This document shows positions 1-64,000 of a stretch of DNA of 64,000 bases, one piece after another. The position numbers and the translations under genes were made by a program. The stretch is from assembly GCA_918797485.1 (NCBI GenBank), contig CAKKNE010000002.1, forward strand, positions 3,686,501-3,750,500, written 5' to 3'. This DNA is from Pelagomonas calceolata. Taxonomy: Eukaryota > Sar > Pelagophyceae > Pelagomonadales > Pelagomonadaceae. The stretch's first letter is position 1. Each line of letters starts with the position of its first letter. The notes beneath the pieces are model-generated. The model had not been told where the DNA came from. It did no database searches and worked only from the letters and a program-made list of their open reading frames with translations.

Positions 1-1129
1 CAATCGTGGCCCGGGGTCAGTAACCCGGGTAATTACCCGTTAGTACGGGTTATTAACCCCGCCGGGATCTTATAGTACTAGACTTTCTTATAGAGGGGGA
101 GGGGGAGGGGGCCTCACGGGCCACTGGCGCGGGCCTGGGCCGCGCCGGGCCACATGACTTGGTACTTGCCTTGGCGCACCTGTACGTACCCAAAAGCTCA
201 ACGGGCTGCTTGCGCCCATCCGCTCGCCCGGAGGGGTCTTTCGCTAATCTCACTAAACGGGTTTAGTCGAAAACCTGTCGGGTTATTGAGCGGGTTATTG
301 TCCCGGATCCCCTCCGAGGGGTAATTATAGGTTAATAACGGGTAATTAACAGGTAAGTGCCAACCTAGGCGCCAGTGGCGTTTCGCGTCGTGTTTGCGCA
401 TCCTCAGGCTACCGACGCCACCGTGACGGGTACCAAGGGGGACTTCGAGGGGGAAATCACCAGCATAGAAGCGAGTTTTGATTTTCACCCCTGAAAACCC
501 GCGAGTTGAGCTAAATACCCTCACGTTAGGTCATTTTGGGCACCTCACCCCATCTCGAGGGGGGCCCCTCCGTGGCAAGCTAGTGTCGCCGTGTGCTTAG
601 GATGCCCCTGGGACCAAACGGGCCAAGTTGCGACGTTCGGGCTATCAATTGAAAATCTCACCAATTTGGCGTCAGGCCCTGTAGATTACGCGTAAAAAAG
701 CGCGTAAATTACGGCGCACTGCATATAGCATCCGGTGGGCCCCTGAAGGAGATCCCACTTTAAAAACGGCGTAAAAAACAAGGAATCTAAAACTACTGCT
801 AGCCTGAGGGCTCTCCTCAGCTAGAAGGCGGCCCGGCCGGGCGGGCCCGGGGCCCGGGAGGTACGCGACCCCGAACGTCGCTGATGCAGTCTGACGCCAG
901 CTGCTCTCCGCGCCGTCATCCACGCGCGTCACATCCCGTAGCATGGTAGGACTCGGATGAGCCTGAGACTCGCCGGACAACTCAGTTTCGCCAGTGAACT
1001 TGACTCGGACTCACTGAGGCTGGCCGGGCAGCCTGCCAGTGAGTGAACCCACTCGGACTCGGAGCCTCTACTCGGATACAATACCCATCATCTCAATAGC
1101 TATAGCTAATATAGAAGCGAGCCAGCTCG
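1..1129. other. Intergenic region with dispersed repeats
   Basis: No gene was recognised before the DAW1 start. The stretch 153-231 recurs in the same orientation at 33709-33780 (catg-cttggtacttgcct core), in the GC-rich half. Positions 668-715 resemble the MITE-like repeat at 3318-3412 (AT-rich segments with ttacgcgtaaa). Positions 830-860 form a GC-only palindromic islet, and 990-1075 repeat actcgg and cctgag words. Short open frames here have no protein-like composition. Confidence 0.6.
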
Positions 1130-2702
1130 ATGAAGCTCAAAAGATTCTTACTGGTAAGGACTATCAATAAAAGATTGAATATTGAATATTGACCAGAGGT
1201 ACTATCCACCCGGTGTGATCTTGGAATACGAACTTCGCGATAAGAATCGAGAAACAAAAGAGATTGATTTGCTTCATTTAACCCCGGAGTAATTCACGAA
1301 AGAGCGATCTCTCCCAAAGTGCAAGGTTGTAGGACCGACGTGCAAGTTCTTGTGAATCAGATAACTTTTGAAGAGCCCCTGATAAGTGAAAGTCGTAAGC
1401 CCCAATTACGGCGTTTGATCTACAGTACGTACACTCGGTTCCTTCATCTGATATGTACATTTCACTCATTTAGAACTAATTGAGAAACTCGAGAGCAATG
1501 ATAGTAGTGATTATTATTTATTTAAGATTCTCCGTGCACATATTCTGCCTTTGACAAATTGTGCCTTCAACAAACAGGGCGACAAATTCATCACCGGGAG
1601 CTATGATAGAACTTGCAAAATCTGGCGAACCGAGACTGGAGAAGAGCTATTGACGTTAGAAGGACATCGAAATGTAGTCTATGCGATTGCTTTCAACAAC
1701 CCCTGGGGTAATAAGATAATCACGGGCTCTTTTGGTACTTTCCCTGGCCTTCCTTACTAGTAAGTTTACTAACTTTACGTAGATAAAACCTGCAAAATTT
1801 GGAATGCCGATAACGGGGATCTTTATCATACCTACCGTGGTCACGCCACAGAGATTGTGTGCTTGTCATTCAACCCCAATGGTTCTCTTGTCGCAACTGG
1901 CTCGATGGATAATACCGCAAGACTATGGGATGTGGAGTCTGGAGAATGTCTACATACGCTGCTTGGTCATACAGCCGAAATTGTCAGTTTGAACTTTGAT
2001 ACACCCGGTCGAAAAGTCATGACAGGGTCTTTTGACCATACGGTAAAAGTCTGGGATGCCAGGACCGGGCGTTGCATCCATACTCTGGCAGGACACAATG
2101 GTGAAATCTCCAGCACTCAGGTCAGTTGCCCCTAGTTTGATGTCAATCAAAAGTACATGCATAGTTCAACTACCAGTCTGACTTATGCATCAGCGGCTCG
2201 ATCGATAGGACTTGTAAGATATGGGACGTCCCGAGTGGTCGATGTGTCCATACACTGAGAGGACACAACGATGAAATTCTGGATGTTTGCTACAGCGCCA
2301 CTGGGTCAAGATTGGTGACAGCTTCTGCAGATGGGACATCAAGAGTATTCAACACAATGACAGGGGCTTGTCAATCCATACTCATTGGCCACGAGGGCGA
2401 AATTTCGAAAGTAGCATTTAACCCACAAGGCATCCGAATTTTGACAGCAAGCAGTGACAAAACAGCGCGCCTCTGGGATGCCGAGACCGGCGATTGCCTT
2501 CAGGTTAGACCATTTATTTTATTCAATTACCGTTCATGGTGCGTAGATACTTGAAGGTCACACAGACGAAATTTTTAGCTGCGCATTTAATTACAGTGGA
2601 GACACGATAATAACGGGCTCTAAAGATAACACGTGCCGTATCTGGAAATGTAAGTTGACTTTTAGTAATGCGTCAATAGTTACACTCAATAGTTTAGGCT
2701 GA
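1130..2702 (+). CDS. DAW1: DAW1/ODA16, outer-row dynein assembly WD40 protein (8 exons)
   Basis: Adaptor that links outer-arm dynein cargo to intraflagellar transport. Joined exons 1130-1153, 1197-1288, 1333-1424, 1474-1734, 1783-2120, 2165-2503, 2547-2649 and 2698-2702 give one frame of 417 aa, close to the family length of about 415-446. The product starts [20 protein letters not shown], continues [18 protein letters not shown] and [13 protein letters not shown], and then carries about eight WD repeats ([70 protein letters not shown]), ending RIWKC. This matches animal and Chlamydomonas DAW1 along its whole length. All seven introns are GT-AG and 43-49 nt; the last exon supplies only five bases including the stop. 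Exon joins were chosen by phase and homology recalled from memory. No disabling change was seen, so an intact flagellar gene is expected. Confidence 0.95.
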
Positions 2703-3317
2703 ATTGCGAGTGTATCGGCTGAGTCCACAAATCAACATATACTCTGACCTGATAACGAATGGGGAATTGTTTTCGCTGAGTTTTTGATATTTATTTCCGC
2801 GTTTCTTGTGTTGCAAGTGGCCGGCACGGTGTACTCGCGGTGTGACTCCATGCGCCCCATGCGAGAGGAGTCATGGTCCCGGGATCTCTCCTGGCGGCCT
2901 TACTTAGACTGTACTAAACCCGGTGGCTTCGAGGGAAACTAAAAATGGATAGGAGTCCACAGTGGTCCCCCCCTGGCACCCACTTCCACTGCTCGCCGGC
3001 GGATAAAAGTGGTACTATGATTTTTACAATTGCCACGGCTGCATTGCAGGAAGTAGATAAGCAATTACAAGCCGAAAAGGCAAAGATTGCTCAATTACAA
3101 GGACAAATGAATGACTCAGGCTCCGAGTTCTAGCTCCGAGTTCTACTAGCTCCCGGGCCGCCGAGTCACTGTCGGATGCCAGTGTAGAATGCCAGTGTGC
3201 TACTACTATGCCTTGGAGAATTATTCAGCATTCACTTATATAATGGGTAATAATTCTAATGATGATCTATCGAAATTTAGAAAGGGCCCGGGGGGCCGGG
3301 CCCGGGTCATTCTAGGC
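2703..3317. other. Intergenic region with a coiled-coil-like ORF fragment
   Basis: Most of this is non-coding and repeat-like. A frame at about 3024-3131 reads TAALQEVDKQLQAEKAKIAQ and then QLQGQMNDSGSEF, a heptad-like coiled-coil piece that could be a lone exon or a relic. A second protein-like stretch, ENYSAFTYIMGNNSNDDLSKF in pieces, lies at 3215-3283 in another frame. Neither could be joined to a neighbour with confidence. Confidence 0.35.
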
Positions 3318-3412
3318 CGTAGGGTGCAGTTTACGCACGGCGTTTTTACGTGGGATCTCCTGCAGCGGTGCTTTACGCGTAATTTGCGCGTTTTCCACGT
3401 AAACTGCACCTT
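3318..3412. repeat. MITE-like inverted repeat
   Basis: The left end GGTGCAGTTTACG and the right end CGTAAACTGCACC are exact reverse complements, and imperfect pairing continues inward. GC-rich islets (ggcccggggggcc) lie just outside both ends. A related half element (gcgtaaatcgcacc on the plus strand) is at 4055-4092 and a weaker one near 668-715. There is no coding capacity, so this is a small non-autonomous DNA element or palindromic repeat. Confidence 0.6.
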
Positions 3413-3504
3413 ATCTAGGCCCGGGGGGTCAAACACTTAAAATCTTACCGTGACGAGACTCAGGCTGAGAATGATACTGTGTATAGATACCTTACTGCTA
3501 TTTC

Positions 3505-3612
3505 GAGCAGGAAGAAGACTCTTAGGAGCTTGTTCCTTTTTTAGGTCTTCCTTAATTTATTTATTTATTTTATTTTCAAGTTATTTATTCAAGTTTGCTT
3601 TGCTTAGCCTGA
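3505..3612 (+). repeat. Dispersed repeat family R3, copy 1
   Basis: Core cttaggagcttgttcc followed by a T run, aggtcttccttaat and (ttta)n. Other copies are at 28391-28490 (minus) and 44041-44128 (plus, in the GC-rich half), with a shortened one at 44158-44200. The AT-rich tail suggests a retroposed short element, but no internal promoter box was identified. Confidence 0.65.
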
Positions 3613-3654
3613 GAGCATTTAATTGCTACTAGTACTATGCTACACTGGCCCGGG

Positions 3655-3762
3655 CACTAGCCCCCTCTTATTCTCCTCTATAGTCCCACCTTGACGTAAT
3701 GAAGGTTCACACCCCACTCATACATAGTGCTAGTATTACACGCCGGCGGGGAGTCACTAGCG
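3655..3762 (+). repeat. Dispersed repeat family R2, copy 1
   Basis: About 108 bp (tagtcccaccttgacgtaat then gaaggtt) recurring as the reverse complement at 36262-36369 with roughly 85 percent identity by eye. One copy lies in each compositional half of the window. Confidence 0.7.
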
Positions 3763-3864
3763 CCAAACTCACTCACACCGTTGCAGGGGGTCGGTATACC
3801 ACCGCACCCCTCATATTTCCTGCAAAAAAGGAGGTATAAAAATCCTTCCGGCGCAGCAGGTGTC

Positions 3865-3892
3865 AGCTAGCGGCCCTTTAAGACACTACTAG
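3865..3892. promoter_or_regulatory. GCTAG...AAGACACTA motif, left-half copy
   Basis: gctagcgg, ccctt and taagacactactag match the palindrome-flanked motif found eight more times in the GC-rich half (31204, 35854, 42558, 50507, 52593, 53569, 57816, 57922). This copy is the most diverged. Its function is unknown; it is listed as a possible regulatory or mobile motif. Confidence 0.4.
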
Positions 3893-4054
3893 TGGCTGCC
3901 CCAAACGCTGTCAGGTCCGAGCCAATTGCTAGTTGCATGCTGTTGCGAGCATGGTGTGCACTCTAGGTGCGCACTTGTGCAACCGTGCTCGTGCTGCTAT
4001 TGAGCTGTGTGGCTACCAAGTCCCTTTTAGTCGCTCTGGCTGCTCTGGACCGTT

Positions 4055-4937
4055 TCTCACGTAAAAAACGCCGTGCGTAAATCGCACCCTAGTAAAATTG
4101 TTGGTGAAGGATCAGGTTTTATAGCAACAATGGAAGATATGGATGAACTCGACATCCCCGCGGCTGGAATGTACAAGCTTGGAGAAGAAATTGTTCAAGG
4201 CTCAGAGAAGCTTAAGGTGTTGGAGATCTCGGGGAAAGGCCCGGGCGGCTGGGCCCGGACTCTGACTCGGGAGTCAGGCCCGGGCTCGGCCAAGGTTGTG
4301 CGGGTTAGGGGCAGAAAATCTCAATGAGCCTGGCGTGGGCGATTTCGGGGATTTCCTCCGAGAGATAGCAACTGCGGCACCGAGTTTGTCGACGTGCAAC
4401 TGCACGCCGCCAAGGATCGCTGGCGGAGGCCCCTGATACGTGCAACTGCCCCTGACGCATTTCGCTGGCTATGGTGCTTCCATGGGCTGCCCCGGCGCGG
4501 CCCATTGCCCTCAGATGCCCCGCGATAAGTCGAAACGGCGTGACGGAGGCCCAACTTCGGGTGCTGTAGCTCGCGCTGTAGGCGCGCGCTGCCGCGTGCA
4601 AACTCACGGCTATCTCACGGCTATACCTTGAGGCACCACCGCCGTAGCTAGCAAAAGCTCAGCCCCTCTAATAATCTACCTGTAAGTAAATTGTAGGTTG
4701 AGAGTCGACTCTCAGGAACCGATGATAGAGTGCGGCGACTCGCGCGATTCTCTGCATTTGGTTTATTACGTGCCGCGTCACCGTACGATTTATTATGCGG
4801 CCGACAGTAGCCACGTGGATGATTGTGCGCCTCAAGACGTCCTCTTAGATAAATGGCGACGACCTCCATGTTCTCTGTTTCATCGGCTGTCTAGCACGCG
4901 TGATTGTTTACACCACGACAGCCATCGTTCGATACTG
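4055..4937. other. Region upstream of NOT1 with an ORF fragment
   Basis: Positions 4055-4092 match the MITE at 3318-3412 in reverse. A plus-strand frame at about 4073-4240 encodes KIVGEGSGFIATMEDMDELD then IPAAGMYKLGEEIVQGSEKL, protein-like but unassigned; it might be an orphan exon. A GC-rich palindromic islet lies at 4220-4300. From 4700 to 4937 an in-frame extension of NOT1 is open (from ATG 4722), and a short out-of-frame ORF begins at 4853. Confidence 0.4.
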
Positions 4938-7900
4938 ATGAGCGATGTGAACTCAAATATACCAACACGGCGAGTTACTTGTGAAGTCGTAACTAACAAA
5001 ATTCAACAGCAATCTAGTGTTTTCTTTCAGCGGGCAGAAGCCGGAACCAAAGCCATCTCTCTTAATTCAGTAACTGGTCTTTTCGACATGATCGGATATT
5101 CCATTACTGGTATTGAAGCAACATCTCACTCTCTGTTGGGGGGTTCTCCTGTAGCAGACATGTCTAGTAATGTCGCTTTCAAGAGCGACGAATCTATATT
5201 TGAGCTCGCCGGCGACATAGAAAACACAGCTGGGCCATCTCGACTCAACGAATCGCTCACATCGACAAACAGCCATGATGCAGAGAGTGACACAAGTGCC
5301 ACCAGGACTACTCTGCCTAGCCCAGCCGCAGCAGGTTCCAAATCAGTTACAATAGGCGCTGGTGATCGACCCCTTCTCATTGCGGAACTAATGCCCATGG
5401 CCTCTGAGATGCAACCTGCAGTTGCTCCATCCGAGATCGTCCTAGATTGCGTTCACATGGTTTTCAACAACGTTTCACACAGTAATCTCGAGGCTAAGGT
5501 CAAGGATATCGCTCCGCTGCTGCACGAGGAACATTTTGGGTGGTTTGCAAATTATTTGGTGGTCAAACGGATCTCCACGCAGCCAAATTTTCACACACTG
5601 TACCTGGCCTTTTTGGAGAAGTTAGGTGCAGATGAACCCAAGCAGAAGCTTTTAAAATGCGTCATCAGCGCTGTCTTTCACAATATTGCCAAACTGCTTC
5701 GGTCATCAAAAATAACCACATCTACTAGTGAACGATCACTCCTCAAGAATCTTGGTAGCTGGCTAGGACAAATAACCCTGGCGAGGAATCGACCTATTCT
5801 TCAACGCCAGCTTGATGTGAAGGAGCTTTTATATCAAGGCTACGAGTCCGGTCGCCTCATTGCAATCTGTCCGTTTGTGGCTAAAATCCTTGAAGGTGCC
5901 AAGTCATCTGCTGTGTTCAGACCACCGAATCCTTGGTTGATGGGCCTGATGGCTGTTCTAAGAGATCTTTATGACATCCAGGAACTGAAGATGAACATAA
6001 AATTTGAGATCGAGGTTCTCTCGAAGCACCTAGGAATAAAGCTCGACGAGGTCACAGGCCCTGCTACTCTTGCATTTCGATGTCCGCCCGTGAAAGCTCG
6101 ATCTCCTGATTTTAACATCAAGCGAGCTGCCACAGATCCAATTTCAGAGACCCCGTTTGGCAAAGGACTCTCTTCGAATCCTCCCCACCGAGTAAGTTCC
6201 ATGTCACAGCAACAAACGCAACAACGTCAACAGGTTCAGTCTGCAGGTTATGCGTTGAAGCGTGAGAACAACGCAGTGCGCACCTTCGCAGCTGGCCAAT
6301 CTGCCTCGAACATTGCACCAGGGGGGCCTGATTTATTGCAATCACCACTGCCACCGCAAGCACAGCAGCAACCAGGGCTCTCGGAGCAAACTGTGATACC
6401 AAACCTTGCATCATACATAACGATTTCTGCGCAAATTGCGTCTGGACCTAGTGGTGCAGCTATGCGCCGTGTGGCACCGGTAGCTGTTGATCGGGCGATT
6501 CGAGAAATTATACAGCCTGTTGTGGAACGAAGCGTCACGATCGCGTGCATTACAACGAGGGATCTAGTTGCAAAGGACTTTGCCACTGAACCAGAAGAAA
6601 GTCGCATGCGCAAGGCAGCACAGCTCATGGTTTCTAACCTTGCGGGCAGCCTTGCCCTGGTTACATGTAAGGAACCGCTCCGTGTTAGTATTGCTAAACA
6701 TCTCCGTGCACTACTCCAGCAGCAGCCCGGCTCCTTTTCAGGCAGTGACCAGCACGAGCAACACGCAGTACAAACGTGTGCAGCTGAAAATCTAGACTTG
6801 GGTTGTATGCTCATCGAGAAGGCGGCAACTGAAAAGGCCATTCGTGACATTGATGAGGCGCTAGCTCCAGCTCTGAATGCGCGACAAAAGCGCTTCGAAC
6901 AAGGTCGTGGCTACTCCGATATGATAAGCCCTTTTGGCACTGGCGAGGGGCGATATCCTGCAGCTTTGCCTGAGGCCTTGAGACCAAAGGCAACTGGCCT
7001 TCTTGCGCATCAATTTTTTGTCTACGAAGCTTTTCAACGAATGCCAAGACAAGCTCACTTCCCGCAGCAAAGCGCCCATCAAGCAGCCAACCAGCAAGCA
7101 TCTTCGGCCCACATGCAACAGCAACAAAAGCAAAATCAGCAGCAAAATGTTTCGCGAGTGCCTGAAGCTGCATCAAACCAAGCCCAGCTATCAGGTTACT
7201 CAAGCCGTTTTCGCAGTGGTGCCTGCGGCGGTGCTGCCACTCTGTCTGCAATTGCCCAGCAAGCAGCTGCTGAGCGTCCATCCATCTCAATAGCCGAATT
7301 GATGGACGCATATCGTTCAGCAACAGCAAAACTCGATGCAGAGTTCGCATCACTCACTGCCAAGATGCCAAATGCTGCTGTCGACATCAATTTTGTTCAA
7401 TTACGGAACCATCCCATTTCTGTGCACGTCGGCGAGTTATTGCTCGCAGCTGCACGGGTTGATCACACCTCTAGAGATGATGCAGCATTAGCAATAGCGC
7501 AATCCACTTTCAAGGCGATGTGTGAGCAACGGGCGCTGGAGCCACCTGTCCGACTTGAGACATTAGCAATTGTCCTTGCTGCCGTTGCAGATATTTCAGC
7601 GCATCTTGTGCGCGACGAGGTGGCCAACTGGATCGCCTTTCTTCCCGCACATTCTGATGCTGATCGCTTCCTCCATGCTCATGTACTTGTGCGCCTGCTT
7701 GGAGTGGAGCTACTAGATGTTGCTGAGCTTGACGCTTATCTTGCGCGGAACATGGATGGAGGTCGGTCCCAACCTTGGCTTGACGTAGCGCTTAACTTTG
7801 TCGAGCTGAGTGTCGCAAAATACCATCTTGCAACATTTCCTGCCGACCTTCAGCGAATCGCGCGGGTTCTAGAAGTTGTCGCACGGCAACCACACCCACC

Positions 7901-9794
7901 ACCTGCCCTCAGGCGCCTTGTTGCTGCTCTGTCTGCAGACCAGCAGGGTCGTGCACACCAGCAGAAGTTGCAACAACAGCAGCAGAAGCTCGAAGAACCC
8001 AAGCAGCAATCAGCAACACAGCAGCAATTTCAGCATATCAACTCGGGGCTTGACGCTGGACTCAATGCGCTCAACATTACAGTGAGGAGAGCAATTTCGG
8101 GCACAAACGATGTGCAGAGCAATGTCGGGCATACCGTGAATGCGACTTGTGCTGCTCGGGAGTTGCGCCTGGCAAGTATAGTACCGGAGGACCCTGCTGG
8201 CGCTAGAGAACAAGTCACGGGGTTATTAGAGCAATGGATCCGCGTCTGGAATGAATCACCTGGGTCCGAGAAAGCCTACGCCCAATATCTGACATTGCTG
8301 CAACAACATGGTGTACCGAGAAACGAACAATCAACAGAGCGGTTCGTTCGCCTAGCCACAGTCATTTGCGTTGAGTCATGCGTCGAATCGCGAACAGCGG
8401 AGGAGGGTGCAAGCGCAGACAGCTTAGGTGTGCTTACCTATTCAGTTGTCGACGCCTATGCCAAGTTATTGATCTTATTAGTCAAGTATGCTATTCCTGA
8501 CTCAAGCCCCAGCACTGTATTAGCTGGCACACCGCAGCGCTTGGACCTGTTAAATCGCGTCCTCTTGACCTTGACACGCACTCTTGTGTCCAATTACGAC
8601 AAAACTGTGGAAATGGATAACTTTGACCAAAGACCCTACTTTCGTCTATTTCTAAACCTCCTTCAGGATTTAAATGTGCCAGATCCAGTTCTTGATTCAT
8701 CTAACCCACGTGTCTTGGCAGCATTTGCTACTGTGCTGCATGCGTTGCAGCCGGCAGTCACGCCTGGTTTTGCCTTCTCTTGGCTTGAGCTTGTCTCGCA
8801 TCGAATGTTCATGCCTAATCTTCTGCTCGCTAAGAATCAGAAGGGCTGGGCTTTGATGCACCGCTTACTTGTGGATCTATTTGTGTTTCTCGAACCCTAC
8901 CTTCGACAGGTTCAGCTCTCAGATGCGGCTCGACTCCTGTATAAGGGTGCGTTACGAGTCCTCTTGGTCTTACTGCACGATTTTCCGGAGTTTTTGAGTG
9001 ACTATCACTTCTCGTTCTGCGATGTCATTCCATCATCATGCATTCAACTTAGAAATCTTTTCTTGTCCGCGTTCCCTCGTTCAATGCGCTTGCCTGATCC
9101 CTTTACTCCAAATCTCAAAGTTGATCTGCTTCCTGAGATAAGTCAACCTCCTCGTATCCTATCAAATTGCGTCATCGCTCTGGAGGCCTGTGCCTTACGC
9201 GAGCCGCTGGACGAATACCTCCTGACACGCCACCCTATCTCCTTCCTCCTGGACCTCCCGAGGAAGCTCCTGGATGCAAATACAAACAATGATCATGTTA
9301 TAACCTCATATAATGTGCCCTTGGTAAATTCGCTTGTAGTCCATGTTGGCATGACTGCGATTTCCCAGCTCCATACTAAAAGTGGGAATCTGCAACAGCC
9401 GATCGCTCATAGTACACCTATGGATGTCTTCCAGCACCTCATGAACAACTTGGACTCCGAAGGAAGATACTTTCTCCTAAATGCAATTGCGAATCAGCTA
9501 AGATATCCAAACAATCATACACATTATTTTTCATGTGTCCTCTTATATCTTTTTGCTGAGGCGACTAGCGAATATATTCAAGAACAGGTTACGCGTGTGC
9601 TGCTCGAGCGACTGATAGTACATCGGCCGCACCCCTGGGGACTTCTTATCACTTTTATCGAACTCATAAAAAATCCTAGATACTCTTTTTGGTCTCATGG
9701 ATTTACTCACTGTGCAACAGAAATCGAACGAGTCTTTGAGTCTGTTGCTCGTTGTATCCCGCGTCGTGCTGCAACCCACATTCTTCAGAAATGA
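4938..9794 (+). CDS. NOT1: CCR4-NOT scaffold NOT1, N-terminally short form
   Basis: Scaffold of the CCR4-NOT deadenylase. One uninterrupted frame of 1618 aa from ATG 4938; an in-frame ATG at 4722 would add 72 residues of non-conserved sequence. In order it has the CAF1-binding MIF4G region (about residues 165-380, with RSLLKNLGSWLGQITLARNR and VFRPPNPWLMGLMAVL), the CNOT9-binding DUF3819-type region (about 500-680, with EESRMRKAAQLMVSNLAGSL), glutamine-rich linkers, and the long NOT1 C-terminal domain (DFPEFLSDYHFSFCDVIP, FPRSMRLPDPFTPNLKVDLL, ANQLRYPNNHTHYFSCVLLY, RPHPWGLLITFIELIKNP). Human CNOT1 is 2376 aa; the N-terminal HEAT region and most of the TTP-binding MIF4G have no counterpart here. 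They are either lost, on unrecognised upstream exons, or in a separate gene. The C-terminal identity is unmistakable. Confidence 0.94.
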   Translation: MSDVNSNIPTRRVTCEVVTNKIQQQSSVFFQRAEAGTKAISLNSVTGLFDMIGYSITGIEATSHSLLGGSPVADMSSNVAFKSDESIFELAGDIENTAGPSRLNESLTSTNSHDAESDTSATRTTLPSPAAAGSKSVTIGAGDRPLLIAELMPMASEMQPAVAPSEIVLDCVHMVFNNVSHSNLEAKVKDIAPLLHEEHFGWFANYLVVKRISTQPNFHTLYLAFLEKLGADEPKQKLLKCVISAVFHNIAKLLRSSKITTSTSERSLLKNLGSWLGQITLARNRPILQRQLDVKELLYQGYESGRLIAICPFVAKILEGAKSSAVFRPPNPWLMGLMAVLRDLYDIQELKMNIKFEIEVLSKHLGIKLDEVTGPATLAFRCPPVKARSPDFNIKRAATDPISETPFGKGLSSNPPHRVSSMSQQQTQQRQQVQSAGYALKRENNAVRTFAAGQSASNIAPGGPDLLQSPLPPQAQQQPGLSEQTVIPNLASYITISAQIASGPSGAAMRRVAPVAVDRAIREIIQPVVERSVTIACITTRDLVAKDFATEPEESRMRKAAQLMVSNLAGSLALVTCKEPLRVSIAKHLRALLQQQPGSFSGSDQHEQHAVQTCAAENLDLGCMLIEKAATEKAIRDIDEALAPALNARQKRFEQGRGYSDMISPFGTGEGRYPAALPEALRPKATGLLAHQFFVYEAFQRMPRQAHFPQQSAHQAANQQASSAHMQQQQKQNQQQNVSRVPEAASNQAQLSGYSSRFRSGACGGAATLSAIAQQAAAERPSISIAELMDAYRSATAKLDAEFASLTAKMPNAAVDINFVQLRNHPISVHVGELLLAAARVDHTSRDDAALAIAQSTFKAMCEQRALEPPVRLETLAIVLAAVADISAHLVRDEVANWIAFLPAHSDADRFLHAHVLVRLLGVELLDVAELDAYLARNMDGGRSQPWLDVALNFVELSVAKYHLATFPADLQRIARVLEVVARQPHPPPALRRLVAALSADQQGRAHQQKLQQQQQKLEEPKQQSATQQQFQHINSGLDAGLNALNITVRRAISGTNDVQSNVGHTVNATCAARELRLASIVPEDPAGAREQVTGLLEQWIRVWNESPGSEKAYAQYLTLLQQHGVPRNEQSTERFVRLATVICVESCVESRTAEEGASADSLGVLTYSVVDAYAKLLILLVKYAIPDSSPSTVLAGTPQRLDLLNRVLLTLTRTLVSNYDKTVEMDNFDQRPYFRLFLNLLQDLNVPDPVLDSSNPRVLAAFATVLHALQPAVTPGFAFSWLELVSHRMFMPNLLLAKNQKGWALMHRLLVDLFVFLEPYLRQVQLSDAARLLYKGALRVLLVLLHDFPEFLSDYHFSFCDVIPSSCIQLRNLFLSAFPRSMRLPDPFTPNLKVDLLPEISQPPRILSNCVIALEACALREPLDEYLLTRHPISFLLDLPRKLLDANTNNDHVITSYNVPLVNSLVVHVGMTAISQLHTKSGNLQQPIAHSTPMDVFQHLMNNLDSEGRYFLLNAIANQLRYPNNHTHYFSCVLLYLFAEATSEYIQEQVTRVLLERLIVHRPHPWGLLITFIELIKNPRYSFWSHGFTHCATEIERVFESVARCIPRRAATHILQK

Positions 9795-10703
9795 CTCTCA
9801 TAGGTTCTTGCATGGGCCCCGGCCACGTATCAAACATTACAGGCGAATCAAAACTTGATCAGAGTCAGTGAGTCTCTACTGGGCCCAGTCGCATGCGTCG
9901 GCCAATGACGCCAAACGCTAAATCGGACTCAACTATTACCTACTACTAAAAGCCTGAGCCTGAGGCCGGGTGACCTACCCATTGTATTTAGTACCCCTTG
10001 CCAGATGGGTAACTTCGCAACTGCGTCTCGCCGCGAAAGTGACCCCTTCCCCCCAACCCGGTCTCGGGGCGTACAAAGGGACTCTTCAAGGGCCGAAGTT
10101 TGGGACCCCGCAGCCAAAATCGCCCCTTAGGGGTGACCGTCACAACCCAGCCCGAAAATGGGAAAATAAACCTCTTGAATAGTACGTAAAATATACTATG
10201 ATTAAAAAAAAAACCTCTTGAATTAAACGAGTGGTGGAGACTAGGGCGGCCGTCGCTGCCATATCATGATGCACACTGGCAAATGTAATTTTAATGCCGG
10301 GCCCTGGCCGCTCAAGACGGCTCACGCCGTGCACTGCCAGTCACGGTGCCAGTGCGGCCACTGGCAGTGGCAGCCTGAGGCTGAGTGGCACCGTCACGGT
10401 GACGGTGACTCACTCAGTGTCCAGGCTGTGGCAGGCTCAGGCTCAGGCTCAGCCTGAGGCTGGCAATAAATATGTGCAGTTCCACCGTGACGACCGGTAC
10501 TTGTAGGTATAGTTATTTATAGACCCGTAACTTTAACGTATGAGTTACGGCGTTACGGCGTTACAAGAAAAAATAAGATCCAGGAAGTCCAGGAAGTAGA
10601 TAAGAACCAGCCCTTTATTTTAAGTCACTGGGTGAATACTTAGAAGCCTGGTCTTCTACACTGTATCGGTAGAATCCCAGAGAGGCTTTTAGCTAACTAT
10701 TGG
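9795..10703. other. Intergenic region rich in palindromic words
   Basis: No gene was seen. Positions 10290-10465 hold nested repeats of gctcagg, cctgagg, cagtggc and cgtcacggtgacg that could fold on themselves. The rest is low-information sequence with scattered short ORFs. Confidence 0.55.
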
Positions 10704-11852
10704 ATGGCGTCTGACCCTGCCATCTCAATCGGGAACTACAAGGGTGTGATGCTATGCAACAGGCCCTTTGTTGGCGCCGTGAGCCAATCCAAGAAGGGGG
10801 GCGCGCCGGCAAAGCAAGCGTTCGTTTGCGGGAAGGTTGACAATAAGCTCGGAGCGACCATACCTATTTCCAAAGGGAAAATCGCAAAAATCAACCAGCG
10901 CTCTAGAAAGGAAACAGCACTTCAACGGCATAGGAAGCTGACTGCAGCGCCTATGACACGACCTTGTGCTTATTATTTCTATTAGGTGGTTAGCAGAGTT
11001 GCAAGCAACTAAGGATCAGCTGGAAATGCAATATTTAAAGGTGTGTCTGGCGGATTATAGCTGACTCAATTGCTTATGATAAGTTCTTAGGACATTCAGA
11101 AAAAAGAGACAAAGCACAAAAAATTCATGGACCGCGAAGCTAAAATGCGTGAGGTAGTTCGTAAGGTAAGGGATGACAGGACCTATGGGTGCGCCGATCT
11201 GGACTCTCAAGAAAAATATGACAAAAATCAAGTAAATGACAACGTTGTAATGGAAGTTGAACTATCCCCGGAGGCATCATCAGGCGCTGCAGGAGATTCG
11301 TCACGACCCATGTGGGCGCTGACAGAAGACCAGGCAAAAGAATTTGCTGGGGGTATTGAAACTGCAGAGGCAGATGACCTTCTCAGTTTTGCAAACAGTC
11401 TAGACTTCGATAAATATATTAATGATACTGAAATTTCAGCACTGGTACAAAATGTCCGCTCTCGTATTTGTGAGCTCGAAGCATATCAGGACTCTGTTTT
11501 GAAACGCCCGATCGACACGTCTTTAAGTTGTAAAACTTCATCAGCGATGAAACCCATTTCAGATGATCTGGATGTCCTCTCTGGAGAGCCAGCTGAGTGC
11601 TCAGACAACACTATGTCCCTAGTGAAGTCAGTTCTCGCATCAGAAGCAGGCAAGTCGGTTGGCGCTATTCATTCACAAAAGTCGCTGATTGCAGTTACAG
11701 AGAAATCGAAGAGCACAATGAAGGAGAACAAACAAGGTTGGGCAGTACCTCTTCCACTAGTTGTGAACCATCCTAATGATGCAACAGGCACCATAGAAGG
11801 AAAAAATTCGGCATCAAACCTACCATATATGCATCGCAATCCAGCAATCTGA
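10704..11852 (+). CDS. Coiled-coil protein, possibly flagellar (3 exons)
   Basis: Exons 10704-10936, 10986-11040 and 11091-11852 join into 349 aa. The protein begins MASDPAISIGNYKGVMLCNR, has a lysine-rich linker, a predicted coiled coil at about residues 75-130 (ELQATKDQLEMQYLKDIQKK and following), and a conserved-looking block near 180-215 (ADDLLSFANSLDFDKYIND). The style recalls uncharacterised ciliary coiled-coil proteins, and two other flagellar genes lie nearby, but I cannot name the family. Intron 1 (10937-10985, 49 nt) appears to be GC-AG: no GT in range gives the right phase, while GC...AG joins RHRK to WLAE. Intron 2 (11041-11090, 50 nt) is GT-AG. ATG 10704 is the only good start. 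Confidence 0.6.
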
Positions 11853-13034
11853 TAAATACAACTTGGTGCAACTGGGATTTTTTAAAATCGCCCAGTAGCC
11901 GTCACTTGGCAGTGAAGGCGCTGGGCACTCGGATCTTGGCGCTGGGCAAGACTCGCCAAAAGATAATGACGCCGAGTTTGTGCTATATGCCACTGGAGAC
12001 CCCGGAGTCGTCGAGATAGCCTGAGCCCCACTGGCATTGACGTGTACTGCCTCTAATGTCGTGTCGGTGCCGTGCAACATCTCGCACGCGACAGCTCAGG
12101 CTGATAAGGACGGTTCTCATTGAATCTACCCACTTAATAACTTGAACACATGCGATGCATAGGGAAATAGAATGTGTAGCTCCGGACTTTCCCGGCAGCG
12201 TAGTGTAGTCGTCTAACGAAATAGTTTCTCCCATGTTTGATGGGGTTTGTGACGGGGAATTGCGTCCGTCAATAAAAGTGACTCAGGATGATAATAGTTA
12301 GGAGTGAGAGGCGACTTCCCCCTACTAAGGGGATATCGGAGTACCCTAGGATGGGAAGTAGCCTAGGCGAGTAATACAAGTACGGGTTGTAGTGTGGCCA
12401 ACCATATTGCGACCCTCCTCTTTCGTGTTTTCGGCTGGTGATTTAGTCTCCTGAGGGTCCTTAGGTACCTGTTCCGTGGAGCTGATGCGCAAACGAGATC
12501 ATCTAGCTTGATGGGGTGTCAAAAATATCGCCCGGCGCCGCACAAAACGCCACTGACGGGGCAGTCCGGGGCCCCTAAAATCCCCTTGTGTCGAAAGGTG
12601 GGAGTAGACGTAAGTAAGGAACCTTAGTTCATAAAAATCCGAGGGTGGGCTATGTATTTAACGCGCTATGCCAGTGCCTGTCAAAATCTGGCGTTCCCCC
12701 CACTTGCAGGCCCCATGTCCTCCTAGGCCATTTCAAATTTGGCGCAAAGGCCCTAATCCCATTAAAGTTTACACCTTATGACGCAAAGGTCCACACTTGC
12801 CGCTTAGCCGCGGGGACTCGGAAGCGAAGCGGCAAGATGCGGGCCTTCGCATCCTCTGTCCTAGGTGGATTTGTAAATTTATTATTCAAATTCGCAGGCT
12901 TCAAAAATTTCGAGGGCTGGGCCAAAAACATGATCTATTATGATTGGGGCCTGCGGTGAGTATTCCCCGGAATGTTTTCCCATTGGCCCAGTCCAGAGTC
13001 TCGAATTTGCGAGTATGCTTACATTGGCTTGTAT
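11853..13034. other. Intergenic region between convergent genes
   Basis: Apart from repeat R1 at 12151-12390, nothing was recognised. A 104-codon frame at 12645-12959 has no protein-like features and is not called. Confidence 0.55.
12151..12390 (+). repeat. Dispersed repeat family R1, copy 1
   Basis: About 240 bp that recurs as the reverse complement at 28586-28841 with very high identity by eye (for example ggggatatcggagtacccta is shared). Copy 2 carries about 16 extra bases near one end. There is no coding capacity. The pair brackets TRRAP and DRC5 in opposite orientations, so recombination between the copies could invert that block. Confidence 0.8.
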
Positions 13035-16000
13035 CTATAGCCAAGGTTCCCAGTTTGGTGCGTTGATAGCTATACAGTCTGGCGATTGAGCTAGATGAAT
13101 TAGTTTTGTTAGGCCACTTTCAATCTGAAGGCCACTGGGTGAAAACTTCAAGGGTGGTGCTATCGTCAACACACGGTCGATGATCGCCCTCTTTTCTTCG
13201 AAAATTTTCGTTAAGCACCCCTGTGACCTCGCATGATTATTACCGTCGATTTCGGCGCCCACAAAGAGGCAAATATATGGTTCTAGGAGCCCGCCTGGTT
13301 CTAAAGTATATCGCATGGCAAGCAGGATGGTTCCGATTGTTGTCTTGAAAATGCTGTGCAAAAGGAAAGGTTGTAGTAAACGCTCCATGTTCCGTGTCAG
13401 ACGGAATGGTACAGATCCGGAGGACGGTAGAGATCCGGAGGACGCAGACCGACTAAACGAAAAGGCTGGTCTGAAATCATTGAAATGGACACGCCCAGTG
13501 TGATGGCAGAGCATTGTTTCCTGTGTTCCGCCAGGACCAATAGCCAGAACAAATCCAAGGATGGAGGGAATCGCAAGTTGAGTAGCAAATGTTCGACGAT
13601 AAGTCCATAAACCCTCGAAGCCATCATGAGTAGCACGAACATACGTAGCAAGTACATGCATTGGCACTTTGCCGGCGCAAACTTTGTTATAGATTGCCCG
13701 ACGTGCATCCTGAAGAGACGCACAAGTACGCTTTCTCAAAGACAATGTTGTAGAGAGTAGAGCCTGTGTGTGAATTTGAGCAAAGGAAGCTAGACCGTTT
13801 TTTTCTTGACCGAGGGCAGAGCTCCTTGACTCGGCAATTTCACAGAGACTTGTCCAAGACCACCTATCTTCCATCATTGTAAAGTTTGGTCCAAATCTAA
13901 TATGCGCAAAAGGTAACACTCGCAAGCGACGTTGTTGTGCAGCTTTGCACCGAACGAGTGCAAAGTCGATGACACCAAGATATTGGCTTACTCTTTCATC
14001 TGCCTGTGCATTTCTACAGCGAGTAAAAGAAGATGCGAACACCTGAACCTGTCCTTCGTCGGAAGAAAATGCAAAGTGCTGTCCTGACTTTCCACTCTTT
14101 ACTCTGAGACAGGCAGGGGGATCGATCTGTATCAACGGTAGATGCAACTCCGGCCGAAACAGGCCAAAGGTACTAGTGTATTGACCAGGAACCTCAAGAA
14201 AGCAACCTTTAGTACCTGGCCGAGTTTCAATGGTGCGTTTTCGCTCACTCTGTAGACGAGACAGTGTAGAATATGGATATTTGCAGCTCCTGGTTGACAC
14301 AACCTCAATAGTTCGATTTGCTAGGATTCGAGTCAAAGTGTCGAGATTACTTGTGAGGGATAAGTGATATGATGGAGATCGCCCATTTCTGACTGGGGTA
14401 GGAGTTTCCACCCATATGCTGTTCAAATCTAGCGACTGTAGACGTCCGCAACCAACATACCTCAAACTGACCTTGTGCAGAAGCACGTACAATATATTAG
14501 ATTCTCGATCCCGAGCACTGTCACACAGTTCTCCAGAAACACAACGCAACAGATGAAGCAGCTCTTCGCTCGGACCGGGTCTTGCGGTCAAAACCATCTC
14601 ATCACCCAGTGTATCCATTTTTGTTGCAAGCACTGAATCATTTGAGTAGATGCTGGAGATAAGTTTATTTCCTTGTGTATGCGTTACAGCGCAGGACTGG
14701 TCCTGTGTTGTCTCAGATTTTAAGGCATAGAATATTGCCTGAGGTGTCGAACTGGCAAGTGAGCATACGGCAGTTATTACTTCAGGTAGAGCAAGCATTG
14801 ATAGGAGCTGTGGAATCCAAGGAATCATTGCACCTGTGGGTACCACCTTCGAATGAATATGAAACAGGCGACGGAGTTCGTCAGATTGTTTGCTATGCTG
14901 CAACAAACACAGAATACGGGCCAGTCCGCACACTGATGCATCTTGATGGCCACATTCAATTGCCGCGAGATAGCAGAGGAAAGAGTTTTTGACAAGCCGA
15001 TTTAACAACACTGAAGATAAAGCTGCTTCGGTCGAGCAATTTACATCACACAACACAGCCCAGGAGTACCAGGCACGCCCGTAGTTGCTGCAGCCTCGAG
15101 TAGCAACAGAAAATGCGCAATGCGCATCCCTAAACCTTCCTAACATCCCCAGGAACACTCCCTTAAGCCTGAACAGTTCAGCGCGCTGCTCTGTGCTAAA
15201 TACCTCAATCACCATATTGTCGATGAAATTAAGGCCAGCTTGAGTGCTTCGAAACATACGATCATCAGCATTGCAAAACGACAAAAGTCGTTCCCGAACA
15301 TTGTGGAATGCATTATCGATATTCATCTGAATATCATTCAAATCCTTATTGCCATACTGTGCCTCCTCCCGTAGCCCCTGTTTTCTCGCGACGCGAGCCA
15401 GTGTAACCAATGTCCATGGTGCATCATGAAGTCGGAGAATCTTGTTGGCTGCACCCCACGCGAAAGCCTTCTCTATCGACAAGAAAATATGCTCACGCCA
15501 TCGCATTATGTCATCCCAGCCGGACATGCTGTCCCAGGTGTTTGGCAGTCGGTTTCGCCATGTATGTGTCATGGTACTGAGATCAGGATATGTAAAGGCA
15601 CGAGAGTGTTGCGATGCCTCGTGGAGTAGTTGGCTGCTTTCGTGGACTTCAATAAGCTCATGAAATAGATGTAGTAGTTGATCATGTACAGCTACTCCCA
15701 AATGCGGTCTGGGTAAGCTGCTCCATGATTCCAATGCGAGTTGGATACATTCCCCACAGAGGTCTTCGACGTCAGAATAAAGCCCTTCAACCACTGCCAA
15801 TCGTGCTTGTAACAGCTTGACCTGAGGTGTTAGTTGCTCTGGTTGTTTGCTCCCATTCAGATGCTTCCGAACATAGTCCCATTTGTGTGATTTCCAGGAT
15901 GCTTCAAGACACAAAGTTGGTCTCAGCAACCCTGAAGGGAGAGAAGCAGGGGTATATTTAAACAAATCTGACAAGAGCAGCCACTGAGACATATCGCGAG

Positions 16001-19000
16001 CACATGCTAGCCACTCTGCGCACCACACGTCAGCCTCAAAGATGCAGGATGAAAGCGGTTTCACACCGGTGGCATCATGGTGGGTCTGGCGAAGAGCTGA
16101 CACCATATTACTAAGAAAGATATGTTGAGCTTGAGGAATAAAGCCGTATCGCCGAAGCGAAAATGCGATGGAGGACATGGGGTTGGTGCAACCGTCGGCT
16201 AAAGCACCCACCTTCATATCAGTTTCCTGCAAACTACTAAACAATGATGCGCAGTGCAATTCCGGTAACCTAGAAACATGCTGCGGTGTCAAATTTTGCC
16301 GCATCACAAAAACCTCTTCAATGATGTGTAAGACTGCGTGATAGGAATTATGTCTAGCAGCAGCAGACGACAGCATCCTCACAAGGACCTGGGCCTTCTG
16401 TTTGCCAGCCAAGCATCCTGGCAGGGGGAACTTGCATCCCTGAATCAAAATCCGCGGCACACTTGTTGTGGTAAATACTGTGTCTGTAAAACTCAGGGGA
16501 AACCCGATAGAGGAGGGCACTGCAACCCGTGTCTTCGAGAAAGAGGCGCTTGGCCGAAATCGTGCGTCGTTGCTGGTTGCATATACTTGACTAAGTGGGA
16601 ACATAGCAGGGACTTGTAGCTTCGGATGAGAATGCGATGACGCGAAGTGCGTAAAAATTGAATTTGTCAGCGCAATTTGCCACTGTCGCTGATGACATTG
16701 TTTAACACTGCAGCAAACGTGAGGTAACATGTCAATCCAAAACCTCTCTGCCAGTCCAACATGCGCGTGGACCACCTCCTTAAGAGGTTCGATAAAATTC
16801 TTAAGTGTTCCACATTGTTGTAAAAAGCAACATCGCGCAGTAGTGTATTGCCTTTGAAGGTTTATATCGAGACAAATAAGTGTCTCTAATGACCTGGGTA
16901 AGAATAATTCGCTAAACAACGAAGGTGCCTGCGCAAATTGAGTCGTGAGCCTGACCGGCCCATCCGCATCTATGCCATCTAGGATTACCTCAATGAGAAT
17001 CACGAGCCAAAAACGATTAGAAAGGGGAGACCAATCAAGATCGAACATTTTAATGACATGATGACTGGCACACTTTATGACATCATGCATGAGGAGACCA
17101 CGGAAGGTCGCACGGACTCCTGGATGTACCGCCAATAGACCCACGGTGCTTGACCCTTTACCTGGCCCCCGCCCCACAGAAAGCCTTTTAGTCTGCGTGC
17201 CCGACAACCCGATTCCTTGGCAAAAAGTGCCCTTAGAAATTTGGTTAAGTGTGCATAGAAAACGAGCGTGCAAAGGTTGCAATGCCGCATCTGTCAGATT
17301 GTCAATGTCCAACATGTGTTCGATAAACGCAGTTTTTTCTTTCCTGGAGAGGGGTGATTTGACCTTGACGAGCCAACCAGACACTAATTTGGAAACCTTG
17401 CGCACGAGTAGTGTTGAGTTGCTTCGTTCCAGACAAACAAACACAAGAACGATAAGCTCACGACGCATTCCTAGTAAAAGACTATCGGTCACTGCTTGCG
17501 CAAGAAGCGAAAAAATGATAAGAATTGCATCTATCACACCCAGTGAAAGACTAAAATCACCGGTGATTTCTGGTTCTCCTGCGCAGTGCCCATATGTTGA
17601 TTTAATGGTTTTTGTCAGGACGGATAATGTCGGCGTTGCGTGGCAGGAATTTGATTGCGAGGGGGGGTTCTTGCGGATTGAATTTAAGTGCTGGAAAATA
17701 AGAATCTGACCCACTCTCAGGAGTTGATGCCCATGATTTAGTATATACGCAGGTGCAGACTTACATGCAGCATCAATAATCTTAATGATAGGTAGTACGT
17801 AGGCTACCAATTTGAAGCTTGAAGCGCTCGCCCAGTCCCCGTGTCTATTTGACGTACCATGATTTTCCATTGCAGTAATTAGTCGAGATTCAATTACATA
17901 TTTGACACGCTGATAAAACATCATTGTAGAATTACAGGACTTTATAGGGGGGTACAACACTACTATTCTGGACAAAAGTCCTTGCAGCTTCAACTGAACT
18001 TCTGTGCTCCGCACGTAAAAAAAACAAGGGCAAATCAACAGCTGGGCTTTTAAAACATTGTCAATGAAAAAAGTGTTAGGCCGGGTGTTCCTGCCCAAGG
18101 TGATGTGCATGATCTCTAGGCAAGTTAATAGGAGCGCGGATGAATATGGCGGATCTGTTGCCGTTGTTACGTCCAAACGTGCATTGGAAGTAGCAATGAT
18201 TTTCTCGAAATAAGAGAATCGAATATGGGCATTTGGCCAAGCACGTAACGTGGTATCGAACAGCAGCAGGCAGCGTGGTGCTAGTTGCTGCACAGCAGGT
18301 TCTTTATTGTCGGAGGCAAAAAGAGCCAACCGGACAAGGAAATTAGCTACCATTTCGATCATCGTCATAGTCAAATGAAAGTCGTCGTCAATTTGCGATT
18401 GTTTTGATGAGCCCACAATAGGCTTTAGATTTTTCTCCGCAGTAGTTGCACGTGCCTCCTTGTGACCAATCTTAGACTCCCAATTCATAATCAAATCAGC
18501 CAGGGCAACCGCCAATTGTCGGTTTTCTACTGGACAATTAGGTGGTAGACCCAAGCGATTCAATGAATTTACCATTTGAGGCATGAACTGTGACCGATAA
18601 GGGAAAAATAGTCCAGGGTGGCGAACAACGAGTTGCCACATGTGAACAAGCTGAGCTAGTGCATGTCCTTCCTCATACATGATTTTCTTGGTCCACTTAA
18701 CTGCCTTAACAAAATCGTTGATGGGAAGTCGTTTTGGCAGAGCTGGTATCAATATATCAAGAGCAACCTTGACTAATTCACGTGCCTCAGGTTGAAATGT
18801 TCGCAGCAAAGCTACGTAGACCTACAGGAGCACTGGTAGGCAGATGAAGTAAATGTAGAGTGATAACCTGGAGTATGATTTTTGGGGGCGTCTCATATGT
18901 GGCGACAAATCGACACACATTAACATAAGCCCATTGCTTTGACAGCGAATCATCAGATTTGAGATGATTCCATGCAAACTTGATCAGATCTTTCCTGTGT

Positions 19001-22000
19001 TCCACTAATTCTGGGCCGAGATGCTCGATTAATACTGTTGTTAGTTTGAGTAACTCGACGCGAAGAGCCTCACTATACCGTTGCGTCTTGCAATTTGTAT
19101 TGTCAAGCGCACAGCGCATGAATAGAGTGATCGTCCCCGAATCCACAATGCTAGTTTTCTCAAGTAAAATATCAGTTTTCTTTGAAGCCAAGTTTCTGCC
19201 TTCAAAGGTTGATACCAGCATTGGAGTCACAATTAGACGCAATGCCATCACTTTTAACTCCATCATAGTACCCTGATCTGCAAGAACTCGAAGGAAATAT
19301 AGCATAATGCTTCTTTTGTGATTTGGCCTCCAGGTGAGCGCTACTTCTCTGGAATAAAAGTCCTTCAGAAAGGTAAAGTCAATGGGGCTGGGCAATATAA
19401 AAACAGAGAGCATGTCGAACAAGACATGTATTTTTGCAGAATGTGAACGACAGTAACCAATCAGGCCTTGGATAATCAAGAACGTTTCTTTGTGATTGCG
19501 CAATATCTCTGCATTTAAAACCTGCTTGTGGCCTTTCAAGGATCTACCCTCACTGGCACAAATCTTTTCGTAGGATTTTTCACTCATCCAAGGTGGCCGA
19601 GTTCGCCAGATCGAAACAAGAATTTTTCCGAGGATACTATGGCGCGTAAAGATGCAAGGATCCAACTGATACAAAGTGGTTATCACTAGTAGCCCATGGA
19701 ATTGCGCCTTGTTAGTAATTGTGGACGACGAAACATCCTTCGTTCGAGCAAGGTCTGCCCACGAACTATCTTGCAGCAGTGTTGACAGACCGGCAAAAGA
19801 CAGCGCATCAGAATTATGTGACTGGCAGAAACGACTCTTCGTCGTGCATGATCGGAATCCTTGTTGATCTTGAGAGTATCTCCTGAAATGCTTGCGAGCA
19901 AAGCACCCATCTGCAATACGTGCCATATGGTTTTTAAACGCAGCATTTAACAAGTATTTCATTCCTTCTGAGCTTAAAATTCGGGCTTTTAAATCACCTG
20001 CTTCTCGAATATGCAGTAAGCCGCGTAAGAGTGATACACAATGAGGGTCTGTAAGAGTATGAAAGCTAAGGAAATATTGTGTTGCTGTCGAAGCATGTGA
20101 TGACAGCAATTGCGCAAGCGGAGCGCGGAAAGGCGAAAATCCAAGCCTAACAACACCAGCTAGGGAAGAGAAATATGCAGCGCGCCAAGACAAAAAATGC
20201 CTTACGTTCCCAGTCACATCAAGTTGCAAATAAGCCCGGAAGTATGTTGGAATGAGAGCTTCAAGTCTCAGGACGACCACGACCACCGATGTCAGCATGG
20301 GCAGAATACCGACCTCCTGTGGTTGGTGACAGCTGATGCGCGTTATCAACATTATACATTTTGCTGCAAGCTCCAGGGGATGAGTGCTAGCCCATGATCG
20401 GATGGCGAACATCTTCTCTGGACGGCAAAAGTCCTCCAATAGGCTTAGTAAAGAAGAGGTGAGCACGCCCCTACTCATCTTGTGGGCAGCTGGCAACGAC
20501 AATAGCTTGTTGAGCTTATTCAAGTACCAGAGGCTAATTCTCGTCAAGCTCAATGGCACCTGAACTATAAACGTATTCATATGTCTGTCACACGTTTCTG
20601 CATGAGATTTGCCAAGTGCAAGTGTTTCTTGAAGTAAGGAAACAGAGGCGTGTACAATCATATTCACCGAGGTATTTGTCATTGAGATGAGTGCCACTTC
20701 GATTATTTTGCGTTGTCGATTAGGTGGGATGTTTTCATGCATGAATTTGTTGTAATCGTTGCCGACATCTTGGCTTCGACTGCTATCCTTTACTGCACCC
20801 GATGCTATTCGTTTAGCTGCTCTAACCATACTATGAATTGCCCTTAAAGCGGCTGCCTGTAAACGATCAGGATGGGTCAGTGAAGAAGACGTGTTATGGT
20901 ACAATAAGCAAGAGCTGAATGCAGAACAAAACCGCGCGGAGTGTGATGTCCATCCAAAATGACCGTGATTTTCATCTGCATACTTGGAGGTACAGTCCAA
21001 TGTGCAGCAATGCGTTTGAATACATTGTAGCAAACAATCTTGCAGCTCGATGCTGGGCAGAATTGGACAAGGTTCCAAAGACATGATGTAGTTCAGAGCA
21101 TCAAGAGCACCTACAGCGCTATGAGTCCGTATCTCCGGGTTGAGGTGACAAGTCATTAAAATGTGCGTCAGCTTGGGAGCAATCGGCTTCATAAAGTTGG
21201 ACGACATAAGGGGCAGCCCTGCTAATCTGTTGAGCTCAAAGAGTCCACTTTGAGCCCCCAGACGCACAGCTGGATCAAAACATGTTATTTCGCGAGCGAG
21301 AACGTGCACTAGGAGATGAATCTCGTTGGTGGCTGCACAGGCAGTTTGTAATAGCACGTGAAGCGCTTGCGCAATACCACCTTGACTCAACAGTGTTATA
21401 CCAAAATCATCAAGTGCAAGGGAGCTCAGCAGAGAACCTGCAAGCATGTGCTTGTTGGGACGTGCCCACGCATGCCCAAATGTGGTGAGAAGCTGATACA
21501 ATATCTGAGAAATATTTCTGCGAGATGGCAGATCCCACTCACGAAGCGAAAGACAGATACGCGAAATAAGATCAGTGATGAGTTGCGAGCTAGGCTTAGA
21601 AACTGCCCTGGGCGTTCGTAACTCAAGGAAGTACACGCAACCCATGTGGTATTTCAGAGCACCAAGAGCTGCATTTGCAACCCTGAAGCAACGGTCTGTC
21701 GCGGCTTCAAGCAGGGCTGATGTAAAGGTGCACATTGACTGTTTTTCAACTGGCAAAAGATATTTGCGCTTCCTTCTTCCGTTCGAGGGGATAGTTTTTT
21801 TTTTCTCTGCAGCTTCGCAGTGAGTGCTATCTCCTGCGCTTCGTACGATTGCTGTCTCCGTCGCCTCCCTTCCACAATCGTACGAAGAATGCAATAAGAG
21901 CGCAAATATGAAGCTAAGGGATTGTAGCAAGGGAGTCCCCTCTAGTTCTAGCTTGGGATGTGCTGCAGCACAAAGAATCAAGTATATTAAGCGACACAAT

Positions 22001-25000
22001 TGTGTATTAGATCCTGGATTTGCAGGCAGATCACTACTGCCAAACTCTTTGTTGTAAGTGGGTTTGTTAGCTGGGGATGAAAGGCCTCGATGGGATGTAT
22101 CGGAATGCTGTGGCCAAACTGGGAGCTCAAACGAAGAGCATAAGATGCATGAAAGCAGGCGAAAACATAGAATTTGATATCGATGTACTAATGCTAAATT
22201 ACCAACAACAGCAGTAGTTGGACCAGTCTTTTTTTCCAAACCGCATCTTATAAGTGAGTAAAGCAACTCGCATACGTGAATAACATAGGGTTCTACACCA
22301 AGCACAAAAGGCACATTCTTCTCGTTCCCATTACTCGGAGGTAGCTCAGTTAGACTGGAAGTACCCGACCATTCACAGGAGAATCCTCGCCATCTCAAAA
22401 GAACACCCATTGACAAGCTTTTGTTCTTTTCATTGCAGCGAGTCTGGCCACGATGAGCACTGCCAGCGGGTGCCAAACTTGGGAGCAAACCACTGGAGGG
22501 CTCTAGGAATCGGCGATTCAGTCCGCCCAACTTCCCAAGTATGCGGAGTGCAATAGTTCCGAGTGCATAGGGAGCAGGTCGAAGGTGGCTACAGACACCA
22601 AGCATCGTCAAGGCATGTAACTGAGGTTGGCCGCGCATCAAAGAAATCAAGTGCTCGGGACCCAAGTGATCCAGGTAATATTCAAAGGTTCTCAACCCCA
22701 ATGAAGGGAGATCACCGGATTGAATTTGTACTGCATTGGCGACGAGGGGGAGCAGGCGCGGCAAAAATGGAACCAATTTGGCTAGAGCTATCGGCACTGT
22801 CATGCATAATTCAGTAAGAATCGAGCAAATCAAAGATGACCGTTCCACATGTGAGCGCTGTCGAATCAAAGTTGTGAGTACAAAGGCGGATGTTTCTCCT
22901 AATTGTGCCTGATTAGACTTGAGTTCGAAGACCTCAGGGGCAAGGCAGCTTGAAACCGACCTAAATATGGAACGGAGCAGGAGATAATAGGCCATGGGCT
23001 CGTCTACCACCACGGCATGCTGCAAGCAGGCACAGGCCAGCACGCGGAGACGATCCCTAAGAATGATTTCATTTTGAGGAAACAATGCCACTGAGCCAAG
23101 AATTATTCGAAATAGACGCAAGACCGTTGATGCGCGCACGGGCGGAGAAACCCTGGCAGCATTATTGACAATATCTTTAGATGTTGCTTTATAGACTGGC
23201 GTCGGCTGACTTAGGCCACCGTGTGATTGCGACATGAGAACAGAATGGTCATTAAACAACTCAAAACCTGAGAGTTCGCCAAGCTTCCCCATAAGGTATC
23301 GAATCAAGATATCAGCGAACGTTGCTGATACATTGGAATTGGCAAGAAGAGTTTGTGTTATTGCTAGTAATGATGGAGATTCTAGCATGGCATCAAACAA
23401 CATTGGTACGTGCTGACCGACGGTGGGCAGGATATTGGAGTGTTCAAGGACAGTAAATGCACTAGCGAAATTGTCTAGAATCTCCTTCAGCTCTTTCTTC
23501 TGTACTTTATTTCCACTTGCAATCACGCGACAACATATTAATCCCCAATAGAAGAAGAGACTAATAGTTTCGGCCTCGTCGTGGGAAAGGGAATACGAGA
23601 AGTCGTTGTTGGCTGATGTTCGCATGTGAATCTGATTCGCCAGGCGACCCCCCCACCCTTTACCACTCCCTTGCTCAGACAGGTTATTGGGCTTGGGCTT
23701 TGAGCTTCGTGAGTAGTGTGATATGCACCAAATAACAGTCTTCAAGCCCCGAATTAAAGTTTGGATCAGTGGTCGCACGTCTGCCATACCATCAGTGGGT
23801 GTAGAATCAGATGTTGTAGTAATTGGAGAGCTTTCGGTCCTACCTGTGGTACTATTGCACTTGCTAAAATTAAGCTGACGACACATCATATTACATCCGG
23901 GCCTTTGCACACTATAGTTGATCTGTATCATGTGAAAGCGCAGGGTATCAAACTTTGCGACCATTGTTTTCATAATGTGGACCAGCAAACGCTTTCCGTT
24001 AGCTTTTTCCGACCCACCGCTATGAAAAATAAAATCGACCAGATTCAGCAGTAATCTAACGGATGTTGTTTGGACGTTTAAAGGAAGTGCCGGATCATGC
24101 AAATTTCTCGAGAAGAGCAATACTACACATGAGAGCTGGGATATGCTCAGCTCTGCACGGACGTGATGGACCAAGTCTGCCAGTGTCGAAAATGCGAGAG
24201 GTCGAAGCGTGTCTCGGCTTGGATGACCAACGCCAATGAGCACATTTTCGTCGAGTAAGGTATCTATGTGTTGATAAAATCCTCGACGGAACTCGGTAGC
24301 AAGAATGTGACGAGTAGCAACAAGGAGTTCCTTTCTGGTAGAAATCGCATCGCCGGGACATGCGATCATCAGAGTGATGACAGCCTTTGAAATTGCCTCC
24401 TCGTAAGGTTTCATCAACTCTGAGAATCCGCGTAGCAAGTAAGTCAAAAATGATAAGGTCTTAACTTGACATGCAATGAATTCTTTATATCGATTACGTT
24501 GAAGTTTATGTGCTAGAATAGGCGCATGTAGTGCTAGACCACCCATCATCAGCGGTGTGAGCAAGGGAATATTCTCTTGGATATATTTTGGATATAGTTG
24601 AAATAAGAGCATCACAATCAGCGGGCACTCGGTTAGTACTTTGAAAGAGTCCAGACCCTGAAGAGCTGATATAGCCGCCGCCGATTGCGCACGTGGAGCA
24701 GACTCAAGAGTCACCGTTTGCTCAGGTATTGTCCGTGTAACGGAGAATGCCTCACATTTCTGAAGATGACCAGGGCGATTAAAGACACCTGACGCAGTCA
24801 CTGCTGGTGAACCTAAGAATGAGAATACATTAAAAAAAAAATACTGAGCAACCTACGTTGATCTGGAAGCGAGATAAAAAACGCTTTGTTGATTGATGTG
24901 GGAAGAAGTCGATAGATGCGTTGCACTAGGTCAAGGAAGCACTGTACCTCACCCTCTAGAGCAGGACGGAAATTTTTGTGCAAATCAAATATAATTCGTA

Positions 25001-25447
25001 GGCATGTGAGGGCATTTTCCTCTGTGTCGCGGGATAATGTTTCTGTGGCAATTCGTAGGAGCTCTGGCGCATATGGCCGCAAAACTTCATTATTTGGAAG
25101 TCTATTCATGATCTCTAGCACAAGATGGCGGAATCTTACATCGACGCCATCTGCAGGATGCGTAGCTGGGCTGCGCAGGAGAATAGTTCGAAAAGCGGGA
25201 AACAGATGCCTTAGGAAGTTCGCATATTCAGATGTGTGTACGATCTCCTGCAAACATTAAATTATGCGTATCGTCCAAAGGCTCCTTAACTTACAATTCT
25301 TTCGCGTATGTCAGTTGCACAACGCAATGCGTCAGAGATATTTGTCGCCATAAGTCGTCGGGCGGCTAACTCAAAATTTAGTTTGTGCGTCGCGCGAGAC
25401 TCCGCCGTCTTTGGCCTTACGTCTCGCTGTGCTTGCACAGCCATCAT
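13035..25447 (-). CDS. TRRAP: TRRAP/Tra1, SAGA/NuA4 scaffold pseudokinase (4 exons)
   Basis: Giant activator-binding subunit of the SAGA and NuA4 acetyltransferase complexes. Exons on the minus strand are 25447-25295, 25247-24857, 24812-18868 and 18821-13035, together 4091 aa (human 3859, yeast 3744). The N terminus has the typical DIRERI-EIVHTSEYANFLRHLFPAF and EIMNRLPNNEVLRPYAPELL blocks. HEAT repeats fill most of the length, followed by a FAT region (with YGRAWYSWAVLCD), a degenerate PI3K-like domain in the last 400 residues and a FATC end (NWEPWL). Introns are 47, 44 and 46 nt, all GT-AG. The third (18822-18867) joins PPKIILQ to VYVALLRTFQPEAR, a conserved stretch, although both flanking frames read partly through it. 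Exons of nearly 6 kb contrast with the finely split DAW1 and DRC5. The start is one of two adjacent ATGs at 25447 and 25444. Confidence 0.97.
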
Positions 25448-26478
25448 CACGTTTGCTTAGCCCCGTAATTATATTGGGAGCTGGACCATACCGCCTCAAG
25501 CTAGCTCTGCCCTGGGGCCGATAGATAAAATATAGGATTCAGCTTACCCTAGTCTCCCTAGTGGCTAGTGAAAGTAGTAGCAGACTAATAGTTGGGAATT
25601 TCTTCTTTGCTCAGTTGTCGCCCACCGGGTCAACCAATCCCGGGGACAGGTAGTAGATCCCCCCGGGCCCCATCAAACAGGGAGGGAGGGCGGGCTAAAT
25701 AAATCTGAGGACCGACACAAACCACAGCCAATTTGGCTTTGTGGTTGGGCGGAGAATCCGAGGGGAGCCTAAGGCTAGTACAGTAACCAGGGAACTGCTA
25801 GCTGGCTTCTAGCCTCGCGTTAGAATTTGGTACACTCACGGAGGTGTCCCAGCCCAAAGGGCAGCCCAGGAATAACCTGGGTTGTGTTTGGTGCCATAAT
25901 AGACCCTATGGTGCTGGAAGCCAGCGTTGAGAAAATTTCTCAGGCACATGGTGCCTCTTTGTGTAAACGATACTAGTGCATCTGTCTCTTTCTCTAGTAG
26001 CCCGGGCCGCGGCCTGCAACTCTGCGAATAACGCAAGACCAAAGGTACGCACCTTTTGGAGTACAGCGGCTGAGACAGTCCGCCAAAGAACTAGCCTATG
26101 TCCGGGCCGGCTAGGGCAAGCATTAGTTATCACTTCAAGTTTAGGCCCGGGATCGTTAGCGAGCTCGCCCGGCCAAGTTGAAGTCGGCGATAGTATCATG
26201 ATATGCGGGAGACTCGGATAGCACACCGTGGCACGAGTTGAGATAAGTTGGGCCCGGCCCGGGGCCGGCCCGGGACTCAGAATCTAGGACTCGGACTCGG
26301 ACTCCTCAGGCTAATTGGACCCAGCGGTCCGGCGTAGGCCTATTTATCGTGTTCCGCCAGTGGATCTGTAAGGGGCCTATTTCCGGCCTGATCGAGGCAC
26401 TAGCATGATAGCGCACATGGCTTCAAAAGAAGCTTCATATCTTCTCATATCACGACGGTAGCTAGCGCACAAACAAGA
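25448..26478. other. Intergenic region between divergent TRRAP and DRC5
   Basis: About 1 kb holds the two divergent promoters. GC-only islets are at 25625-25690 and 26245-26300, the latter followed by tandem actcgg. No ORF here looks coding. A short purine tract (gggagggagggcggg) lies at 25680. Confidence 0.5.
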
Positions 26479-28264
26479 ATGAATGTAGCCGGCTCATCAA
26501 CAGAGGGATCATCGTTGGTTGACCAGTTACAAAGGTATCTAATGAGAGGATGAACTTGTATGAGGAGGATTGTCTTAGATACCGTTCCAGGACCCCTGGG
26601 AGCAGCGTAAACCCAAAAGGTTTGAAACATAACTTGTGCATCTTACTCATCCTTCAGGCGAAGACATATCCGAGAACGGCAACAATATATGCAAAAGTCA
26701 AATCCGTGACTGTCTGTCGGATAGATGTGTGGCTGTTGTTGTTAGCAATTTCGAAAGATACCCTGTGCATGAAAATGTACCTGCAGGGTAAGGTCGCGCG
26801 GTGGTTGCATTTGACTGCGTGTCTTCTAGATGTATGCGCGAAATAACCTCGAGGCTCGTGCGGGACCTAGACCTTAAGATTGCTTCTGAATTTATCTTTG
26901 ATGAGAGTTATTGGAAGCAGCGGTGCTATCAGCTTCTACCTAAAAATTATCAAATTAATGAGCACGGGCTAACTTGGAAACAGTTGTTTTTTGAAACACA
27001 TCTTCAACAAGTACGCTAATTTTTGACACGCCATAATTACTTACCTTGTCAAAGTGCCTGGAAGAGCTTGGTTCTCATGAATTGGAGGTGCACCTGGCCA
27101 ACAAAGTAATTCAATTATGACGCAATTAGGGAAGACACGGACTAGATCTTCTGTCAGTAGCCAGTTACTCCCAAAATTACACATTTACCCTCAAGGTCTG
27201 AGCCAAGCGATTTACTTTCCAGTAATTTGTGTCTGCTGTATAGACTCAACAGCTGCTGGGACATCCAAATATAGATTTGCTTTGCCAAGCGGTGTGCAAC
27301 ATGCGCTGTGAAGTCGCTTAAAATGATCCACATAGCTACCCAACCTCACAAAAATTGAAATGAAGTACGGTGCGAAGAAATTGGGCATGAAATATGATCG
27401 AATGCTTTTCGGAATGAAGGTTGCTCGTCAGCTCCGGACGTGTTGTTATGATATTTTCAAGCCAGGTATCTGATGCATATTGTCTTGCCAAAAGTATTTC
27501 TCAATCCGAGAGTCTCACGACGCTCATCCTCCAGTCAAACTTAATTGATGATGACTTACTCAGAATGTTGATGACTGGTCTCATTAAGGTAGCTATCGAT
27601 TCTTGACTTCAACGATATCACTATCTCAGAGCTCACAAATAACCAGTCTGGATCTTGCTCACAACAAGATAACAAACCATGGAGTACGTTTACTGTCAAA
27701 GCTACTAGACAAATCGAGCGTATTGACAAGCCTGAACCTTGCAGACAATCAGATCAACACAGAGGTGCATGTATGAGTCAGTTGACACCAACTTTTAATA
27801 TTTTCCACAGGGTGGTCGCTACCTTGGGCGGGCTCTAAGAGCAAATGAATCTCTCGTAGACATGAACCTACGACTTAATAGATTGATGGATGACGGAGGG
27901 CGTATGCTCCTTGAAGGTCTTTGCGATACCTGTAAAATAATTCACCTGAACCTTTCTGGAAACTTGCTTGCAAGGCAAACTACAATAATGCTGATGCACA
28001 TTTTAGCTGAAGGCAATTTACTTCTGGAATCTTTGGACCTATCGTGTAATGAACTCACCAACAGAGACCTGCACGACATCGCGAAAGCGATGGAAGAGAA
28101 TGAGGTAATTCATCAATACTATCAGCCCCTGATTTGCTTTTTGGTTCTAGGCCTCGATAAGCATGGATTTGCGATTGAACAGAGTAACTGGCGAATCTGC
28201 TGTATATGATACCATACAGCAGATCCTTCGGCGAAATGAATTGAAAGCACAATCTGGTGGCTGA
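26479..28264 (+). CDS. DRC5: DRC5/TCTE1, leucine-rich-repeat subunit of the nexin-dynein regulatory complex (12 exons)
   Basis: Axonemal N-DRC subunit. Proposed exons: 26479-26534, 26579-26619, 26658-26787, 26830-27010, 27055-27087, 27130-27195, 27244-27291, 27336-27419, 27466-27588, 27630-27764, 27811-28104 and 28151-28264, giving 434 aa in one frame (human TCTE1 501). Diagnostic blocks are SNFERYPVHENVP, DESYWKQRCYQLLP with TWKQLFFETHLQQ, then LTKIEMKYGAKKLGMKYDRM, followed by LRRs (TSLDLAHNKIT, TSLNLADNQIN, VDMNLRLNRLMDDGG, ESLDLSCNELTN, SMDLRLNRVTG). Introns are 38-48 nt, GT-AG. The first two joins, at the poorly conserved N terminus, rest on phase alone; from exon 3 on each join is supported by the known family pattern. 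The gene looks intact. Confidence 0.92.
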
Positions 28265-28585
28265 GCTCAAGTCCAGCGCTTACATATCTGGGTGCCGTGG
28301 TGAGTGACGTGAATACATGTATTAGTGCTTGAACAAACTAGCTACGGGAGTCTGGGCCGGCCCCGCAGCGAAGCCGGGGCGGATTTGGAAATAAGTAAAT
28401 ACATAAATCACGGCCTAGCTCTAAGCAAAGCAATAAACAAGTAAATAAAGGAAGACAAAAAAATGAACAAGCTCCTAAGACTCTAGTAGGAGCCTGCTCC
28501 GAGTCCGACTCGCCGGGAGTGCAATGGATTCAATGGAAATACACGTCTAGTAGGATCACAAGGTTCAACTGAGACGTATCCAAGC
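28265..28585. other. Intergenic region with repeat R3 copy
   Basis: Positions 28391-28490 are a minus-strand copy of repeat R3 (compare 3505-3612 and 44041-44128). The rest has no recognised content. Confidence 0.55.
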
Positions 28586-28841
28586 ACAACCCGTACTTGT
28601 ATTACCCGCCTAGGCTACTTCCCATCCTAGGGTACTCCGATATCCCCTTAGTAGGGGGGAGTCGCCTCTCACTCCTAACTAGTTTCATCCTGGGTCACTT
28701 TTATTGACGGACGCAATTCCCCGTCACAAACCCCATCAAACATTGGGAGAAACTATTTCGTTAGACGACTACACTACGCTGCCGGGGAAGTCCGGAGCTA
28801 CACACTCTATTTCCCCGGGCCTCAGGCTATCATGCATCGCA
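28586..28841 (-). repeat. Dispersed repeat family R1, copy 2
   Basis: Reverse-complement partner of 12151-12390. Divergence by eye is only a few percent apart from one indel near atgcatcgc, which suggests recent movement or gene conversion. Confidence 0.8.
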
Positions 28842-28868
28842 GGTAAGTGATTAGCTGCACAAGTTCTA

Positions 28869-29170
28869 GTGAAGCAGCAAATGAACGCGCTTAGGGAACA
28901 ACTTGCACAAGTGAGGCAGAAACCTCCTACTCAAGGCGCAGCCCTCGAGGCATTAGCAGCAAGCTCTAAAACAAATGAACTTGAAAAGCTTGCGCGGCGG
29001 GCACTGGCAGTAGGCAACTCACTTAACAAATCACATGGTGTATATAAACGCGATATGCCACCCTGGGCTGGCAGAATTACCTCAAGTACAAGCCAGTCAA
29101 CGTGCGTACTGGGGCACAGCTGGACGCGGTTCTGCTCATATTGAGGGACGTACGTCAAGAGATGCATTAG
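28869..29170 (+). CDS. Coiled-coil gene fragment, structure unresolved
   Basis: After a possible acceptor (ttctag, ending 28869) the frame reads MNALREQLAQVRQKPP and then ASSKTNELEKLARRALAVGN, coiled-coil-like. A second protein-like stretch, NYLKYKPVNVRTGAQLDAVL then LILRDVRQEM, lies downstream in another frame and would need an intron between about 29005 and 29085. Another overlapping frame (29035-29331) is also open. An upstream exon would lie inside or beyond repeat R1. It may be a small intact gene or a relic; no family was recognised. Confidence 0.3.
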
Positions 29171-29779
29171 ATCACCTTTACTGGATAAATGACCTCGACG
29201 ACAATGAAGAACGACGAGGAATCTTCAAAATAAATAATACAGCATTACTAAAAACGAATGTCATCTTGCAAATTACATGCTTCCCCATCAATCTGACTTT
29301 AGCAAGAAAACCACTGTTATATACGTGCTAAAACAGTACTTTAGGCAAAGGAGTAGACACAAGCGAGCCAGGGTATGCTCAAGCCGCGCGGGTTCGTGCC
29401 CTGGGGCCTTCCAGGGCCAACCCGCGGGCGCCGCGGCGCCGCCGCGTTAGCCTCGAAAACGAAGGGGACTGCTCGGATGGGGGGCGGGTCGGCGTGGGGC
29501 CCACAGATTCCACGTTTCCCCTTCCTATGCAGCCTTCCGGACGGCCTTGGGCATCGAAACGGACCCCTGGCATGCGTTTAATACCAGCATTATCTAGCAT
29601 GGTATTTTTCCTCCCACTTGCAGTCGAACTTGCTATGACCTCGTCGCACGCATCACCCTGCGTTGACCGTGTTTTCCGTCCGTGTGGAGCGTTCAGAGCA
29701 CTCCGGCTTGAAGGAATTATAGTCACTCCGGAGCGAGCGCACTTGCTACAGCTGCACACAAGGTAGTTCTCCTTTTTGC
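29171..29779. other. Compositional transition zone
   Basis: Between about 29360 and 29780 the base composition changes from mixed to strongly GC-rich and stays so, apart from intergenic dips, to the end of the window. No gene was recognised in the zone. Confidence 0.5.
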
Positions 29780-31062
29780 ATGACGACGGCCCCTTCGCTC
29801 CAGGCGGTCGCGGGTCGCGCCACCGCCGACGCGCGGATCCCTCCGTCTTGCCCCCTCGTCGGGGGTGCGTCGCGGGAGGCCGTGAAACGCTGGGCAGGCG
29901 CCTCGCGCGACGCCCTGCTGCTCACGCTCGCACTGGCCCGCTGGCTCGCGGCGTGCCGCGGCGGCGCGGCGGCGGCGGTGCGCGAGCCGGTCCCGGCGGC
30001 GCGCGCCGCGTCCGCCGCCGGCGTCCCCCTGCGGCGGGCGCTCCGCGGCGTCCGCGCCCGGCGGGCGCGCACGACGCGCGGGCTGAGCCCGGCGGGCACG
30101 CCCGCGCGGGCCGCGCCGCGCTGCGCGCGCGCGGTGGCAGCGTTCGACCAGTTCGAGAGCGTGCACACGGTCCAGGGCCGCGGCGAGGGGGCGAAAAAAA
30201 GCGCGCGTGCGGAATTGGCGAGCGCCGTCCCGCGCGCGCCGGGCGCGCGGGCGCGCCTGGCCGGCGGCGCGCTCGCCGTCGCGGCCGCCGACTTCGCCCT
30301 CGGCGCCGCGCCGGCTGGCAGCGGCTGGGCAGTCGGCGGCGGCGCGGCGGCGGCGGCCGCCCCCCTGGCGGCCGCGCTGCGCGCGGCGGCGCAGCGCCTC
30401 AACCGCGACGCCCTGCGGCGCTTCCGCGCGGCCGCCGAGGCCCTGCTGGCGGCGCGCGGCGGCTTCGCCGTCGTCGGGGCGCCCCGGGACGAAGCGCTGG
30501 CGCTGCGCGCCTGGCCCGCGGCGCACGCGCGGCGGACCTGGGGCGTCGAGGTCGTCGTTGGCGCGAAGCGGGGCGCCGCCGCGGGCCTTGAGCGCCGCTG
30601 CGGCGTCGGTGATGTCGAGGTGCCTTCGGCTTGGGGCGTTGGATCTCGGCCTCGGCCGCCGTTCGACACGCAGCGCGCCGCGGCCGCGTCGCGACGGTTC
30701 GTTCACGCAGCGCCGTGGCGACGGTCCTGCCGCGGCGGAACCATGCTCGGCGCGTGGAGGCTCAGGGCCGCCGCCTGACGCCGCTGGGCGTGCTCCACGG
30801 CGCGACCGGGCTCGCAGCGGCCCAGGCAGTTACGTCGGCGCTGCCCGCGCTGGCAGGCGTGTTCCCCGGCCCCGTCGGGGTCGCGCGCCGCGGCCACTAC
30901 GCCTTTACCGTCGAGGCCCCCCTCCCCGGCGCGGTGGCGCACCTCGCCTGCCCGCCCCCCCGTGGGGGCTTCCTGCTCCTCCACGGCCCCCTGAATCTTC
31001 CTGATCGTGCACGCGAGCGTGCGGCGAGCGCACTGACGCGCGCCTTCTGCCACAGGAGGTAG
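29780..31062 (+). CDS. GC-rich coding-like region, strand and structure uncertain
   Basis: Very high GC leaves several frames open on both strands. On the plus strand, 29780-30778 reads as an alanine- and arginine-rich protein whose most protein-like part is near 30400-30600 (RFRAAAEALLAARGGFAVVG). Then 30770-31062, in another frame, reads LTPLGVLHGATGLAAAQAVT, GHYAFTVEAPLP and RGGFLLLHGPLN, which looks like folded protein. An intron would have to connect the two. The minus-strand frames (29723-30706 and 30703-31140) look more like reverse shadows. No family was recognised. Confidence 0.3.
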
Positions 31063-32405
31063 TAAGGTTTTTCCGCTAAGGGTTTCCTTACCGTTTAACG
31101 GCAGTGGGCACGACACACACACACAACAACATATATCCATCGGGGCGACGGCGGACGAGGGCTTGCAAATCGGTCAGAGCCAAAACTTGACTCTAAGCTG
31201 CTTGCTAGTGTCTTACAGTCCGCTAGCTCTCAGCTCGCACCAGTCCTAGCACTAGTCCTAGCACCGTAACAATAGAGGAGCGTGAGACATGGTCCAAAGG
31301 TCCACAACGAACGACAGGTGCCGCGTTCGATGTATAGATACTAAACGCTGCATTACTCGGGCTCGCACCGTCGTCCCCTCGCGTTCGCGGGGAACGGCTG
31401 CATTTCGCTCCGTCGAGCTTTTTCCGTACCGACAGCAGGCGCCGTCTCTATAGCCGTGATATTTCCGTCAAGTTCAGTTCCATGACGAAAATATCCATGG
31501 CGATTTCTGTTACGTCGCGCCGCGGGGCGGTACGCTGAGCATGATCTCAGCGACGGAATTGGTGCGAAAATCCAGAAATTTCTTAAAATGCGAAATTAAC
31601 AAAATGCCCAATTCATGAAATCCGTTTTTACCGACTCCTGCGAACTTGACCTTGAGTCTCTTGCGGCGGCGTCTATTAAGTGTAGTTGCGGGATACCGCG
31701 GTGCGCGGGTATACGGTATTGGTGCAAATAGCCGCCCCTGCGCGTTGCACTGACTTTGTTACCATCTCGGGCAGCCTCGGCTCAGCGAAAGTTTTTCGCA
31801 CGGAGCCCCACGAGGCTCGTTATGGGTGCGTCAAGGGCCGAGCTTCAGGTCAGCTTTTCTTGGCCGCATCGCGTGCCCGACCGCCACTACCACCGCGGCA
31901 CACTCGAGGCATCCCAGAGCAACTTCCACCTTGCTTGCGGAGACCGCCGGGCAGCGGCTTCATCGCGAACTAGTGCTGCGATTTCTGCGTGAGATTTCGC
32001 CCCAGGAGAGCATTTCAGCACGCCATAAAACCACGAAACGCGGTCGCCACGGGCAGCCCGCGCGCGTGGGCTGCGACGAAGGTGCCGTCCTGCGGCCTCG
32101 ACCCCACAATCGCAGCCACGGCCGCCAATCGCCGTGCTGTGCCGCCTAAAAAAGCCGGCCTGATGGGGGGCGAAAAAAGCCGGTCCACGGCGTCCAAAAT
32201 TTTAACAGGTCACAACGTTAAGGATTTTGCCGGAGGGCCGCTAGAGACTCACCAAACTAGGATTTATTTTGCCTGCGAACCGGGCGGGTTGCTAAGCTCC
32301 AGGGGGCTCGCCCGGACGCCAAGGGGGCAAGGGGTTTGAAACTCCGGTTGCTACAAGAGTGGTTAAGACAGCTGATAGATCACTTGCCACGAGCCCCATC
32401 TTGCG
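31063..32405. other. Intergenic region
   Basis: No gene was recognised. It contains a CA tract near 31112-31127, the recurring motif gctagtgtcttac at 31204, and tandem tcctagcac/actag words at 31235-31265. Base composition falls well below that of the neighbouring genes. Confidence 0.55.
31204..31227. promoter_or_regulatory. GCTAGTGTCTTAC motif
   Basis: gctagtgtcttac, agtc and cgctagc: the full palindrome-flanked form of the motif. There is no obvious gene start within 500 bp. Confidence 0.45.
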
Positions 32406-33366
32406 ATGGATGGCAGCCGCAAGCGAGCGTGGACGCCCGCCGAGGACGAAAAGCTACGGACCGCGGTCGCGGTGGGCCCCGTGAAGTGGGCGAGCGTCGC
32501 GCAGGCCGTCGGCACGCGCAACGCGAAGCAGTGTCGGGAGCGGTGGCACTATAACCTCAACCCCGAAATAAAGAAGGGCCGCTGGACCGCGGAGGAGGAC
32601 GCGCTCATCGCTGCGCTGCCACACGGCGACTGGGCGAGGGTCGCCAAGGCGCTCCCGGGCCGCACCGACATGGCGATCAAGAACCGCTACCACACGCTCT
32701 CAAAGCGCAAGCGCTCGGCCGCGCGCCCCGGGGCCGGCGGGAGCGCGCCGGCGGCCGCACGCGCGGCCAAGCGGGGCCGCGGCGCCCCGCGCGTATTGCC
32801 GCCGCCGCCGCCGCGGGCGGCGCCGCCGCGCACATCGCCGCCGCGCGTCGCGCGCGGCGGCCCCGCGCGATCGACGTCGAGCCCCGAGCTCTCGGCGCTC
32901 TGCGACGTCGCCGGCGGTGCAGAATTCAACCAGTGGTCCGCGCCGACCGAGGATGGGAGATTTACACGTCACCTTTCCACACAATCGGCCTATTCGAACT
33001 CATTTGATTTCCGCACAGGTCGCCGGTGTTGCACTGGGCGACGACGCCGCACGGCCGGAGTCCTGCTCGCCCGAGCTTCTCCGCGTCTGGGCCCGCGCGG
33101 CCGACCTCGGCACGCCGGAGCCCCCGGAGCACCGGCGCGCCGCGTCGGCCGCGTCGGCGCTCTCGGCGCTGAGCCGCGCGACGACTGCGCGGCTTACGCC
33201 AGTTGCGCCGTGCGGCGGGCCTTTGAGCTCGCCCGAGCTCGGCGCCGCCTTCGGTGTGCTCCCACCCCCACCTAGTCCTCCGAGACTCCCACCTAGCGCG
33301 GCGACGGCTGGCGCAGACGTCGCGCACGGCTATTTGCAACGCGAGGGCGCCGGCGGCCCGGGGTAG
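32406..33366 (+). CDS. R2R3-type Myb transcription factor (2 exons)
   Basis: Nuclear DNA-binding protein. Exons 32406-32906 and 33019-33366 give 282 aa. Repeat one at about residues 7-55 (RAWTPAEDEKLRTAV, then CRERWHYNLNP) and repeat two at about 58-103 (KGRWTAEEDALIAALP, then NRYHTL) each keep the spaced tryptophans of Myb repeats. The tail is basic, proline- and alanine-rich with no recognised domain. The 112-nt intron 32907-33018 is a decayed introner element: the target GTCGCCGG is present at both borders, the 5' end cggtgcagaattcaaccagt is a mutated form of the element end, and the 3' end is gatttccgcacag. Splicing from the first target copy to the element AG restores LCD-VAGVALGDD exactly. 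Confidence 0.9.
32915..33018 (+). mobile_element. Introner element copy, decayed (Myb intron)
   Basis: 104 bp between perfect 8-bp duplications GTCGCCGG (32907-32914 and 33019-33026). Both ends differ from the 13-bp consensus; the internal hairpin of longer copies is missing. It is in sense orientation relative to the gene. Confidence 0.8.
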
Positions 33367-34636
33367 TGGCCACACCGCTATAATGTCCGTCAGCTCAGCC
33401 TGGAGTCAATTGTTCTTCATTGTTCCTAGGAGCTCGTGCGAAGCCCGTCGACTCGGAGCTAGTAGCCGCTGCACGTCTAGGACCCAGGGCTCGATGTAAT
33501 AGCGCCGACGTCCCCGTCACGTATTGAGCTCATGCCTTGTATTAAAAGAAGAGTAGCTTATTCCTGGCAAGGCCCGTTCATTTTATCCCTCAGGCGCTAG
33601 GCTCTCAAAAATCATTGGCCCTCGGCGTAGGGAGGAGGCTATAAACTTCGCGTAGGGAGGAGGCCTTTAGAGGCTTGGTGTATGTCCTTTTCCACTAGGA
33701 TATTCCTTCATGCCTTGGTACTTGCCTCGACGCGCCTGCACGTATCAAAGGCCCGACGGGCAGCTTGTGCCCATCCGCTTTTGGCTCACATCAAAAAGAA
33801 CCCAACACCGCAATTCGGGACAGGGTCTAGGTTCCCATCACCCCGTAGGCCCCACCCCACCCCAAGTCGGGTAATTCTTTCTTGTAAGATTTTGACGCAT
33901 ACTCCATGAGTCCTAATTAAGATAAATTACCCTGTGAATCTTAATACTGCGTTGAGACTTCGAATTTTATAGGGGGTTAAGCGCACCCGTCGACGTTGAT
34001 TTTGCGCAATGTCGCGACAGCCACGCGCCGAATGGCGGGAAATTTTTGCTGAGGCGCAGGTTCCGTATGCTAAAATAATGGGCTGTGCGCAATTTGGTAC
34101 CATGCGGGCGACCGCGACCACTGCGATAAAACCCGAACCCGAACCCAAAATCGCCCTGAGACTTATAAATTGAACCATAATTACGAAAAAATTATTTCCT
34201 AACGTTCCATATCTATATAGGGCTCTAAGGGATTTTCCTCCTTTTGGCTAGGCCGAATCACCCCGATGAAAAAGTTGCGCGTAAGAATAAAAAATTAATT
34301 ACCTTGCTTAAGAGCTAGGCCGCCTTCGGGGGCTGCAAGACCGAACGCCCGTGACGTACTTTTTTTATGTATGCACGAAAAACAAGGGTAAAGTTTTTTT
34401 AGACGCACCCTGCGGGCGCATCGAAAAAACCGTGACCTTACCCAAAAGGGCCCGGGATGCGTGATTGTCCCGCAGCCCCTCTTTTCCCCGACGTCGAACT
34501 AAGATTTCGGGGAGAACACGGGGAGACTCGAGTTAGAGAAGCTCTCGGGTGACCAGAGGGGTGATTCACTAAGTGATTCACTGGGGCCGCCCGGGAAGGG
34601 GCCAAATCGGCGTTCTTATTAGCAATACGGGCTACC
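33367..34636. other. Intergenic region with repeats
   Basis: Positions 33636-33700 hold a direct duplication of cgtagggaggaggc. Positions 33709-33780 repeat 153-231. The remainder (33900-34560) is of mixed composition with no coding signal. Confidence 0.55.
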
Positions 34637-35811
34637 TTACTTCACCCGCAGGCTCTTGGCCCGTTCGATGGTGGCGAAGAGCCCGTTCGTGTGGACGGCG
34701 GACGTGTTCCCGGCGCGCGGGCAGAACGGCGGTCCGGGCGGGGCCTTGCCTAGCGTCGAAAGGCCGACAGTCAAATCATCGGCGCCGCGCGGGACGCCGC
34801 GCTTCAAGTATGGATTGCGCCAATGCTCGACAAACGGCGCGCCGTCGTTCGCCCCGCGACGGTACGGCGCCGGGCGCACCCGGCCGCAGGAGAAATCTGC
34901 GGCGCCGACCTGTGTGGAAATCAAAATTGTTCGTGCTGAATCATCGCGATTTCCACACAGGCGCCAACGAAGCCGGCGCGCGCCACGCGCGCGGCGAGCC
35001 GCTCGGCGTCTCGCGGCGCGTCGAAAGGCGCGGCGGCGCGGAGCGACGCGGCGCTCGAGGGCGGCGGCTCCGCGTAGCGGCGGCGGCTGAGCGCGAGCGC
35101 GCCCCGGACCCCGGCGCGGAGGTGGGTCTCCATGGTCGCGCCGCGCGCGGTGGGCGCGCTCCGCGGGTCGAACACGGGGGCGGCGTAGACGCCCGGCGCG
35201 CTCGCGGTCGACACGAGGTGGTGCAGATGCCGCGCGGCCGCGGCGAGCGCCCCGGCGCGCCGCGCGTCGTCGGCGGCCTGGTCGTCCAGCTCTCTCGCGG
35301 CGCGCCGCTGGTCGAGGCGCTCGCGGAGCGCCTCGCCCGTCGCGACGACTGCCTCGACGTAGCGCCGCCGGGCACGGAAGTCGTGTCGGTAGCGCCGCGA
35401 GTAGAACCCGCGGAACGTCCGCTGCGCGAGCGTGGCGTGGTAGTGGTAAATGGCGCGCGCCTCGCGCCGCGCGCGGGCCGCGCGGCGCGCCGCCGCGAGC
35501 TTCCGGGCCACGACGCCACGGTGCACCCGCTGGACCGCGATCGTCGCGCTCGTCAACGCCGCTATCCAGCTCCGGACGCGCTGGCCGCGCCAGAGTCGCT
35601 GGACGCGATCCAGCTCCGTACCCTGGTGCGCTCGATCGTGAAGGGGTCCGGACCGCGCCCGTGCGAGGGGTGCGTTCGTCGCGGACACGCACGTTGTACC
35701 AGTGAAGCCCGCGACGACGTGGCAGGCGAGCTTGTCGAAGGCCTCAGCCATCTCGCAAAGGCTTGGAAGGCGCAGGCGACCGATGTGGTGGCTCCGTTGT
35801 ATATGATACAT
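34637..35811 (-). CDS. SPATA17: SPATA17-like IQ-motif protein (2 exons)
   Basis: Calmodulin-binding protein of the axoneme family. Exons 35811-34969 and 34909-34637 give 371 aa (human 361). IQ motifs at about residues 65-140 include RVQRLWRGQRVRSWI, AVQRVHRGVVARKL and AQRTFRGFYSRRYRHDFRAR, followed by the family pattern RRYVEAVVATGEALRERL and then HLHHLVSTASAPGVYAAPVF, which matches SPATA17. The C-terminal exon carries VEHWRNPYLKRG. The intron (34910-34968, 59 nt) is a minimal introner element; its donor GTTGGCGC is the duplicated target, and the other copy, GTCGGCGC, differs by one base. Splicing gives ARAGF-VGAADF. The start could also be the later in-frame ATG in CEMAEAF. Confidence 0.87.
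34910..34960 (-). mobile_element. Introner element, minimal 51-bp copy (SPATA17 intron)
   Basis: Both 13-bp ends, CTGTGTGGAAATC and GATTTCCACACAG, are perfect and only 25 bp lie between them. The interior matches the first 45 bp of the 203-bp copies, so it is an internal-deletion derivative. Flanking 8-mers are gcgccgac and gcgccaac. Confidence 0.92.
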
Positions 35812-35853
35812 ATCTAAATAAATAAATAAATAAATAAAATGTAGAGAAACCTA

Positions 35854-35876
35854 CTAGCGGCCTGTAAGACACTAGC
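35854..35876. promoter_or_regulatory. GTAAGACACTAGC motif upstream of SPATA17
   Basis: ctagcggcct then gtaagacactagc, ending 43 bp from the first base motif-to-ATG upstream of the SPATA17 start (35811, minus strand). Confidence 0.5.
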
Positions 35877-36261
35877 ATACTCTATAGTTAGCCGCCCCCG
35901 AAGAAGACTACACCCCTCAGTCGGCGGCAGACGCCACGGCCGGCGGTTGCACGTGCTCGACCCACTGTTTTTGCAGTAGACATTCGGCGGTGCCTCTCAT
36001 AATTTCGTCTCCGCGAACTTCCCGACAGCGTAGTCGGCTCCACCCCGAATAATAAATCAGACGAGCCGCCCAAACGTCTCGCGAAGCGCGATCTGCTGGC
36101 CGCGGGCGCGGTAGGCAGCCACGCACCGCGCTTTGCTCTGAGAGTCGAGCCTTCGCGAGCGCCGCGCCGGTGGCCCGCGCGGACGACGGGCCACGATTCA
36201 GAAACATGATAATGGGCCGGACTCACGCTGCATGAGATGCAGGACGCGACCGTGTCGCGCC

Positions 36262-36369
36262 GCGCTAAGTGACTCCCCGTGTAATACTAGCACTAAGAAT
36301 GAATGTGGTGTAAACCTTCATTACGTCAAGGTGGGACTAAGTAGGAGAGTAAGAGGGGCCTAGTGTAGT
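36262..36369 (-). repeat. Dispersed repeat family R2, copy 2
   Basis: Reverse complement of 3655-3762: the shared core ttacgtcaaggtgggacta and both flanks align with scattered differences. Confidence 0.7.
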
Positions 36370-37804
36370 ACTAGGGGGTATATTCTTCGCACAGTGAGCC
36401 TGAGTATACAACAGTAATACTTATCTAGTAGCCCTAGTCTTCTGGCTCCTAGCTAAACAGCTATAGTATATTTATGTGCTTACGTACACGCTCGCGGGGG
36501 ATAGGTCCCCCGTCCCCCCTAGTACCTACGGTAGGGGGGAATAAGGAATAAAGACTAGAGGTGTCTCCACAACTAGGGCATCTTGGCGCGACGCTAAGCG
36601 CCGTGCGAATTCCTGTCTTAAATGACGTGTAGGCGCGGCGTTTAGGAGTGCTGAAGGTCGGGGATTGACCTACTAGGCTTCGAGGTGTTTTGGCCCAACA
36701 GTCTTTGCCAGGCGCTGCCCCGCGTTTTTGCCCGCGGGAGGGCAGCTGTCGGGGCGGTGGGCCATGGCCGTCCAGCGGCGCCTCGACGCCATCGCCGCGA
36801 TGCGCGAAGGCGGACGCGCCCCCGTCATATGTCTGCTGGACCAAGATCCACCATCCCAAGTGGCCGAGCTGGGAGCCGGGCGTTGGGCTGGAGATAGATC
36901 TACGAGGCGCCCGGGCGCGGAGTACGCCATGGGCGACGTTCGTACGCAGCTAGGTCGTCCCGATGATCTGTTGTTGCTCGCGCGGCCGTCGCGGCGCCGC
37001 GAGACGTTTCGGCGCCGACCGCGTTCTCGTGGTAGCGGCGCCCTCACGTTGTCCTTGATGCTGGGACTTACCTTGGTTTCGTTTTATTCGATTTTCATGA
37101 CCTGCTCTTCTATCTTTCCCCTCCACATTTCATATCAGCCACTGTTGGGTTTCAGCCTGATCAAACCCAGCCTCCTGCCTCGAGAATTGGTCCCGTGCGC
37201 CCTTAACTTTGCTCAGAGCAGTGTTTCACCGCTGGAAACGACTCCTGGCGGCCTCACGACGCCGCGACGACCACGCATAACACCTTCAGAGGGCTACCAG
37301 ACCTCTGCAAAAGCTATTTGGCGTTGCGCGCGCTACGGCCCGCCGTCGCGCGAACAGGTGCAACTTACGCGCCCCGACGCGACCTCACGCAGCCAGACGT
37401 CGCGCGCGTTCCGCGGTTTGAGCTTCACAACACCTCACGGCCGCACACGCCGTCGCCGCGCCGCGCCGTCGCCGCAAACGGCGTTAATCCAGCACGACCG
37501 AGCAACGCCTCGCGACGGGCGGAACGGACCCGGAAGCTGATTTGTGGTGGTTCCCGTCGGCTCGCCGGTCCTAGTGACCCATGCGGGTGTCGAAAGGGGT
37601 CGACTTGCTCAGGGGGCCTTGAAGCGCGCGGTTGTGCTGGTGGGTGCGTGCGTGCCCCGCCGCGGTCCCGTAGCGCCGCTCGACTACGGTCGCGCGGTCG
37701 CGGTCGGCTGCTGTTCGTGCGCGCCACGTGTCCATGAATAATAAACAATTAACGAAGGAATTTCCTAAAGGAAAAAGGACATTCACGAAGCCAGAAACGA
37801 TACC

Positions 37805-38080
37805 TTAGACGTCCCGCTCCGAGCGCCAGTACGCGAGGACCTTCCAGAAGAGGACGTCCGGCAGCAGGCCGTCTCGACCGAAGAGGCCCGTGGAGCGAGG
37901 GACAACACGTAGTTGTAGGCTGTCAAAATGGATTTTCTATGTTCCTCGCCTTCGAGCTTCAAATATCCAGAGTATACGTCTCGCCGCATCTGCAGGGCTT
38001 CCTCGAGCCGTCCGAGCGATTGATACGTGCACGCAAGATTGCCCTGCGCGGTGAGTAGGTTGCGTGGCACGCGCAGCCAC
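37805..38080 (-). pseudogene. TPR (kinesin-light-chain-like) fragment with WKVLAYWR tail
   Basis: The minus strand reads NLLTAQGNLACTYQSLGRLE then EALQMRRDVYSGYLKLEGEE and TAYNYVLSL, a TPR type that I recall as highly amplified in pelagophyte genomes. It then breaks off; in another frame, just downstream, GLFGRDGLLPDVLFWKVLAY then WRSERDV and a stop at 37805 match the C-terminal tail of the ankyrin protein at 62310. No GT-AG pair in the short gap joins the frames correctly, so a frameshift or a fused relic is more likely than an intact gene. No upstream TPR exons were found. Confidence 0.5.
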
Positions 38081-38229
38081 GAATACACTAGGGCATTATG
38101 ATGTAAAAACAATTTAAGCTGCAAGTCCAATTGAACGCCGAGGAAGAGTCGTGCTCACGCTTGTGGACAGGTCGGCAGAGCCCTCGAGGCGTTGCTCGAG
38201 TTCGACCGGCGGCCCGCCGCGTCGCGTCC

Positions 38230-38736
38230 CATTTTGCACGCTGTGAGATTGACGCGTACACGCGGCGCCGGTGCGAGGCCGCGGAGGAATCGAGGAGGGA
38301 GCTCGAGGCCCGCCTCGCGGACTTCACTGTGAATGGGCGCGGCGGCGAGGAGCTCCAGCGGTGCAAGAAGGAGCGCAAGGTGCTGATCCGGGCCGTCCGG
38401 GAGCTCAGGCGAAGGGTCCGGAAGCTGCGCGAGGCGGACCGCAAGGCCGACGCCGTGTCGGCCTACTGGGGGTCGGGCCAGGAGCCCGTCGTCCCCTCCA
38501 CGCAACGCGCCGACGACGACTGGATCGAGGTCTACCTAAAGGAGCTCCACGTGTCCGACGACGAGGACGAGGCGCCGCCTGCACCACCGCCTTCACTACC
38601 GCGGGACGGGGACGCCTTCGACGCCGCGGCGGCGGCGGCGCGGGGCACGGCGGCGGCGGCGGCGCGCTTCGTGCGCGCGCGGCTGCCGGCGCCCTCGCCT
38701 CCCGGGTCGCGGGAGCCGCGGGTCGAGGCCATTTAA
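38230..38736 (+). CDS. Coiled-coil protein, 5' end unresolved
   Basis: A GC-rich frame ends at a TAA at 38736. It reads FARCEIDAYTRRRCEAAEES then RRELEARLADF, a basic coiled coil (CKKERKVLIRAVRELRRRVR), an acidic patch (DDEDEAPP) and an alanine tract. No in-frame ATG exists back to 38131, so at least one upstream exon is missing; a different frame just upstream (VGRALEALLEFDRRP at about 38173-38215) may belong to it. No family was recognised. Confidence 0.45.
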   Translation, partial: HFARCEIDAYTRRRCEAAEESRRELEARLADFTVNGRGGEELQRCKKERKVLIRAVRELRRRVRKLREADRKADAVSAYWGSGQEPVVPSTQRADDDWIEVYLKELHVSDDEDEAPPAPPPSLPRDGDAFDAAAAAARGTAAAAARFVRARLPAPSPPGSREPRVEAI

Positions 38737-39285
38737 GTTAGGGTGTTGTTTGTTGTTTACTTCTCGTATGTAGTTCGCGAGAGTGGTCTGCAGGGAGATG
38801 TCCGGTGCGCCAAAGCGCGCCGCGGCATAGAACACTGAGCCTCTTGCACGGACGACGCGTCCTCGTAATGGTCTCGTCGCCGCCAGAAGGCGGGATCCCG
38901 CCCGGCGCTGTTTCGAGGAGTAGTAGCTGCTGCGGGGAGTGAATAGTCTGTCTGTGAGGAACCACTGAGGATGAACGCGGCCTCGCTCGTCGCGCCGGAC
39001 TGCGAGGTGCCTAGCGGGCCCGAGAGCAGTAGGTCTAGAGGAAGGGAGAGGTGCTTCCGGGCGCGGTAGACGGCTCTGGTTACGCTTCGATGATTGCGTG
39101 CGGGTACAAGCCTTTTTCAGCGGCTTGGTTTTGGCAGCACGGCCCCACCTGTGCATAGTTTTTGACAGCTATTAGAATAGTTGCAAAACGTGTACTTCAA
39201 GCAAGCCATCCATCAGGCGGATGCGCGGGCGGACTGCCCTGAACTATAGGTCGTAGGTCTTCAACATAAAAGGCATCGGCCAAAA
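38737..39285. other. Intergenic region
   Basis: Mixed-composition spacer before PRORP. Minus-strand ORFs here are arginine-rich shadows or lack coding features. Nothing was recognised. Confidence 0.5.
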
Positions 39286-40925
39286 ATGACATCTCAGCGG
39301 TCGCACGAAGACACGAACTGGCGGGCGGCCCTCGAGGAATACCGGGCGGCGAAGGACCGCGCGGCCGGCGCGTTCCGTCCCGACGCGAAGACGTGCGCAG
39401 ATCTCCTCGCGCGCGTCGCCGGTGTCGTGCGCAAAGGGCGCAGCAGCCCCGCGGGCCACGACGATGCCACGCAGCGCGCGGCGGCGGCGCGTGAGATAGT
39501 GGACGCCCCGCGTGGAACTTGGTTTCTCGGCGCCGACGCAGCCGCGCGGCAGACATCGGGAGGAGGGTGCAAGGGCGCCGCGACGTCCGACGTCCGCGCA
39601 GGTGGACGACCTGGAGCGGTCGGACGTCGCGACGACGGAGGCGACGTACGCGCTCCTCGCGCGCGCGTGCGCCGCAGCCGGGGACGCGGACGCCGCGACT
39701 GCCGCGCTCGCGCGCGCGCGGGCGGCGCACGTCGCTGTCCGGCGCCGCGCGTACGCGCCCGTGCTGGCGCTGCGCTGCGCCCGGGGCGAGCTGGACCGGG
39801 CGCTCGCGCTCGCGCGCGACGCGGCGGCGGGGGGCGTCGCCCTGGGCGCGGCGGACCATGCGGCGCTCCTCGCCTGCGCGGGCGGCGCGGGGCGGCGCGA
39901 CCGCGTGCCGGACCTGCTCGCCGCGTACGCGCGCGACGTGCCCGTCGCGCCCGCGCCCGAGCCCGCGTGGGGCGCCGTGCTGGCGTGCGCGCCGCGCGCG
40001 TGGCGCGGCGCCCGGTTCGCGCGCGTCGACGCCGCGAGCGGCGCGTGCGGCGCGTGCGGCGCGACGCTCCGCTCCGTGGGAATCGGCGCGGCCGCGCGCC
40101 GAGCGCTCGCGGCGCGCGTCGCGAGCCTCGCGCTCCAGGCGTGCGGCGCCGCGCGCTGGGCGGCCTTCGAGCGGTGGCTGCGCGCTGTGTGGAGAATATT
40201 GCGGAGACCTTCGTGACAACGTCGCGTCGATGGCGTAGAATCTCCACGCCATCGAGAGATGCAGTTAGGGGACGACATCGGGTCGATGGCGCGGGGCGTC
40301 CGAAATTTGATTTCCACACAGGCTGCGCGGGTCAGCGCACGACTGCGTCGTCGACGGCGCGAACGCGGGCTTCGCGGGCGGCGCGCCGGCGCTCGAGCTC
40401 CGGCGCGTCGACGCCGTGGTGCGGGCCTGCGAGCGCCGCGGGCGGCGCGTGCTCGTCGTGCTCCACGCGCGCCACGTCGCCCGCGCGGCGCCGCGCGACC
40501 GGCCGCTGGTGCGCGCCTGGCGGCGCCGGGCGCAGCTGTACGCGTGCGCGGCGGGCGGCAACGACGACTGGTACTGGCTCGCGGCGGCCGTCGCCGCCGG
40601 CGACGCGGGCTGGCTCGTGTCCAACGACGAGATGCGCGACCACCACTTCGGTATGCTCAGCCGGGGGGACTTCCTCCAGTGGAAGGCGCGGACCGTCGTG
40701 AAGTTCGAGATGGACGGCGGGGACGTGGCCCTGGCCCCGCCGCCGCCGTACTCGGAGAGCGCGCAGTTTGACGCGGGTGGGTGGCATGTGCCGGCGCGCG
40801 TGGGGGCGGGCGCCGGCGAGGCATCTGCCGCCACCGTGGTCGTGCGGCGGCCCGCCCCCGGCGCGCTCGCGTGGCTCTGTTGCGCGCCGGCCCGAGCGTT
40901 CGAAGTCAGCAACAAAAGTGAGTAA
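39286..40925 (+). CDS. PRORP: PRORP, protein-only RNase P (3 exons)
   Basis: Endonuclease that matures the 5' ends of tRNAs in organelles or nucleus. Exons 39286-39498, 39602-40176 and 40322-40925 give 463 aa. PPR-like helices occupy about residues 70-205 (TEATYALLARACAAAGDADA). A zinc-site CxxC (C220, C223) is followed by the NYN metallonuclease domain, with VVDGAN (D274) and the signature SNDEMRDHHF (D365, D369). Both introns are introner-derived. Intron 1 (39499-39601) has near-perfect duplicated borders GTGGACGC/GTGGACGA. Intron 2 (40177-40321) has perfect duplicates GCTGCGCG, and exact restoration of the conserved FERWLRG requires a GC-AG junction. The only GT alternative (GTGGCTGC) would delete the conserved tryptophan. 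The N terminus has no obvious transit peptide. Confidence 0.93.
39507..39601 (+). mobile_element. Decayed introner element (PRORP intron 1)
   Basis: 95 bp starting ccgcgtggaac and ending tccgcgcag, both consistent with the consensus ends after A-to-G/T-to-C drift. Flanked by GTGGACGC and GTGGACGA (7 of 8 identical), with GT at the start of the first copy used as donor. Confidence 0.65.
40185..40321 (+). mobile_element. Introner element (PRORP intron 2)
   Basis: 137 bp. It starts ctgtgtggagaat, ends gatttccacacag, and keeps the internal ccacgccatcgag/tcgatggcg hairpin seen in the 203-bp copies. Perfect 8-bp duplications GCTGCGCG at 40177-40184 and 40322-40329. Confidence 0.92.
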
Positions 40926-41177
40926 CCTCTAAAGGTCTACGTAGTAAGGAGCCTGGGAAGGAGGAAGCAGCCCTCGAGCGGTCCGGTCCGGCGCGCTAGT
41001 CACTCTCGTACGGAGACTGAGTCCGAGTCGGAACGCTGGCCATGATTGTCCCCGCCGCCGCCTGGGGCTTCAGGAGGGCTCAGAGACACGGGTTTTCTAA
41101 GCCGTGGACGGCCCAGCCCTCTGCTAAGATAGCTAGCCAACCAGATGGTTTGGTTATCCGCCGCCGGCCCGCGGCGC

Positions 41178-42499
41178 CTACTTGCGGCGCAGGAAGGCGG
41201 GCAGGCCCGCGCGCCGGCGACCGGGCCGCCCCGCCTGCGGCAGGAGCGGCCGGACGTCGACGCCCCCGGAGACGGCCCGCTCGAGCGCCGACGCGGCGAT
41301 GCCCGTGGCCAGCACCGTGATCGACAGCTCGTCGGCCATGCCGTCCTGCACGAGCGCGCCGAAGATGATGTTCGCCTGCGCGGGCGCGACGATGCGGCGC
41401 GACCGCGCCGCGACATCTTGAAGGAGGCGCGGCTGGTCGCGTCCGCGTCGACGTTCTCGTAGATGATCTGCGCCGCGCGGTCGACCTCGGCGAGCGTCAT
41501 CGAGGGCCCGCCCACGATGTTGAACACGATGCCGCGCGCGTTCAGCACGGGCGCCTCGAGGAGCGGCGACGAGATGGCGGCCACGGCCGCGTCCTCCGCG
41601 CGCGACGCGCCCCGCCCCGTGCCGATGCCGATGAGCGCGGCGCCGGCGTCCTGCATGACCGCGCGCACGTCGGCGAAGTCCACGTTGATGAGGCCGGGCT
41701 TGACGATGATCTCGGACACGCCCACGATGCCCTGCCGCAGGACGTCGTCCGCGACCAGGAAGGCGTCCGCGAGCGGCGCGTCGGCCGGCACGATCCCCAG
41801 GAGCTTGTCGTTCGACACGACGATCAGCGTGTCGACGTGGCGCTCGAGCTCCTCGAGCGCCGCCACGGCCTGGCGCGCGCGCTTCCGGCCCTCGAAGCCG
41901 AAGGGCTTCGTCACGACGCCCACGGTCAGCGCGCCCGCGCGCCGCGCCGCCTCGGCCACGACGGGCGCGGCCCCGCTCCCCGTGCCGCCGCCCATGCCCG
42001 CCGTCACGAAGACCAGGTCCGCGCCCCGGACCATCTCCTCGATGTCGGCGCGGCTCTCGACCGCCGCCGCCCGCCCCACCGCGGGCTCGCCGCCCGCGCC
42101 GAGCCCCCGCGTCAGCACGCGCCCGATGTGCAGGCCGGCGCACCGCTCCGCCTTGCCCGCGAGGGCCTGCGCGTCCGTGTTGACGCACCAGAAGTCGACG
42201 CCGCGGACGCCGGCGCCGACCATCCGGTTGACCGCGTTGCAGCCGCCGCCCCCCACGCCGACCACCCGGATGGCGCAGGGCCGTAGCTCCACGGCTCCAC
42301 CGCCCGCGGCCGCGCTCATGATCGGGGAGGTCCGCGTCCGGGCAGAGGCGGAGCTGCTCGCGAGCGGCAAGATCCGGTACCAAGACAACGAAAACGTGCC
42401 AGCCGGGTTCGCGCGGCGCGCCCGGAGATGCGGCGCCTGCAGCGCGCGCGCCGCGGCGGCGAGGAGCAGGAAGTTTTCACATATCCTTGGTGGTCGCAT
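41178..42499 (-). CDS. ftsZ: Plastid division GTPase FtsZ (2 exons)
   Basis: Tubulin-like GTPase that forms the plastid division ring. Exons 42499-41441 and 41375-41178 give 418 aa. Residues 1-30 form a hydrophobic leader (ENFLLLAAAARALQAPHLRA) followed by a Ser/Thr/Arg stretch, as expected for bipartite targeting to a secondary plastid. The FtsZ core starts near residue 75 (IRVVGVGGGGCNAVNRM) and carries the G-loop GGGTGSG at about 170-176, the T7-like IVKPGLINVDFADV and ANIIFGALVQDGMADELSIT. The 65-nt intron (41376-41440) is best read as GC-AG: it joins YENVDAD to ANIIFG, and its borders GCGACCAG/GCGAACAT agree at 6 of 8 positions, hinting at an old introner insertion. The start at 42499 lies 158 bp from the divergent lectin gene. 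Confidence 0.96.
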
Positions 42500-42557
42500 A
42501 GCGGGTTCTAAGGCCGCAACGCAAGGCCTCACACAAGACGCAGGCTGTGCTCCAGTC

Positions 42558-42580
42558 GCTAGTGTCTTAAGGCCGCTAGC
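42558..42580. promoter_or_regulatory. GCTAGTGTCTTA motif between FtsZ and lectin genes
   Basis: gctagtgtcttaa then ggccgctagc, 59 bp upstream of the FtsZ ATG and 78 bp upstream of the lectin ATG, in a 158-bp divergent promoter. Confidence 0.5.
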
Positions 42581-42657
42581 CCGCAAGGGAAGTGGTGCGT
42601 CCGCGGCGGAGAAAAAAAACTCCGTGCGTGATTTTTTTTGAAACCTGAATTCTCTCA

Positions 42658-43446
42658 ATGCGCCTGTTTTTTTTCATGCTGGTGGCGGCGGCGGCATCGG
42701 CGGCGCGCGCCGGCGACGACCTCTCCTTCGCGGCGCCCTTCGACGCCGTCGCGGCGACCGGCGACCGGCAGGTGTCCCCGGCCTGGCGCGCGCACGGGTC
42801 CGCGGCCGTGCACCGCAACTTCGCGCGCCTGACGCCCGACCGCCAGTCCAAGGCGGGCGCGCTCTGGTCCGCGGAGAGCGTCGGCGCGGACCAGGCGACG
42901 CTCGAGCTCACGTTCCGCATCAGCGGCCAGGGGCAGCACTTCTTCGGCGACGGCCTCGCGCTGTGGCTCAGCGCCGACCGCGCCTTCCGGGCGGGCGCGT
43001 TCCACGGCGCGGACCCCCGCTTCGCGGGGGTCGCCGTCGTCGCGGACACGTTCCGCAACGACGAGGCCGCGGCGGCGCACCGCGATCTCGCGCTCGTCGC
43101 GAGCGGCGGGGGCGCCGCGGACGCGGCGGCACTGCTCGAGGGCGCCGCGGGCTGCGACGCGAGCGTGCGCTACCACGAGAACCGCGGCGACTTCTCCGTC
43201 GACCGGAGCTCGCGCGTGCGGCTCGCCGTCGCCGCCGGCGCCGCGACGCTCGCGGTGGACGCGGCCAACGACGGGACCTGGGTCGAGTGCGCGGCGGTCG
43301 CGCTCCCGCCGGCGCTCGACGGCGCGTGGCTGCGGCGCGCGCACGTCGGCGTGACGGCCTCGACGGGGCAGCTCGCCGACAACCACGACGTGCTCGCGCT
43401 GGCCGTGCGGACGGACGGCGCGCCGGCGGCCCCGGCCGCGGACGCC

Positions 43447-43483
<37 letters not shown>

Positions 43484-43935
43484 ACGCGCCGGTCACGGCC
43501 GCGCGCCTCGGCGCCGTCGAGGGGCGGCTCGACGACCTCGTCCGGCGCCTGGAGCACCTGCAGCACCACCTCGAGCACGAGATGGTCAGCGTCGACGACC
43601 ACGTGCGCGTGACGCTCGACAAGCTCGCGCGCCAGGAGGAGCAGAGCGAGGGCCGCATCGACGCGCTCGAGCAGCGCGTCGTCTCGAACGTCGAGGAGTC
43701 GCTGGCCAAGCGGGTCGCGACGCTCGAGCAGGCGACGCGCGACGCCGTGCAGAAGCGCGTCGCGTCCGTCGAGACGCGGTACATGTCGCGGCTGGGCGAC
43801 GTCGTGGCGGAGAAGGTCGAGGGCAGCGGCCGGGGCTGGACCCTCCCCTTCGTCGTGCTGGTGCTCGTGGACGTCGTCGCCTTCGTGCTCGCGCGCGGCT
43901 GGTACGTGCGGTTCAAGAAGAGTCATCTGCTGTGA
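42658..43935 (+). CDS. L-type lectin cargo receptor (ERGIC-53/VIP36-like)
   Basis: Type I membrane lectin that carries glycoproteins from ER to Golgi. A single exon of 425 aa. A signal peptide occupies residues 1-18 (MRLFFFMLVAAAASAARA), the L-type lectin beta-sandwich about 20-245 (LELTFRISGQGQHFFGDGLA with the metal/sugar-site DG, then YHENRGDF), an alanine tract follows, and a coiled coil spans about 280-385 for oligomerisation. A transmembrane helix lies near 397-417 (FVVLVLVDVVAFVLA), with a short cytosolic tail YVRFKKSHLL whose dilysine fits COPI/COPII sorting. ATG 42658 places the signal peptide at the N terminus. It is transcribed divergently from FtsZ. Confidence 0.9.
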
Positions 43936-44848
43936 GGCGCGCGCGGGGTGCATCCATAAAGACTTATGCCTGTTCGCGAAGGCACATCCTCGCCAAGGGC
44001 CAGGCCCTGACAAGCCTGAGGGATATTTTCCATTTTTCAGAGCGGGGAGAAGGCTCTTAGGAGCTTGTTCCTTTTTTTTAGGTCTTCCTTAATTAATTAA
44101 TTAATTAATTTATTTTATTTATTTATTCATCTCTCTCCTACTACAAGTACGACTCGGAATCTTGTTCCTTTTTAGGTTTCTTTCATTTATTATATTATTA
44201 TCAATAATAAGTAACGCGTCCCCTCCGGGTAGCATCAGGCGGAAGCAGCAAGGCCGCTGCGTCCCTCTTTTTCGATCTCTCCTTTTCGTTTCTCCTGGCG
44301 ACGGCACGTCGATGTTTCGTAGCTTCTGAAGGCGTCCTTTCGGAAGGGGCTATTTCCATCAACTTTTTTCTGGCAGCTGTTTTTTTCCCCGATCGTGCAT
44401 TTCTCGTCCGGTGATGTGGCTCTCCTTCTTGGGCTTGGTCGGAACCTTAAGCTCCATGTTAGAGATGATCCTTGACCGTGGTGTTGGGGTAGGTTCATTG
44501 TAGTGAAGCGGTTTTTGGACAATTCTTAAGCTGCTTATACAGGTTGGCAAACTCTGCCGTCTTGTCAGTAATGAATATGGCCACACGGAATGTCAGCTTT
44601 CCCTGCTCTCGTTTCCGTTGATAGTAGTCTTGTGGGGGCCGTTTGTTCGTATGATATGGATCTACATCTTCGGGCCCAGGAACCGCTGCACCCGTCGCAC
44701 CCCATGGGGAGGAGGCCGCGTGAATGCGCGAAGGGCCCGCGCGAGACGCGCGCGTGTGACGGCTCATCCTAAGTGTGACTGACTATATAAATAAATAAAT
44801 AAATAAATAAAGGGGCGCTACCAATATAGGGAGTACCTATACCAAAAA
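43936..44848. other. Intergenic region with repeat R3 and a possible small minus-strand gene
   Basis: Positions 44041-44128 are repeat R3 (plus), with a shorter relative at 44158-44200. Minus-strand frames between 44200 and 44767 contain protein-like text (EDVDPYHTNKRPPQDYYQRK then FRVAIFITDKTAEFANLYKQ; elsewhere MELKVPTKPKKESHITGREM) spread over three frames. Codon use is unlike the GC-rich neighbours. It may be a multi-exon gene or a relic; it was not resolved. An (AAAT)n tract lies at 44787-44812. Confidence 0.4.
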
Positions 44849-46680
44849 TTAATTAGGGGCCTCCCACTGCGTCGCGCCGTCGACCTCTCTAAAGTAGTAT
44901 GGCTGGCCCGACTCGGGGTCCACCATCTCGACCCAGCCGCCCGGGAGCTCCTCGCGGCCCGCGTTGAGCTGCCGGACCGCCTCGGCAGCCTCCTCGGCCT
45001 CCTCCTTGGCCATGGCCTCCTCGAGGCTGAGGACGCGCTCCTCGCCGTCCGAGTCCTCGTACTTGCGCCGCTCGGCCTCGGCCTCGAGCCAGGAGCGCGC
45101 GGCCTCGGCGGCGGCGGCGGCCGCCCGCCGGTCCGCGACCTGTGTGGAAATCGAAATTTTACGGAGCGTTCGTGTTGAATCGTCGCCTCGTCCTCCACGC
45201 CATCGACGCGACGCCTGCTCGATGGCGTGGCGATGTCGGTTCCTCACCGCTCGACGGAGCCAGCGCGGCCACGTCATCGCCGAGAAATGACTTAGTGAAG
45301 AATTATCCGGTGCACCCGACACACTGGTTGATTTCCACACAGTCCGCGACCTGTGTGGAAATCGAAATTTTACGGAGCGTTCGTGTTGAATCGTCGCCTC
45401 GTCCTCCACGCCACGGACGCGACGCCTGCTCGATGGCGTGGCGGTGCCGGTTCCTCACCGCTCGATTGAGCCAGGACGGCCGTGCCATCGCTGAGAAGTG
45501 ACTTAGTGAAGAATTGTCGGGTGCACCCGACACACTGGTTGATTTCCACACAGTCCGCGACGAGCGCCATCGCGAGGTCGGCGGCGTGGCGCCGGACGGA
45601 GTGTCCCCGGTACGCGTTCTGGAGCAGGCGCGCGTACCTGCGCGCCAGCGCGAGCCGGCGGCGCGCGGGGCCCATCCACAGGAACCGGGCCAGCCGCGTG
45701 GCCGTCGCGTGCCGGAAGTTCGCCGCCGCCCGCAGCTGCTCCGCCACGGCGGGGCCGTGCCGGTCGAAGAACTCCGCGGGCGCCTCCCCGAACCGCGTGC
45801 AGGGCGCCTCCATCGCGACGCCCAGCCGCGCCAGCGCCCGCAGGACGCGCACCTTGCCGTGGAACGCGGCGTAGAAGGCCGGCGTGCCGTGGCCGTCCGC
45901 GCCGACGCCGTCGCAGGCGACCGTCAGGTCGACGCCGTCCTCGCGCAGGAAGTCCAGCACCGCGGGCTGGTCGAAGTGCACCGCCAGGTACGCGGGCGTC
46001 AGGCCCAGGTCGTCCGCGCCCTGCAGCCCGCCCGGCAGGTGGCCGCACCGGCGCAGCGCCCGCAGCAGGTCGACGTCGCCCGCCTCGATGAGCTGCGGCA
46101 CGGTCGCGTGGCGGCACGCGTACAGCTCGGGGCCCCGGTACACGTACCGCCGCGCCCGCTCGTCCCAGGGCGGCGCGTACGGCGCCCAGCGGTCGGGCCG
46201 CCGCACGACGCGCCGCATCCGCTCGAGCTCCTCCAGCGAGTGCCGGCCGTGCCACGCGTCCGAGCCGTCGTCGTCGAAGAACGCGAACCGCGGCGGCGGC
46301 GGCGGCGGCGCCGCGGCCGGCGGCGGCGGCGGCGGCTCCGGCGGCGGCGCCAGCAGGAAGGACTCGGGGTCCGGGAACGGATCGTCCTCGACGTAGAGCC
46401 GGTCGGCGTGGCACATGCCGAAGAGGGGCGGGAAGCCGCCGCACCCGTCGTCGGCCCACGCGCCCGTCGCGCGCTTCTCCTCGGCGACCGTGGCCGGCTC
46501 CTCCTCCTTGCCGTGGTACTCGGCCTCGCGCATTTTCTTTTCCCTCTTCTTTCGAGCCGCCTCGCGCTTCTCGCGACGCAGCCGCGCCGACGCCTGCGCG
46601 CGCGTCTCGCCTGGCCGCGCGTCATCCGGCGCGGCCGCGGGCGCCGCGCCGGGCGCCGCCCCGGCCTCAGCGTCCGCCAT
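44849..46680 (-). CDS. Ankyrin-IQ-WW protein (2 exons split by tandem introner elements)
   Basis: Exons 46680-45562 and 45139-44849 give 469 aa. Order: basic coiled stretch (about residues 28-60), proline-rich linker (about 108-130), ankyrin-like repeats at about 195-325 (HATVPQLIEAGDVDLLRALR, GLTPAYLAVHFDQPAVLDFL, GTPAFYAAFHGKVRVLRALA), an IQ-like motif (LLQNAYRGHSVRR), an acidic coiled coil and a C-terminal WW domain (LPGGWVEMVDPESGQPYYF then WEAPN). It probably acts as a protein-interaction scaffold; the exact role is unknown. The intron holds two introner elements in tandem with three copies of the target GTCGCGGA. Removing everything from the first target copy to the last AG joins LAMAL to VADRRA in frame. 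Confidence 0.85.
45140..45342 (-). mobile_element. Introner element copy A (203 bp)
   Basis: Perfect 13-bp inverted ends, flanked by tccgcgac at 45132-45139 and 45343-45350 (plus-strand sense). Contains the ccacgccatcga/tcgatggcgtgg hairpin. Differs from copy B by about 7 percent. In sense orientation relative to the minus-strand gene. Confidence 0.95.
45351..45553 (-). mobile_element. Introner element copy B (203 bp)
   Basis: Abuts copy A, separated only by the shared 8-bp target tccgcgac, and is followed by a third target copy at 45554-45561. Same length and orientation as copy A. Confidence 0.95.
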
Positions 46681-47120
46681 GCCGCCGTTCAACCCACGAC
46701 CTCGATGCCTACTGCCTGTTACGAGAGCAGGTCCTTTATGGAAATCCAGGATCGCCCCAGACGAGGCTTTTGCAGTAGGACGACAAAAGACACCATGTTA
46801 GCAGTCTTCCGGCAGGCATGTCCCCTTCCCCCGCACGCGCGGCGGGCAGCTCCGACATCAAGGTCCAGGGACAAGAAATATGCCCTTGCGCACCCTACTG
46901 GTATATCTCCGGCCAGTACCGTAGGTACATAATAATAATACTTGTAAATAAGATAAATTAAGGAGAGACCTCCTAAAGGATTAAGAAGGGGAAGGAAGTA
47001 TCCTTTGATACAGGTCTCTAGCCCCTTGCCAAAAAGATATAGATACACATCCTCGATTTGGAGAGCGCCGCGGCCGCGGAGGAGAGCGGGAGAGACGGGC
47101 TGCCCGGTGGCCGCGGGACG
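46681..47120. other. Divergent promoter region
   Basis: About 440 bp between the divergent ANK-IQ-WW and SAM-Sel1 genes. Positions 46925-47040 are AT-rich (aataataat and taaattaagg). No ORF or known motif was recognised. Confidence 0.5.
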
Positions 47121-48585
47121 ATGAGCGTCGACCTCGAGGACAAGCTGGCCGCCATGGGCATCATGAACGCCACGGCCTACGCGAAGAAGTTCGCCGAGGA
47201 CGAGTGGACCTGGGAGGCCCTGGTGGGTTGCAGCGACGAAAAGCTCGACGTGCTGGTGCAGCGCGTGGGCATGAAGGAGGGCTCCGCGCTCACGTTCAAG
47301 GGCCGAGTCCGCGACGCGCGCGAGCAGGCGCGGCTCGCGCCGGCGGCGCCCGCTCCCGACGACGCGCACCAGTCCTCGCCCGCGTGGAAATCAACCAGTG
47401 CGTGACGCGGCCGTCCTGGCTCGGTACCGGCATCGCCACGCCATCGAGCGGTGAGGAACCGGCATCGGTCGAGCGATACGCACCGCGTACCGGCGCCGGT
47501 CGCGTATCGAACGCGGTACCGGTCGCCGCCGATGCCGGCATGAGCGCTTCGATGCCGGTATACGTCCCATCGACGGCCGAAGCGTGTGTACCGGTCGAGC
47601 GGTACGCACCTACGAATGGGCATCGGTCGAGCGGCGAGGAACCGGCATCGCCGTCGACGCGACGCCGGAACGCGCCGTGAACTGTTGACGTTCGCGCAGG
47701 TCCGTGCGCGTCCACGGCGCGGCCGCGCGGGAGACGGACGGCGGCCGCTGCTTCGCCGAGGGCTGCCGCTGGCTCTACGGCTTCGGCGAGGGCGTCGACT
47801 ACACCGAGGCGGCGAGCTACCTGAAGCGCGGCGCGCAGCTCGGCCACGCGCTCAGCGCGGCGCACCTCGCGTCGATCCTCATGGAGGGCAAGGGCGTGCG
47901 CGGCAACCCGCGGGCGGCCCAGCTCGAGGCGACGATGTGGGCCATGCGGTCGTGCGACGCCATGGGCCTCAACGACCAGGCGGCCGGCGGCGACGCGGGC
48001 GCGCGGCTCGCGCTCGGGCTGCTGCTCCAGGCGGGCATCGGCTGCGAGATGAACCAGGCGCTGGCCGTGAACCACTTCCGCGCGGCGGCCATGGCGGGCG
48101 ACGCCGTGGCCATGAACTGCCTCGCGGGCGCCGTCGAGGAGGGCCTCGCCCAGGTCGACGAGCCCGACGCGACGGCGGCGGACTGGTACCGCAAGGCCGC
48201 CGAGGCGGGCGTCGTGCAGGCGCAGTCGAACTACGGGCTCGCGCTCATGCAGGGCAAGGGCGTGCCCCGGGACGAGAAGGCCGCCGTCGACTGGTTCGTG
48301 CGCGCGGCCGACCAGGGCGACCCCGACGTGCAGAACTGGCTCGGGCTCTGCTACCAGGACGGGCGCTGCGGCGTGCTCATCGACGACGCCGAGGCGGCGC
48401 GGTGGTACATGCGCGCGGCGGACTCGGGCGACGCCGACGCGCAGGCCGAGCTCGGCGCCATGTACAAGGAGGGGCGGGGCGTCGAGAAGGACGACGAGAA
48501 GGCCCTCGACTACTTCATGACCGCCGCGGACGCGGGCTCGCAGGCCGCGCTGGACGAGCTCCGCAACCGCGGCCTGACGGCCTAG
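47121..48585 (+). CDS. SAM domain plus Sel1 repeats protein (2 exons)
   Basis: Exons 47121-47371 and 47700-48585 give 378 aa. Exon 1 encodes a SAM-like domain (LEDKLAAMGIMNATAYAKKF, then LVQRVGMKEGSALTF). Exon 2 encodes at least six Sel1-type repeats (YTEAASYLKRGAQLGHALSA, AVNHFRAAAMAGDAVAMN, AADWYRKAAEAGVVQAQSNY, AVDWFVRAADQGDPDVQNWL, AARWYMRAADSGDADAQAEL). Sel1 arrays usually act as scaffolds in ER quality control or signalling; the specific job is unknown. The 328-nt intron is an introner element that has grown internally; borders GTCCTCGC/GTCCGTGC differ at two positions, and splicing gives DDAHQ-SVRVHG. It ends 66 bp from the convergent YKT6 stop. Confidence 0.88.
47380..47699 (+). mobile_element. 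Introner element, expanded copy (SAM-Sel1 intron)
   Basis: 320 bp. The 5' end ccgcgtggaaatcaaccagt matches the consensus start with early changes; the 3' end ttcgcgcag has drifted. The interior keeps ccacgccatcgagcggtgag and has local duplications of cggtcgagcg-tacgcacc and gaggaaccggcatcg. Confidence 0.85.
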
Positions 48586-48651
48586 GCGCCGGGCGCCCCC
48601 TTCCCCAAAACCTAACCGCGCACGGCACCTGAAACTGTACAACACACGCCC

Positions 48652-49248
48652 CTAGCTCACGACGCAGCAGGAGTTCGTCTTCCGCGCCTGCTTGTAGAAC
48701 ATCTTCGACTGCTTCGAGAGGTCGTCGGACCGCTCCACGAGCGAGTCCAGCTTCTCGCCCCGCTCGAGCAGGTTGTCGATCGTCTTGTGCAGGACGTCGG
48801 TCGTCTCGTCGAGGTCGCCCTGGATCTTGGCGATGCGGTCGTAGGCCTTCGGGTCGCGCGCGCGCCGCAGGTGCTCGGCCAGCGGCGGCCAGTCGCGCTC
48901 GAGGCCCGTGCGCCAGCCCGGGCTCGCGCGCTCGAACTCGGCGAGCGCCTGCGCGAGCAGCGAGAAGGCCGCGCGCGCGGGGTACTCCGCGTCGCACGTC
49001 GCCGTGGCCGCGAGGCCGTCGGCCCGCACGTGCGCGTGCACGCGGTAGCCCTCCATCTCCTCCTGGTCCACGGAGACGCGCTGGCCCGGCGAGACGCGCC
49101 CGCAGACCGTCTTGGCGAAGAACTGCAGCATCTGCCGCACGGTGGGCCGCTCGAAGAAGCCGAACTGGGCCAGGTCGCTGCACTGGCTCAGGACGACGGC
49201 GTCGCCCGGCGAGGAGGTGCGCAGGAGCGCGAGGTGGATGATCTGCAT
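48652..49248 (-). CDS. YKT6: YKT6 R-SNARE
   Basis: Lipid-anchored longin SNARE for ER-Golgi, vacuolar and autophagosome fusion. 198 aa, the usual YKT6 length, single exon. The N-terminal longin domain covers about residues 1-125 (MQIIHLALLR, FFERPTVRQMLQFFAKTV, VSVDQEEMEGYRVHAHVRAD). The R-SNARE motif is at about 135-190 (IAKIQGDLDETTDVLHKTID with the zero-layer arginine in LLERGEKL). The C terminus NSCCVVS carries the double cysteine for palmitoylation and a CaaX-type farnesylation site. ATG 49248 gives the standard longin start. Confidence 0.96.
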   Translation of the reverse strand: MQIIHLALLRTSSPGDAVVLSQCSDLAQFGFFERPTVRQMLQFFAKTVCGRVSPGQRVSVDQEEMEGYRVHAHVRADGLAATATCDAEYPARAAFSLLAQALAEFERASPGWRTGLERDWPPLAEHLRRARDPKAYDRIAKIQGDLDETTDVLHKTIDNLLERGEKLDSLVERSDDLSKQSKMFYKQARKTNSCCVVS

Positions 49249-49626
49249 GGCGTCGCCTGCACCACCCAGTGAGACGCGCAAGCCTCCGACTATATTCACG
49301 CGTCCACGATCACACTACAATGATCCTAACACAGATGGTTTTGTGTATACGGCACTGAGAGTCTCTAGAGTGTAAGGCTAGTGAAAAAACACTAGTAAAC
49401 TTCTAGTACGAATGGTATTGAAAAACACCAGGTCTGTGATGTGCTCTCAGGGGGGATCTTATCTTACCTGTACCTCAGTCCGGGCGACGTCCCACGCGTT
49501 GCTCGAGCGTTGACTCGAGCGTTCGCGCAGACGTCTGCACAGACGTTGGTTCAGGCGCGGCTTCGTTTGTCGGCCGGCAGGCCCTGCTCCTTGGCGTAGA
49601 ATAGTCACCACGCGGCCCACGACGCC
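49249..49626. other. Spacer upstream of YKT6
   Basis: Divergent spacer with imperfect repeats of ctcgagcgttgactcgagcg and cagacgtctgcacagacg near 49500-49550. No gene was recognised. Confidence 0.45.
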
Positions 49627-50448
49627 ATGGTCAACCCCAACGCCGGGCAGAAGGCGCCCGGGGTCGGCACCGTCGACCGCGGTGGGGTACTATGCGCGAC
49701 CAAGACCCTCCCCTCTACCGACTACAAGGGCTCCGGGTGGCCTGAGATCGTGGTCGAAATCCGGGGTCCGACTACTTCCCGACTACTTCGGCCGGGGGGC
49801 CGGGGCAGCCCGGGGGCTACTATACGCGGTTTTGGGGCCTTCCCACGCTACCCAGTACATCCTGGGGCCGCCCCCAGGCCATGACTAGGTCAAATGACCA
49901 GTAACTGGAGCCTCGGATGCATTTCCGGGCGTGGTATCGCCGAAAGTACCGAAATTTTGCGGGTATGGATAATTCGCAGGAACTCGGGGGATTGATCCAG
50001 CTCGGAGAGATACGTCGAAAACCGGTCTCAAACTAGACCGACTAAAAGACGACTACGAAGGCCTCTGAGGCGTCGGACGCGCATAGTACCCCACCGCGGT
50101 CGACGGTGCCGACCCCGGGAGAAGGCGGCGGCGGTCAACGGCCCCGCGCCGGCGAAGCGCAAGCGGCCGCCCAAGAAAAAGAAGAAGGGCGGCGGCGCCG
50201 CCGCCCCCTTCACGGCGCCGCCGAAGCCCGATGGACGAAGGTGGGCTCCGGGCCATCGCGAGCGCGTCATACACGCTCACCAAGATGAAGGAGCAGGAGC
50301 TGAGGGAGGCGGCGGAAAAACGCGCGCGGGAGGCGGCCCGCTCCTCGAGAGGAAAGGGGAAGGGGAGGAAGACGATCGCCGGCGGCGACATTAAGTCGGC
50401 CGAGCACATCACGACCAACTCCACGCCCCGCGAGCTGTCGTTTGATTA
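49627..50448 (+). CDS. Small lysine-rich protein gene interrupted by an inverted-repeat element
   Basis: Starts MVNPNAGQKA. After removal of the element at 49657-50119 and one target copy it continues AAVNGPAPAKRKRPPKKKKK then GGGAAAPFTAPPKP. Downstream, in a different frame from ATG 50231, MDEGGLRAIASASYTLTKMK then EQELREAAEKRAREAA, GRKTIAGGDIKSAEHITTNS and TPRELSFD ends at a TAA at 50448. The two frames do not join without an indel or an unseen intron, so the gene may be damaged. The basic first part suggests a nuclear protein. If the element is spliced with GT in its left end (GGG-GTCGGC) and AG from the second target copy (GGGAG-AAG), the frame is kept with a few added residues. No family was recognised. 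Confidence 0.4.
49657..50119. mobile_element. 463-bp element with perfect 42-bp terminal inverted repeats
   Basis: Left end 49657-49698 and right end 50078-50119 are exact reverse complements (cccggggtcggcaccg...). Both sides carry the 8-mer AGAAGGCG (49649-49656 and 50120-50127), a target duplication of the same length as for the introner family. There is no transposase, so it is a non-autonomous DNA transposon. No second copy was seen in the window. Confidence 0.85.
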
Positions 50449-50506
50449 AACACCCGAGGGCCCATGCGCGCGCGTTAGATGACTAAGAATAGTATCCAAG
50501 TTGCCC

Positions 50507-50527
50507 AGCGGTCTGTAAGACACTAGC
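50507..50527. promoter_or_regulatory. GTAAGACACTAGC motif upstream of GlyRS
   Basis: agcggtct then gtaagacactagc, 275 bp upstream of the GlyRS start and 58 bp after the preceding stop. Confidence 0.45.
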
Positions 50528-50801
50528 AAGCAGCAGCCTGGCTCCAGATTATAAATAGTGCTCGGCTTAGGCGCCGCGCCGGCGGCCTCAGGCCCCGTCG
50601 AGATGCTTCCCTAGCCCTCCGCGTTAGCTTAATTGCTAGCGTACAAAGACACTAGCCGTCGCCAGCATACCAGGCGCATTGCAGTGCCTTACGAGCTTGT
50701 AGTTTATTAGCGACTCGGAGCGTCGCGCAAACGTGGAGGTCGGGAGCAGTCCGGGTAGGGCAGTCGGACGCCTCTGGGCCCCCCTCAAGGCTGCAAGAGG
50801 C

Positions 50802-52480
50802 ATGCGCCGCGTCATGGCTCTGCTGGCCGCGGTCCGCGCGCTGCAGCCCGCGGCGCGCGGCGCGCGCCGGCCCCGGACGCGCCTCCACGCCACGAAGGTG
50901 GAGGGCCCGTCGATGGACCAGGTCGTGCAGCTCTGCCGCCAGCGCGGCTTCGTCTTCGGCTCGAGCGAGATCTACAACGGCTTCAACGGGTTCTACGACT
51001 ACGGCCCGCTCGGCTGCGAGCTCAAGAAGAACATCAAGGACCTGTGGTGGCGCGACTTCGTGCACGGGCGCGAGGACGTGCACGGCCTGGACTCGAGCAT
51101 CATCGCGAGCCCCGCCGTCTGGCGCGCGTCGGGCCACGTCGACGGCTTCAGCGACCCCATGTGCGACGACAAGGAGACCAAGAAGCGGTACCGGGCGGAC
51201 CAGCTCTTCGTCGGCGACGTCGTCGACGACGCGACCGGCATCACGCCGCGCGGAAGCTACGGTGTGGGGGGGGGCGCGGGGGGGGTCGCCCGGGCCGCCG
51301 CGACGCCCCGGTCGCTGGCCGCGCAGGCGACGTCGTGGGCGCCGTCACGGTGCTCGAGTCGGAGGACGTCGAGCGGGACCTCGCCAAGGCGGCGAGGAAG
51401 CTCTGCAAGGCCGCGCGGCGGCCCGTCGCCTTCCGGAGCGTCGCCGAGTGCTCCGAGGCCGAGATGGCGCGCGTGCCGCCGCCGGGCGCGCCCGACCGGC
51501 CCGGCGGCCTGACGCCGCCGCGGGCGTTCAACCTCATGTTCGAGACGCGCGTCGGCGCCGCGGCCGACGCCGCGGCGGCGGCCTACCTGCGCCCGGAGAC
51601 GGCGCAGGGCATCTTCGTGAACTTCAAGAACGTCGCCGCGACGGCGCGGGGCTTCGGCGTGCCGGGCGGCGTCGCGCAGATCGGCAAGGCCTTCCGCAAC
51701 GAGATCACGCCGCGCAACTTCGTCTTCCGGTCGCGGGAGTTCGAGCAGATGGAGATCGAGTACTTCTGCTCGGACGAGGGCGACGCGTGGCGCGCGTGCC
51801 ACGCGGAGTGGGTCGCCGCGTGCCGGGCCTGGCTCGTGGACCGCGCGGGCCTGCGGGCGGAGCTGCTGGGCGAGGACGTGCACGAGGACCTGGCCCACTA
51901 CGCGCGCGCGTGCACGGACATCACGTTCCGGTTCCCGTTCGGCGAGCAGGAGCTGCAGGGCATCGCGGCGCGCGGGTGCTACGACCTGACGCAGCACCAG
52001 GAGGCGTCGGGCAAGTCCCTCGAGTACGTGGACCAGGCCTCGGGCCGCAAGTACGTCCCGCAGGTCGTCGAGCCGTCGATCGGCGTCGACCGGCTCTTCC
52101 TCGCGGCGATCTGCTCGGCCTACGCCGTCGACGAGGTCGGCGGCGCCGAGCGGACGTTGCTCAAGTTCTCGCCGCTCCTGGCGCCCGTCAAGGCCGCCGT
52201 CCTCCCGCTCTCGAAGAAGGACCCGGCGCTGCTCGAGATCGCGCGGCGCGTCCACGACGACCTGAAGCGGCGGTACAACGTGCAGTGGGACGCGGCCGGG
52301 AACATCGGGAGGCGCTACCGGCGCCAGGACGAGATCGGCACGCCGCTCTGCATCACGGTCGACTTCGACTCGATCGAGGACGGCTGCGTCACCGTGCGCG
52401 ACCGCGACTCGACGGACCAGGTCCGCGTCAAGGTCGAGGACGTCGCGGCGCACGTCGTCCACGTCATCGAGGGGCTCTGA
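50802..52480 (+). CDS. GlyRS: Glycyl-tRNA synthetase, probably organelle-targeted (2 exons)
   Basis: Class II aminoacyl-tRNA synthetase charging tRNA-Gly. Exons 50802-51261 and 51327-52480 give 537 aa. The leader (residues 1-32, [20 protein letters not shown]) is hydrophobic then arginine-rich, fitting plastid or mitochondrial import. The catalytic domain shows [56 protein letters not shown] (motif 2) and [11 protein letters not shown] (motif 3). The anticodon-binding domain follows ([16 protein letters not shown], then [16 protein letters not shown]). The intron 51262-51326 (65 nt, GT-AG, G-rich) joins RGSY to [11 protein letters not shown] second in-frame ATG is at 50814. Confidence 0.96.
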
Positions 52481-52592
52481 GTGAGTAAGCCGTTATATCT
52501 TAGGCGCCGTTCGAGAGAGGGCGGAGTCGCTTATCGTATCCCCGAGTGAGCGGCGTGCCCCCAAAACCCCGAATCGAATGACGATAGGACGT

Positions 52593-52614
52593 CTAGCGGT
52601 TTGTAAGACACTAG
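52593..52614. promoter_or_regulatory. GTAAGACACTAG motif
   Basis: ctagcggttt then gtaagacactag, 112 bp after the GlyRS stop and 99 bp before the small ORF at 52713. Confidence 0.45.
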
Positions 52615-53029
52615 TTTATTACAATTTAACTCGCGCAGCGCCGCGATCGCATAGGCAGGCGCACCGATTGACGTTTTGACCCCGCACTCGAAGCCACTCG
52701 CGCGGCGCAGCGATGCCGAAAAAGAAGGGCGGCAAGGGCGGCACGGGCGGCAAGCCGCCCAGGGCAGCTGATCCCCAGAGTGGCAGCAAGCGCCCGGGGC
52801 CCGCGAGCCCGCAAAGGGGCACGAACAGTAAGAACCGAGCCGTCGAGCCCTCCGGCAGCAATGAGGGCGACGGCGACGGCGTCCAAAAATCTCCGTCTCC
52901 AACGTGCTGACCTTCTCCAGGACGAGCCGCGGTTCTCTACTCCATCGACCGTGGCAGCCTCAGCTATCAAACTCGTTTGAATACCGGCTAAAAAGTCGAC
53001 GCGTCTCGCGCGTTTGTCCGCCCGCACCG

Positions 53030-53486
53030 CGGCTAGTCGACTTCGGTTATCACCGTCCCACACGCACCAGTGACGCCTCCTGCGACCCATGCTGTCATAC
53101 ATGTTTTCTCTAAACACAGCGACCCTGTTCGTGCTGGTGTTCTCGTATAAATAGGGCAGTTCGCGGTCTTCACTGAGCCACGGTGCCCAGCCGGCGCGGC
53201 GGAAGGCTCCAGATGTTCGTGGGTTGAAGCCTGCCACGTGCCACACAACCGTGGCATCTAGGGCGAGTGGAGCGGCCGCGTCGTTCGCCGCGCGAGATAT
53301 GACAACTTCTGCGTTGCGCGCAGCTTGCCGCCTCGGCGGTTGGGTGGACGTGGACTCCTCCATCGCTCGCTGAGTCGCCGTGGTCGGCTGCTTCGCCGAG
53401 TCACCCTGGGACTGAAGCACTTGGACAATTTGATGTGTTGCAGACCAGTCTACAGTAGATCCACAACTATTGTCTGCAAAGGGCAA
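53030..53486 (-). CDS. Hypothetical protein, boundaries uncertain
   Basis: A minus-strand frame open from 53486. The block around 53100-53300 (FRRAGWAPWLSEDRELPYLY, ENTSTNRVAVFRENMYDS) has the residue mix of folded protein. After about 53030 the frame becomes arginine- and alanine-rich and shadow-like, so the true 3' part may be spliced elsewhere or lost. No family was recognised. Confidence 0.3.
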
Positions 53487-53568
53487 GGATGCGTTTAGAT
53501 GTGACTCGCCGCGCGTCTCGCGCGTTTTCTAACAAGTTCGCGCGTCGCCGTGGGTGGGATTTTTTGTT

Positions 53569-53591
53569 GCTAGTGTCTTACCATCGCTAGC
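53569..53591. promoter_or_regulatory. GCTAGTGTCTTAC motif upstream of GH94-like gene
   Basis: gctagtgtcttac then catcgctagc, 318 bp upstream of the GH94-like start. Confidence 0.45.
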
Positions 53592-53908
53592 TCGATTGAG
53601 CGGCGCCAAACGCTGGGACGGCGGCGCGTGCGGCGTTGACTAAACGCGTGTCGACGGCACGGAGGCAAGGGCATTTCGCTGTTGGATAGCTAAAAACACG
53701 CCGTGGCAGACCGCCGCGGTGGGCACTTCGCTGTTGGATAGCTCGCGGAAAACGCGGTCGCGCGCGGTCGACGTTCGTCAAGCGTCACATTTTCCCGCGC
53801 GCCGCGACGTACCCGAAGCGCGCCGAACCCGCGGCGCACTTTGCCTTGCAAAAACCCCAGCGCGCGACGCGGGCCGGCGCCGCAGGAGCGCCGTCGCAGG
53901 TCTCCGCG

Positions 53909-56900
53909 ATGATGGAGCTCGGCGCGCGGCGCGGCTACAGCGCGATCGGCGCCGGCGCCGCGGCGCCGGCCGAGGCGCCGGCGCCGCGGCCCGCGCGGCC
54001 CGCGCGGCCCTGGCGCCGGGCCGTCGTCGGCGCGTTCGCCGCCGCCTGCAGCGCCGCGGCGCTCAGCGCGAACCGGCTCCGGCGGCGCGCGCCCCGGGCC
54101 GCCGCCGCGCAAATCCCCACGACGCTCGCCGTGGACGCGGGCGGCCACTTCGACAGCGACGGGCGCTTCGTGCTGCGCGACTTCGACGCGCGCAAGCCCT
54201 TCGCGTCGTTCCTGCCGGGCATCGGCGGCGAGTGGGGCGTGCCCATGTGGGCCTTCTACGTGAACCGCGGCCAGGGCGTCGCCGCCTTCGGCGTCGAGAA
54301 CAAGGACGGGCCGCTCCTCGAGTTCGAGCCGGCGAACAAGGCCTACATGGACGCGCCGTTCCGGGGCTTCCGCACGCTGCTCCGCCTGACGCGCGGCGGC
54401 GCGGAGGCGACGGTGGCGCAGCCCTTCTTCGACCCGCCGTCCAAGCATCGGGAGCGGACGATGCTCATCGGGATGAACGAGCTCGAGCTGGTGGAGGTGG
54501 ACCGGGCGAGCGGCGTCGAGACGCGGGTGCTCTACTACACGGTCCAGGGCGAGGACTTCCCGGCGCTCGTGCGGCGCGTGACGCTCACGAACGTCGGCGA
54601 CGGGAGTGTCGAGGTCGCGGCGGCCGACGGCCTCGCGAAGCTGGAGCCGTTCGGCGTGAACGCGGGCATGCTGGGCACCATGGGCCGCACGCTCGAGGGC
54701 TGGATGCGCGTCTACAACTGCGGCCGCGCCGAGGACTCGGAGGAGACGAGCGCGGCGGCGTGCCCGCTCCCGTACTTCAAGCTGAGCGCGTCGACGGCCG
54801 ACTCGGCCCAGGTGCAGATGATCACGGAGGGCCACTTCGCCTTCGGCTACGTCGAGGACGCGGCCGAGGCGCTGCTGCCGGTCGTCGTCGACCCGGACGT
54901 CATCTTCGGCGACGACACGACGCTGCGCGACCCCGCCGGCTTCGCGAAGCGCGGCGCCGCCGTCGCGGACGCGGCCGAGGTCAAGGTCTCGAAGACGCCG
55001 TGCGCCTTCGCCGTCGCGTCGACGACGCTCGCGGCCGGCGCGTCGACGACGCTCGTCACGGTCTGGGGCCGCGCGCGCACGGTCCCGCAGCTCGTGGACG
55101 ACATCGCGCCGACGGTCCTGAAGGACCGGTTCGCCTCGAAGAAGTACGTCGAGGCCGTCGCGCTCACGGAGCGCCTCACGGCCGCCGTGGCCTCGGAGAC
55201 GGCGAACCCGCTCTTCGACGCCTTCTCGCGGCAGATGCTGCTGGACAACCTGCTGCGGGGGGGCTTCCCCGAGTTCCTGGGCGCCGGCGGCGGCGCCAAG
55301 CGCGTCTACCACACGTTCTCGCGCATCCACGGCGACCTCGAGCGGGACTACAACAACTTCCAGATCGACGCGACGTACTTCAGCCAGGGGTCCGGGAACT
55401 ACCGGGACGTCAACCAGAACCGGCGCGTCGACGTCCTGCTCTTCCCGGGCGTCCGGGACTTCAACCTGCGGCAGTTCCTCACGCTCAAGCAGGCCGACGG
55501 CTACAACCCGCTGACGGTGGCGACGGCGTTTTTCAGCCTCGCGCCCGAGGGCGCGCGCGACGACGCCGCGGCGCGCGCGAAGGCAGCGCCCGTCGCCGAG
55601 GCGCTCGCGGGCGACGCCGCGTCCCGGAAGAAGCTCGCCGCGCTGCTGGCGCGGCCCTTCCGGCCGGGCGACCTCTTCGAGCAGGCGCGGGCCGAGAAGA
55701 TAAAATTCGCGAAGGACCGGGCCGCCGTCCTCGACGCGGCCGCCGGCGCGGCGCGCCAGGTCTTCGCGGCGAACTACACGCACGAGGGCTTCTGGGCCGA
55801 CCACTGGACCTACGACCTGGACCAGATCCTGTCCTTCGAGGCCGTCTACCCCGACGACGTCGAGCGGGCGCTCTGGGACGCGGAGAAGATCCCGTTCTAC
55901 ATGTCGGCGGGCACGGTGCAGCCGCGCGACTTCAAGTACGTCGAGGTCGACGGCCTCGGGATCCGGCAGTACAATTCGGTCTACGACGACCCCGAGAAGC
56001 TCGGCCAGCTCGCCGACCGCGACGCGCAGCCCGACGGCGCGTTCGAGCTCGCGGCGCCGACGGGCGACGACGACGCGTCCAGCGCCGTCTACACCGTCGA
56101 GCCCGTCTCCAAGGTGCTCCTGCTCTTCGCCACCAAGTTCACGCTGCTCGACCCGAGCGGCCTCGGCGTCGAGATGGACGCGAACAAGCCGGGCTGGAAC
56201 GACGCCATGAACGGCCTGCCCGGCCTGCTGGGGTCCGGCATGCCCGAGACCTGCGAGGCCTGGCGCATCGGGGACTGGCTCGCGTCCACGATCCGGAGGG
56301 TGCAGCGGCCCGTCGTCGTGCCGGTCGAACTCGGCGACTTGATCGCCAACACGACCGAGGCGCTGAAGGACGCGTCGCTGACGGACTTCGAGTACTGGGA
56401 GCGCGTCGCTTCGTATCGGGAGGCGTACCGCGCGCGCGTGCGCCTCTTCTTCTCGGGCGACGAGGTCTCGCTCGACGCGGCGACGCTGGCGGACTTCCTC
56501 GGCCGGGCCACGAAGAAGCTGGAGCGGGGCATCGAGAAGTCGCTCGCCTACACGGACGGGGTCATCATGCCCACGTACTTCCAGCACGTCGTCACGGCGT
56601 ACGAGTACACCGGCCTGAAGAACTTCGTCGGCCAGCCGTTCGTGCGCGCGACGGCCTTCGAGGCCAAGGTCTTCCCGCTCTTCCTCGAGGGGCCCGTGCG
56701 CCAGCTCAAGACCGTGCCGCGGGCCGACGGCGTCCAGCTGAAGAAGATCCACGACGCCGTGCTCGCGTCGCCCCTCTACGACAAGCCCATCGGCCAGTAC
56801 AAGATCTGCGAGTCGCTCGAGGGCCAGCCCTTCGAGATGGGCCGCATGATGGCGTTCACGCCGGGCTGGCTCGAGAACGAGTCCGTCTGGCTCCACATGT

Positions 56901-57445
56901 CCTTCAAGTACTACCTCGAGCTCCTGCGCGCGGGCCTCTACGAGGACTTCTGGACGGCCATGGCGACGGGCGCGCCCTACAACATGGACGTCGAGACGTA
57001 CGGGCGGTCGCCGCTCGAGTGCGGCTCGTTCATCGTGTCGTCGGCCTACCCCGACGAGGAGCTCTGGGGCACCTCGTACCTCGCGCGGCTGTCGGGCTCG
57101 ACGGCGGAGTTCCTGAGCATCTGGCTGCTCGTCTTCGCGGGGCCGGCGCCCTTCACGCTCGGCGACGGCGGCGGCCTGGAGCTCGCGCTGCGGCCGGCCG
57201 TGCCGGCGAAGCTCTTCAAGGACGACGGCACCGTGACGTTCACGTTCCTCGGCGGCGTCGAGGTCACGTACGTCAACCCGTCGCGCGCCGACTCCTGGAC
57301 GCTCGAGGTCGTCAAGATGGAGCTCCTGGCGTCCAAGGACGACGACGGCGCCAAGACCACCGTCGACGGCCCGGCGCTGACGGGCGCGGCCGCGGAGGCC
57401 GTCCGGAACCTGCAGTACGAGGCCGTCCGCGTCTACCTGGAGTAG
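53909..57445 (+). CDS. Large GH94/cellobiose-phosphorylase-like membrane-anchored protein
   Basis: A single exon of 1178 aa. The N terminus (residues 1-60) is alanine/proline-rich with a hydrophobic stretch (AVVGAFAAACSAAALSA) that could be a signal anchor. The long ectodomain starts with FLPGIGGEWGVPMWAFYVNR, then FYTVQGEDFPAL-type beta-rich blocks, NNFQIDATYFSQGSGNYRDV with NQNRRVDVLLFPGVRDFN, and LMHFTPGWLENESVWLHMSF-like text near residue 985. This pattern belongs, as I recall it, to large proteins annotated as cellobiose-phosphorylase-like in bacteria and stramenopiles; substrate and reaction are not established. ATG 53909 (or 53912) is the first in frame. Very large opposite-strand and shifted frames over this gene are shadows of its GC-rich codons. 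Confidence 0.78.
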   Translation: MMELGARRGYSAIGAGAAAPAEAPAPRPARPARPWRRAVVGAFAAACSAAALSANRLRRRAPRAAAAQIPTTLAVDAGGHFDSDGRFVLRDFDARKPFASFLPGIGGEWGVPMWAFYVNRGQGVAAFGVENKDGPLLEFEPANKAYMDAPFRGFRTLLRLTRGGAEATVAQPFFDPPSKHRERTMLIGMNELELVEVDRASGVETRVLYYTVQGEDFPALVRRVTLTNVGDGSVEVAAADGLAKLEPFGVNAGMLGTMGRTLEGWMRVYNCGRAEDSEETSAAACPLPYFKLSASTADSAQVQMITEGHFAFGYVEDAAEALLPVVVDPDVIFGDDTTLRDPAGFAKRGAAVADAAEVKVSKTPCAFAVASTTLAAGASTTLVTVWGRARTVPQLVDDIAPTVLKDRFASKKYVEAVALTERLTAAVASETANPLFDAFSRQMLLDNLLRGGFPEFLGAGGGAKRVYHTFSRIHGDLERDYNNFQIDATYFSQGSGNYRDVNQNRRVDVLLFPGVRDFNLRQFLTLKQADGYNPLTVATAFFSLAPEGARDDAAARAKAAPVAEALAGDAASRKKLAALLARPFRPGDLFEQARAEKIKFAKDRAAVLDAAAGAARQVFAANYTHEGFWADHWTYDLDQILSFEAVYPDDVERALWDAEKIPFYMSAGTVQPRDFKYVEVDGLGIRQYNSVYDDPEKLGQLADRDAQPDGAFELAAPTGDDDASSAVYTVEPVSKVLLLFATKFTLLDPSGLGVEMDANKPGWNDAMNGLPGLLGSGMPETCEAWRIGDWLASTIRRVQRPVVVPVELGDLIANTTEALKDASLTDFEYWERVASYREAYRARVRLFFSGDEVSLDAATLADFLGRATKKLERGIEKSLAYTDGVIMPTYFQHVVTAYEYTGLKNFVGQPFVRATAFEAKVFPLFLEGPVRQLKTVPRADGVQLKKIHDAVLASPLYDKPIGQYKICESLEGQPFEMGRMMAFTPGWLENESVWLHMSFKYYLELLRAGLYEDFWTAMATGAPYNMDVETYGRSPLECGSFIVSSAYPDEELWGTSYLARLSGSTAEFLSIWLLVFAGPAPFTLGDGGGLELALRPAVPAKLFKDDGTVTFTFLGGVEVTYVNPSRADSWTLEVVKMELLASKDDDGAKTTVDGPALTGAAAEAVRNLQYEAVRVYLE

Positions 57446-58101
57446 CTCCCCCCACACAAGTTCCCCCCGCCGCCGCCCCCCGTTTAACTGTACGTAGCCG
57501 CTACCTCTCTGAGGCTGAGGCTAGTTACGTCGCAGGGTTCCCCGTACCCCTCCCGCTCCCCCCGGGCCCACCCGTCCGGCTGGACTAGGACGCAAGGGCT
57601 GAGTCACAGGGACTCGCACGCCCCCCCTTCTTTTGGGACGACCCCCGTCAGGATGTGGAACTGGCCGCTGGCTCCTCTTTTACGACGAGCCGGAAATCAA
57701 GTGGTGAGAGAGATGCCCTCGCACACCAGGCCAACAAATGGGCTCAATGAATGCCACGGCGATTCGGAGGGCCTACGAAAGCTCGGCCGGCCCGGCGAAG
57801 GTTGCGAGTCTCTTGGCTAGTGTCTTACACTGGAGGTGCGGCTTCCCTGCTCAGCGCTTATTGAACCCACCCCCAGGTATGTAGTCGATGTTACGGCGCT
57901 GGGACTAGTCACCCCATGCTCGCTAGCGGCTGTAAGACACTAGCAGCACTACTAGTACTTACTAGGCTTGCCGTCGAGAGGAGACCCGAGCTACGTACGC
58001 CCGGCCAGCCCGCTCTCTCCATTGTGCGCTCAACGGCGGCGCCGCCCCTCGCGCCACAGACCGGGAAAGGGACTGCACCCTCGATCGACCAGCGCGCACA
58101 C
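57446..58101. other. Spacer with two copies of the recurring motif
   Basis: Motif copies lie at 57816-57829 (gctagtgtcttac only) and 57922-57944 (full form). Nothing else was recognised. Confidence 0.5.
57922..57944. promoter_or_regulatory. GTAAGACACTAGC motif upstream of BIRC6-type E2
   Basis: gctagcggct then gtaagacactagc, 158 bp upstream of the chosen ATG. It lies inside a possible N-terminal extension of that frame, one reason to reject the upstream start at 57916. Confidence 0.5.
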
Positions 58102-60783
58102 ATGGACCACGGCCCCATCGACCCGGACCCCGAGGAGGAGGAGGCGAGCTCCATGGCCCAGGACTCGGACTACGAGTACGACAGCGACGGCGGCGGCGCG
58201 CCGGCCGAGGCGTCGATCTCGGGGCGGTGGCTCGCCGACCACCACAAGCGGCGGCGCTGGGAGGCGAAGGAGAAGGAGCTGCGCGCGGCCATGGCCCAGG
58301 AGAACACGCAGAAGGAGTCGAAGGCCCTGGGGCTCGCGGCGGCGGCGGGCGCGCGCGCGCCGCGGAACGTCTTCTCGGGCGCGGCGTCCTTCAAGGTGCT
58401 CGCGGCGGACCTGCTGGCGCTGCAGCACGACGCCGAGGACGGCGCGGGCGCCGGCGTGCGCATCGAGGCCGAGGCCGTGGGCGACTCGGTCTACCACTGG
58501 TCCGTCCGGCTCTCGCGCTTCGCGGCCGGGAGCCCGGCCCAGAAGTTCCTGGGGCTGCTGGAGCGGGCCCACGGCTACGGCCACGTCGAGCTGGACGTGC
58601 GCTTCGCCATGGACCTGTACCCCTTCTTCCCGCCGGTCGTCCGGCTCGTCCGGCCGCGCGTCGGCGACGACGCGCTGCAGCGGGTCGCGCAGCTGCCGTC
58701 CCTGCGGCTGTCGGGCTGGGACTCGGTGCGGGGCATGGCGCCCGTGCTGCGCGACGTCGCGGCCGTCGTCGCGGCGGAGGTCGCGGCGACGGCGCCGCCG
58801 CCCGGCGACGCGCGGAACGACCCCTACGCGACGCACCAGGGCGCCTACGCGCCGCTGGAGCACGTGCTGATGCGGCTGGGGCTCCTCACGGAGACGCCGC
58901 CGCGGCGCCGCGCGCTGGCCGCGCGGGTCGCGGGGCGCGCGAGCCCCGAGCCCGGCGCCGTCCAGCGGGAGAAGCCGTGGCGGCCGGCCGCGGGCGCGCT
59001 GGACCCCCTGGCGCCGGCGCCGGCGCCGGCGCCGGCGCCGGCGCCCGCGGCCGCGGGCCCGGGCCGCCGCGCGGACCGCCCGAAGCGGGCCTACTGGGCC
59101 GCCGGCACGGGCTACGGCCACGACAACAGCACGACGACGGTCTCGTGGGACGTCGACGCGTACCTCGCGGCGCAGCGCGAGACGGACCGGCTGCTGAGCG
59201 AGGCGCTCCGCGAGGTCCGGGGCGCGCTGGACGACACGGGGCGCTGGCCCGGCGACATGGCCTGCGTCGGCGCGTCGGCGCTCGTGCCGGTGCTCGCCAC
59301 CTACCTGCGGAACGAGTCGCTCGTGGACGCGTCGCGGCACGCGCCCCTCTACTCCGGCGCGATGCGGCTGCTGAGCGCGGTCGCGGCGCACGTGCCCGCC
59401 TGCCTCGTCGGCGCCGTCGACGACGACGCCGCCGACGGGGACGCGTCGGCGCGCGCGCGGCTCGCCGTGGAGGCGGCGGACGCGGGGCGCCGGCCCGAGG
59501 GCGAGTCGCTCTACGGCCTGACGCGCGTGCTCAAGGACCGGCTCCGCATCTTCGAGCGGGCGACGGCCAAGGAGACGGGCCGGCCGGCGGCGCCGGGCGC
59601 GCCCGGCGCGGCGGCGGCGCCGCCGGCCGTGCCGCCGCCGCGCTTCGCGGGCGCGGCGCCGCCGGCGCACGACGACGAGCAGGCCGCCGCGCTCATGCCG
59701 CTCATCGCCGCGGCCGTCGCGGACGTCGACGCGGCCGTGCGGCGCCTCGCCGGCGGCGCGAAGCGCGCCGCGGCGGCGGCGGCGCCGCCCGCGAAGCGCG
59801 TCCGGACCGAGGACACGGCGCCGGGCGCGGACGCCGCGGCGCCAGGCGCGGACGCCGAGGCGGCGTACAAGGCCGCGCTCGGCCCGCTCCAGTACGACGA
59901 CGCCGACGACGCGGCGCAGTGGCGGCTGCCCGCGGCGGCGGCGCCGCGGCCGCACCCGGCCTTCCGGCGGCGCCTCGCGCAGGAGCACGTCGACGTGAGC
60001 CACTCGCTCCCCCTGAACCTGGCGTCGAGCGCGTGGTGCCGCTGCCACCCGTCGCGCATGGACGCGCTGCGCGTGGCCATCTCGGCGCCCGAGGGCACGC
60101 CCTACGCCGCGGGCGTCTTCGTCTTCGACGTGCGCTTCCCGCCGAGCTTCCCCGCGGCGCCGCCGAGCGTGACCATGCTCACGACGGGCCGGGGCACCGT
60201 GCGCTTCAACCCGAACCTCTACGAGTGCGGCAAGGTCTGCCTGAGCCTGCTGGGCACGTGGGAGGGCAAGGGCGGCGAGACGTGGAACGCCGAGACGTCG
60301 ACGCTGCTGCAGGTCCTCGTGTCGATCCAGGCCCTGATCTTCGTGAGCGACCCGTACTACAACGAGCCCGGCTTCGAGGCCCAGATGGGCACGCCCGTCG
60401 GCGACCACCGCGCGGCCAAGTACGCCGCGACCGTGCGCGAGCACTGCGTGCGCTGGGCCATGATCGACCAGCTCCGGAACCCGGCGCCCGAGTTCCGCGA
60501 GGTCGTCCGGCTGCACTTCGCGCACCGCCGCGACTTCGTGCTCGCGGACCTCGACGCGGCCATCGCCGACGCGACGCGCCGCGAGGCGGCGCCGGCGCCG
60601 GCGGCCCCGGGACCCCCGCGAGGCGTCGCCGGGGGCCCCGCGCCGCACGAGCCCCAGTTCTGGCGCCATCACCGGGCGACGCTCACGGAGCTGCGCCAGG
60701 ACCTCCAGCGGCTCCTCGACGCGCCGCCCGCGCCCGCCCCGGCGCCCGCCGCCCCCGCCCCCGCCCCCGCCGCCCCGGCCTAA
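58102..60783 (+). CDS. BIRC6-type ubiquitin-conjugating enzyme with two UBC-like domains
   Basis: 893 aa, single exon. A catalytic UBC domain spans about residues 630-800: LNLASSAWCRCHPSRMDALR, VRFNPNLYECGKVCLSLLGT with active-site Cys713, WNAETSTLLQVLVSIQALIF, DPYYNEPGFEAQMGTP and VRWAMIDQLRNPAPEFREVV, the pattern of BIRC6/BRUCE. A second UBC-like fold without an evident cysteine lies near 95-230 (VELDVRFAMDLYPFFPPVVR). Between them is a region with DNSTTTVSWDVDAYLAAQRE, and low-complexity Ala/Pro tracts. There is no BIR domain, and the protein is far shorter than the giant animal BIRC6. The start 58102 (MDHGPIDPDP) was preferred over 57916, because the longer form would translate the recurring intergenic motif. 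Confidence 0.88.
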   Translation: MDHGPIDPDPEEEEASSMAQDSDYEYDSDGGGAPAEASISGRWLADHHKRRRWEAKEKELRAAMAQENTQKESKALGLAAAAGARAPRNVFSGAASFKVLAADLLALQHDAEDGAGAGVRIEAEAVGDSVYHWSVRLSRFAAGSPAQKFLGLLERAHGYGHVELDVRFAMDLYPFFPPVVRLVRPRVGDDALQRVAQLPSLRLSGWDSVRGMAPVLRDVAAVVAAEVAATAPPPGDARNDPYATHQGAYAPLEHVLMRLGLLTETPPRRRALAARVAGRASPEPGAVQREKPWRPAAGALDPLAPAPAPAPAPAPAAAGPGRRADRPKRAYWAAGTGYGHDNSTTTVSWDVDAYLAAQRETDRLLSEALREVRGALDDTGRWPGDMACVGASALVPVLATYLRNESLVDASRHAPLYSGAMRLLSAVAAHVPACLVGAVDDDAADGDASARARLAVEAADAGRRPEGESLYGLTRVLKDRLRIFERATAKETGRPAAPGAPGAAAAPPAVPPPRFAGAAPPAHDDEQAAALMPLIAAAVADVDAAVRRLAGGAKRAAAAAAPPAKRVRTEDTAPGADAAAPGADAEAAYKAALGPLQYDDADDAAQWRLPAAAAPRPHPAFRRRLAQEHVDVSHSLPLNLASSAWCRCHPSRMDALRVAISAPEGTPYAAGVFVFDVRFPPSFPAAPPSVTMLTTGRGTVRFNPNLYECGKVCLSLLGTWEGKGGETWNAETSTLLQVLVSIQALIFVSDPYYNEPGFEAQMGTPVGDHRAAKYAATVREHCVRWAMIDQLRNPAPEFREVVRLHFAHRRDFVLADLDAAIADATRREAAPAPAAPGPPRGVAGGPAPHEPQFWRHHRATLTELRQDLQRLLDAPPAPAPAPAAPAPAPAAPA

Positions 60784-61032
60784 AAGCGGGGTCTTCCCAT
60801 CGTTGGGACTTCTCGTGGGTGAATCTGGAAGAGCTAGTGAGTGAAACACCCCCCCCCCCTCCAAGGAGATGAATTGATGGGGGGGTCGATGTTACGGGGG
60901 GAGCTTATGCTAGGGCCAGGAGAGGGATGAGCCTGTACATCCGCGTACTGGTATGCCCTTGCCTGTGCACGTTGCGTGTCGCTGGCCATTAGTCGCCGTG
61001 CTGCCACCGCAAGCCATCTGCTAAAGCGAAAA

Positions 61033-62196
61033 ATGCTGCTCCGCACCGCCCGCACCACTCTACGCCGCGCCGCCGTCGCCGGCGCGCAGCAGCGGCGAGG
61101 CGCCAGCGCGCTAGCGGCGACGCGGCCCTGGCACGAGCCCGACATCCTGAGCACCGAGACGAAGCAGTTCCGCGACGCCGAGCTCGCCCGCCTCGGCGCG
61201 CTGCGCGACGCGGCGGCGGCGGGCCTCGACGGGCCCGCCGCGGCGTCGCCGGCGGCGGCGTGCCTCGACGCGTCGGTGACCGAGGCGTCGGGCGACGCGC
61301 CGCAGCTCCTTGCCGCCTTCGCGCGGCGCGCGCGCGCCGCGGCGGCGCAGGGCGCCGGCGCGCCGGCCGAGACGCTCCGGCTCGCGTACGCGGCCCGCTA
61401 CGCCGAGGCGCTCGCGCGGCGCGCCCTGCCGCGCCAGGAGCGCGGCGACGCGGCGCGGCCCGGCGCCGGCGCCCTCGCGAGCGCGGTCGCGGCCGTCGCG
61501 CCCGAGGCCGACCTGCCGTTCGCCGGGGCGCTGCGGCGCGAGGGCGCGGCGGCGCGGCTCGAGGCGGCCCTGCGGGCGGCCTGCGTCGGCGACGCCGCGG
61601 CGCGCGTCGAGGCGACGCACGCGTTCGTCGACGACCGCGCGGAGGGCCTCTCGGTCAAGGCCGCGGCGGCGGCGCTCGAGGCCGCGGCGCTGCCCGTCGG
61701 CGAGGCGATCGCGGACGCGCACGACGTCCTGGTGCGGGCTTCCCTCGCGGCCCCCGACGCGGGCGAGGCGGGCCGGTGGAAGGCGCGGCGGCGGCGCGGG
61801 CTCGTGCGGCGGGCGCGGAAGGACGCGGCGAGGCACCTCGACCGCAACGCCCGCGACCGGCTCGACGTGCCCGCGAAGGCGCGCAACGCGGCGCACTGGG
61901 CCGAGCCCGACCGCGAGGTCGCGCAGCCGCCGCCGCCCGCGGCGATGAGCGTCGAGTGGCTCACGCAGCGGCGGGACCCGCACGCCGGCGCGCGGCTCGC
62001 GGCGCCGACGCTCGCGGCGGCGTCGGCCGAGTTCTTCCCGGAGCACGCGACGCTGGGCGCGACGCTCGCCACGAGCCTGCTGCGCCACCGCGAGCAGGCC
62101 TGGCGCGACGCCGAGGAGGACTACCTCTCGCGGCTGCTGACGCTCGCGTTCTGCGCCTTCTGCGGCGTCGCGGACTACGCGATCATGGTGCACTAA
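61033..62196 (+). CDS. Unrecognised protein, probably mitochondrial
   Basis: 387 aa, single exon. The N terminus MLLRTARTTLRRAAVAGAQQ is rich in Arg, Ala and Thr without acids, a typical mitochondrial presequence. The body is alanine-rich and helical, with a basic segment RWKARRRRGLVRRARKDAAR near residues 258-277, and ends in a short hydrophobic stretch (LTLAFCAFCGVADYAIMVH). I recognise no domain. It begins 249 bp after the E2 stop. Confidence 0.7.
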   Translation: MLLRTARTTLRRAAVAGAQQRRGASALAATRPWHEPDILSTETKQFRDAELARLGALRDAAAAGLDGPAAASPAAACLDASVTEASGDAPQLLAAFARRARAAAAQGAGAPAETLRLAYAARYAEALARRALPRQERGDAARPGAGALASAVAAVAPEADLPFAGALRREGAAARLEAALRAACVGDAAARVEATHAFVDDRAEGLSVKAAAAALEAAALPVGEAIADAHDVLVRASLAAPDAGEAGRWKARRRRGLVRRARKDAARHLDRNARDRLDVPAKARNAAHWAEPDREVAQPPPPAAMSVEWLTQRRDPHAGARLAAPTLAAASAEFFPEHATLGATLATSLLRHREQAWRDAEEDYLSRLLTLAFCAFCGVADYAIMVH

Positions 62197-62309
62197 GTCT
62201 ATTGGATTGGAGCCCCTTGTCAAGGGCCTTTTTTTGTATGTGTTGTGTGTTGTGTTGTGTGTCTGCCCGGCGGCGTGGAGGTGAACGCAGGTCAGAGAGA
62301 GGGAGGCAC

Positions 62310-63506
62310 TTAGCAAGGAGGGGGGTCGCGGTCCGTGCGCCAGAATTGGAGGATCTTCCAGGCCAGCTCCTTCGGGAGCGGCGGCGCCTCCGTCGACTCG
62401 GGAACGGGAAAGAGGCGCGCGAGGACCGGCGGCGGCGACGCGCGGCCCGCGGCGCAGAGACACCGGAGGACAATAAGTTGTTTGCGGGGGGCGGCTACGT
62501 AGCGCTTCCAGGAGCCCGCCGCGCGCACTTCGGCGAGCAGCGCCTGGAACGCCTCGACCGCGCCGGTCCGCCGGCAAAATTCCGGCATCGCCGGGATGCC
62601 GCCGTCGGAGATATCGTTGTCCAGTTGATAATTTACAATCGCCTCTGCATTGTCGCCAACGCTGTCCACCAAATCAAGGTCCGCACCAGCAGCCAGAAGC
62701 TCGCGGACGACGCCGAGCGAAACGTACCCAGCCATTGCTGCGGCCATCAGGAGAGGCGTCACGCCGCCCGGGGTCGACCTGGCGTTCACCGCGGCCCCGT
62801 GCTTCACAAGCAGACGAACGATGCCCTGGTGACCCATCGAGGTGGCGACTTGGGCGTTGGCGATCGACCAATGATCCGTCATTCGACTCCAGTCGTTCGT
62901 CAGCACGGCGCGATGGAGCGCCGTGTCCCCGCTCCCGAGCGGACGACCCGCGGAGGCCCCGTAGCGCAGCAGGACGCGGACGGTGTCCACCGCTCCGACC
63001 CCGACCGCGTAGCCCAGCGCGCCACCGGCCCCCTCCTCGACGCGGGCGCCCGCCGCGCAGAGGAGCTCGGCGACGGGCGCGCACGCCGGCCGACACGTCA
63101 TGCAGGCGTTCGCGAGGAGCGTCGTGCCCGCGGCCTCTCCGTTCAGTTTGATCGCGTGGGGCGAGCCGCCCGCCGCGAGCCACTCCCTGACCACCTCGAT
63201 CCTGCCCTCGCGCGCGGCGAGCGCGACCTCGTCCTCAGGAACAGGCCGCCCTCCGGCACCGCCTTCGGCGGCGCGGCGCTGTGCGTCAGCAGCACGGCGA
63301 CGGGCCAAGAGGCCGCCGCCGGCCAGAGGGAGGCCACCCTCGAGCCCAAGTGGGAATTGTAACGGAGCGCCCGGCGGGTATTGCTGCATAGGCACCTGGA
63401 CCACGGGCGCGGCGCCGGGCGGCGCGTACGGCACGAACGGCGCGCCCGATGCCCACGGCGGCGGCGCCGGCTGGGCCGGCTGGGCCTCGAGCCCCGGCTG
63501 GTCCAT
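62310..63506 (-). CDS. Ankyrin-repeat protein with WKILQFWR C-terminal module
   Basis: 398 aa, single exon. A proline-rich N terminus (residues 1-55) is followed by ankyrin repeats at about 90-290 (DEVALAAREGRIEVVREWLA, ALGYAVGVGAVDTVRVLLRY, GDTALHRAVLTND, HQGIVRLLVKHGAAVNARS, TPLLMAAAMAGYVSLGVVRE). The C-terminal part reads RKQLIVLRCLCAAGRASPPP and LPKELAWKILQFWRTDRD. That tail recalls the C termini of many pelagophyte ankyrin proteins and matches the tail of the TPR fragment at 37805. It is convergent with the preceding gene, with 113 bp between stops. Binding partner unknown. Confidence 0.88.
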   Translation of the reverse strand: MDQPGLEAQPAQPAPPPWASGAPFVPYAPPGAAPVVQVPMQQYPPGAPLQFPLGLEGGLPLAGGGLLARRRAADAQRRAAEGGAGGRPVPEDEVALAAREGRIEVVREWLAAGGSPHAIKLNGEAAGTTLLANACMTCRPACAPVAELLCAAGARVEEGAGGALGYAVGVGAVDTVRVLLRYGASAGRPLGSGDTALHRAVLTNDWSRMTDHWSIANAQVATSMGHQGIVRLLVKHGAAVNARSTPGGVTPLLMAAAMAGYVSLGVVRELLAAGADLDLVDSVGDNAEAIVNYQLDNDISDGGIPAMPEFCRRTGAVEAFQALLAEVRAAGSWKRYVAAPRKQLIVLRCLCAAGRASPPPVLARLFPVPESTEAPPLPKELAWKILQFWRTDRDPPPC

Positions 63507-64000
63507 AGATATAGATGTCAGACACCGCGACCCCAGGCCGTGGGTTGGGCTTTTTGACCTCGAACCCGGCCTATCTGTGAGATTGAGATTGTTGGGGCAC
63601 GAGATTGGCTGCCCCAGCTTTTTTTTTGGCTGGAGATATCAGCTGAGGCTTACTGGGATGCTCAGCAGCATCGGACGCTCGGCGCCCCATCCGATAGAAA
63701 AGTGCGACCGCGGTTCGCCTCACGGCTCGTCCGATAGGTAGATACATACTTGGTTCTGAAAACCCGCGGGTTCCTAGTGTGTCGATACGCTAGATCACTA
63801 GGTCTTGCGGCTCGCCAAAATACACCAGCGATTGACGGCGCCATCTACCGTCCAAATGGGACATCATATCAACTCCAGCCCAGTTTTCATACACACTCGA
63901 CGGAACCGGAGCCGACGGCGCGCGCTCGGAGGGCGGGAGAAGAATTCTACTAGACAACTCCCGAGTTTATGTTCGTTTCCTTTCGTTTGTTAGTGGTAGA
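63507..64000. other. Intergenic region at window end
   Basis: No gene was recognised. Composition drops compared with the ankyrin gene. Short ORFs here lack coding features. Confidence 0.5.

Follow-up and report, generated by a model that had tools for sequence, protein, structure and literature searches.

The window, a 64-kb stretch of the Pelagomonas calceolata genome, contains six members of one mini-transposon family, inserted at five sites that each lie in a different gene, as follows (positions are those of the window):

32907-33018, plus strand: predicted introner intron of a MYB gene, with a GT donor and an 8/8 duplication; target copy GTCGCCGG at 32907-32914 (the GT donor), decayed element at 32915-33018, second copy at 33019-33026.
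34910-34968, minus strand: predicted 51-bp introner with perfect ends, element at 34910-34960; donor copy GTTGGCGC (minus strand) at 34961-34968, other copy at 34902-34909 (7/8).
40177-40321, plus strand: predicted introner intron of a PRORP (protein-only RNase P) gene, with a GC donor; target copy GCTGCGCG at 40177-40184 (the GC donor), element at 40185-40321, second copy at 40322-40329.
45132-45561, minus strand: tandem pair of predicted 203-bp introners at 45140-45342 and 45351-45553; three copies of the target TCCGCGAC, which reads GTCGCGGA on the coding strand.
47372-47699, plus strand: decayed introner predicted in a Sel1-repeat gene, element at 47380-47699; donor copy GTCCTCGC, second copy GTCCGTGC (6/8).

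All six copies were found where the original prediction had placed them, and the five genes affected are indeed different ones. Since the elements at 45140 and 45351 were inserted at a single site, which has three copies of the target, the window holds five sites. The claim that all copies share 13-bp inverted ends stood for half of them: both ends are perfect at 34910, 45140 and 45351, while the other three copies have decayed (left and right mismatches of 3 and 0 at 40185, 2 and 5 at 47380, and 4 and 1 at 32915). The predicted 8-bp target duplication was present throughout, at 8/8 for 32915, 40185, 45140 and 45351, 7/8 for 34910 and 6/8 for 47380. The gene assignment needed correction, as the copy at 32915 sits in the MYB gene and it is the copy at 40185 that the PRORP gene carries. 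A further decayed element, proposed as PRORP intron 1, was not recovered: positions 39,330-39,640 contain no family end at up to 3 mismatches and no match to either of two family queries. The element at 47380 is 320 bp long and its family interior is recognisable at 47423-47467 and 47619-47652. The two members of the tandem pair differ from each other at 15 positions, and the removable segment (45140-45561) is 422 nt; the gene would be restored exactly if this segment left as a single 422-nt intron, and equally if it left as two introns with a zero-length exon between them.

The check originally suggested was run: the genome (32.4 Mb in 8 contigs) was searched with the 13-bp ends, and flanking 8-mers were compared. 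The inverted ends, CTGTGTGGAAATC/GATTTCCACACAG, gave 1,721 exact 13-bp matches, compared with 1 for a reversed control, and 219 full-length elements with exact ends. A 260-kb sample, mostly 10-kb pieces of one chromosome picked for containing exact ends, yielded 29 paired elements with a duplication of at least 7/8 (reversed-pattern control, 0). These range from 51 to 204 bp, the element at 34910-34960 being the shortest. The two family queries gave 39 matches, of which 13 fall elsewhere than in these 29 elements. With the flanks left unconstrained, an 8-bp duplication of at least 7/8 was seen at 28 of 31 end pairs, and in 10 of 870 mismatched flank pairs; duplications of other lengths were seen at 0/31 (6, 7 and 9-12 bp), 1/31 (4 bp) and 5/31 (5 bp). 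Together, the ends, the full-length elements and the five genes of the window show many similar predicted introns spread over unrelated genes within a single genome, a hallmark of introners.

The splice sites were examined at 30 sites, with the coding strand assigned from codon composition alone, blind to the duplication; for two of the sites the assignment relies on short frames, of 84 and 60 aa. On the coding strand, the donor copy of the target begins with GY at every site (GT at 20, GC at 10; expected fraction, 0.195), and the element ends in CACAG at 28 sites and CGCAG at the remaining two. Thus both predicted splice sites lie at the insertion boundary, as expected of introners and as originally proposed, with an acceptor AG from the element and a GT or GC donor from the duplicated target. 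Three end pairs were excluded from the 30 for duplications below 7/8; two start with GT on the coding strand and the third (L019:2333-2475) does not start with GY. Among the 219 full-length elements, there are 3 places at which the duplication, read on one strand, neither begins with G nor ends with C, compared with ∼103 of 219 expected by base composition, and one of the three also lacks a duplication (4/8). Intron phases 0, 1 and 2 occur 12, 4 and 14 times, which does not differ from the numbers expected from GY availability (P = 0.24).

We then assessed gene continuity. After removal of the element plus one target copy, the junction falls within a Pfam domain match in 8 of 20 scanned segments and outside every Pfam match in the other 12. 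In the PRORP gene, the domain spans the junction at 40185 (E = 6.6e-30); in XRN_N, also one of the eight, the domain match stops 4 residues past the junction. The junction in ferredoxin-thioredoxin reductase (FTR), another of the eight, which has a GC donor, gives a gapless match to 1dj7. Removal therefore restores an uninterrupted gene at these eight junctions, in agreement with the original claim that the protein is restored and with what defines an introner. Retention of the element would cause a frameshift or introduce a stop codon at 26 of the 30 sites.

These elements might instead be ordinary MITEs that are never spliced, lying in genes that are pseudogenes or have been modelled incorrectly. 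Their ends and 8-bp duplications are typical of an ordinary MITE, and four of the 30 sites stay in frame and stop-free with the element retained, so that they allow read-through. However, the donor dinucleotide tracks the coding strand at all 30 sites, which a transposase would not arrange, and the sites that retention would disrupt include FTR and PRORP. We regard this explanation as very improbable, and favour introner segments that are presumably spliced in vivo, as their boundaries and reading frames suggest.

The family has the features of MITEs, being short, with inverted ends, a fixed 8-bp duplication and no transposase gene; indeed, the paired elements, at 51-204 bp, are too short to encode one. 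Transposition would involve a transposase acting in trans. No partner was found in six-frame profile searches for hAT, KDZ, P and MULE transposases, which can miss intron-cut genes. MULE transposases gave no match in this genome and did match in a control genome, while KDZ and P (PF21787, PF12017) transposases matched neither this genome nor any control genome. The only hAT dimerisation match belongs to a 3.65-kb element that has an 8-bp duplication of its own and 20-bp ends identical on both sides, but these ends (CAGGGCAGCAGAAGGGCAAG) differ from those of the family, and hAT was rejected as the mobiliser. The family therefore shares with the hAT superfamily the 8-bp duplication, but not ends in common with an element carrying a hAT transposase. 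Viral contigs, considered as carriers, gave 0 exact matches to either arm in a collection from which records near this genome may be omitted.

Introns can also be proposed to spread through RNA, by reverse splicing into new transcripts followed by copying back into DNA, as has been suggested for fungal introner-like elements. The location of the P. calceolata elements fits this idea, since the fraction in coding-like sequence is higher for the 29 elements than for 3,000 random positions, both with the loosest threshold (0.93 and 0.72) and with the strictest (0.79 and 0.49). Reverse splicing would, however, predict sense orientation only and no duplication, in contrast to the inverted ends and the 8-bp duplications at 28 of 31 end pairs. 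Both orientations are in use: in the sample the right arm comes first in 21 cases and the left arm in 7, with 2 unclear, and the genome-wide ratio is ∼60:40. On the same counts, splicing in one orientation only was rejected. Spread through RNA is thus the least probable of the alternatives, with hardly any weight left to it, and DNA transposition is preferred.

Comparison of the donor and non-donor ends can separate target preference from selection for splicing. The non-donor end carries GY on the opposite strand at 13 of 30 sites (expected fraction, 0.198; P = 0.003). Target positions 3 (C) and 8 (C) are also in excess, and position 6 (G) slightly so (13 compared with 10.3 expected). The significance of the target motif derives from a phase-matched control, which allows for codon periodicity, and the motif score under this control was picked post hoc, after data inspection. 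We infer a target of approximately GYCNNGRC, palindromic and with donors on both strands, so the transposase's own preference may supply donors. In the extreme, this preference alone would account for the GT/GC rule, with no selection for splicing. The Drosophila P-element (GTCCGGAC) and hobo (GTNCGNAC) targets are likewise 8 bp long, starting with GT and ending with AC, in the available part of PMC3276498. Nevertheless, GY at 13 of 30 non-donor ends falls short of 30 of 30 coding-strand donors, so survival or splicing must also be at work. Target preference as the sole cause is therefore unlikely, if somewhat less so than the other two alternatives.

A further model, to which we give an even chance, is that the design of the transposase creates an intron that works both ways. 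The palindromic target would tend to put a usable donor at both of its ends, and with symmetric CAG ends the insertion could be spliced in either orientation and on either strand, GC donors being tolerated at between one-quarter and one-third of sites. Each insertion would also regenerate a donor, CAG|GY, at its downstream edge. Insertions in tandem, such as 45140/45351, would thereby create exons of zero length at which recursive splicing could occur.

The presence of a six-copy family in the window is confirmed, and its interpretation as introners is supported by the duplications, the predicted splice boundaries, the continuity of protein domains and the predicted effect of retention. We consider it highly likely that these elements are MITE-type non-autonomous DNA transposons with 13-bp inverted ends and a target-borne donor, which are spliced out as introns. 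A trans-acting transposase would insert them at an 8-bp target, which would be copied on both sides. Both element ends read ...CCACACAG outwards, thereby offering an acceptor AG in either orientation, and the duplicated target offers the donor, mostly GT but GC at between one-quarter and one-third of sites. The spliceosome would then excise the element together with one copy of the target, leaving the message exactly as before the insertion. As the element brings half of an intron and the host gene the other half, the family could spread without breaking genes. The origin of introns is a long-standing question, to which introners are a well-supported answer at the genome scale. The P. calceolata family is a clean case, with an 8-bp duplication, both orientations and copies from perfect to nearly unrecognisable in one window, and its host is an abundant, cultured ocean alga. 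Because RNA sequencing was used in the genome paper (PMC9481584, available part), the remaining steps are directly testable.

The family resembles several known systems. In Symbiodinium microadriaticum, the available part of PMC9860276, which also mentions the Aureococcus introners, describes introners that likewise have inverted ends, an element-borne 3′ splice site and a duplication-borne donor, but the host differs and the duplication is 4 bp rather than 8 bp. The P-element and hobo share the 8-bp duplication and palindromic target (PMC3276498, same part). The P. calceolata target excess is nearer to that of the P-element than to that of hobo, yet its motif is weaker, GC donors are common and no P or related transposase was matched in the six-frame searches. 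In the accessible portion of PMC9481584, P. calceolata introns have a length peak near 210 bp and are compared with Aureococcus, where introners fall in the same ∼210-bp class. A full-length element plus one target copy measures 211-212 nt, and these ∼210-bp introns are very probably the same elements; Supplementary Note 3 of that paper may already describe their ends, duplications and donors. The paper also describes chromosome ends that are duplicated and nearly identical. Aureococcus elements show canonical splice motifs in the part of PMC7789003 available, in contrast to the 10 GC donors at 30 sites here.

Huff, Zilberman and Roy reportedly described the introners of Aureococcus anophagefferens in 2016 as non-autonomous DNA transposons with inverted ends and a duplicated target, one splice site coming from the element and the other from the duplication. 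By description, these are like the P. calceolata family in their pelagophyte host, inverted ends, duplicated target and split supply of splice sites. The introner mechanism has thus already been published for Aureococcus, and the P. calceolata family looks like a further example.

All six introners predicted in five genes (mini-transposons with inverted ends and a target duplication, read as ready-made introns) were present in the window, but a search for the 13-bp ends found them perfect on both sides in only 3/6. They occupy five insertion sites, since the neighbouring copies at 45140 and 45351 have three copies of one target in common. The 8-bp duplications ascribed to them were complete (8/8) at 32915, 40185 and this tandem pair, and matched 7/8 at 34910, but only 6/8 at 47380.

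Introner copies in the window (start position, state of the ends)
32915: decayed copy, 4 mismatches in the left end and 1 in the right
34910: perfect ends on both sides
40185: decayed copy, 3 mismatches in the left end and none in the right
45140: perfect ends on both sides, first of the tandem pair
45351: perfect ends on both sides, second of the tandem pair
47380: decayed copy, 2 mismatches in the left end and 5 in the right

Pfam scans corrected the original gene assignment: 32915 sits in a MYB gene, and it is 40185 that lies in the gene for protein-only RNase P (PRORP). The segment originally counted as a decayed PRORP intron 1 neither matched the family queries nor contained an introner end at up to 3 mismatches. 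Two other inverted repeat pairs were seen in the window. One (12162-12390 and 28586-28815, ∼230 bp, 96–97% alike) lacks introner ends at up to 3 mismatches and is another repeat family; the other (3655-3742 and 36278-36365) is 88 nt long and 89% alike.

The genome searched comprised 32,445,274 bases in 8 contigs; the available text of PMC9481584 describes the Pelagomonas calceolata RCC100 assembly as six nuclear contigs totalling 32.4 Mb, with one further contig each for the plastid and the mitochondrion. The 13-bp end occurred 878 times forward and 843 times in reverse, compared with once for the reversed control; arms extended by the following bases gave 565 right and 592 left arms, and 219 exact-ended elements were 176–206 bp long. 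In a 260-kb sample, made up of the window and 20 further stretches (18 were 10-kb segments taken from contig 1 for the exact ends they contain), 29 paired-end elements had a duplication of 7/8 or better, against 0 for the reversed-pattern control. Among 31 end pairs collected without regard to their flanks, the duplication was 8/8 in 17, 7/8 in 11, 6/8 in 1 and 2/8 in 2, so the predicted association of ends with 8-bp duplications (7/8 or better, 28/31) was borne out. Allowing one base short, other lengths matched in 0/31 (6, 7 and 9–12 bp), 1/31 (4 bp) or 5/31 (5 bp); therefore, the target duplication is 8 bp long.

Read inwards to the element on either strand, one duplication end was GT or GC (GY) in 29/29 elements, with ∼0.31 expected from base composition. 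We then assigned the coding strand at 30 sites (the 29 paired elements, counting the tandem pair as one, and two decayed window copies). The assignment used codon-position G+C in open frames across the joined flanks and did not consult the duplication; two of the frames were short, at 84 and 60 aa. Read on the coding strand, the donor copy of the target began with GT at 20 sites and GC at 10, i.e. GY in 30/30, for a phase-weighted expectation of 0.195. Tested separately, the first tandem copy was called on the opposite strand, probably due to the other copy within its flank. Excluded from this set were three end pairs whose duplication fell short of 7/8: on the coding strand, L020:6750-6849 (6/8) has a GT start, L019:2333-2475 (2/8) a non-GY start, and L024:4009-4085 (2/8) a GT start, its two unlike flanking 8-mers both reading GT on the minus strand. 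The last has open frames on either side with compatible phases by our own count, and could be a recombinant of two introners joining exons of different origin. Among the 219 full-length elements, a duplication that neither starts with G nor ends with C occurred at 3 places (∼103 expected from base composition). Two of these, C3:13359 and C6:3895875, lie on contigs that, according to the accessible part of PMC9481584, have a 192-kb duplication in common; at the C3 place, GC closes the other target copy, and the pair of target copies is 6/8 alike. The third, on C4, is without a matching duplication (4/8).

Could target preference alone produce this rule? The non-donor end read GY on the opposite strand in 13/30 sites, above the fraction of 0.198 expected when phase-matched positions of those frames serve as the control (P = 0.003). 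C was in excess at positions 3 and 8 (16 versus 9.6 each) and G slightly up at position 6 (13 versus 10.3), and a GYCNNGRC score, picked after seeing the data, was 2.23 versus 1.51 (P = 0.00015). These biases point to a palindromic target taste, much as the available text of PMC3276498 gives palindromic motifs for the Drosophila P-element (GTCCGGAC) and hobo (GTNCGNAC), likewise with 8-bp duplications. Since preference by itself would give 13/30 at the donor end as well, not 30/30, the remainder needs survival of spliceable insertions.

If retained, the element would cause a frameshift or introduce a stop codon at 26/30 sites. In 8 of 20 joined segments scanned, the junction fell within a Pfam domain match (PRORP, zf-CW, XRN_N, PDEase_I, Acyl_transf_3, Pyr_redox_2, FeThRed_B and Spond_N, the XRN_N match stopping 4 residues past the junction); in the other 12 it lay outside any match. 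The introner at L013:642-806, with a GC donor, interrupts the catalytic chain of ferredoxin-thioredoxin reductase (FeThRed_B) within its conserved part, and its junction aligned without gaps to chain 1dj7_A; this gene is well suited to testing GC-AG splicing. Together, the GY rule, disruptive retention and domain-spanning junctions provide strong indirect evidence for the predicted exact splicing, at GC donors as well.

Introns are predicted to form in both orientations, with the end ...AAAATTTTGATTTCCACACAG preferred as acceptor, because each orientation is represented in the genome and in the sample. GY adjoined 392/565 right arms and 322/592 left arms genome-wide; among the first 100 matches listed for each, 53 and 46, respectively, were unambiguous in sense, which scales up to ∼208 right-arm-first and ∼148 left-arm-first (roughly 60:40). 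In the 260-kb sample, 21 sites were right-arm-first and 7 left-arm-first, with 2 unclear. The unambiguous sites among these listed matches pooled to 76 GT and 23 GC donors, GC being commoner left-arm-first (16/46) than right-arm-first (7/53; P = 0.016).

With 15 differences between them, the tandem copies 45140 and 45351 are nearer each other than either is to the other four members; of their 5 common changes from the six-copy consensus, 4 are absent from all four. On the coding strand they read target-element-target-element-target, so that a single 422-nt removal, or two introns meeting at CAG|GT, would yield an identical message. By eye, at least two subfamilies recur at several loci (left AAAATTTTACGG with right arm AACCAGTGCGTCGGG; left AAATTTCGGGCGCCCCACGCC with right arm AACCAGTGAGTTAGG), and many introners carry CCACGCCATCGA in inverted copies. 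The shorter introners resemble products of internal deletion.

Six full-length members carry 8–15 differences from their consensus over ∼203 positions, and 11/31 duplications have one mismatch; for these reasons the introner burst appears not to be fresh. It is plausible that the partner transposase is dead or lost. In six-frame searches, MULE transposases had no match in the genome, nor did the KDZ and P families, for which control genomes gave none either. A hAT mobiliser was rejected: the sole hAT match belongs to a different element with ends unlike those of introners.

The hAT element
C4:4499549-4503199 (stretches L010/L011): 3.65-kb hAT transposon, identical 20-bp ends (CAGGGCAGCAGAAGGGCAAG), perfect 8-bp duplication TTGCTCGC, stop-free 721-aa frame with hAT dimerisation domain

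This transposon looks recent. Just upstream of its transposase frame, 67 bp (L010:8080-8146) have 87% identity to the introner consensus interior, with recognisable introner ends absent. This is perhaps a decayed introner within the hAT gene and, if so, would let one transposon carry another.

Huff et al. 2016 reportedly described the same mechanism in Aureococcus and Micromonas. As far as the available text of PMC9860276 goes, 548 introner families have GC donors at 0 to 50% per family, and some take the donor from the duplication. A literature search for 'Pelagomonas' and 'introner' together returned PMC9481584 only; in its accessible part, a P. calceolata intron-length peak near 210 bp is compared with Aureococcus introners, so that introners in this species had previously been hinted at in print.
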